Source of the DNA: Alphaproteobacteria bacterium
GTDB taxonomy: Bacteria > Pseudomonadota > Alphaproteobacteria > Sphingomonadales > Sphingomonadaceae
Direction: 5' to 3'
Length of the DNA stretch: 39,018 nucleotides
Assembly (NCBI GenBank): GCA_018970445.1
Contig: JAGWWF010000029.1
Span: 1 to 39,018, forward strand
How positions within the stretch are numbered: position 1 is the stretch's first letter; the number at the start of each line of letters is the position of its first letter. Below are positions 1 through 39,018 of the stretch, in pieces. A program made the position numbers and the translations under genes. The notes under the pieces were generated by a model. That model had not been told where the DNA came from. It saw only the letters and a list, made by a program, of their open reading frames with translations, and did not search any database.

Positions 1-92
1 CCCGCAGGGCGGAGGGGGCGCGGGCGGCCACAAGCCCCCGCGACGCCGTGTCAGCAGGGCAGGGGCAGCCCGGCTCTGCTAAGCGCTCCAGC

Positions 93-467
93 ATGCGTCG
101 ATTGCTCATCCTCCTGCCGCTGGCCGCCTGCGCGCCCGATGCGCCGCCCGAACAGCAGGCCGCCCGCCGCGCCGAAACGCTGCTGGCCCGCGCCGGCCAG
201 CCGGGAAGCGGCCTGCTGGCCCCGATTGCCGGGCTGGATGGCCAGGGCCGTCCCGGCGTGTGCGGCCTTGTCGAAACCCCGGCCGGCCCGGTGCGGGTGG
301 TGGTGGAACTGGTCAGCGGCACGGTGCGCACCGGCAAGCCGGCGGCCCAGGGCGGCCATCGCGGCGATCTGGGCGAAAGCCGCTTCTGCAGCGATGCCGC
401 CCGCCAACGCTGGGATCAGGTGAAGCGGGTCGATCCGGTCGGCCTTGTTGCGCGGCTGGGGGCCTAG
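93..467 (+). CDS. small predicted lipoprotein, function unknown
   Basis: A 124-residue protein that begins with a short basic and hydrophobic stretch, MRRLLILLPLAACAPD, ending in a lipobox-like LAAC. Cleavage before Cys13 would leave a lipid-anchored envelope protein. The rest is Ala/Gly/Arg-rich with two further cysteines (in GVCGL and RFCSD) that could form a disulfide. I place the start at the ATG at 93 because the frame extended upstream to a GTG at 48 would put 15 polar residues before the signal; no strong ribosome binding site helps the choice. The 3' end overlaps the convergent crotonase gene by 4 bp. I do not recognise a family. Confidence 0.6.
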   Translation: MRRLLILLPLAACAPDAPPEQQAARRAETLLARAGQPGSGLLAPIAGLDGQGRPGVCGLVETPAGPVRVVVELVSGTVRTGKPAAQGGHRGDLGESRFCSDAARQRWDQVKRVDPVGLVARLGA

Positions 468-1252
468 GCCGAATAGCGCGGCGGCCGCTTTTCCAGAAAG
501 GCCGCCAGCCCTTCCCTGAAATCGTCGCTGGCCGCCGCCATCAGCTGGTTGCGGTTTTCCAGCGCGATGGCCGCTTCCAGGCTGGGCGCATCAATGGCAA
601 AGCCCAGGCCTTCCTTGGTCATGCGCAGGCCAATGGGCGAGGTGGCCAGCATTTCGGCCACCAATGCCTCGCCGGCGGCCACCAGTGCGTCGTCTTCTGT
701 CAACTGGCTCACCAATCCGGTCGCCAGCGCGCGGTCTGCATCCACGAAACGCCCGGTCAGCATCAGTTCGGCGGCCAGGCTGGCGCCCACCAGCCGCGGC
801 AGGAAATAGGATGTGCCCATGTCGCAGCTTGTCAGCCCCAGCTTGATGAACGCGGCATTCATCCGCGCCGATCGGGCGGCGATGCGGATGTCGCTGGCCA
901 GCGCGAAGGCAAAGCCGCCGCCGCAGGCCGGCCCTTGGATCAGACTGATGATCGGCTGCGGGCAGCGCCGCATCTTCACATACACGTCCGCCAGCCAGCC
1001 CTGAAAGCCGAAACCGCCGGAAAATGGCGCGATTTCCGTGCCTTGTGCCTTGATGTCCAGCCCGGCGCAAAAGGCGCGGCCGGCACCTCGCATCACAACG
1101 ATGCGGGTATTGGCGGCGTGGAACAGCCGGCCGAAATAATCCGAAAGCTCGGCCACCATGCGATTGTTGATGCTGTTCAGCTGATCCGGCCGATTGAGCG
1201 TGAGCCAATCGACCGCGCCGCGCGTTTCCACCAGAATTGTTTCGTAAATCAT
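464..1252 (-). CDS. enoyl-CoA hydratase/isomerase (crotonase) family protein
   Basis: A 262-residue crotonase-fold protein of normal length. The oxyanion-hole motifs are visible: FCAGLDIK near residues 61-68 and QGPACGGGFAFALASD near residues 106-121. In true enoyl-CoA hydratases two glutamates do the hydration chemistry. Here the first position, after the GGG, is hydrophobic (FAFA), and the second lies in TSCDMGTSYF, where an aspartate replaces the usual Glu. Simple hydratase activity is therefore doubtful; an isomerase or another acyl-CoA reaction is as likely. The gene starts only 7 bp after the stop of the von Willebrand gene on the same strand, so the two are probably cotranscribed. Family assignment is firm, substrate unknown. 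Confidence 0.88.
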   Translation of the reverse strand: MIYETILVETRGAVDWLTLNRPDQLNSINNRMVAELSDYFGRLFHAANTRIVVMRGAGRAFCAGLDIKAQGTEIAPFSGGFGFQGWLADVYVKMRRCPQPIISLIQGPACGGGFAFALASDIRIAARSARMNAAFIKLGLTSCDMGTSYFLPRLVGASLAAELMLTGRFVDADRALATGLVSQLTEDDALVAAGEALVAEMLATSPIGLRMTKEGLGFAIDAPSLEAAIALENRNQLMAAASDDFREGLAAFLEKRPPRYSA

Positions 1253-1259
1253 TGAAATT

Positions 1260-2438
1260 TCATTTCTTCCGGCTCAACTCGCGCATGCCGCGATCCAGCC
1301 CTTCCAGCGTCAGCGGGAACATGCGGTTGTTCATGATCTCGCGGATCATGCGGATGGACTGGCCATTGTCCCAATGTTTTTCCGGGATGGGGTTCAGCCA
1401 GATCGACGAATGATAGATGTCGGTCATCCGCCGCAGCCACACCTCGCCCGGTTCCTCGTTCCAATGTTCGGTGCTGCCGCCGGCATAGCTGATCTCATAG
1501 GGGCTCATCGAGGCGTCGCCGACGAACACCAGCTTGTAATCATGCGGGAATTTGTGGAGCACCTCCATCATCGGGGTGCGTTCGGTCCAGCGCCGCTTGT
1601 TGTCCTTCCACACCGCCTCATAGGGGCAATTGTGGAAATAGAAGAATTCCAGATGCTTGAATTCCGATTTCGCGGCCGAAAACAGCTCCTCGCAGAGCTT
1701 GATGTGCGGGTCCATCGAACCGCCAATGTCCAGCATCAGCAGCAGTTTCACTGCATTGTGCCGTTCCGGGCGCATCACGATGTCCAGCCAGCCCTGCTTG
1801 GCGGTGCCGCGGATGGTGGAATCCAGATCCAGCTCGTCGGCGGCGCCCTCACGGGCAAAGCGGCGCAGCCGGCGCAGCGCCACCTTGATGTTGCGCGTGC
1901 CCAGTTCCACCGTGGAATCAAGATTCCTGAACTCGCGCTTGTCCCACACCTTCACCGCGCTCTGCTTGCGGCCGTCTTTCTGGCCGATGCGCACGCCTTC
2001 CGGATGGGACCCTTGCGCCCCGAACGGCGATTTCCCTGCGGTGCCGATCCACTTGTTGCCGCCCTCGTGGCGCTTCTTCTGCTCCTCCAGCCGCTTCTGC
2101 AGCGTCTCCATCAACTTGTCCCAGCCCAGCTTTTCCAGCGCGGCCATTTCTTCGGGGGTCAGGTTCATTTCGGCGAGAATCTTCAGCCATTCGGCCGGAA
2201 TCTCGGCTTCACCCGTCTCAAGGGTCGGCTCCAGACCCTTGAAAACCTTGCCGAACACCATGTCGAACCGGTCAAGCAGGCCTTCGTCCTTCACATAGGT
2301 GGCGCGAGCCAGATAATAGAAATCGGTAATCGAAAAATCGATCGCCTCGCTCTTCAGCGCCTCCAGCAGGATCAGATGCTCCTTCATGGACGCCGGAATC
2401 TTGGCTGCGCGCAGCTCATCAAGAAAGGTAAGGAACAT
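1260..2438 (-). CDS. VWA-domain CoxE-like protein (MoxR partner)
   Basis: A 392-residue protein related to the CoxE/YehP-type von Willebrand factor A proteins that work with MoxR AAA ATPases in metal-centre insertion or protein-complex maturation. The N-terminal 120 residues are helical and charged. The VWA domain follows from about residue 225, with the strand VKLLLMLDIGGSMD carrying a MIDAS-like DxGxS in place of the classical DxSxS. The C-terminus is RELSRKK. I start at the ATG at 2438 (MFLTFLDELRAAKIP), typical of this family, rather than the GTG at 2444. Its usual partner, the MoxR ATPase, is on the same strand at 7593-8435 but separated by about 5.1 kb of unrelated genes. The crotonase gene follows 7 bp downstream. 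Confidence 0.88.
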   Translation of the reverse strand: MFLTFLDELRAAKIPASMKEHLILLEALKSEAIDFSITDFYYLARATYVKDEGLLDRFDMVFGKVFKGLEPTLETGEAEIPAEWLKILAEMNLTPEEMAALEKLGWDKLMETLQKRLEEQKKRHEGGNKWIGTAGKSPFGAQGSHPEGVRIGQKDGRKQSAVKVWDKREFRNLDSTVELGTRNIKVALRRLRRFAREGAADELDLDSTIRGTAKQGWLDIVMRPERHNAVKLLLMLDIGGSMDPHIKLCEELFSAAKSEFKHLEFFYFHNCPYEAVWKDNKRRWTERTPMMEVLHKFPHDYKLVFVGDASMSPYEISYAGGSTEHWNEEPGEVWLRRMTDIYHSSIWLNPIPEKHWDNGQSIRMIREIMNNRMFPLTLEGLDRGMRELSRKK

Positions 2439-2518
2439 GGCCACAGCATAGCAGCCGGCGGCACCGCTGCCAGTGCGTGATGTTGACAGGGGAAAACAGG
2501 ATCAGGGGGGCACTCGGC

Positions 2519-2547
2519 TGGACAGGCCCTTGCCCCATTCCTATACC
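2519..2547 (+). promoter_or_regulatory. candidate sigma-70 promoter for the acyltransferase gene
   Basis: TGGACA at 2519-2524 and TATACC at 2542-2547 are separated by exactly 17 bp; they match the -35 consensus at 5 of 6 and the -10 consensus at 4 of 6 positions. Transcription would begin about 20 bp before the ATG at 2574. This is pattern matching only. Confidence 0.45.
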
Positions 2548-2573
2548 GGACCCGCGCTTCAGGGGCATTGACA

Positions 2574-3659
2574 ATGCAGACATTTCAGGACCGGCTTGAC
2601 GCCGTCGGCGGCTTTGGTCCGGGCTTTGATCTGGTGCGGTTGGTCCTGTGTTATGAAGTGATGGTCTGGCACTGCATCGCGCTCAGCAGCGGCAGCATCG
2701 ATGCCGGCCTGGCCAGCCCGGTGTGGCTGCCATTCAGCCTGATGGTGCCGATGTTCTTCACCCTGTCGGGCTTTCTGGTCACCGCCTCGGCCTTGCGGCT
2801 GCCGGTGAAGGATTATCTGCTCAACCGCGCTGCCCGCATCTTGCCGGCGCTGTTTGCCGTCACCGGCTTTGCCATGCTGGTGGCCGGCCCGCTGGCCACC
2901 AGCCTGCCGCTGGCCGATTATTTCACCGACAGCGGTTTCTGGCGCTATGCCCGCAATCTGGCCGCCATTCCCGAATATCGCCTGCCTGCCGTGTTCGCAG
3001 GCAATCTCTATCCTGACGCCGTCAACGGCTCGCTGTGGACGGTGCGCTGGGAAATCGGCTGCTACATCATGATGGCGATCATGGTGGCCTGTGGCATAGC
3101 CCGCCGGGCCTGGGTGGTGCCGGCGCTGGCCCTGGCCTGGGCTGCAGCCTGGGTGCTGCTCGGCAATGCTCCGGGCCTGCCAGGGGTTGCCGGGCGGCTG
3201 GCCAGCCAAGTCTTTGGTGCTGGCGGCCTGCTTTACCCCTATTTTCTGGGGGGCGCGACCATCTGGCTGTTCCGCCACCGCATTCCCTGGCACGGCGGTA
3301 TTGCGGCCGCCTGCCTGCTGTTGATTGCCGCCGGTTCGCTGCTGCTTGATGGCCAGCGCTGGCATGAAGACCCGGTGAAGATCCTGCTGATGATCGCGCC
3401 TTCGGCCTATCTGGTGGCCTGGGCGGGGTTGCAGCGGTTGCCGGTGCCGCGCGTCTATCGCGGCGGCGATTACAGCTATGGCGTCTATCTCTGGCACTTC
3501 CCCGTGCTGCAGACGATCCAGCATTTCCTCGCGCTGGATCAATGGTGGCAGCTGCTGCTGATCGGTTTTCTGCCGGTCACGCTGCTGGCGGCAGCGTCAT
3601 GGCATCTGATCGAAGGCCCGGTGCTGGCCCTGCGCAAGCGTCAGGCCCGGCGGGCCTGA
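2574..3659 (+). CDS. acyltransferase 3 family membrane protein
   Basis: A 361-residue polytopic protein with about ten hydrophobic segments, such as LPFSLMVPMFFTLSGFLVTA, IMMAIMVACGIA and LLLIGFLPVTLLAAASW. Early landmarks of the acyltransferase-3 (OafA/YrhL) family are present: an N-terminal FDLVRLVLCYEVMVWHCIAL with the conserved R and H, the FFTLSGFLV signature, and a late YGVYLWHFPV motif. Members O-acylate sugars of exported or surface glycans, taking acyl groups across the inner membrane; the acceptor cannot be told here. The ATG at 2574 is chosen over an in-frame TTG two codons upstream. The 3' end overlaps the convergent GST gene by 19 bp. No glycan biosynthesis genes are nearby. Confidence 0.88.
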   Translation: MQTFQDRLDAVGGFGPGFDLVRLVLCYEVMVWHCIALSSGSIDAGLASPVWLPFSLMVPMFFTLSGFLVTASALRLPVKDYLLNRAARILPALFAVTGFAMLVAGPLATSLPLADYFTDSGFWRYARNLAAIPEYRLPAVFAGNLYPDAVNGSLWTVRWEIGCYIMMAIMVACGIARRAWVVPALALAWAAAWVLLGNAPGLPGVAGRLASQVFGAGGLLYPYFLGGATIWLFRHRIPWHGGIAAACLLLIAAGSLLLDGQRWHEDPVKILLMIAPSAYLVAWAGLQRLPVPRVYRGGDYSYGVYLWHFPVLQTIQHFLALDQWWQLLLIGFLPVTLLAAASWHLIEGPVLALRKRQARRA

Positions 3660-4294
3660 TCGGCCTGCCAGCGCGCCTTCTGATCGGCAAAAGCTTGCAT
3701 GAACGCCGGCCGCGCCTCTGCGCGGGCGACATAGGCGGCCACAGCCGGAAATTCGGGCAGGAGCAGCACCGCCGCCGGCCGGCGCAGGGCACACACCATC
3801 ATGATGTCGGCCGCGCTGAACCCAGCTTCCAGCCAGGGCCGGTCGCCCAACGCGTCGGCAAGATCGGCCAGCCGCGCCCTCAGGCGGGCGGCGATGAGCG
3901 GCAGGCGTTCCGGCGTCCATGGCCGGTCGCATTCCAACAGCACCGCAACCTCACGCTCCACGATCACCGGCTCCAGCGTACTGACGGCGGCAAACATCCA
4001 GACGATGGCGCGCGCCCGCGCCGCGTAGTCCTGCGGCAGCAGGCCGTGTGTTTCGGCAATGTGCAGCACGATGGCACCCGATTCGAACAGGGTCAGGCCA
4101 TCGGCCTCATACGTGGGGATTTGCCCGAACGGCTGGCGGGCCTTGTGCGCCTGCGTCTTCAGTTCAGCGAACGACAGCGTCCGCAAATCATGGGCCACCC
4201 CGGCCTCGATCAGCGCCCAGCGCACCGCCATGTCGCGCGCCAGCCCGCGCCCGCCGTCGGGGGAGGCTGAAAACACCGAAACGACGGCCGTCAT
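3641..4294 (-). CDS. glutathione S-transferase family protein
   Basis: A 217-residue protein with the two-part GST layout: an N-terminal thioredoxin-like domain with the cis-proline glutathione site FGQIPTYEADGLTLFESGAI at about residues 56-75, and an all-helical C-terminal domain with FSAADIMMVCALRR near residue 160, the conserved N-capping box of GSTs. The first strand lacks an obvious catalytic Cys, Ser or Tyr in the usual place, starting VVSVFSASPDGGRG. The start codon overlaps the stop of the upstream dehydrogenase gene (4291-4294, ATGA), so the two form an operon on the minus strand. A role in detoxification or in conjugation of a substrate shared with the dehydrogenase is inference. 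Confidence 0.87.
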   Translation of the reverse strand: MTAVVSVFSASPDGGRGLARDMAVRWALIEAGVAHDLRTLSFAELKTQAHKARQPFGQIPTYEADGLTLFESGAIVLHIAETHGLLPQDYAARARAIVWMFAAVSTLEPVIVEREVAVLLECDRPWTPERLPLIAARLRARLADLADALGDRPWLEAGFSAADIMMVCALRRPAAVLLLPEFPAVAAYVARAEARPAFMQAFADQKARWQADQARRA

Positions 4295-5244
4295 CCCCGC
4301 AGGGCCTTGAGCGTGCGATTTGGCGGGATCAGCGTGTCGATGCGGCCGCCGGGGTAGAAGGCGCGGATCGGCGCCTGTTCGGGCAGAGCAGCCAGCGCAT
4401 CGGCCAGGGCGTCAACCGGCCACTGCCCGTCGCCGCTCACCAGCCAGTCGGCGCTCCATGGCTGATACAGGGCGACATCCGGCCCTTCCACGCCAAACAC
4501 CCGCCCGGTGAAGCGGTTCAACCCGCTGGCGAGATAGACAAGCAGCGGCGAGACATGATCGGGCAGATGGCGATCAAAGCCGTCGCTTCGCGGCATCAGC
4601 CGATCCACGCTGGGGCTGGCCATCACCATGCGGGTGCGCGCCGCCGGTGCAATGGCGTTGGCACGCACGCCCAGATGCGCCAATTCCTGCGCTGCCACCA
4701 GGGTGAGCGCGGCAATACCGGCCTTGGCGGCGCAATAAGGGCCGCCATCGGGCATCGGATGCACCCCCACCGGCGAGGTGGTGTTGATGATGGCGCGACC
4801 CTCCCGGCGGCCCTGCCGTGCCCACAGCGCGGCGGCGTGGTGGCACACGGCGGTGGTGCCTTTCAGATGCACGCCGGTTTCCAGATCATAATCCGCCTCG
4901 GTCAGCGCGATCAGGCTGGCCGGGCGGTTGATGCCGGCATTGTTCACCACGATGTCCAGCCCGCCAAAGGCCGCCATGGCATCATCGATGATGGTCTTCG
5001 CCCCGGTCCAATCGGCCACGCTGGCCCGGTTGGCCACGGCGCGGCCGCCAAGAGCGATGATTTCGGCCGCCACGGCGCTGGCCGCATCCCCCTGTTTTTC
5101 GTCAGGGCCGTCGCCCACCACGCTGCCGCCCAGATCGTTCACCACCACCGCGGCACCGTGGGCGGCCAGCGCCAGCGCATGGCATCGCCCCAATCCGCGC
5201 CCGCCGCCTGTCACAATCGCGACCTTGCCCGTCAGAAGCGCCAT
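4291..5244 (-). CDS. SDR family oxidoreductase (17-beta-HSD4-like)
   Basis: A 317-residue short-chain dehydrogenase. It shows the nucleotide-binding TGGGRGLG at residues 12-19, the NDLGG segment after the second strand that typifies the peroxisomal multifunctional enzyme type 2/17-beta-hydroxysteroid dehydrogenase 4-like subgroup, NNAG, and a Ser (NTTSPVG) followed by the catalytic YCAAK. It is longer than the usual 250 residues owing to a C-terminal extension. Proteins of this subgroup often oxidise 3-hydroxyacyl-CoA or related substrates. It shares an ATGA overlap with the GST gene downstream and is divergently arranged with the two plus-strand dehydrogenases, leaving a 41-bp gap. Confidence 0.9.
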   Translation of the reverse strand: MALLTGKVAIVTGGGRGLGRCHALALAAHGAAVVVNDLGGSVVGDGPDEKQGDAASAVAAEIIALGGRAVANRASVADWTGAKTIIDDAMAAFGGLDIVVNNAGINRPASLIALTEADYDLETGVHLKGTTAVCHHAAALWARQGRREGRAIINTTSPVGVHPMPDGGPYCAAKAGIAALTLVAAQELAHLGVRANAIAPAARTRMVMASPSVDRLMPRSDGFDRHLPDHVSPLLVYLASGLNRFTGRVFGVEGPDVALYQPWSADWLVSGDGQWPVDALADALAALPEQAPIRAFYPGGRIDTLIPPNRTLKALRG

Positions 5245-5285
5245 AGCCCAAATCCCCCTTGCCAGATCATCGGGGGAGAGTGGCC

Positions 5286-6011
5286 GTGAGCGAATGGGCC
5301 GGCAAGACCGTGCTAGTGACAGGGGGATCGACCGGCATCGGCAACGCCGCCGCGCGCGCCTTTCGGGCCGACGGTGCGCGCGTGATCGTCACCGGCACCC
5401 GTGCCAGCGCCGCCGATTATGCCGGCAGCGATGGCGATCTGGCCGGCATGGAGTATCACCGGCTGGATCAGGGCGATCTGGCCGCCGTGGCGGCGTTTGA
5501 TCCGGGCGTGGAGCGGCTGGACGCGCTGATCGTTTCCGGTGCCAAAGTCGCCTACAAACGTGCCGAGTTCGTGCCCGAAACCTTTGCCGATGTGGTCGCC
5601 ACCAATCTCACCGGGCCGATGGCGCTGGCGATGCGGTTTCGCAGCGCACTGGCCGCCGCGCGGGGCAGCATCATCTTTGTTGGCAGTGTCGCCAGCTTCA
5701 AGGGCACCATCGGCCAGCCGGCCTATTCGGCCAGCAAGGGCGGGTTGCTCACCCTCACCCGCACCCTGGCGCAGGCGCTGGGCGGGGAGGGGATCCGGGT
5801 CAATCTGGTCGCGCCGGGCCTGGTGCGATCGAAGATGACCGCCATCACCTGGGAACATCCCGACCGGCTGGCGGCCACGACCGCCCAAGTGCCGCTGGGC
5901 CGCATCGGTGAACCCGATGATATCGCCGGCCCCATAATGTTTCTGGCGTCGGCTGCGGCGCGCTATGTCACCGGCACCTCGCTGGTGGTCGACGGAGGAC
6001 TTGTCGCATGA
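5286..6011 (+). CDS. SDR family oxidoreductase
   Basis: A 241-residue classical short-chain dehydrogenase with the NAD(P) motif TGGSTGIG, the active-site serine in FVGSVASF, the catalytic YSASK and a C-terminal VTGTSLVVDGG. The usual NNAG motif is replaced by VSGAK (in LDALIVSGAKVAY), an unusual substitution. I start at the GTG at 5286 because GGGGAGAG lies about 5 bp upstream; the frame stays open to a TTG at 5259. The stop overlaps the start of the next dehydrogenase gene (6008-6011), and the two proteins resemble each other throughout, so they look like a tandem duplication translated together. Substrate unknown. Confidence 0.88.
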   Translation: MSEWAGKTVLVTGGSTGIGNAAARAFRADGARVIVTGTRASAADYAGSDGDLAGMEYHRLDQGDLAAVAAFDPGVERLDALIVSGAKVAYKRAEFVPETFADVVATNLTGPMALAMRFRSALAAARGSIIFVGSVASFKGTIGQPAYSASKGGLLTLTRTLAQALGGEGIRVNLVAPGLVRSKMTAITWEHPDRLAATTAQVPLGRIGEPDDIAGPIMFLASAAARYVTGTSLVVDGGLVA

Positions 6012-6739
6012 ACGGCCTGAACGGCAACAGCTGGGCGCGTGGCCTGTCGGTGCTGGTCACCGGCGGCACGCAGGGCATCGGCAAGGCGGTGGCGGAGCAG
6101 TTTCTGGGCCTTGGCGCACGCGTTACCATCACCGGCACGCGCAGCCATGTCAGTTGTTATGACGATCCGCCCCAAGGCGTCGCCTATATCCAGGCCGATC
6201 TTACCTGGCCGGAGGCGCGTGCCGAAGTGGCGGCGCATTTCAGCAGCCTGGATGTGCTGATCAACAACGCCGGCCGTGGTTCGGCGCGCGAATATGAACA
6301 GGAAGAGTTTGAACTGGTCATCGATACCAATCTGAACGCGGTGATGGACCTGTCGGTGCGGCTGCATCCGCTGCTCAAGGCCAGCCGCGGCAGCATCGTC
6401 AATGTCGGCAGCCTGGCCAGCTTCCTCGCGCTCAAGGAAACCCCGGCCTACACCGCCTCCAAGGCCGGGCTGCTGGGCCTGACGCGCGCGCTGGGGGACA
6501 AATGGGCCACCGATGGCGTGCGGGTGAATCTGGTGGCGCCCGGCTTCATTGAGACGCGCATGACCGAAGGCGCGCGGCAGAATCCGGAGCGGGAGAAGCG
6601 GCTGATGAAGGCCATCCCGATGCAGCGCTGGGGCGATCCGGCCGAAGTGGCCCAGGCCATATTGTTCCTTGCCAGCCCGGCCGCCAGCTATGTGACCGGA
6701 CAGAGCCTGGCGATCGATGGCGGCCTGATGCTGCGGTGA
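6008..6739 (+). CDS. SDR family oxidoreductase
   Basis: A 243-residue classical short-chain dehydrogenase: TGGTQGIG cofactor loop, INNAG at the end of strand four, NVGSLASF with the catalytic serine, YTASK, and the C-terminal VTGQSLAIDGG. Unlike its upstream neighbour it retains NNAG. The ATG overlaps the neighbour's stop codon (ATGA), which implies translational coupling. Family members reduce or oxidise alcohols, 3-oxoacyl thioesters or sugars; nothing here decides between them. It is followed by an AT-richer 67-bp gap before the next gene. Confidence 0.9.
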   Translation: MNGLNGNSWARGLSVLVTGGTQGIGKAVAEQFLGLGARVTITGTRSHVSCYDDPPQGVAYIQADLTWPEARAEVAAHFSSLDVLINNAGRGSAREYEQEEFELVIDTNLNAVMDLSVRLHPLLKASRGSIVNVGSLASFLALKETPAYTASKAGLLGLTRALGDKWATDGVRVNLVAPGFIETRMTEGARQNPEREKRLMKAIPMQRWGDPAEVAQAILFLASPAASYVTGQSLAIDGGLMLR

Positions 6740-6806
6740 TATTCACTACAGGGTCTTTTCTTGAAAACGCCCTTGATTTTGAGGATGTCTTGAATACTCA
6801 TAAGGC

Positions 6807-7121
6807 ATGAAAGCGTTGATAGCCAGTTGGCGATGGGTCATTGGGTTTTTTGCTCTATTGCCGGCTTACGCATTATTTGCGCAGCAGCCGTTGACGCCGG
6901 AATTGTTCCAGAAGCGTTACCAGGCGGAATTGCGTCAGTGCGCAGTGATCCACGAAGTTGCCATTCGCAATGGCTGCATCGGCAACAGCCATGTTGCCGC
7001 GCGGCCTGACGTGCAGCAGGCCTGCATGGCTGAACAAGACCGGAGAAGGGCCAGCTGCGAGGAACGGGCCAGATTTGCCTTGGAAGGGGCTTTGGAGAAT
7101 ATCAGACGCCGCCAGCGCTGA
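6807..7121 (+). CDS. small exported protein, function unknown
   Basis: A 104-residue protein starting with a basic residue, a hydrophobic stretch (WVIGFFALLPAYALFAQQ) and a likely signal peptidase site near AYALFA-QQ, so it should reach the periplasm. The mature part is charged and contains four cysteines (in RQCAV, NGCIG, QACMA, ASCEE) spaced to allow two disulfides. Such small Cys-containing secreted proteins are common in sphingomonads, but I do not recognise the family. The ATG at 6807 has only a weak AAGG just upstream. The surrounding DNA at 6740-6900 is noticeably less GC-rich than the flanking dehydrogenases. Confidence 0.6.
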   Translation: MKALIASWRWVIGFFALLPAYALFAQQPLTPELFQKRYQAELRQCAVIHEVAIRNGCIGNSHVAARPDVQQACMAEQDRRRASCEERARFALEGALENIRRRQR

Positions 7122-7235
7122 TCATCGCACGCTGGCAACGCTCGCGGCTGCTGGTGCATTCGCCACCAGAGGGGGCTTGACCTGTGCTGGCGGGAGCCGA
7201 TACGCTTTGCCTCGATCATGGTTGGCGGCCTGGTC

Positions 7236-7571
7236 ATGGCGCGTTTTCATCTCTTGCTGGCTGCGGCCGCGCTTGGACTGTCGGCCAGTGCCGATGCCGC
7301 CCGCTTTGTCTATACCGGCACCATCGAAACCTATGTGGTGCCCGCCGATGGCTTCTACAACATCCTGGCGCGCGGCGCCGGTGGCGGCTTTGGCATCGTC
7401 GAGTTTGGGCCGACTGGCCGATCGCGCGGCAACGCGGGCGGCAGCGGCGGTGCTGCCAGCGGGCTGGTCCAGGTCTCTGCCGTGCCCGAACCAGCCAGTT
7501 GGGCGCTGCTGATCATTGGCTTAGGCGCGGTGGGCACCAGCCTGCGCGCGCGGCGGGTGCGGCCGGCCTGA
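7236..7571 (+). CDS. small Gly-rich PEPxxWA-CTERM protein
   Basis: A 111-residue secreted protein. It has an N-terminal signal peptide (MARFHLLLAAAALGLSASADA), a short middle region rich in glycine (GAGGGFG, GNAGGSGGAASG), and a C-terminal sorting signal: the motif VPEPASWALL, then a hydrophobic helix and a final cluster of arginines (RARRVRP). This PEPxxWA-CTERM signal is recognised by exosortase-type machinery and is frequent in sphingomonads, where many such proteins belong to the extracellular matrix. The mature part is unusually small, about 65 residues, and has no recognisable domain. An in-frame ATG at 7218 would add six residues ahead of the signal peptide; I prefer 7236. No exosortase gene is in the window. 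Confidence 0.8.
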   Translation: MARFHLLLAAAALGLSASADAARFVYTGTIETYVVPADGFYNILARGAGGGFGIVEFGPTGRSRGNAGGSGGAASGLVQVSAVPEPASWALLIIGLGAVGTSLRARRVRPA

Positions 7572-7592
7572 ACCGGCCGCGCCGGGCCTGGG

Positions 7593-8435
7593 TTACTGCC
7601 CGCGCCGGCTCATGAAGGCCAGGCGCTCGAACAGCATCACGTCGGCCTCGTTCTTCAGCAGCGCGCCGTGCAGCGGCGGGATCAGGGTTTTGGTGTCGCG
7701 GTTGCGCAGCACGTCAACCGGCAGATCCTCGTGCATCAGCAATTTCAACCAGTCGAGCAGTTCGCTGGTGCTGGGCTTCTTCTTCAGGCCCGGCACCTCG
7801 CGCATGTCGAAGAAGATGTTCAGCGCCTCGCCCACCAGCGCGCGCTGGATATCGGGGAAGTGCACGCGCACGATGGCTTCCATCGTGTCGCGATCGGGGA
7901 ACTTGATATAGTGGAAGAAACAGCGGCGCAGGAAGGCGTCGGGCAGTTCCTTCTCGTTGTTGCTGGTGATGATCACGATCGGGCGCTGGGCGGCCTTCAC
8001 CCGTTCCCCGGTTTCATAGACATCGAACTCCATGCGATCCAGTTCGGTGAGCAGATCGTTGGGGAATTCGATATCGGCCTTGTCGATCTCGTCGATCAGC
8101 AGCACCGGCAGGCGTTCGCTGGTAAACGCCTCCCACATCTTGCCGCGCTTGATGTAATTGGCGATGTCGGACACGCGCGGATCGCCCAGCTGGCTGTCGC
8201 GCAGGCGGCTCACCGCATCATATTCATACAGGCCCTGCTGCGCCTTGGTGGTGGATTTCACATTCCATTCGATCAGGGGCGCATCAAAGGCCTGGGCGAT
8301 CTGGTGGGCCAGCACCGTCTTGCCGGTGCCGGGTTCGCCCTTCACCAGCAGCGGCCGGCGCAGCGTGACAGCGGCATTCACCGCCACCTTCAGATCATCG
8401 GTGGCCACATAACCGGACGTGCCCTGGAAGCGCAT
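7593..8435 (-). CDS. MoxR family AAA+ ATPase
   Basis: A 280-residue AAA+ ATPase of the MoxR family. Walker A is GEPGTGKT at residues 33-40, Walker B LLIDEIDKA with Asp115-Glu116, sensor 1 the asparagines of ITSNN at 157-160, and an arginine-finger candidate in FLRRC. MoxR ATPases act as chaperones with VWA-domain proteins, assembling or activating protein complexes; the matching CoxE-like VWA gene lies at 1260-2438 on the same strand. The start at 8435 (MRFQGTSGYVATDDL) follows a good purine-rich GAAGGGGAA on the minus strand; a much longer open frame to 9293 is antisense to the next gene and is not protein-like. Confidence 0.92.
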   Translation of the reverse strand: MRFQGTSGYVATDDLKVAVNAAVTLRRPLLVKGEPGTGKTVLAHQIAQAFDAPLIEWNVKSTTKAQQGLYEYDAVSRLRDSQLGDPRVSDIANYIKRGKMWEAFTSERLPVLLIDEIDKADIEFPNDLLTELDRMEFDVYETGERVKAAQRPIVIITSNNEKELPDAFLRRCFFHYIKFPDRDTMEAIVRVHFPDIQRALVGEALNIFFDMREVPGLKKKPSTSELLDWLKLLMHEDLPVDVLRNRDTKTLIPPLHGALLKNEADVMLFERLAFMSRRGQ

Positions 8436-8561
8436 GTGAAATTCCCCTTCTTGCCCCACTGGGTTAGGCAAGCGCGTGCCGGCTTGCAATCCTGTCATTG
8501 TGCGAAGGGCGGGCGCGGTGCCATAAGGCCGCAACACACAGGATTCGCCGCGGGGGGATAT

Positions 8562-10088
8562 ATGGGTCATGCGTTTCGGTTGGCGGTTGCCGGCATCTTG
8601 CTGGCGGCCACGGCGGCACCGGCATTGGCCGCACCTTCGGCCCTGATCCGCTGCGATGGCTATGGCCGGCGGCAGACACCGGGCGAACAGGTGGGGCGTG
8701 GCCTGCTGATCCTGGGCACGCTGGGCCTGTTCGGCAGTGCCGAGGCCGACAATCCCGGCGCCCGCGAAGCCGGCGAAAAGGGCATCGCCGCCTGCACCGA
8801 AGCGTTGACCGACAGCCGCACCACCGGCAACCCGGTGCGCCGTGCCGAAGTGTTGTTGATGCGCGGCGTGCGCCAGTTCGAGATGGGCCGCTTCGATGAT
8901 GCCATCGCCGATGCCCGCGCTGCCCGCGCCGTGGAGCTGACGCCGCTGGTGCGTGCGCATTTCGATCGCACGCTGGGCGCCTCGACGATCATGCTGGAAG
9001 CCTTTGCCCGCCTGTCGCAGAGCAATCAGGCCGAGGCAGAGAAACTGGCCCATCAGGCCGCACAGGCGCGGCCCACCGGCCTGTATATGGCCGAAGAGGC
9101 GCTGCGCATCATGACGCTGACTCCGGAAATCACGCCGGAGGAAAAGACCCTGCTGGAGCGTGACTGGAAAATGTCGCCCAACATGCGCCCGGTGCTGAAC
9201 CTGTCGGGCGCCGGTGACTGGGCGGGGGCGGCCGCGGCCATCAAGACGCTGGTGGCCACCTTCACCAAACCGGGCGTGGTCATCCTGTCGCATCAGGCCG
9301 CGTTGCAGGCGCTGGCCGGCGACACCAAGGGTGCCGAAGAGACATTGGCCCGCGTGGGCCAGGATATCGACGAGCTGGCCGCCAAGGCCGGCGGCACCGA
9401 TCAGAATGCCCAGACAGCGGCCCAGCAGGTCGCCCGCGCCGATGAAATGGTGCAGCTCGCCAAGGCGCAGGTGGCGCTCAATCAGGGCAAGATCGAGGAG
9501 GCCAAGGGCCTGCTCGCCGGGCGGCCGCGCTGGCTGTCGCCGGCCAGCCTGACAGCGCAGATCATCGCCAATGTGCAGGCCAGGGGCGGACCGGGCACGG
9601 TGCCCGGCATTGATCCGGCCAAGATCCGGGCCGACGCCATGAAGGTGGTGCGCGAGGCGCTCACTGGAAAGGGCGTGCTCAACAATCTGGTGGTGGCCCT
9701 GCCGCGCTGGGAAGATGCCAGCGAAGCGCAGGACTTTGGCAAGCTGATCGCGCCCACATCCAAGGTGATGCAGCCCAAGCCGACCCGCGATGGCGCGGCC
9801 ACCAGCATTGTTTCGGCCCGTTCGGCCGCGCTGGACACGGTGAACGAGGCGCTGCTGGTTGCTGCCGCGCGCGCCACTGCCGCCCGTGGGCAGGACAAGT
9901 TTGCCGTGCTGATCAATTTCGGATCGAACCGGGGTACCCGCGCCGGCATCACCAGCAGCTTCACCCTGTTCGATTTCGTCACCCCGGCCGATGCACTGTT
10001 TGCCACCCAGGCGTCGCGCGCCTTCACCGTGGCCGAAATCGAAACCGCGCTGGGCGCCCAGTATCGCGCGCCGCTGCCTCAGCGATAG
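8562..10088 (+). CDS. exported TPR-like repeat protein, function unknown
   Basis: A 508-residue protein with a clear signal peptide (MGHAFRLAVAGILLAATAAPALA), so it acts in the periplasm or outer envelope. The mature part is alpha-helical and Ala-rich with tetratricopeptide-like segments such as RAEVLLMRGVRQFEMGRFDDAIADA (only partly quoted) near residues 90-130, and several helix pairs after it. No enzyme motif is visible. The ATG at 8562 follows CGGGGGG. The gene is divergent from moxR across a 126-bp spacer and its 3' end overlaps the convergent exported protein by 10 bp. A scaffold or stress-related envelope role would be inference from the TPR-like pattern only. Confidence 0.75.
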   Translation: MGHAFRLAVAGILLAATAAPALAAPSALIRCDGYGRRQTPGEQVGRGLLILGTLGLFGSAEADNPGAREAGEKGIAACTEALTDSRTTGNPVRRAEVLLMRGVRQFEMGRFDDAIADARAARAVELTPLVRAHFDRTLGASTIMLEAFARLSQSNQAEAEKLAHQAAQARPTGLYMAEEALRIMTLTPEITPEEKTLLERDWKMSPNMRPVLNLSGAGDWAGAAAAIKTLVATFTKPGVVILSHQAALQALAGDTKGAEETLARVGQDIDELAAKAGGTDQNAQTAAQQVARADEMVQLAKAQVALNQGKIEEAKGLLAGRPRWLSPASLTAQIIANVQARGGPGTVPGIDPAKIRADAMKVVREALTGKGVLNNLVVALPRWEDASEAQDFGKLIAPTSKVMQPKPTRDGAATSIVSARSAALDTVNEALLVAAARATAARGQDKFAVLINFGSNRGTRAGITSSFTLFDFVTPADALFATQASRAFTVAEIETALGAQYRAPLPQR

Positions 10089-10774
10089 GCGTAGACCACA
10101 TCGTCGGTCTGGCCGCCGGCAAAGCCGAACATGCTGCCCCGGCTGTCGGCCGACTGGCTGGCCAGGCGCGGCTTGCCGTCGGGGCCCAGCCGGTAATCGA
10201 ACGTCTGTTCAAAGCCGGTCACCTTGATCAGCAGGTTCAGCTTGAAATTCTCCCGCGCCCGCACCTTCAGCCGGGCGACCCAGGGCTTGCCGTCGTTGGT
10301 GGCGATCACCGCTTCGCCCGACAGATGGCTGGAGATGTCGGCGCTGTCGGTGCGCACCGAACCGGGCGGCAGCACCGGGATTTTCAGCACCTTGCGGCCA
10401 TCATTGTCGGTCTGGATATCGGATGCGGCGGCCAGCAGGGCGGCCAGCCGGTGATAGCCGGGCACCGGATTGGCAGCGGTGGCCTTGCGGAAGCTCTTGA
10501 ACTGGCTGGCCGAAGGCGTCTTGCCGTTCACCGAAACCAGTGTCCAGCGCTGGCCGTCCCAGCGTTCCACCGTCACCGTCTTGTCCTTGATGCCCGGCCC
10601 GCGCCGCACCGCGGTGGTGGTGCGTTCAAACGCCATGCCGGCCGGATCGGCGGCCCGCGCATCGGAAATGATCGCCTCCCGCAGGGGTTCCAGCCGCACA
10701 TCGTCGGCCGGAGCCGCCGCGATCAGGCCCAGCGCCAGCAACGGCAACAGCAAGAGACGGGATTTCCTGTTCAT
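10079..10774 (-). CDS. exported protein, function unknown
   Basis: A 231-residue protein starting MNRKSRLLLLPLLALGLIAAAPADD, a typical signal peptide with cleavage near AAA-PADD. The mature part is beta-rich, with sections such as TVTVERWDGQRWTLVSVNG and ENFKLNLLIKVTGFEQTFDYRLG, which resemble sphingomonad periplasmic proteins of unknown role. I start at the ATG at 10774; the frame continues upstream to 10855 but the added residues precede the signal peptide. Its end overlaps the TPR-like gene by 10 bp in convergent orientation. No family assigned. Confidence 0.7.
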   Translation of the reverse strand: MNRKSRLLLLPLLALGLIAAAPADDVRLEPLREAIISDARAADPAGMAFERTTTAVRRGPGIKDKTVTVERWDGQRWTLVSVNGKTPSASQFKSFRKATAANPVPGYHRLAALLAAASDIQTDNDGRKVLKIPVLPPGSVRTDSADISSHLSGEAVIATNDGKPWVARLKVRARENFKLNLLIKVTGFEQTFDYRLGPDGKPRLASQSADSRGSMFGFAGGQTDDVVYAYR

Positions 10775-10882
10775 GGCATCCTCGCTTAGCCTGCGACCGG
10801 AACGACGACAAGTTGCCACAGGCGCCGGCACATTTGGCTGCGTTGTCTGCCGCACCGCCGCTTGCCGCCGGGTGAAGCGCGA

Positions 10883-12892
<2,010 letters not shown>

Positions 12893-13000
12893 GCGGTCCA
12901 ACATCCTCGGCTTGCTGGGGGCGGATCGGCCCCCGATTAACGTCAATCACCCCGCCCGCCCGGCGGAAGGTCGGGCGGTGCAGGGCGTGGCTGCGCATCT

Positions 13001-13006
13001 ATTATA
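13001..13006 (-). promoter_or_regulatory. perfect -10 hexamer upstream of rpoD
   Basis: On the minus strand a perfect TATAAT lies between the dnaG stop and the rpoD start, about 110 bp before the latter. No good -35 is seen 16-18 bp further upstream, which falls inside the end of dnaG. It would give rpoD an internal promoter and a GC-rich leader of about 100 nt. Confidence 0.45.
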
Positions 13007-13012
13007 CACGCT

Positions 13013-14848
<1,836 letters not shown>

Positions 14849-14858
14849 GCCGGGCACG

Positions 14859-15311
14859 TCATCCCAGCGCCGCCTTCACCAGCCCGCTGGCCTTGCTCAT
14901 GTCCAGTTGCCCGGCAAAGCGTTCCTTCACCGCCGCCATCACCCGGCCCATGTCCTTCACGCTTGTCGCGCCCAGTTCGGCCACCACGGCCCTGATCGCC
15001 GCCATGGCTTCGGCCTCGTCCATCTGTTTGGGCAGGAAGCCTTCGATCACCGCCAGTTCGGCGCGCTCGGCGTCGGCCAGTTCGGCGCGGCCGCCCTTGT
15101 CATACATCTCGATCGATTCGCGGCGCTGCTTGGCCATCTTCATCAGTACATCGGCCACCAGCACATCATCATCGCCAGGTGCGGTTCCGGTGCGCAGTTC
15201 GATATCCTTGTTCTTCAGCGCGGCGCTGATCAGGCGCAGCGCGCCCAGCCGGGCGCTGTCGCGGGCCTTCATGGCCTCGATCGTGGCGGTCTTGATGGCA
15301 TCGCGCAGCAT
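14859..15311 (-). CDS. GatB/YqeY domain-containing protein
   Basis: A 150-residue protein consisting only of the YqeY fold: the N-terminal helical part (MLRDAIKTATIEAMKARD, then RLGALRLISAALKNKDIE) and the C-terminal part with LPKQMDEAEAMAAI and KDMGRVMAAVKERF. The latter resembles the tail domain of the GatB subunit of Glu-tRNA amidotransferase, which binds tRNA. The biochemical role of stand-alone YqeY is not established. I start at the ATG at 15311; the open frame continues to 15392 but lacks family similarity. The gene heads the yqeY-dnaG-rpoD block and is divergent from carA across 137 bp. Confidence 0.93.
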   Translation of the reverse strand: MLRDAIKTATIEAMKARDSARLGALRLISAALKNKDIELRTGTAPGDDDVLVADVLMKMAKQRRESIEMYDKGGRAELADAERAELAVIEGFLPKQMDEAEAMAAIRAVVAELGATSVKDMGRVMAAVKERFAGQLDMSKASGLVKAALG

Positions 15312-15448
15312 GGCGTCCTCGTTACGGAAAAAGCGGATTGATGTTTGGCCGTCGATAGCGTCTTGGAGCGTGAAAGAATAGATTGACGGCAACGCTGCAC
15401 ACCCCTAGGTGCGCGGCCGTTTGCCCGCAACCCAAAGGAAACCGCCCC

Positions 15449-16615
15449 ATGGCCGATGCCAAAGCGCCTGCCCAACCCAAAGGCGCGACCGGCGTGCTGG
15501 TGCTGGCCGATGGCAGCGTGATCTGGGGCCATGGCTTTGGCGCCGAAGGCGTCGCGGTGGGCGAGGTGTGCTTCAACACCGCGATGACCGGCTATCAGGA
15601 GGTGATGAGCGATCCCAGCTATGCCGGGCAGATCATCAATTTCACCTTTCCGCACATCGGCAATGTCGGCGCCAATGATGACGACATCGAATCGCCCAAT
15701 CCGCACGCCCTGGGCTGTGTGGTGCGCGAACCCGTCACACCGGCCGCCAATTTTCGCAGCCAGCGCCGGTTTGACGACTGGATGAAGAAATGGGGCCGCA
15801 TCGGCGTTTCCGGCATCGATACCCGCGCGCTCACCAAGCGCATCCGCGAGGCCGGTGCCCCCAACGGCGTGATCGCCCACAACAAGGCCGGGCAGTTCAA
15901 CATCAAGCAGCTGCTGGGCCAGGCGCGCGGCTGGCCGGGGCTGGAAGGCATGGACCTGGCCAGCGTGATCAGCGCCACCCAGAATTACAGCTGGGATGAT
16001 GGCCTGTGGACGCTGGCCGGCGGCTATGCCGTGCACAGCGGCAACCCGGATGGCCCGCATGTGGTGGCCATCGATTATGGCATGAAACGCAACATCCTGC
16101 GCAACCTGGTCGCCGCCGGCGCGCGGGTGACGGTGGTGCCGGCCACGGCGAGTTTCGACGAGATCATGGCGCTGAACCCCGCCGGCATCTTCCTGTCGAA
16201 CGGCCCCGGCGATCCGGCCGCCACCGGCGTGCACGCGGTGCCGACCATTCAGAAGATATTGAACGCCGGCCTGCCGCTGTTCGGCATCTGCCTGGGCCAC
16301 CAGCTATTGGGGCTGGCGGTGGGCGCCAAGACACTGAAGATGACACAAGGGCACCGCGGGGCGAACCATCCGGTGAAGCGGCTGTCCGATGGCCGGGTCG
16401 AGATCACCTCGATGAACCATGGTTTCGCCGTGGATACCGACACGCTGCCCGCCACCGCGCGGCCCACCCATATCTCGCTGTTCGATGGCACATTGGCCGG
16501 CCTGGAACTGACGGATCGGCCCGCGTTTTCCGTGCAATATCACCCCGAAGCCAGCCCCGGCCCGCAGGACAGCCAATATCTGTTCAACAAATTTGTGACG
16601 GGCTTGGCGCTATGA
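15449..16615 (+). CDS. carA: carbamoyl-phosphate synthase small subunit
   Basis: A 388-residue glutaminase subunit of carbamoyl-phosphate synthase, which releases ammonia from glutamine for the large subunit in arginine and pyrimidine synthesis. The N-terminal half is the CPSase domain (GATGVLVLADGSVIWGHGFG, FNTAMTGYQE). The C-terminal class I glutamine amidotransferase domain has the nucleophile elbow FGICLGHQ with Cys281, and QYHPEASPGP with His365 and Glu367, completing the triad. AAAGGAAA about 10 bp before the ATG at 15449 supports this start over an upstream in-frame one. Its stop codon overlaps the start of a foreign C39-like gene (ATGA at 16612-16615), and carB begins only 1.3 kb further on, whereas the two are normally neighbours. 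Confidence 0.97.
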   Translation: MADAKAPAQPKGATGVLVLADGSVIWGHGFGAEGVAVGEVCFNTAMTGYQEVMSDPSYAGQIINFTFPHIGNVGANDDDIESPNPHALGCVVREPVTPAANFRSQRRFDDWMKKWGRIGVSGIDTRALTKRIREAGAPNGVIAHNKAGQFNIKQLLGQARGWPGLEGMDLASVISATQNYSWDDGLWTLAGGYAVHSGNPDGPHVVAIDYGMKRNILRNLVAAGARVTVVPATASFDEIMALNPAGIFLSNGPGDPAATGVHAVPTIQKILNAGLPLFGICLGHQLLGLAVGAKTLKMTQGHRGANHPVKRLSDGRVEITSMNHGFAVDTDTLPATARPTHISLFDGTLAGLELTDRPAFSVQYHPEASPGPQDSQYLFNKFVTGLAL

Positions 16616-17130
16616 AGGCCGCACAGCAGGGGCATGCTGACGCCATGTGCGGCCTGTATTCAATTCTGAACTTTTTGCAGACTGTCGAATATTGGCGAGA
16701 AGATGAAGCTCAGGATGGCATGTTCTATCTGCTGGAGACTTACCAAAGGAAGGGTTGGCTGACGCCGCATTTTCTTACGAGGGGGTTTACAGCTAGCCAG
16801 TTGAAATCCGTTCTCGATGACCAAATCAAGATGTTTCGTCTTGGTTTCGTGACCCACTTTTTGTCAGACGTAATAGCTGCCCCCAGATCCAAAAAGGGTC
16901 GAGAGTTGCTGGTTGCGATAGCCTCGGCAGGTGGGGCTGTAATAACGGGACCTAAAGGTGGGAGCCATTGGCAGCTTGTGATGAGCAGGCAAGCGCAGCC
17001 AATTCTTATTGATTCTGATCGTGCTGAAAGACCAGTTCGACTTCTAGATGAAATCAAACGAGTTTCAGTAGATCATGAAGGCGTTGTAATACTCCCGGTA
17101 GCCCGCCCTGTAGTTGAGATTAATATCTGA
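16612..17130 (+). CDS. C39/papain-like cysteine-protease-fold protein, foreign insert between carA and carB
   Basis: A 172-residue protein whose start overlaps the carA stop (ATGA). It contains the spaced signature of small papain-like proteins: Cys13 in MCGLYSILN with Asn20 after it, His119 in GGSHWQLV, and Asp134 in ILIDSD, an apparent Cys-His-Asp triad. No signal peptide or ATP-binding part is seen, so it is not a bacteriocin exporter. The DNA is distinctly poorer in GC than its neighbours: 28 of the 60 bases at 16681-16740 are G or C. Codon use is also unlike that of carA and carB. Its stop TGA overlaps the ATG of the carB 5' fragment (TGATG at 17128-17132), so it was once coupled to carB too. 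An ATG at 16645 would place the Cys at position 2. Substrate and role unknown; the fold call is from motifs. Confidence 0.7.
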
Positions 17131-17202
17131 TGCCCAAACGCACCGACATCAAATCCATCCTCATCATTGGCGCCGGCCCGATCATCATCGGCCAGGCCTG
17201 CG
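17130..17202 (+). repeat. left copy of 73-bp imperfect direct repeat (carB 5' end)
   Basis: This copy and the one at 17925-17997 match at 69 of 73 positions by direct comparison. The four mismatches fall in codon 5 (ACC/ACT), codon 8 (AAA/CAC, two bases) and codon 15 (GCC/GCT). The repeats bracket the toxin-antitoxin pair like attachment sites or the ends of a recombination-duplicated segment. Confidence 0.92.
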
Positions 17203-17234
17203 TTTGCGGCCCCTTCAATCGGTCCAGGGGTTGA
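17130..17234 (+). pseudogene. carB: 5' fragment of carB, truncated by the toxin-antitoxin insertion
   Basis: Starting at the ATG at 17130 the first 24 codons read [20 protein letters not shown] then GQAC, the beginning of the carbamoyl-phosphate synthase large subunit. After the TGC codon at 17199-17201 the similarity ends, the frame continues for ten unrelated codons and stops at 17232-17234. The fragment keeps the DIKSI spelling usual for CarB, while the complete gene at 17925 has DIHSI. This suggests that the fragment is the original start and that the start of the intact gene came with the inserted unit or has drifted. It still has translational coupling to the C39-like gene, so a 34-residue useless peptide may be made. 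Confidence 0.85.
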
Positions 17235-17619
17235 TGATGCGCGCTCCGGTTCTTGCCATGTCGGACACGTCGCGTGTCGCCAGCGACGTTTGCAGGGACA
17301 GCGCGTGGGCGGCGATGAGCATGTCGCGTTCGCCGATCAGTTTGCCGCGCTTTTGCAGATCGGCGCGCATTGGCCCCCAGGCCTGTGCCGCCGCGTCCCC
17401 GAAAGGCGTTACCGGCAGCCGGATGATCAGATCATCCAGAAATTGCTGGAGCCGTCCCTGCGCTGTTGGGTCGGGCGCAAGCGCGATGCCAAATCGTATT
17501 TCCGCGACGACAATGGCCGACAGGATGCACTGGTCGAAATGTGCTGCCATCCAGGCCAGCACAGCGGGATCGGGTCGGGGGCGGGCCAATTCGCTCCAGA
17601 CATTGGTATCAATCAGCAC
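17215..17619 (-). CDS. vapC: FitB/VapC-type PIN-domain toxin
   Basis: A 134-residue PIN-domain ribonuclease of the FitB-like VapC group. The four acidic residues of the active site are in place: Asp4 ([10 protein letters not shown]), Glu40 ([10 protein letters not shown]), Asp99 ([10 protein letters not shown]) and Asp117 (ATRDVSD). VapC toxins cleave tRNA or rRNA unless bound by the partner antitoxin. No ATG is available; the GTG at 17619 overlaps the antitoxin gene's 3' end, and a TTG one codon upstream (17622) is an equal candidate. The pair is transcribed opposite to carA and carB and sits between the two copies of the carB 5' end, so it arrived as a cassette. Confidence 0.92.
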
Positions 17620-17875
17620 CAAAAATATCCCGGTCGCTGTCGGTGGCATCGCTTGGCAGGACGAGTTCGACACCGCCAGCCACGGCCACCAGATGATCGA
17701 CGAGAGCGGTGCCAGACATGGCCTTGATGCGCGCCGCGCGGTCGTCTGCCGGCCGGTAGGTGGCTTCCAGCAGGGCGCGGATTTCGGCTTCCATCGAGCG
17801 CCCGTTGCGCGCGGCGGCAAGACGGGCCTGGGTTTTCACGCTATCGTCGACGTTGCGCACGGTCAGTGTTGCCAC
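17609..17875 (-). CDS. vapB: FitA/VapB-type ribbon-helix-helix antitoxin
   Basis: An 88-residue antitoxin. The first 40 residues form a ribbon-helix-helix DNA-binding domain: the beta strand ATLTVRNVDD, then helices through KTQARLAAARNGRSMEAEIRA (shown in part), which is the FitA-like pattern. The C-terminal part, ending SDRDIFGAD, should wrap the toxin. Translation starts at the GTG at 17875, supported by AAAGGAG seven bases upstream. The stop lies inside the toxin gene start, so the toxin is coupled to the antitoxin. Such antitoxins repress their own promoter; a matching direct-repeat operator lies at 17903-17917 immediately before carB. Confidence 0.92.
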   Translation of the reverse strand: MATLTVRNVDDSVKTQARLAAARNGRSMEAEIRALLEATYRPADDRAARIKAMSGTALVDHLVAVAGGVELVLPSDATDSDRDIFGAD

Positions 17876-17895
17876 GGTTCGTCTCCTTTGCCAGC

Positions 17896-17924
17896 AAAGT
17901 ATGCAATGAAAGCAATGCAGTCAA
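17896..17924 (-). promoter_or_regulatory. probable vapBC promoter and direct-repeat operator, abutting the carB start
   Basis: On the minus strand TTGACT (17924-17919) is a 5-of-6 -35 box. CATACT (17903-17898) is a -10 candidate 15 bp away, and TACTTT 17 bp away is an alternative. Between them are two direct repeats of CATTGC (plus strand GCAATG at 17903-17908 and 17912-17917), spaced as expected for a ribbon-helix-helix antitoxin operator. The -35 box ends right against the carB ATG at 17925, so the antitoxin complex would bind within the carB ribosome-binding region. The promoter call is by eye. Confidence 0.5.
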
Positions 17925-21167
<3,243 letters not shown>

Positions 21168-21191
21168 TGGGCCGATTGGCCCGTTCACCAG

Positions 21192-21228
21192 CCCCTGGAT
21201 TCATGCTTTACCGGCATGATCTCAGGGG
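21192..21228 (+). other. hairpin between carB and greA
   Basis: CCCCTG (21192-21197) pairs with CAGGGG (21223-21228), and CATGC (21202-21206) with GCATG (21214-21218), with symmetrical four-base internal loops. There is no T-run after it, so it is not a classical terminator; it could modulate read-through into greA. Confidence 0.4.
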
Positions 21229-21265
21229 CAAATCTTTGAAACGTCTTGCAGGATAGACCATCATC

Positions 21266-21745
21266 ATGGCGAGTTTGGACAAGGTGCCGATGCTGCCGAC
21301 CGGCCATCAGGCCCTGCTGGTGCAGTTGCGGCAGCTCAAGGAAGTGGAGCGTCCGGCGGTGGTGGAAGCCATCGAGGAAGCCCGCGCCCATGGCGATCTG
21401 TCGGAAAATGCCGAATATCACGCCGCCAAGGAACGCCAGGGCCAGATCGAGGCCCAGGTGATCGAACTGGAAGACATGCTGGCCCGCGCCATCGTGATCG
21501 ATCCCAAAACGCTTTCGGGCGACAAGGTGGTGTTTGGCGCCACGGTGCAGCTGCTCGATGAAGACGACAAGCCGGTGAAATATCAGATCGTCGGCCAGCA
21601 TGAAGCCGATGTGAAGGCCGGCCGCATCAGCTTTTCATCACCGCTGGGCCGCGCCCTGATCGGCCGTCGCAAGGGCGACGAGGTGGAGGTGCACACCCCG
21701 TCGGGCGAGAAATATTATCAGATCGAAGTGATCGAATTCATCTGA
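21266..21745 (+). CDS. greA: transcription elongation factor GreA
   Basis: A 159-residue factor of normal GreA length that rescues backtracked RNA polymerase by stimulating transcript cleavage. The N-terminal coiled coil includes the tip signature [18 protein letters not shown] with the acidic D and E residues that reach into the polymerase channel. The C-terminal FKBP-like domain ends [19 protein letters not shown] and then [14 protein letters not shown]. It follows carB at 98 bp on the same strand. Its stop codon directly abuts the stop of the convergent Lrp-type gene, with no terminator between them. Confidence 0.96.
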
Positions 21746-22225
21746 TCAATCAACCGGCACACCCGGGCGTGTCAGGCTGGTGCGGATCACGAAGCTGGTC
21801 TTCACGCTTTCCACGTTCGGCGCCGGGGTGAGCTGGCTGGTCAGGAATTTCTGGAACTCCTGGAGATCGTGCGCGACCACCTTCAGCATGAAGTCGATCT
21901 CGCCGTTCAGCATGTGGCATTCGCGCACCTGCGGCAGGCTGGCGACATGATTTTCAAACGCGCGCAGATCGGCTTCGGCCTGGCTTTTCAGGCTGACCAT
22001 GGCAAACACCGTGATGCCATAGCCCAGGGCCACGCTGTCCAGATCGGCGTGATAGCCGCGGATGACGCCATTGTCCTCCAGCGCGCGCACCCGGCGCAGG
22101 CAGGGTGGCGCGGTCAGCCCGGCGCGGTTGGCCAGATCGACATTGGTGATGCGGCCTTCGCTTTGCAGATGGCGCAGGATCACCCGGTCGATATCGTCGA
22201 TCGGCAGGCGCGAGCGGTGGACCAA
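21746..22225 (-). CDS. Lrp/AsnC family transcriptional regulator
   Basis: A 159-residue leucine-responsive-type regulator: N-terminal winged helix-turn-helix (DDIDRVILRHLQSEGRITN, then ANRAGLTAPPCLRRVRALED) and a C-terminal RAM ligand-binding domain (VAHDLQEFQKFLTSQL). Such proteins sense amino acids and form octamers. No ATG exists in the frame near the N-terminus. I start at the TTG at 22225 because GGAG lies 8 bp upstream; a TTG at 22231 is also possible. The gene is divergent from trxB with a 192-bp intergenic region and convergent with greA, the two stop codons touching. An imperfect palindrome at 22256-22273 may be its own operator. Confidence 0.9.
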   Translation of the reverse strand: MVHRSRLPIDDIDRVILRHLQSEGRITNVDLANRAGLTAPPCLRRVRALEDNGVIRGYHADLDSVALGYGITVFAMVSLKSQAEADLRAFENHVASLPQVRECHMLNGEIDFMLKVVAHDLQEFQKFLTSQLTPAPNVESVKTSFVIRTSLTRPGVPVD

Positions 22226-22255
22226 GGGCAAGACTCCAATGTTTCCGTGCCAGGA

Positions 22256-22273
22256 TTGATAACATTGTTTCAA
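22256..22273. promoter_or_regulatory. imperfect palindrome, possible Lrp-type operator
   Basis: TTGATAACATTGTTTCAA is a near-palindrome about 31 bp before the regulator's start and lies in the region shared with divergent trxB. Lrp/AsnC proteins commonly autoregulate from such sites. On the minus strand TTGCGC and TATCAA about 16 bp apart would give a weak promoter overlapping it. Assigned by pattern only. Confidence 0.35.
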
Positions 22274-22417
22274 AACCGCGCAAGATGCAGGATGATAACC
22301 ACGTCTCTTGCGCAAGCCCTGGCCAGCGCGCCACAGCGGGCTGGAATATCCGGCGATTTGGCTTAAGTCAGTCGCCCTGTCGCGGCCGCATCGCCGCCCA
22401 TGTGGAGAAAGATTGCC

Positions 22418-23350
22418 ATGTCCCGTCACGCCAAGGTCATCATCATCGGGTCGGGCCCGGCCGGCTACACGGCCGCCGTCTATGCCGCCCGCGCCATGTT
22501 GGCCCCGGTGCTGATCCAGGGCCTGCAACCGGGCGGGCAGCTCACCATCACCACCGAAGTGGAAAACTGGCCGGGCGAAACCATGGTGATGGGCCCCGAT
22601 CTGATGGTGAAGATGGAGGCCCAGGCCCGCCATGTCGGCACCGAGATCATCACCGATATCGTGACCAGGGTTGATCTGTCGCGGCGCCCGTTCGTGCTGG
22701 AGACGGACAGCGGGCAGGGCTGGACGGCCGATACGCTGGTGATCGCCACCGGCGCCCAGGCCCGCTGGCTGGGGCTGGACAGCGAGACCCGATATCGCGG
22801 CTTTGGCGTTTCGGCCTGTGCCACCTGCGATGGCTTCTTCTTCCGTGGCAAGCAGGTTGTCGTGGTGGGTGGCGGCAACACGGCCGTGGAAGAGGCGATG
22901 TTCCTGACCAAGTTCGCCTCGAAGGTCCATCTGGTTCACCGCCGCGGCGAGCTGCGGGCCGACAAGACCAACCAGGCCCGCCTGCTGGAAAACCCCAAGG
23001 TGCAGATGCACTGGCACGCCGAAGTGGCCGAGGTGCATGGCACCGACATGCCCTTGAAGGTGGAGGGCGTCACCCTGCGCGACACCCGTGATGGCAGCAC
23101 CCGCCACCTGCCGGCCGATGGCCTGTTCGTTGCCATCGGCCATGTGCCGGCCACCAGCCTGTTCGCCGGGCAGGTGACGATGGATGACGAAGGCTATATC
23201 CTCACCGCGCCCGACAGCACGGCGACCAGCGTTCCCGGCGTGTTTGCCGCCGGCGACGTGAAGGACAAATTGTACCGCCAGGCCGTCACGGCGGCCGGCA
23301 TGGGCTGCATGGCCGCGCTTGAAGCGGAACGCTTTCTGGCGCACGGTTGA
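22418..23350 (+). CDS. trxB: thioredoxin-disulfide reductase
   Basis: A 310-residue FAD/NADPH flavoenzyme that reduces thioredoxin. It has the FAD-binding [16 protein letters not shown] near the N-terminus, the redox-active CATC (Cys134 and Cys137) in [14 protein letters not shown], the NADPH-binding [10 protein letters not shown], and the C-terminal FAD motif [10 protein letters not shown]. The ATG at 22418 follows GGAGAAAG at a good distance; upstream in-frame starts are less plausible. Length and motif order are normal. It is followed by a small membrane protein gene and a LysR regulator on the same strand. Confidence 0.96.
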
Positions 23351-23371
23351 CGCCTGAGGAGGGCGGGCGCG

Positions 23372-23608
23372 ATGATGGCCACGTTCCTGCGCTGGTTGAT
23401 TGTGCCATGGCTGCTGCTGTTCGCGCTGGTCGCGCTGTTCGGCCGCAGCGATGCGCTGCGTGCCGGTTTCATCGGGTTTGTGGTGCTCACCGTGCTTGCC
23501 ACGTGGCTTGCCATGCGCTGGCAGATGGCGATCGAGCGGCGCAGGGTCGCCCGCCTGCAGGATGAGGATCGACAACGCCGGGCGCGGGCAGGCGGGTCGC
23601 CGCCATGA
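23372..23608 (+). CDS. small two-helix membrane protein, function unknown
   Basis: A 78-residue protein with two hydrophobic segments, roughly residues 5-24 (FLRWLIVPWLLLFALVALFG) and 31-49 (AGFIGFVVLTVLATWLAMRW), then a basic, charged tail (ERRRVARLQDEDRQRRARAG). It probably forms a helical hairpin in the inner membrane with the tail in the cytoplasm. GAGGAGGG precedes the double ATG at 23372. The stop overlaps the start of the LysR gene (ATGA, 23605-23608), so the two are translationally coupled. It lies 21 bp after trxB. No family recognised. Confidence 0.7.
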   Translation: MMATFLRWLIVPWLLLFALVALFGRSDALRAGFIGFVVLTVLATWLAMRWQMAIERRRVARLQDEDRQRRARAGGSPP

Positions 23609-24504
23609 GCCTGGATTGGGAAAAGCTGCGCCTGTTCGACATCGTGGCCGAAGCCGGCAGCTTCACCGAAGCCGCCCGCCGCCTGCACATGAGCCAGCCC
23701 GCCCTGTCGCGCCAGATCGCAGCGCTGGAAGAAAGCCTGGGGGCCAAGCTGTTCCACCGCCACGCCCGCGGCCTGGCGATGACGCACGAGGGCGAGCAAC
23801 TGCGCAGCGCCACGTCCGACATGCACGAACGCATCGACCGCGCCGCCCAGGCCATCGATGCCAGCCGCGACCGGCCCACCGGTGCCATAAGGCTGACCAC
23901 CACCGTTTCGTTCGGTTCGACCTGGCTGGCGCGGCAACTGGGCGATTTCCTCGATCTCTATCCCGATATCAGCGTCCACCTGATGCTCACCGATTCCGAT
24001 CTGGATCTGGCCAAGCGGGAGGCCGATGTCGCCATCCGCTTCCACCGGCCGTTCCAGAGCGAGCTGATGCAGCGCCCGCTGGCCAATATCCGCCATCATC
24101 TCGTTGCCAGCCCCGATTATCTCGCCCGGCACGGCGAACCCGCCAGCATCGCCGATCTCGAACGCCATCGCCTGATCGCCTATGGCGAGGCCGCGCCCGA
24201 TTATCTGAAGGGCATCAACTGGATCCTGGAACTCGGCCATGAAGGCCACCCCCGCCCGGCGGCGCTGACCATCAACAACAGCCATGGCGTGCTGCAGGCG
24301 GTGGAGGCCGGGGCCGGCATCGCCGCCCTGCCATCCTATCTCATCCGGTCATCCGGCCGCGTGCAGGTGGTGCTGCCGCAGGTGGAAGGGCCGGTGTTCC
24401 GCACCTTCTTCACCTATCCATCCGAACTGCGCCGATCGCTGCGCATTGCTGCGCTGCGGGATTTTCTGGTCGACCGCATGACCAGCCAGGCGCTCGACAT
24501 GTGA
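23605..24504 (+). CDS. LysR family transcriptional regulator
   Basis: A 299-residue LysR-type regulator. The N-terminal helix-turn-helix (LFDIVAEAGSFTEAARRLHM, then SQPALSRQIAALEESLGAKL) is canonical. The effector domain follows (IRLTTTVSFGSTWLARQLGD and, near the end, EAGAGIAALPSYLI). The ATG overlaps the stop of the small membrane protein gene. LysR proteins usually control a divergent neighbour, but here the upstream genes run in the same direction, so the target is not apparent. Downstream lie 173 bp of AT-richer sequence and then the anti-Shine-Dalgarno RNA locus, which could be transcribed from this operon or from its own promoter. Confidence 0.93.
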   Translation: MSLDWEKLRLFDIVAEAGSFTEAARRLHMSQPALSRQIAALEESLGAKLFHRHARGLAMTHEGEQLRSATSDMHERIDRAAQAIDASRDRPTGAIRLTTTVSFGSTWLARQLGDFLDLYPDISVHLMLTDSDLDLAKREADVAIRFHRPFQSELMQRPLANIRHHLVASPDYLARHGEPASIADLERHRLIAYGEAAPDYLKGINWILELGHEGHPRPAALTINNSHGVLQAVEAGAGIAALPSYLIRSSGRVQVVLPQVEGPVFRTFFTYPSELRRSLRIAALRDFLVDRMTSQALDM

Positions 24505-24677
24505 GGCAGCCTGTCGCAGCAATTTTGGCTGCGTCGAAAATTTGTGCAAAATCAAATATCTGCCGGCTTCTGCACCCCAATGCCATGCAAAAAACACATG
24601 GCTGCAACGCGATATTGTGCAGTGCAATAACGCGGCGCGAAACCGTAGATAAAGCGTGTCGCCGCGATAGCGGTCAC

Positions 24678-24847
24678 GCCGGGTCCGCCGCACTCCTCCC
24701 CTCCCGCGGCTCACCCGGCCGGCTGGTGCCTCTCCTCCCCCCTTGAGGCACCATGCCAGCCCGGAAGCGCCACTCCTCCCCTCCCGGCGCCATTCCGGGC
24801 GAATTTTCGGGCCGGATGCTGAACCCCAGCATCCGGCCCATTTTTTT
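24678..24847 (+). ncRNA. putative anti-Shine-Dalgarno small RNA with three C-rich hairpin loops
   Basis: Three consecutive hairpins and a terminator. Hairpin 1 (24678-24719): 7 bp GCCGGGT/ACCCGGC, a 2x2 internal loop, 5 bp GCCGC/GCGGC, loop ACTCCTCCCCTCCC. Hairpin 2 (24725-24752): 8 bp GGTGCCTC/GAGGCACC, loop TCCTCCCCCCTT. Hairpin 3 (24760-24799): 7 bp CCCGGAA/TTCCGGG, a 2-nt bulge, 5 bp GCGCC/GGCGC, and the same 14-nt loop as hairpin 1. The stems differ in sequence while the loops are conserved, as expected of a functional RNA. CCUCC-type loops are the hallmark of alphaproteobacterial CCUCCUCCC-motif ('cuckoo') RNAs such as the CcsR RNAs of Rhodobacter; by loop sequence they can pair with Shine-Dalgarno regions of mRNAs. 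The 5' end is unknown. At 24505-24677 I see no gene and only weak promoter-like elements. No DUF1127 gene is adjacent, unlike the CcsR locus. Confidence 0.8.
24809..24847 (+). terminator. intrinsic terminator of the small RNA locus
   Basis: A perfect 13-bp stem, GGGCCGGATGCTG (24809-24821) with CAGCATCCGGCCC (24827-24839), a five-base AACCC loop, and then A and seven Ts. It is the strongest intrinsic terminator in the window and fixes the RNA's orientation on the plus strand. Confidence 0.92.
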
Positions 24848-24931
24848 CGGCTGCGACCAAGCGCCCACTGCACACGGCCGGTTGGCCTTCCCATTTCCCA
24901 TCGGCTGGGCTAACCGCTTGGCAACCGGGCC

Positions 24932-25004
24932 GGGCCTGTAGCTCAACGGTTAGAGCTGGCCGCTCATAACGGCTAGGTTGGGGGTTCGAATCCCTCCGGG
25001 CCCA
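24932..25004 (+). tRNA. tRNA with CAU anticodon, probably tRNA-Ile2
   Basis: A 73-nt cloverleaf: acceptor GGGCCTG/CGGGCCC, D arm GCTC-AACGGTTA-GAGC, anticodon arm GGCCG-CTCATAA-CGGCT with anticodon CAU, T arm GGGGG-TTCGAAT-CCCTC, discriminator A. The next bases are CCG, so the CCA end is not encoded. A CAU anticodon fits elongator Met or the Ile2 species whose C34 is converted to lysidine. The short D loop of eight bases and the acceptor stem resemble Ile2 more; I favour Ile2 but this is not certain. Confidence 0.9.
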
Positions 25005-25035
25005 CCGGTGACGAGAAAGGAACTGGCGTCTGGGC

Positions 25036-26067
25036 GTGTCGGCAGAACAAGCGGGGGCAGCGGCCGCGCCGTCACGCCCGCGGGCCACCTGGACCACCTG
25101 GGCCGGTGCCGCGCTGGGCCTGCTGGTGCTGGCACTGGCGGCGTGGGGCCTCAAGAAGATTTCCGGCCAGGTCACGCTGGACGATGTGATCCGCGAGATC
25201 AATTCCACTCCGGCGCATCTGGTCGTTCTGGCCGCTGTGTCCACCTTCCTCTCCTATGTCGTGCTGATCGGCTATGACTGGTTCGCCACCCGCCATCTGG
25301 GCTACAATATTGGCTGGCCCACGCTGGCCGCTGCCAGCTTCGCCAGCTTCACCATGAGCCACACGCTGGGCGTCACCATCCTGACCGGCGGCACCGTGCG
25401 TTATCGCATCTACACCCGCGAAGGCGTGCGGCCGGCCGATATCGCCATGATCATCCTGTTGTGCGGCTGGACGTTCTGGCTGGGCATCATCTTTGTGGCT
25501 GGCCTGGGGCTGGTGGTGTCGCCGACGCTGATGCCGCAGCAGATCCGCGAATGGGCGCCGCCGGCGGTGGAGGAATTCATCGGCGTGCTGTTTCTGGCCG
25601 GCGTTGCGCTCTACACACTGCTCGCCTCCAGCTGGCGGCGCGAATTCCGGCTGTGGCGCTATCGCTTCACCATCCCCAACGGCAAGGAAACCCTGCAACA
25701 GATCGCCATCGGCACCATCGATCTGGCCTTTGCCGGCGGCGCGCTCTACATCCTGCTTCTGCCGGTGGCCGGTGTGCCCGATCTGCTCACCTTCCTCGTC
25801 ATCTATGCCGTCGCCATGGTGTCGGGCGCGCTGGCCCATGCGCCCGGCGGCATTGGCGTGTTCGAACTGGTGATCGTTGGCCTGATGCCCGAAGCGGACA
25901 AGGCGGGTGTGCTGGCCGCGGTGGCGCTGTTCCGCCTGATGTATACCTTCGTGCCGTTCGTGCTGGGCGCCGGCGTGATTGCCGTGCTGGAATACAAGGC
26001 GCTCAGAACGGCCCGTGCCGCAGCCGGGCGGCCGCCTGCGCCAGTTTCTGCCGCCAGCGAGGCGTGA
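25036..26067 (+). CDS. YbhN/UPF0104-type integral membrane protein (MprF flippase-like)
   Basis: A 343-residue polytopic protein of the lysylphosphatidylglycerol synthase transmembrane (UPF0104/YbhN) family. About eight membrane segments are visible, including WAGAALGLLVLALAAWGL, LAAVSTFLSYVVLIGYDW and FLVIYAVAMVSGALAHAPGG. The last is followed by the family's GGIGVFELVIVGLMP motif. Members include the flippase half of MprF; free-standing ones are thought to move lipids or lipid-linked molecules across the inner membrane. There is no soluble aminoacyl-transferase domain. Translation starts at the GTG at 25036. The 3' end overlaps the convergent MOSC gene by 65 bp. Confidence 0.87.
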   Translation: MSAEQAGAAAAPSRPRATWTTWAGAALGLLVLALAAWGLKKISGQVTLDDVIREINSTPAHLVVLAAVSTFLSYVVLIGYDWFATRHLGYNIGWPTLAAASFASFTMSHTLGVTILTGGTVRYRIYTREGVRPADIAMIILLCGWTFWLGIIFVAGLGLVVSPTLMPQQIREWAPPAVEEFIGVLFLAGVALYTLLASSWRREFRLWRYRFTIPNGKETLQQIAIGTIDLAFAGGALYILLLPVAGVPDLLTFLVIYAVAMVSGALAHAPGGIGVFELVIVGLMPEADKAGVLAAVALFRLMYTFVPFVLGAGVIAVLEYKALRTARAAAGRPPAPVSAASEA

Positions 26068-26671
26068 GGGATGCCATCGCGGCCAGTTCCTCCAGCTCCT
26101 CGATCCGCCCGGCCCGCCCGGCGGCAATCGGCGTGAAGCGCGCAATCGGCCAGGCCGGGTTGGGCCGATCGATCACATCATGGCCATCACCGGCGGCGAT
26201 TTCGCCCGGTTCCAGCACGCGCAGATACCAGCCGCAGCGGCCGGATCGGGCCATGGCCTTCACCACCCGCCGGCTGCCCAGCACGGCGGCAAAGGTGGAA
26301 CAGGGCTCGCGGATCTGGGCGATCTGCAAGGTGGCGCTGCCGCAGCGGATCACGTCGCCCAGGCACAGGCTGGCTTCGTCCTGCCCGTCGACCAGCAGAT
26401 TTTCGCCCATGGCGCCCGGGCCGAACCGGCTGGCCAGATCGGGAAATTCGGCCTGCCACAGTGGATAGCCGCTGGCCGGATAGGCATAGACTGCCTTGTC
26501 GGGCCCGCCATGCACGTAGGCGTTGCCCACCTGGTCGCCGGCCAGGCCCAGCGGCCCCACCGCCACCGGCCCCGCCACCGGCTGGCGGTGATAGGCGGTG
26601 GGCCGGGCCACGCCCGCCACCGGCTGCGGCCGGCCGATGCGCAGCTGCGTGATTATGCCCCTTGCGATCAT
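26003..26671 (-). CDS. MOSC domain protein, YiiM-like
   Basis: A 222-residue MOSC-domain protein resembling YiiM. It shows GDQVGNAYVHGGPDKAVYAY, FGPGAMGENLLVDG, CLGDVIRCGSATLQIAQ, and the REPC segment with the cysteine expected to bind molybdenum cofactor. YiiM-type proteins reduce N-hydroxylated compounds such as 6-N-hydroxylaminopurine. The ATG at 26671 has AGAGGA at a 7-bp distance, better than the GTG at 26689 or ATG at 26677. It converges on the YbhN-like gene with a 65-bp overlap, and its start faces the short ORF transcript at 26728. Confidence 0.88.
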   Translation of the reverse strand: MIARGIITQLRIGRPQPVAGVARPTAYHRQPVAGPVAVGPLGLAGDQVGNAYVHGGPDKAVYAYPASGYPLWQAEFPDLASRFGPGAMGENLLVDGQDEASLCLGDVIRCGSATLQIAQIREPCSTFAAVLGSRRVVKAMARSGRCGWYLRVLEPGEIAAGDGHDVIDRPNPAWPIARFTPIAAGRAGRIEELEELAAMASLTPRWRQKLAQAAARLRHGPF

Positions 26672-26696
26672 CGCCATTTCCTCTGACACTGGCGAT

Positions 26697-26709
26697 CTTG
26701 TTCAACAAG
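26697..26709. promoter_or_regulatory. perfect 13-bp palindrome before the short ORF
   Basis: CTTGTT-C-AACAAG is a perfect inverted repeat ending 2 bp before the extended ribosome binding site at 26712. The single-base centre is too tight for an RNA loop, so a protein operator is more likely. It lies between the divergent MOSC gene and the short ORF and could serve either. Confidence 0.4.
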
Positions 26710-26727
26710 CTGAAAGGAGGTGATCCA

Positions 26728-26793
26728 GTGTCTCATTGCTTCATCATTGGCGCAATCGCGCTGGTGGCCCCGGTCGAGATCGGGGCTTGCTGA
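26728..26793 (+). CDS. 21-codon ORF with an extreme Shine-Dalgarno sequence
   Basis: A GTG-initiated ORF reading MSHCFIIGAIALVAPVEIG and then two more residues before TGA. The 17 bases GAAAGGAGGTGATCCAG at 26712-26728 are an exact complement of the 16S rRNA 3' end, with the AGGAGG core 7 bp before the GTG, which is optimal spacing. The peptide has a hydrophobic stretch (FIIGAIALVAPV) and two cysteines. The coding region can fold into GCCCCG/CGGGGC (26767-26786), and a terminator follows at 26830. No downstream gene runs in the same direction for 1.7 kb, so it is not a leader peptide; it is a free-standing small protein, a ribosome-binding RNA, or both. No family recognised. Confidence 0.55.
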   Translation: MSHCFIIGAIALVAPVEIGAC

Positions 26794-26829
26794 CACCAGA
26801 CACCGGCCTTTTGCGACCGGATGACAATG

Positions 26830-26863
26830 GGGGCTGTCGGGAAACCGGCAGCCCCGCTTGTTT
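26830..26863 (+). terminator. intrinsic terminator after the 21-codon ORF
   Basis: An 11-bp stem, GGGGCTGTCGG (26830-26840) with CCGGCAGCCCC (26845-26855), containing one G-T pair and closed by a GAAA tetraloop, followed by GCTTGTTT. The tetraloop makes it very stable; the T-run is interrupted. Confidence 0.75.
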
Positions 26864-26908
26864 GCAGCAGAGCCTGCCGCGCAAGCGGCGGCCACTGTTG
26901 CCCGGCCC

Positions 26909-28441
26909 CTACAGCAGCAGCAGCAGTGCCTTGCGCACGGCAAACCAGCCGCCCCAGCCCAGCAGCGCCAGCAGCGGCCCCCAGCTGGCAAGGCGCAACG
27001 GCCAGCGGACGCGTGGCGCGCTGGCCGGGCCTGTGGCGGCCGCTGCGGATGCCGGATCATCCCGCCACAGATGGTCGGGCACGGGCCGCACCGCCAGCGC
27101 CGCCAGCCAGCCGATCAGCAGCAGGCCGGCCAGGCCGGCAAAGATCGGGCCATAGACATCGGAGCGCGCCGCGCCCGCCGCCAGCCGCGCATCGCGCACG
27201 CTGGCGACCAGCAGCGGGCCCAGGATCCCGGCGGTGGACCAGGCGGTGAGCAGGCGGCCATGGATGGCGCCCACGGCCCGCGCCCCGAACAGATCGGCCA
27301 GCCACGCCGGCACCGCCGCAAAACCGCCGCCATACATCGAAGCAATCAGCGCAAAGCCGGCCAGGAACAAGGGTAGGGGCGGCCCGGCTGGCAACAACAG
27401 GCCATAGACCAGCCCGGCCAGCGCCAGCATGACCAGATACAGCGCCCGGCGGCCGATGCGATCCGACAGCGACGACCAGAAAAATCGCCCGGCGATGTTG
27501 AACAGGCTGATCAGCCCCACGAACGCTGCACCCATGGTGGCAACTTCGGCCTTCTGGCCTTCATCAAGCTGTTCGAACCGGATGTTCGCGGCGCCGATCA
27601 ACTGGCCGGCGAACATTTCCTGCACCATCGGCGATGCCAGGCCGATGATGCCGATGCTGGCCGACACATTCATCAGCAACACGCACCACAGCAGCCAGAA
27701 TTGCCGCGTGCGCCAGGCCAGCGCCAGCGGCACAAAGCGCCCGCCCGCCACCGCTTGCGCCGCACCGGGCGGCCGCCAGCCCGGCGGGGGCAGGCGGAAG
27801 CCCAATGCGCCGGCGGCCATCAGCACTGCATGGCAGCCGGCCATCCACAGCATCGTCGCGGCCGGGCTGGCCCCGGTTGCCATCAACGCATCGGCCGCCG
27901 GGCTGCCCACCATGGCACCGCCGCCAAAGCCCATGATCGCCATGCCGGTGGCCAGGCCGCGCCGATCGGGGAACCATTTCAGCAGGGTGGAAACCGGCGT
28001 GATATAGCCGATGCCCAGCCCGATGCCGCCGATCACGCCGGTGCCCAGCCACAACAGCCACAATTGGTGAACGACCACGCCCAGCGCGCCCAGCGCCAGC
28101 CCGCCGGCCCAGCAGGCCGTGGCCACCAGCCCGGCCCGGCGCGGGCCCACCCGTTCCACCCAGGCCCCGAACAGTGCTGCCGCCAGCCCCAGCACCACGA
28201 AGAACAGGCTGTACACCCACACCAGATCGCTGACCCGCCAATCGCACGCCGTGCTGGCCAGCGCCGCGCCCAGGCTGGTGCAGGCCGGCGCATCCAGCGC
28301 GTGGCTCAACGGCAGCCAGAACACCGAAAAGCCATAGGCCATGCCGATGCACAGATGGATGGCCAGCGCACAGGGCGGCACCAGCCAGCGATCATGATCG
28401 GCAGCGGCGGTGATGCGCGCGACAGGCAAGAACTCCCCCAT
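26909..28441 (-). CDS. MFS transporter, oxalate/formate antiporter (OFA) family
   Basis: A 510-residue major facilitator with about 12 membrane helices. The N-terminal half has LAIHLCIGMAYGFSVFWLPL, typical of the OFA group, and the loop 2-3 signature FGAWVERVGPRRAGL. GIGLGIGYITPVSTLLKWFP is the strongly conserved OFA helix-5 region. The second half repeats the loop signature as LSDRIGRRALYLVM. OFA transporters exchange small carboxylates across the inner membrane; the substrate here is not known. The gene is divergent from the amidase gene, and its 3' end faces the short-ORF terminator at 26830-26863. Ends in a hydrophobic VRKALLLLL. Confidence 0.88.
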   Translation of the reverse strand: MGEFLPVARITAAADHDRWLVPPCALAIHLCIGMAYGFSVFWLPLSHALDAPACTSLGAALASTACDWRVSDLVWVYSLFFVVLGLAAALFGAWVERVGPRRAGLVATACWAGGLALGALGVVVHQLWLLWLGTGVIGGIGLGIGYITPVSTLLKWFPDRRGLATGMAIMGFGGGAMVGSPAADALMATGASPAATMLWMAGCHAVLMAAGALGFRLPPPGWRPPGAAQAVAGGRFVPLALAWRTRQFWLLWCVLLMNVSASIGIIGLASPMVQEMFAGQLIGAANIRFEQLDEGQKAEVATMGAAFVGLISLFNIAGRFFWSSLSDRIGRRALYLVMLALAGLVYGLLLPAGPPLPLFLAGFALIASMYGGGFAAVPAWLADLFGARAVGAIHGRLLTAWSTAGILGPLLVASVRDARLAAGAARSDVYGPIFAGLAGLLLIGWLAALAVRPVPDHLWRDDPASAAAATGPASAPRVRWPLRLASWGPLLALLGWGGWFAVRKALLLLL

Positions 28442-28539
28442 GGCCGCGCCTGCTGGCCGCTTGCCGCCGGCTGGTCAACGGGTGGGTTGACGCAGGCCAG
28501 GCCATTGCCCCGCTGGCCGGCCGCCTCTATCCCTCTGGC

Positions 28540-29802
28540 GTGCGCGCAATTCTCGTGTTCCTTTGTCTGATCTGGGCGGTGCCATCGCTGGCGGCGCGCA
28601 TCACCGGCGTTGAAAGCCTGCCCGGCCGGGTGGTCATCACCGCCGATGGCCCGTTGCCGGCCGCGCAGGGCTTTGCCCTGGCCGATCCCTATCGACTGGT
28701 GGTGGATTTTGTAGGCGTCGTCGATCCGGCGATCACCGCGCCGGGCAGCAACCGCGTGGCCGGATTGCGGCTGGCGATGTTTGCTCCCGGCACCGCCCGG
28801 CTGGTCATCGATCTGAAGGCGCCGGTGATAATCCGCGAGGCGCGCGCCACCGGCAACCAGGTGACGATCCTGCTTGATCGCACCACGCCGCCCCTGTTCA
28901 GCGCCGCCGTGGCGCGCGGGCGCCGGCCGCTGCCGCTGCTGCGCAGCGATGGCCCGCCGCCACCGCCCACCCAGCCCGATGGCGGCTTTGCCCTGCCGGC
29001 CGGTTTTGGCCAGCCGCCTGCCCCCCCGGCGGCCGAAGCGGCCGAAGCCGCCCCGCCCAAACCGCCCGCCGAGCGCAACGCCACCGGCGCCCAGCCCGGC
29101 GGCATCAGGCCGCGCGGCGGCGGCAAGCCACTGGTGGTGATCGATGCCGGCCATGGCGGCAAGGATGTCGGCGCCATTTCGGTGGACGGCGGCTATGAAA
29201 AGGATGTGACCCTTGGCATCGCGCGCGAGGTCGCCCGGATCCTGCGCGACAATGGCAAGGTGCGGGTGAAGCTGACGCGCGACAGCGACATCTTCATCCC
29301 GCTGGGCGGCCGCGTGCGCATCGCGCGCGATGCCCGGGCCGATCTGTTCATCTCCATCCATGCCGACAGTGCGCCCAACGATTCGGCCAGGGGCGCATCG
29401 GTCTACACCCTGTCGGCCGTGGCCAGCGATGCGATTGCCGAACGGCTGGCCGCGCGTGAAAACAAGGCCGATATCATCGGCGGCGTCAATCTGGGGGTGG
29501 AAGCGCCAGAGGTGGGGGAAATCATGGTCGATCTGGTCCGCCGCGCCACCGGCAATGTCTCGGCGCAATTTGCCGACACGCTGCAGGACGCGCTGGAAGA
29601 GCAGGAGGTGAATTTTCGCGGCGAATTCCACCATTTCGCCGCCTTTGCCGTACTGAAGGCACCCGATGTACCCTCGGTGTTGCTGGAAACCGGCTATGTC
29701 ACCAATCGTGACGATGCCAAACGGCTGTTTTCCAGCGAAGGCCGCCGCCGGGTGGCCAGGGGCGTCGCCCGCGCCATCGAACGCCACCTCACTGGCAAAT
29801 GA
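28540..29802 (+). CDS. N-acetylmuramoyl-L-alanine amidase, AmiC type
   Basis: A 420-residue periplasmic zinc amidase that cleaves the bond between peptidoglycan glycans and stem peptides during daughter-cell separation. The start GTG at 28540 opens a signal peptide (MRAILVFLCLIWAVPSLAAR). An AMIN domain spans about residues 20-120 and targets the septum, a Pro/Ala-rich linker follows (about 125-195), and the amidase_3 domain fills the rest: VIDAGHGGKDVGA with zinc-binding His205, GGYEKDVTLGIA with the Glu ligand, and FISIHADSA with the second His. The stop overlaps the start of the PBP1A gene (ATGA), so wall cleavage and wall synthesis enzymes are coupled. Confidence 0.93.
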   Translation: MRAILVFLCLIWAVPSLAARITGVESLPGRVVITADGPLPAAQGFALADPYRLVVDFVGVVDPAITAPGSNRVAGLRLAMFAPGTARLVIDLKAPVIIREARATGNQVTILLDRTTPPLFSAAVARGRRPLPLLRSDGPPPPPTQPDGGFALPAGFGQPPAPPAAEAAEAAPPKPPAERNATGAQPGGIRPRGGGKPLVVIDAGHGGKDVGAISVDGGYEKDVTLGIAREVARILRDNGKVRVKLTRDSDIFIPLGGRVRIARDARADLFISIHADSAPNDSARGASVYTLSAVASDAIAERLAARENKADIIGGVNLGVEAPEVGEIMVDLVRRATGNVSAQFADTLQDALEEQEVNFRGEFHHFAAFAVLKAPDVPSVLLETGYVTNRDDAKRLFSSEGRRRVARGVARAIERHLTGK

Positions 29803-32225
29803 GCCGCTGGCCCGCTATCGCTGCTGGCGTGACCCGTCTGCGCCTTCTGCTGCTCATCCTGGCTGCGCTGTTGCTGGCCGGCGTCGTGTATTGGCGGGCG
29901 ACCAGTGGCCTGCCAACCCAGGCCGAACTGGCCGGCTTCAGCCCGGCGCTGCCCTCGATGGTGCGCGATGTGAACGGGGAGATCGTCACCAGCTACACCC
30001 GCGAACGCCGCATCTTCGTGCCCTATGCCGAACTGCCGCCGCGCCTGATCCAGGCCTATGTCTCGGCAGAGGACAAGACCTTCTTCGAACATAGCGGCAT
30101 CGACTGGCTGGGCATTGCATCGGCGGTTGCCACCAACATCGAATCGCTGTTCAGTGATCGCCGGCCGGTGGGCGCGTCCACCATCACCCAGCAGGTGGCC
30201 AAGGGCCTGGTGGGCAGCGAAGTCTCGTTGTGGCGCAAGATCAGGGAAGCCATTGTTGCCCGCCGGCTGGAAGCGGCGCTGAGCAAGCAGCAGATCCTGG
30301 AAATCTACCTCAACCAGATCTTCCTCGGCCGCAACGCCTATGGGGTGGAGGCGGCGGCCCAGGCCTATTTCGGTGTGTCGGTCGATCGGCTCGATCTGGC
30401 GCAAATGGCCTATCTGGCGATCCTGCCCAAGGCGCCCTCCACCTATGATCCGGTGCGGCAGCGGGCGCGGGCGCTGGCCCGGCGCGATTATGTGCTGCGC
30501 CAGATGGCCGCAAACGGCCATATCAGCGAGGCCGAACGCGCCGCCGCCGCCGCCCAGCCGCTGGCCGCCATCCCCAACCGCGCCTTGCCGCGCCCGCGCG
30601 ACGATTATTTCATCGAGGAGGTGCGCCGGACCCTGATCGCCCGCTTTGGAGAAGGGCAGGAGAATGGCCCCAACAGCGTCTATGGCGGCGGCCTGTGGGT
30701 GCGCACCTCGCTTGATCCTGTCATGCAGGCGGCCGCCGAACAGGCGATGCGCGATGGCATGACCCGCTATGAAGCCGGCCGCCCGTGGCGCGGGCCGATT
30801 GCGCGCATCGAAACGGGCGGCGGCTGGCCCGGCCGCCTGTCGGGCACGATCGTTCCCCTGGGCTATCCCAACTGGGCCAAGGCGGTGGTGCTGACCAAAT
30901 CCGGCCTCGATACCCGCATCGGCTTCACCGATGGCAGCAGCGGTATCTTGCCCGGCCGGCTGGCGGCACGGCCGTTCCGCACCAGCAACCGTTCGGCCGC
31001 GCAGGTGCTGCGCCCCGGCGACGTGATCGCGGTCGCACGCACGCCGGCCGGTTGGGCGCTGCGCCAACCGCCTGAAATTTCGGGCGGGATGGTGGTAGAG
31101 GAAGTGGCATCGGGCCGCATCCGCGCCATGGTCGGCGGCTTTGATCCGCGCGCCCAGGCCTTCAACCGGGCAACGCAAGGCCTTCGCCAGCCCGGCTCCA
31201 CTTTCAAGCCGATCGTCTATGCCACCGCGATGGACAATGGCTTCACCCCGGCCAGCATCGTGGTCGATGGCCCCTATTGCGTGTTCCAGACGAAATTGCT
31301 GGGCACGAAATGCTTCAAGAATTTCAACAATCTGCGCAGCGCCGGGCCGCAGACGCTGCGCTGGGGCCTGGAACAGTCGCGCAATCTGATGACGGTGCGC
31401 ATTGCCGATGCCACCGGCATGGACCGCATCACCGCGCAGGCCAGGGCGCTGGGCATCGGCGATTATCAGCCGGTGCTCTCCATCGCGCTGGGGGCGGGTG
31501 AAACCACGGTGCTGCGCCTCACCAACGCCTATGCCCAGATCTTCAACGAAGGCCGCCGTCTGGAACCCGGTCTGATCGATTATGTGCAGGATCGCACCGG
31601 CAGGGTCATCTGGCGGCGGGACAATCGCGGTTGCCCCGGCTGCAACGCGCCCGATTGGAATGGCGGGCCGATGCCGCGCCCGCAGGGCCGGGTGGTGCAG
31701 GTGATGGACCCGCGCACCGCCTATCAGATCGTGCATGTGATGGTAGGCGTGATCCAGCGCGGCACCGGCACCGTGCTGGCCAGCCTGAATCGCCCGCTGG
31801 CCGGCAAGACCGGCACCACCAACGGCCCCAATGATGTGTGGTTCATCGGCGGCACGCCCGATATCGTGGCCGGCCTGTATCTGGGTTATGACCAGCCGCG
31901 CAGCCTTGGCAATCAGGCCCAGGGCGGCACCACGGCCGCGCCGATCTGGCGGCAATGGGGGCAGGTGGCCCTGAAGGACTGGCCCACATTGCCGTTCGCC
32001 ATCCCCGCAGGCGTGCGCATGGTGCGGGTGGATCGCCGTTCCGGCCGACGGGTGTTCGGCCTGTGGCCCGATCCTGGCCCGCGCCCCGCGGTGATCTGGG
32101 AGGCCTTCAAGCCCGACAGCGAACCGCGCCGCATCAACCGCGCCCAGGATGTGCTGGAACGGCGCAGCGGTGGCCGCGTGCGATCGGATGCGGAGTTTCT
32201 GGAAGCCGAAGGCGGGATTTACTGA
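29799..32225 (+). CDS. mrcA: penicillin-binding protein 1A (bifunctional)
   Basis: An 808-residue class A penicillin-binding protein that polymerises glycan strands and cross-links them in the periplasm. One membrane anchor (about residues 13-32) precedes the GT51 transglycosylase with the catalytic glutamate in VSAEDKTFFEHSGIDW and the GASTITQQVAKGLVG motif. The transpeptidase has SxxK as Ser467-Lys470 (PGSTFKPIVY), the second motif SRN in EQSRNLMTVR, and the KTG box at Lys670 (AGKTGTTNGPNDVWF). The start overlaps the amidase gene's stop by 4 bp. Length and motif order are normal for alphaproteobacterial PBP1A. Confidence 0.95.
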   Translation: MSRWPAIAAGVTRLRLLLLILAALLLAGVVYWRATSGLPTQAELAGFSPALPSMVRDVNGEIVTSYTRERRIFVPYAELPPRLIQAYVSAEDKTFFEHSGIDWLGIASAVATNIESLFSDRRPVGASTITQQVAKGLVGSEVSLWRKIREAIVARRLEAALSKQQILEIYLNQIFLGRNAYGVEAAAQAYFGVSVDRLDLAQMAYLAILPKAPSTYDPVRQRARALARRDYVLRQMAANGHISEAERAAAAAQPLAAIPNRALPRPRDDYFIEEVRRTLIARFGEGQENGPNSVYGGGLWVRTSLDPVMQAAAEQAMRDGMTRYEAGRPWRGPIARIETGGGWPGRLSGTIVPLGYPNWAKAVVLTKSGLDTRIGFTDGSSGILPGRLAARPFRTSNRSAAQVLRPGDVIAVARTPAGWALRQPPEISGGMVVEEVASGRIRAMVGGFDPRAQAFNRATQGLRQPGSTFKPIVYATAMDNGFTPASIVVDGPYCVFQTKLLGTKCFKNFNNLRSAGPQTLRWGLEQSRNLMTVRIADATGMDRITAQARALGIGDYQPVLSIALGAGETTVLRLTNAYAQIFNEGRRLEPGLIDYVQDRTGRVIWRRDNRGCPGCNAPDWNGGPMPRPQGRVVQVMDPRTAYQIVHVMVGVIQRGTGTVLASLNRPLAGKTGTTNGPNDVWFIGGTPDIVAGLYLGYDQPRSLGNQAQGGTTAAPIWRQWGQVALKDWPTLPFAIPAGVRMVRVDRRSGRRVFGLWPDPGPRPAVIWEAFKPDSEPRRINRAQDVLERRSGGRVRSDAEFLEAEGGIY

Positions 32226-32272
32226 CGCAGCACCTCTTGCCAGCCGGCGGCGCGCGCCCTATCCGCACCGCC

Positions 32273-33401
32273 ATGAGAGCCGAAGCCGAACATCACGCCC
32301 TCCAGATCAAGCAGGCGCTCGACCTGCTGAGGAGGTCTCTTTGACTGGGATCGTGCCCTTCGCCGCCTGGATGAACTGAACGCGCGGGTGGAAGACCCGA
32401 AGCTGTGGGACAATCCCAAGGCCGCACAGGCCCTGATGACCGAGCGGCGCCGGCTGGATGAAGCCATCACCGCGACGCGCGACATCGAACGCGACCTGGC
32501 CGACACCAGCGAGCTGATCGAACTGGCCGAACTGGAAGGCGACGAGGCGCTGGCCGAAGATGGCGTTGCCGCGCTCAAGGCGCTTGCCCAGCGGGCCGAG
32601 AAGGACAAGGTTGCCGCCCTGCTGTCGGGCGAGGCCGACAACAACGACACCTATATCGAAGTCAACAGCGGTGCGGGCGGCACCGAAAGCCAGGACTGGG
32701 CCTCGATGCTGCTGCGCATGTATCAGCGCTGGGCCGAAAAGCACGGCTACAAGGTCGAGCTGATCGATTTCAACAGCGGTGAAACCGCCGGCATCAAGAA
32801 CGCCACCCTGCTGGTGAAGGGCGCCCAGGCCTATGGCTGGGCCAAGACCGAAAGCGGCGTGCACCGGCTGGTGCGCATCAGCCCCTATGACAGCGCGGCG
32901 CGCCGGCACACCAGCTTTGCCAGCGTCTGGGTCTATCCGCAGGTGGACGACGAGATCGAGATCGAGGTGAAGGAATCCGATCTGAAGATCGATACCTATC
33001 GCGCCTCTGGCGCGGGCGGCCAGCATGTCAACACCACCGATTCGGCCATCCGCATCACCCATATCCCCACCGGGGTGATCGTCGCCTGCCAGAACGAACG
33101 CAGCCAGCACAAGAACCGCGCCACCGCGATGAAGATGCTCAAGGCCCGGTTGTATGAACGCGAACTGGCCATCCGCGAGGCCGAAGCCGCCAAGACCGAA
33201 GCCAGCAAGACCGACATCGGCTGGGGCCACCAGATCCGCTCCTATGTGCTGCAACCCTACCAGCTGGTGAAGGATCTGCGCACCGGCGTCACCTCCACCA
33301 GCCCGGCCGACGTGCTGGATGGCGATGTCGATCCCTTCATGGCCGCCGCCCTGTCGCAGCGCGTCACCGGCGAAGCGGTGGACGTGGACGACGTGGACTG
33401 A
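32273..33401 (+). CDS. prfB: peptide chain release factor 2, with programmed +1 frameshift
   Basis: Class I release factor RF2, which reads UAA and UGA. The gene is split: 23 codons from the ATG at 32273 end at TGA 32342-32344, and the remaining 352 codons lie in the +1 frame from 32343. Slippage at CTT-TGA-C gives a 375-residue protein joined as [15 protein letters not shown] is at [11 protein letters not shown]. The stop-recognition tripeptide, SPF in E. coli RF2, reads SPY ([12 protein letters not shown]). The frameshift senses RF2 shortage: slow decoding of the UGA favours slippage. It follows PBP1A at 47 bp and ends in a hairpin shared with the convergent metC-like gene. Confidence 0.96.
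32330..32345 (+). promoter_or_regulatory. prfB +1 recoding site
   Basis: AGGAGG (32330-32335), TCT, and CTTTGAC reproduce the known RF2 recoding element: an internal Shine-Dalgarno sequence three bases before the slippery CTT, then the in-frame UGA followed by C, the least efficient UGA context. The same arrangement is found in E. coli prfB. Confidence 0.95.
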
Positions 33402-33438
33402 CCCATGATCCTCCCCCTCCGGGGAAGGATCGGGTCAG
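33398..33438. terminator. long hairpin spanning both stop codons of prfB and the metC-like gene
   Basis: CTGACCC (33398-33404) pairs with GGGTCAG (33432-33438), GATCCT (33407-33412) with AGGATC (33426-33431), and CCCC (33414-33417) with GGGG (33421-33424). The prfB stop (33399-33401) and the opposite-strand stop of the metC-like gene (33435-33437) are paired with each other. There is no long T-run on either side, so it may act as a bidirectional stabiliser or factor-dependent terminator. Confidence 0.65.
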
Positions 33439-34637
33439 AATTGCGCCAGATAACGCGCCAGCCCTGCATCCAGATCGGCGATCAGATCGCCTGTGTCTTC
33501 CAGCCCGATCGACAGCCGCACGATCGGCCCCGGCAGCGCGGTGCGGGTTGCAGTGCGGATGCGGTCCAGCTCCACCGGCAGCACCAGCGATTCATAGCCG
33601 CCCCAGGAAAAACCGATGCCGAAATGGGCCAGCCCATCGATAAGCGCGGCGGTGTGCGGCCGGCTGCCCTGTTTCAACACCATGGCAAAAAGCCCGGTTG
33701 AGCCCTTGAAATCGCGACAGAACAGCGCGTGATCGGGGTGGGAGGGCAGGGCGGGGTGCCACACCCTGTCCACCGCCGGATGCGTCTCCAGCCAGCGCGC
33801 GATGGCCAGGGCCGAGGCTTCGTGCCGATCCAGCCGCAAGCCCAGCGTGCGCAGCCCGCGCAGGGCCAGGGCACAATCATCGGCCGAAACGAAATGGCCC
33901 AGCCGATAGGTGGCGGCCTTCAGCCGGGGCCACAGCGCCGCCGTGGCAGTGGCGCTGCCCATCATCACATCGCTGTGTCCACCGACATATTTGGTCAACG
34001 CCTGGATGCTGATGTCCACCCCCAGGCTGATCGCTTGCAGCCGCAGCGGCGTGGCCCAGGTGTTGTCGATCAGCGTGGTGATGCCGTGCGCCCGCGCCAC
34101 CGCGGTAATGGCCGGCAGGTCCTGCACCTCAAAGCTCAACGAACCCGGTGATTCCAGCAGGATGGCCCGCGTCTGTTCAGAGATGATCTCAGCAATGCCG
34201 GCCCCGCAGCGCGGATCGATATAGCGGGTGGTGATGCCCAGCGGCGCCAGCAGCTGATCGGCAAAGATGCGGCTTGGTTCATAGGCGCTGTCGGTGATCA
34301 GCAGTTCATCGCCGGCCTTCAGACAGGCCAGCAGGCTGGTGGCGATCGCCGCCACGCCGGATGGGAACAGCTTGGTGCCGGCCGCGCCCGGTTCCAGCCC
34401 GGTCAGCGCGTCTTCCAGCGCCCAGTGGCTCTGGGTGCCGCGCCGGCCATAATAGAGCCCGGCATCGGGATCGCTGATCGCGCGGTCCAGATCGGCAAGA
34501 TTGTCGAACAATATGGTCGATGCCCGCGCCACCGGCGGGTTCACCATGTCCACGGCATGATCGCGCCCGGCCTGGGCGAGCCGGGTGCCGATGCCCAGGC
34601 CCGACAGGTCAGCCCGCGGCGGCCGGCGTGCGGTCAC
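33435..34637 (-). CDS. metC: PLP-dependent cystathionine beta-lyase type enzyme
   Basis: A 400-residue fold-type I PLP enzyme of the Cys/Met metabolism family. The conserved segments are YYGRRGTQSHWALEDALTGLE, LFPSGVAAIA, IDNTWATPLRLQ, and TKYVGGHSDVMMG with the PLP-binding Lys216. The sequence matches bacterial MetC, which splits cystathionine to homocysteine in methionine synthesis; related enzymes use other sulfur amino acids. The GTG at 34637 is the likely start because the preceding sulfurtransferase gene stops 11 bp upstream; in-frame codons before it run into that gene. It is the second gene of an sseA-metC pair and ends in the hairpin shared with prfB. Confidence 0.9.
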   Translation of the reverse strand: MTARRPPRADLSGLGIGTRLAQAGRDHAVDMVNPPVARASTILFDNLADLDRAISDPDAGLYYGRRGTQSHWALEDALTGLEPGAAGTKLFPSGVAAIATSLLACLKAGDELLITDSAYEPSRIFADQLLAPLGITTRYIDPRCGAGIAEIISEQTRAILLESPGSLSFEVQDLPAITAVARAHGITTLIDNTWATPLRLQAISLGVDISIQALTKYVGGHSDVMMGSATATAALWPRLKAATYRLGHFVSADDCALALRGLRTLGLRLDRHEASALAIARWLETHPAVDRVWHPALPSHPDHALFCRDFKGSTGLFAMVLKQGSRPHTAALIDGLAHFGIGFSWGGYESLVLPVELDRIRTATRTALPGPIVRLSIGLEDTGDLIADLDAGLARYLAQF

Positions 34638-34648
34638 AAGCCCAACGC

Positions 34649-35488
34649 CTATTGGCCCATCACGACCGGATTGTGCGGGTTGGCACCCCACTCGCTCCAG
34701 CTGCCGTCATACACCGCCACATCGGCCTTGCCGTTCAGCGCCGCGCCAAAGGCCAGCACGGGGGCGGTGATGCCCGAACCGCAGGTGGCAACCAGCGGCC
34801 TGGCCAGATCGATGCCGGCGCCATCAAACAGCGCCTTGATCTCGGCGACGGTCTTGTAGGTGCCATCCTCGTTGAACAGGGCAGCATAGGGGATGTTCTT
34901 CGAACCCGGAATATGGCCGGGGCGCACGCCAGGGCGCGGATCGGCTTCCGCCCCGGTGAAGCGTGCGGCAGAGCGGGCATCGACCACCTGTTCGGCCCGG
35001 GTGCGCAGGTTTTCGGTCATCTGGGCGGCATCGCGCACCAGCTTCTTGTCGGCCCACACGGTGAAATGGCGGTGGCGCACGATCGGCTTGCCGCTTTCCG
35101 CCGGGCGGCCTTCGGCCTGCCACTTGCCAAAGCCGCCATCCAGGATCGCCACTTCATGCGCGCCGAACAGATGCAGCATCCACCACACGCGCGCAGCCGA
35201 ACGGATGGGGCTGTTGTCATACACCACGATGCGGCTGCCATCGCCCAGGCCCAGCGCCTGGCAGCGGCTGGCGAATTTTTCGGCCGGCGGCAACATGGTG
35301 GGCAGCGGGTTGGCGGTGTCCGACACCTCCTCAATGTCGAAGAACACGGCACCGGGGATGTGCGCGGCTTCGAATTCGGCGCGGGCATTGCGCGCATGGG
35401 CCGGCAGGAACAGCGTGGCATCGATGATCCGCAGATCGGACTTGCCCATCTCTGCGGCAAGCCATTCAGTGGACACCAGAAGGTTCAT
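34649..35488 (-). CDS. sseA: 3-mercaptopyruvate sulfurtransferase
   Basis: A 279-residue tandem rhodanese. The N-terminal rhodanese domain is inactive as usual, and the C-terminal one has Cys236 in the active-site loop ATCGSGITA; the CGSGxTA form is typical of 3-mercaptopyruvate sulfurtransferases rather than thiosulfate rhodaneses. It transfers sulfur from mercaptopyruvate to thiols or cyanide. The ATG at 35488 follows TTGGGAG at a good distance; the open frame continues further without support. With the metC-like gene 11 bp downstream it forms a small sulfur amino acid operon. Confidence 0.93.
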   Translation of the reverse strand: MNLLVSTEWLAAEMGKSDLRIIDATLFLPAHARNARAEFEAAHIPGAVFFDIEEVSDTANPLPTMLPPAEKFASRCQALGLGDGSRIVVYDNSPIRSAARVWWMLHLFGAHEVAILDGGFGKWQAEGRPAESGKPIVRHRHFTVWADKKLVRDAAQMTENLRTRAEQVVDARSAARFTGAEADPRPGVRPGHIPGSKNIPYAALFNEDGTYKTVAEIKALFDGAGIDLARPLVATCGSGITAPVLAFGAALNGKADVAVYDGSWSEWGANPHNPVVMGQ

Positions 35489-35611
35489 GCGGATACTCCC
35501 AAGGATCATTGTCTGGCAAAAGGATAGAGGCGTGACATAATTGCGCGGCCAGCGCCTGTCACCCCCCATGTCAGCCCGTCAGGCAGCTTTGTTACAGAGT
35601 GGAGAGAATTA

Positions 35612-36061
35612 GTGGTCGACGTGTTGCATTTGGGCCAATCATCGGCCCTGCCGGCCAGCCCGGAGGCCGCGGTGCTGGATTATCCGCCCAATCCGCGCCC
35701 CGGCGCGATCTATCTGGTGCGCTTCACCTGCCCGGAATTCACGTCGCTGTGCCCGGTGACGGGTGCGCCGGATTTCGCCCATATCGTGATCGATTATGTG
35801 CCCGATGAAAGCATCGTGGAATCAAAGGCCTTGAAGCTGTTTCTTGGATCGTTCCGCAACCATGCCGGCTTTCACGAGGATGTGACGGTTGGGATCGGCC
35901 AGCGGCTGGTGGCCGAAATGCGCCCGCATTGGCTGCGCATCGGGGGTTATTGGTATCCGCGCGGCGGCATTCCCATCGATGTGTTCTGGCAAAGCGGCCC
36001 GGTGCCCGCTGGCCTGTGGCTGCCCGATCAGGGCGTGCCGACCTATCGCGGCCGCGGCTGA
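35612..36061 (+). CDS. queF: NADPH-dependent 7-cyano-7-deazaguanine reductase
   Basis: A 149-residue nitrile reductase of the short, single-domain QueF type that converts preQ0 to preQ1 for the modified tRNA base queuosine. The catalytic Cys47 and Asp54 are in [12 protein letters not shown], and the substrate-binding [21 protein letters not shown] block (first 20 residues of it shown in positions 70-90) follows. Translation starts at a GTG at 35612, preceded by GGAGAGAA. No preQ1 riboswitch is visible in the 123-bp upstream region, only a CATAAT -10 candidate at 35536-35541. queE and queC lie 1.8 kb downstream on the other strand. Confidence 0.94.
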
Positions 36062-36083
36062 ACCCGAACTGGAAGGAACGACC

Positions 36084-37814
36084 ATGATTCGCCTCACCAT
36101 CGCTGCCCTCTTGCTGGCCGGTGCCGCCAGCGCGCAACCAGTGAGTTTGGCCGCCGATCAGCGGCTGAAGGCGATTTACGACGCCGAATGGCAATGGCGG
36201 CTGGCGCGCACCGGCCAGGTGCAGGACGGGCTGGACACCAGGCCCGGCCCGCGGCTGCCCTGCGTGACGCCGGCCTGCCAGGCCGAACAGCAGCGATACT
36301 GGCAAGGCATGCTGGACCAGCTGGCCAGCATCCCCGATGCCGAACTGTCTGCGCCCGAACGGCTGAACAAGGCGGTTCTGGCCGAATCACTGCGTGCCGA
36401 GGTGGTGGGCATCCGGTGGCGCAATTATGAGATGCCGATCAACAGCGATGTGAACGTGTGGAATTATCTGCCTGCCCAGGCGCCGTTCCGCACGGCAGAA
36501 GAATATCGCAACTATATCAACAGGATGCGTGACATTCCGCGCTGGTTTGACGAGCATTTGGCCAACATGCGCGCCGGTCTGAAGCGCGGCTTCACCCCGC
36601 CGGCGATCACGCTGAAAGGCCGCGATCAAACGCTGGCCGCCCAGATCAAGCCGGCGAACGACAGCCCCTTCTATGGCGCCTTTCGCGCCATGCCGGCCAG
36701 CATTCCCGCCGCCGAACAGGAGGCGCTGCGTGCCGAGGCCCGCGACGTGATCGATCGCATCGTCAACCCGGCACAGGCGAAGATGCTGGCCTTTGTGCGC
36801 AGCGAATATCTGCCCGGCGCGCGCACCACCACCGGCGCCCGCGATCTGCCCGATGGCACCGCCTGGTATCGCGATCAGGTCAAGGAATTCACCACCACCG
36901 ATCTGACGCCGCAAGCCATCCACCAGATTGGTCTGAAAGAGGTCGCCCGCATCGATGCCGATCTGCGCGCCGCCATGGTGCAATCGGGCTTCAAGGGTGA
37001 ATACAAGGATTTCCTGGTCTTTCTTCGCACCGATCCGCAATTCTATGCCCGCACGCCGGATGAACTTCTCGGCTTTTCCGCCTATGTCATCAAGCGGATG
37101 GACGGGAAATTGAGCCAGATCTTCACCACGCTGCCGCGCTATCGCTTCACGCTGCGCCCCGTTCCCGATGCCATCGCGCCCACCTACACCTCCGGGCGCG
37201 GCGGGCTCGATGCCTGTTACATGAACACCTATGATCTGAAATCACGGCCGCTGTTCATGCTCACCGCGCTCACCCTGCACGAATGCGTGCCGGGCCACAG
37301 CCACCAGGGCGCCATGGCGCTGGAGGCCCCGGCCGCGCCGCCCTTCCGCCGTCGCACCTATTTCTCCGGCTATGGCGAGGGCTGGGGGCTTTACACCGAG
37401 TTTCTGGGCAAGGAACTGGGCATGTACCGCAACGCCTATGAGGAGTTTGGCCGCGCCAGCTTTGAAAACTGGCGGGCCAGCCGGCTGGTGGTGGATACCG
37501 GCCTGCACATGATGGGCTGGAGCCGCGATCAGGCGATTGCCTATCTTGAAGAGCATACCGCACTGGCCCGCCACGATATCGAGATCGAGGTGGATCGTTA
37601 CATCAGCTGGCCCGGCCAGGCGCTGGCCTACAAGCTGGGCGAGATGAGCATCCGTACGTTGCGCGGCGAGGCGGAAACGTCCCTCGGCGCCGGGTTCGAC
37701 ATCCGCCGCTTCCACGATCATCTGCTGGGGCTGGGATCGGTGCCGCTGCCGGTGATGGAATCGGAAATGCGGGCCTGGGTGGCGGCGGAGAAGGCGCGGG
37801 GGGCAGCGAAATAG
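36084..37814 (+). CDS. DUF885 family exported metallopeptidase
   Basis: A 576-residue protein with a signal peptide (MIRLTIAALLLAGAASAQPVS), hence periplasmic or secreted. It belongs to the DUF885 family, in which the motif HExxPGHxxQ is conserved; here His399 and Glu400 begin LHECVPGHSHQGAM, consistent with a zinc metallopeptidase distantly like M32 carboxypeptidases. The later part has YGEGWGLYTEFLGKELG, another family hallmark. GGAAGGAA precedes the ATG at 36084. It lies 22 bp after queF on the same strand and may be cotranscribed, though a functional link is not evident. Confidence 0.92.
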   Translation: MIRLTIAALLLAGAASAQPVSLAADQRLKAIYDAEWQWRLARTGQVQDGLDTRPGPRLPCVTPACQAEQQRYWQGMLDQLASIPDAELSAPERLNKAVLAESLRAEVVGIRWRNYEMPINSDVNVWNYLPAQAPFRTAEEYRNYINRMRDIPRWFDEHLANMRAGLKRGFTPPAITLKGRDQTLAAQIKPANDSPFYGAFRAMPASIPAAEQEALRAEARDVIDRIVNPAQAKMLAFVRSEYLPGARTTTGARDLPDGTAWYRDQVKEFTTTDLTPQAIHQIGLKEVARIDADLRAAMVQSGFKGEYKDFLVFLRTDPQFYARTPDELLGFSAYVIKRMDGKLSQIFTTLPRYRFTLRPVPDAIAPTYTSGRGGLDACYMNTYDLKSRPLFMLTALTLHECVPGHSHQGAMALEAPAAPPFRRRTYFSGYGEGWGLYTEFLGKELGMYRNAYEEFGRASFENWRASRLVVDTGLHMMGWSRDQAIAYLEEHTALARHDIEIEVDRYISWPGQALAYKLGEMSIRTLRGEAETSLGAGFDIRRFHDHLLGLGSVPLPVMESEMRAWVAAEKARGAAK

Positions 37815-37876
37815 CGGCCTTGCAATTGTCAGAACCGGGTCAAGCCAAACAAGTTCAGCATGACGGTTTCCGGTGT

Positions 37877-38509
37877 TTACGCAATCCCCGTCAGCTTGTG
37901 GGTCTGGAGCGAAAGCCGCCACCTGGGGTTGGCCAGGCACCAGGCGATCGCTGCCTGAATATTCTCGGCCTGCGCCGGCCCGTCCATCGGTTGCAGGAAG
38001 AAATGCTGGAAATCCAGCCCCTCGAACCGCTCCGGCATGGCCTTTGGCTGCGGGAACACCAGCTTCAGTTCATTGCCACTGGTCAGCTGCAACGGCGCAT
38101 CGGCCTTGGGGGAAACGCAGATCCAGTCGATGCCCGGCGGCGGCACCTGCGTGCCGTTGGTTTCGATGGCGATCTCGAAACCGCGGGCGTGCAGAGCGTC
38201 CACCAGCGCTGCATCCAGTTGCAACAGCGGTTCGCCGCCGGTGCACACCACCAGCCGGTGCGGCATTGTCTCGCCCCAGCAGGCCGCCACCGCATCGGCC
38301 AGCGCCGCGGCCATGGCAAACTTGCCGCCGCCCGGCCCGTCGGTGCCAACAAAATCCGTGTCGCAGAATGTGCACACCGCCGTGGCGCGATCCTGTTCGC
38401 GCCCGGTCCACAGATTGCAGCCGGCAAAGCGCAGGAACACCGCTCGCCGCCCGGTCTGCGCGCCTTCGCCCTGCAGGGTGAGGAACAATTCCTTGACCGC
38501 GTAGCTCAT
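37877..38509 (-). CDS. queE: 7-carboxy-7-deazaguanine synthase
   Basis: A 210-residue radical SAM enzyme that forms the deazapurine ring of 7-carboxy-7-deazaguanine in queuosine synthesis. Its iron-sulfur motif is the QueE-type CX14CX2C: Cys31, Cys46 and Cys49 ([11 protein letters not shown], then [12 protein letters not shown]), instead of the usual CX3CX2C. The GGE motif is [11 protein letters not shown]. The frame opens with [15 protein letters not shown] from the ATG at 38509, which overlaps the stop of queC (ATGA, 38506-38509). QueC and QueE act one after the other, so the overlap fits coupled expression. Confidence 0.94.
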
Positions 38510-39018
38510 TGGGCGGGGTCTGCGATCCCGGCTTCGGCAAAGCCCTTGGCGCGTAGGCGGCAGCTGTCGCACAGTCCACAGGGGGTGCCGGCGGGGCTGG
38601 GGTCATAGCAGGACCAGGTGAGGTGCAGCGGCGCATCCACCGCCTGAGCCGCTGCGATGATGCCGGCCTTGTCCAGGTGCATCAACGGCGTGTGCACCGT
38701 GAAGCCTTCGCCTTCCACGCCGGCCTTGGTGGCCGTGTTGGCCATCGCCTCGAACGCCGCGATGAAGTCCGGCCGGCAATCGGGATAGCCGGAATAATCC
38801 AGTGCGTTGACGCCGATGAACAGATCGCGCGCCCCGGCTGCTTCGGCCCAGCCGAGCGCGACGGACAGGAAGATGGTGTTGCGCGCCGGCACATAGGTGA
38901 CTGGAATGCCCGGTTCCACGCCGCCTTTGGGCACATCGATATCGGCGGTGAGCGCCGATCCGCCAAAACCCGTGAGATCAAGCGGCAGCACGATGTGCCG
39001 TTCCGCCCCCAAGGCTGC
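38506..39018 (-). CDS. queC: 7-cyano-7-deazaguanine synthase, 3' part (runs off the window)
   Basis: The C-terminal 170 residues of QueC, which uses ATP and ammonia to turn 7-carboxy-7-deazaguanine into preQ0. The N-terminal part with the ATP-binding SGGxDS motif is beyond the right edge. Visible are [37 protein letters not shown] and the zinc-binding cysteines in [20 protein letters not shown]. The gene is on the minus strand and its stop overlaps the start of queE. No fault is seen in the visible part. Confidence 0.94.

Follow-up and report, generated by a model that had tools for sequence, protein, structure and literature searches.

A small RNA gene with CU-rich hairpin loops behind a VtlR/LsrB-type LysR gene in Sandarakinorhabdus

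The 39,018-nucleotide stretch of DNA analyzed here as a whole (the window) carries a small RNA gene of Sandarakinorhabdus that is slightly longer than its three hairpins and terminator and has a predicted promoter of its own. The reading that we favor, and hold to be fairly likely, is that of a trans-acting small RNA of this lineage, about 190 nt long, which would be activated by a VtlR-type regulator, occupy the position of AbcR and repress mRNAs through its CUCCUCCC loops.

Organization of the locus and structure of the RNA

As read from the open reading frames of the window, trxB, the LysR gene and the RNA follow one another on the same strand, the first hairpin starting 173 nt past the LysR stop codon. 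The locus comprises the following features.

22400–23350, + strand: trxB, thioredoxin reductase, the name resting on inspection by eye and on the trxB-vtlR order in the literature; the start codon is uncertain
23605–24504, + strand: VtlR/LsrB-type LysR regulator, 299 residues, no cysteine
24585–24599, no strand assigned: palindrome ATGC-N7-(G/A)CAT, the predicted site of VtlR recognition; in the window it ends in ACAT, with one mismatch
24595–24609, + strand: stretch in agreement with the Brucella VtlR motif, taken as its reverse complement, at 11 of 15 letters, core CATGGCTGCA exact
24615–24627, + strand: TTGTGCAGTGCAA element between box and −10, conserved in the upstream regions of relatives
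24646–24651, + strand: predicted −10 box TAGATA, 54 nt past the palindrome center; predicted start near 24658
24662–24673, + strand: short 5' hairpin CCGC-GATA-GCGG without a CU-rich loop, read in the sequence
24678–24719, + strand: hairpin 1, from the fold, loop ACTCCTCCCCTCCC (RNA ACUCCUCCCCUCCC) at 24692–24705
24721–24757, + strand: hairpin 2, from the fold, loop TCCTCCCCCCTT (RNA UCCUCCCCCCUU) at 24733–24744
24759–24800, + strand: hairpin 3, from the fold, loop ACTCCTCCCCTCCC (RNA ACUCCUCCCCUCCC) at 24772–24785
24809–24847, + strand: intrinsic terminator, from the fold: 13-bp stem (24809–24839), 5-nt loop, an A and seven U (24841–24847)
24932–25006, + strand: tRNA with a CAT anticodon, the downstream neighbor, outside the RNA

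Three hairpins and a 13-bp terminator with seven Ts had been reported in a preliminary description of this DNA, and both the sequence and the fold confirm them. For the stretch 24678–24860, the folding energy is −101.8 kcal/mol, while shuffled sequences average −64.8 (z −9.4), and none of 200 shuffles was as good. The motif CUCCUCCC is present at all three hairpins, beginning in hairpin 2 within the closing pair at 24732, and UUCCCCUC (aSD2) is absent from the RNA as read in the sequence. As for the heptamer CTCCTCC alone, its 6 matches in the window versus 4.4 expected do not make it rare; the 13-mer CTCCTCCCCTCCC has two copies in the 3.03-Mb genome, both within the RNA locus. At the Rfam gathering level the tRNA is the sole match of the window; ARAGORN also reports, at 12757–12841, a tRNA of undetermined type that is absent from the Rfam matches.

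A model search for further copies in the genome itself gave eight additional weak matches (E 0.004–0.5). Five of them (L210–L212, L218, and L219) look, once folded, like terminators behind coding sequence, and the other three correspond to the terminator of the RNA itself read on the opposite strand, to an opposite-strand overlap with L212 and to a 39-nt partial match. The RNA is thus likely to be single copy in its genome. The absence of a DUF1127 gene beside the RNA, pointed out previously, extends to the entire genome, in which PF06568 finds no match while the E. coli control is positive. The placement between a LysR gene and a tRNA was likewise correctly described, but the LysR product is a likely activator of the RNA and not a neighbor by chance.

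The LysR neighbor is a VtlR/LsrB counterpart

The best match of the window LysR among PDB sequences is 9hh1, the structure of LsrB from A. tumefaciens (PMC11975290), with 278.9 bits against 105.5 for the next one. A tree of 98 rows places LsrB within the 94-row clade that contains the window LysR and apart from four outgroup LysRs (support 100/99), with a program warning of long branches meeting at the outgroup split. By its sequence, the window LysR is thus the VtlR/LsrB counterpart, a trxB-linked ortholog of the A. tumefaciens protein, in a family that PMC11975290 describes as unique to Rhizobiales. Its closest named record, from Sandarakinorhabdus cyanobacteriorum, is 96% identical, and LysR identity to the A. 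tumefaciens protein does not exceed 56% among the fetched loci, which thus include no Rhizobiaceae positive control. A. tumefaciens LsrB possesses four cysteines, of which C144 and C273 are the redox cysteines (PMC11975290). Neither has a counterpart in the window LysR, which has no cysteine at all, and any redox sensing of the kind proposed for LsrB would have to work in a different way; among the 24 LysR homologs of the genus, 12 have no cysteine, 11 have one and a single one has two.

The genus is taken here as the 24 genomes that the search tool assigned to that of the window, Polymorphobacter-like species being included by sequence. LysR homologs are found in 24/24 genomes of the genus at E ≤1e-90, in 79/147 of the order at E ≤1e-70, and in 107/190 of the class at E ≤1e-50, with a single match in 104 of the latter. 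Synteny was examined in 146 loci. Of these, 47 were named loci, 70 came from the class search (30 returned and 40 fetched, out of the 107 matching genomes) and 29 from the order search, which returned 30 including a shared one; this set represents the better-scoring part of the matches, contains some species twice and includes four distant LysRs without trxB. Among the 145 loci with at least 300 nt downstream, 123 have a same-strand TrxB-like match upstream, which lies within 400 nt in 118 of them. The published gene order in Agrobacterium is trxB, vtlR, abcR1, and abcR2 (PMC7486931). As for regulation in S. meliloti, the sources disagree: LsrB activates AbcR1 according to PMC8844928, and PMC7486931 reports no such effect.

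A predicted recognition site at a fixed distance from the promoter

In the first 300 nt that follow the LysR gene, 93 of 145 loci have the exact palindrome ATGC-N7-GCAT (83/123 with trxB and 10/22 without), while spacers of 3–6 and 8–12 give 0–4 loci and control motifs 0–5 in the same set. It is missing from the other 52 loci, including the window, where a single base differs. Among 28 close rows, 20 show a −10-like hexamer by regular expression, 53–54 nt past the palindrome center in every case, and in 63 distant rows the distance of the −10 peaks at 53 nt as well (37 rows). The center of the palindrome thereby lies about 66 nt before the predicted start; the usual binding position of LysR activators is near −66. 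The TTGTGCAGTGCAA element located between the box and the −10 might be an activation site or a −35 region.

The box can also be compared with the VtlR motif of Brucella, CAATGCAGCCATGCA (PMC12595884). In 30 close loci, the half adjoining the box agrees with the reverse complement of this motif at 10–14 of its 15 letters (mean 12.1). When the GCAT used for site finding is left out, the match of close loci still averages 8.1 of 11 letters versus 5.1 in stretches 60 nt downstream, and that of 63 distant loci 5.8 versus 3.2. The linkage of trxB, LysR, and RNA, the fixed spacing between box and promoter and the match to the Brucella motif together argue for a VtlR-type control of the RNA.

Two rearranged loci indicate that the box belongs with the RNA. 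The two genes are separated by an insertion in G204, about 1.1 kb apart, and the RNA there still has its box (L214). G200 contains a second and very similar RNA copy on another contig (L215, C7:172926–173100; 775 bases of surroundings examined) together with a similar upstream region. By eye, the G204 insertion (G204:C192, L214 and L200) may hold a short antitoxin-like gene.

Conservation of stems and loops

By eye, a box and a CU-rich hairpin RNA directly follow LysR in 23 of the 24 genus genomes. A covariance model built from 11 RNAs, the type of search proposed in the preliminary description, places the RNA at or near LysR in 20 of these genomes (E below 1e-16 in 12) and misses it in G201, G205, G217, and G218, where it was seen only by eye. 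Under an automatic hairpin rule applied to loci that include some species twice, at least one CU-loop hairpin lies within 500 nt in 31 of 34 loci whose LysR is at least 65% identical, and at least two in 27, compared with 0/34 on the reverse strand and 1/34 further downstream. At 40–65% LysR identity, such a hairpin is found in only 24/103 loci, versus 1/103 on the reverse strand and 5/101 further downstream. Among the 30 named loci L034–L063, three (L053, L055, and L056) show no CU hairpin: the sequence downstream of LysR in L053 is the same as in the G204 locus L200, and L055 and L056, both of P. arshaanensis, have the LysR with no such RNA beside it.

The 11 distinct RNAs of the close clade were aligned, hairpin 2 being too divergent and judged by separate folds. 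In this alignment, 98.9% of cells are paired and 11 cells are changed on both sides, neither value being reached in 500 shuffles, and the covariation score is also reached by none of 500. On the other hand, the four pairs changed on both sides are matched by 48 of 500 shuffles and the seven further pair types by 494 of 500. Mean pairwise identity in the loop and in the 5' arm is 0.77 and 0.92 for hairpin 1, 0.78 and 0.64 for hairpin 2, and 0.83 and 0.86 for hairpin 3; in hairpin 2, which forms a stem in every one of the 11 RNAs, the 5' arm takes 10 different forms. The proposal of compensatory stem changes around fixed loops therefore holds in part, some changes being compensatory and the loop letters varying. 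Similarly, selection on the loops rather than on the stems is borne out by hairpin 2 and by loop composition and not by the exact letters of hairpins 1 and 3, whose loops do vary as freely as the stems in their letters but not in their composition.

This composition is constrained in the close clade, where all 33 loops have a run of at least seven pyrimidines, 28 of 33 keep CCUCC, and a single G occurs among 414 loop letters (L042). In nine Polymorphobacter-like RNAs, 24/24 of the longer loops have a pyrimidine run and only 5/24 have CCUCC. Because the loops of this sister clade stay C-rich and mostly lose CCUCC, C-richness appears as the firm constraint on the loops and the exact anti-Shine-Dalgarno core does not, which weakens a strict anti-Shine-Dalgarno reading. 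The view of a conserved sRNA gene that ends in a terminator of its own is upheld, the CU-rich loops being kept across homologs. The terminator stem is kept in the 11 aligned RNAs, with no T run worth the name in L039, and the terminator loop is itself C-rich in six of the 11 (L034–L038 and L040). The short 5' hairpin recurs at offset 60–95 in 22 of 28 close rows (5.1 in shuffled sequences; the window row, without an exact palindrome, is left out of this count) and in 30 of 63 distant rows (7.1). In L057–L062, the sequence that follows the RNA is, by eye, not the tRNA.

Elements of other types were observed in distant loci. In several loci of the Magnetospirillum type, there is an RNA-like element of another construction, with CCTCCC and a terminator. 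Eight loci (L066, L068–L071, L073, L074, and L076) show, downstream of LysR, a conserved RNA-like element (CGTCTCCTAGACGTGAAGCCTCCCTGTT..GACTT) followed by a terminator-like stretch, and these loci have no Rfam match at the gathering level.

A second box precedes a small protein gene

The extended pattern ATGC-N7-RCAT-RGCTG has 47 matches in the 24 genus genomes, two sites being counted on both strands, versus one with the reversed-pattern control, and 21 of the 24 genomes have a box match away from the RNA. All 20 second sites fetched, one per genome (G217 and further matches in G210 and G215 being left out), precede the same short open reading frame of 44–53 codons from an MK start, with RLFHA near the end; in three of these frames the script chose an upstream ATG, and 15 proteins were aligned. 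These genes have the same box and −10 layout as the RNA. The copy in the genome of the window is:

G000:C40:13421–13567 (L220:1256–1405), − strand: small protein gene of 49 codons behind the second VtlR-type box

The small protein gave no match to Pfam (three proteins tested) or NCBIfam (two tested), and none to DUF1127. In the order, it was found in 8/147 genomes at E ≤0.01, four of them at 1e-5 or better, where LysR is found in 79/147; by that search, it does not accompany LysR beyond the close clade. Small proteins are activated by VtlR in Agrobacterium (PMC7486931) and also in Brucella, where they belong to DUF1127 (PMC12595884). The present protein, encoded behind a VtlR-type box, would be comparable to these in its control, which does not imply kinship.

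Comparison with known RNA families

None of the family models tested accepts the RNA. The AbcR model RF02345 has no match at the gathering level, nor any among the 17 matches with E up to 10. The alpha-r14 model RF02344 reaches 18.0 bits (E 0.34) over 24675–24795, below its threshold of 58.8, and the CcsR/CIN1 model RF02791 reaches 11.9 bits, below 65.3, so neither a CcsR ("cuckoo") nor an alpha-r14 affiliation is supported by covariance model. Among the other candidates obtained at a lax threshold, suhB/mmgR has 23.0 bits versus 41, and all are below their cut-offs. No Rfam match at the gathering level was obtained in 53 additional loci with LysR homologs from beyond the close clade, and a search of 190 class genomes with ar15 was uninformative, the positive controls being as silent as all other genomes. 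Among the open full-text matches listed, no title indicated a published description of this RNA.

With AbcR1/AbcR2 (alpha-r15, RF02345), the RNA shares the trxB-vtlR-sRNA order, lying directly downstream of the regulator as in A. tumefaciens. It also shares with the AbcR and VtlR/LsrB system a VtlR-type box ahead of the RNA as well as a second box that precedes a small protein gene, and with AbcR1/2 of S. meliloti the published aSD1 motif CUCCUCCC at a hairpin loop (PMC8844928). It differs from AbcR by its three loop hairpins plus terminator, by the lack of UUCCCCUC and by the absence of a tandem second copy, and the regulator differs from A. tumefaciens LsrB by its lack of cysteine. NfeR1/alpha-r14 (SmelA075, RF02344) resembles it in having, in S. 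meliloti, three hairpins with an anti-Shine-Dalgarno motif in the loop of each and variable stems (PMC3927594 and PMC10746234). Three loops are therefore not the distinguishing trait that had been supposed. Unlike NfeR1, the present RNA has CUCCUCCC as common loop motif instead of the 9-mer CCUCCUCCC, which is absent in exact form from the three hairpins, and is linked to trxB and a VtlR-type LysR. The cuckoo RNAs CcsR1-4/CIN1 are also CCUCC-type loop RNAs of Alphaproteobacteria, the motif being part of the Rfam family name, but they are linked to DUF1127 (PMC10253847), a gene that is neither adjacent to the window RNA nor found in its genome. With a VtlR/LsrB-type LysR as the likely activator, AbcR is indicated rather than the DUF1127-linked RNAs. 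By analogy, the RNA thus appears to resemble AbcR in position and control and NfeR1 in build.

Proposed function

We propose that the RNA would be transcribed from its own promoter as an approximately 190-nt molecule (about 24658–24847), and that the neighboring LysR would bind the predicted palindrome upstream of the start and activate it. The three stems would present CUCCUCCC-type loops able to pair with purine-rich ribosome binding sites and thereby block the translation of several mRNAs, the repeated loop providing redundancy or multivalency. In the literature, the anti-Shine-Dalgarno motifs of AbcR1/2 and NfeR1 act by pairing (PMC8844928); in Sinorhizobium, AbcR1 and NfeR1 block the translation of several mRNAs in this manner. 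A target search with GGGAGGAG-N3-10-ATG gave nine sites versus none with the reversed control and no AbcR-like target class; by eye, few of the nine look like true gene starts, among them those of an RbfA-like and a YegP-like protein.

An RNA with several hairpins, an anti-Shine-Dalgarno motif in each loop and variable stems has the very architecture of the cuckoo family (PMC3927594 and PMC10746234), and the faint ar14 match over most of the hairpin region points the same way. A true alpha-r14/CcsR member standing next to LysR by chance is nevertheless unlikely, given the low scores, the genome free of DUF1127 genes, the lack of the exact 9-mer and a conserved linkage that is to trxB and a VtlR-type LysR. 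These scores are a weak test, a covariance model being inadequate for SmelA075 itself according to PMC3927594.

Repeated hairpins that carry the same loop motif are equally what a protein sponge would look like. CsrB is such a sponge for CsrA. Loops serving as decoys for a CU- or C-binding protein, and not as antisense seeds, would also agree with sister-clade loops made mostly of C runs, in which C-richness is kept better than the anti-Shine-Dalgarno core. However, CCUCC is largely kept in the close clade and the published motifs of AbcR1/2 and NfeR1 work by pairing (PMC8844928), which leaves this explanation improbable to about the same degree as cuckoo membership. The short same-strand distance to the LysR stop codon could suggest a mere 3' untranslated or terminator region of LysR, or an attenuator before the tRNA, devoid of function in trans. 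This is very improbable: promoter-like elements stand at a fixed spacing, the RNA and its box remain together at a distance from LysR in G204 and on a separate contig in G200, the terminator precedes the tRNA, and in L057–L062, by eye, another sequence than the tRNA follows the RNA. A VtlR-activated trans-acting RNA remains our preferred reading.

Significance

VtlR/LsrB has a counterpart in Sphingomonadales with the same gene order, a matching motif and an RNA of the anti-Shine-Dalgarno type. It is possible, and we advance this tentatively, that an ancient circuit of Alphaproteobacteria is involved, in which both an anti-Shine-Dalgarno RNA and a small protein would be under the control of a trxB-linked VtlR-type LysR acting through ATGC-N7-GCAT. 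Promoter and CU-rich loops would have been kept, while stems, loop number (one to four) and terminator loop were rebuilt, so that the multi-loop form of sphingomonads and the AbcR of Rhizobiales would both have arisen from a single locus. With the counterpart described here, free-living sphingomonads become a setting for testing where this regulator, known for its link to symbiosis and virulence, originated and what its core regulon is. The RNAs, whose loops number one to four, offer a natural series in which to ask why the seed is repeated.
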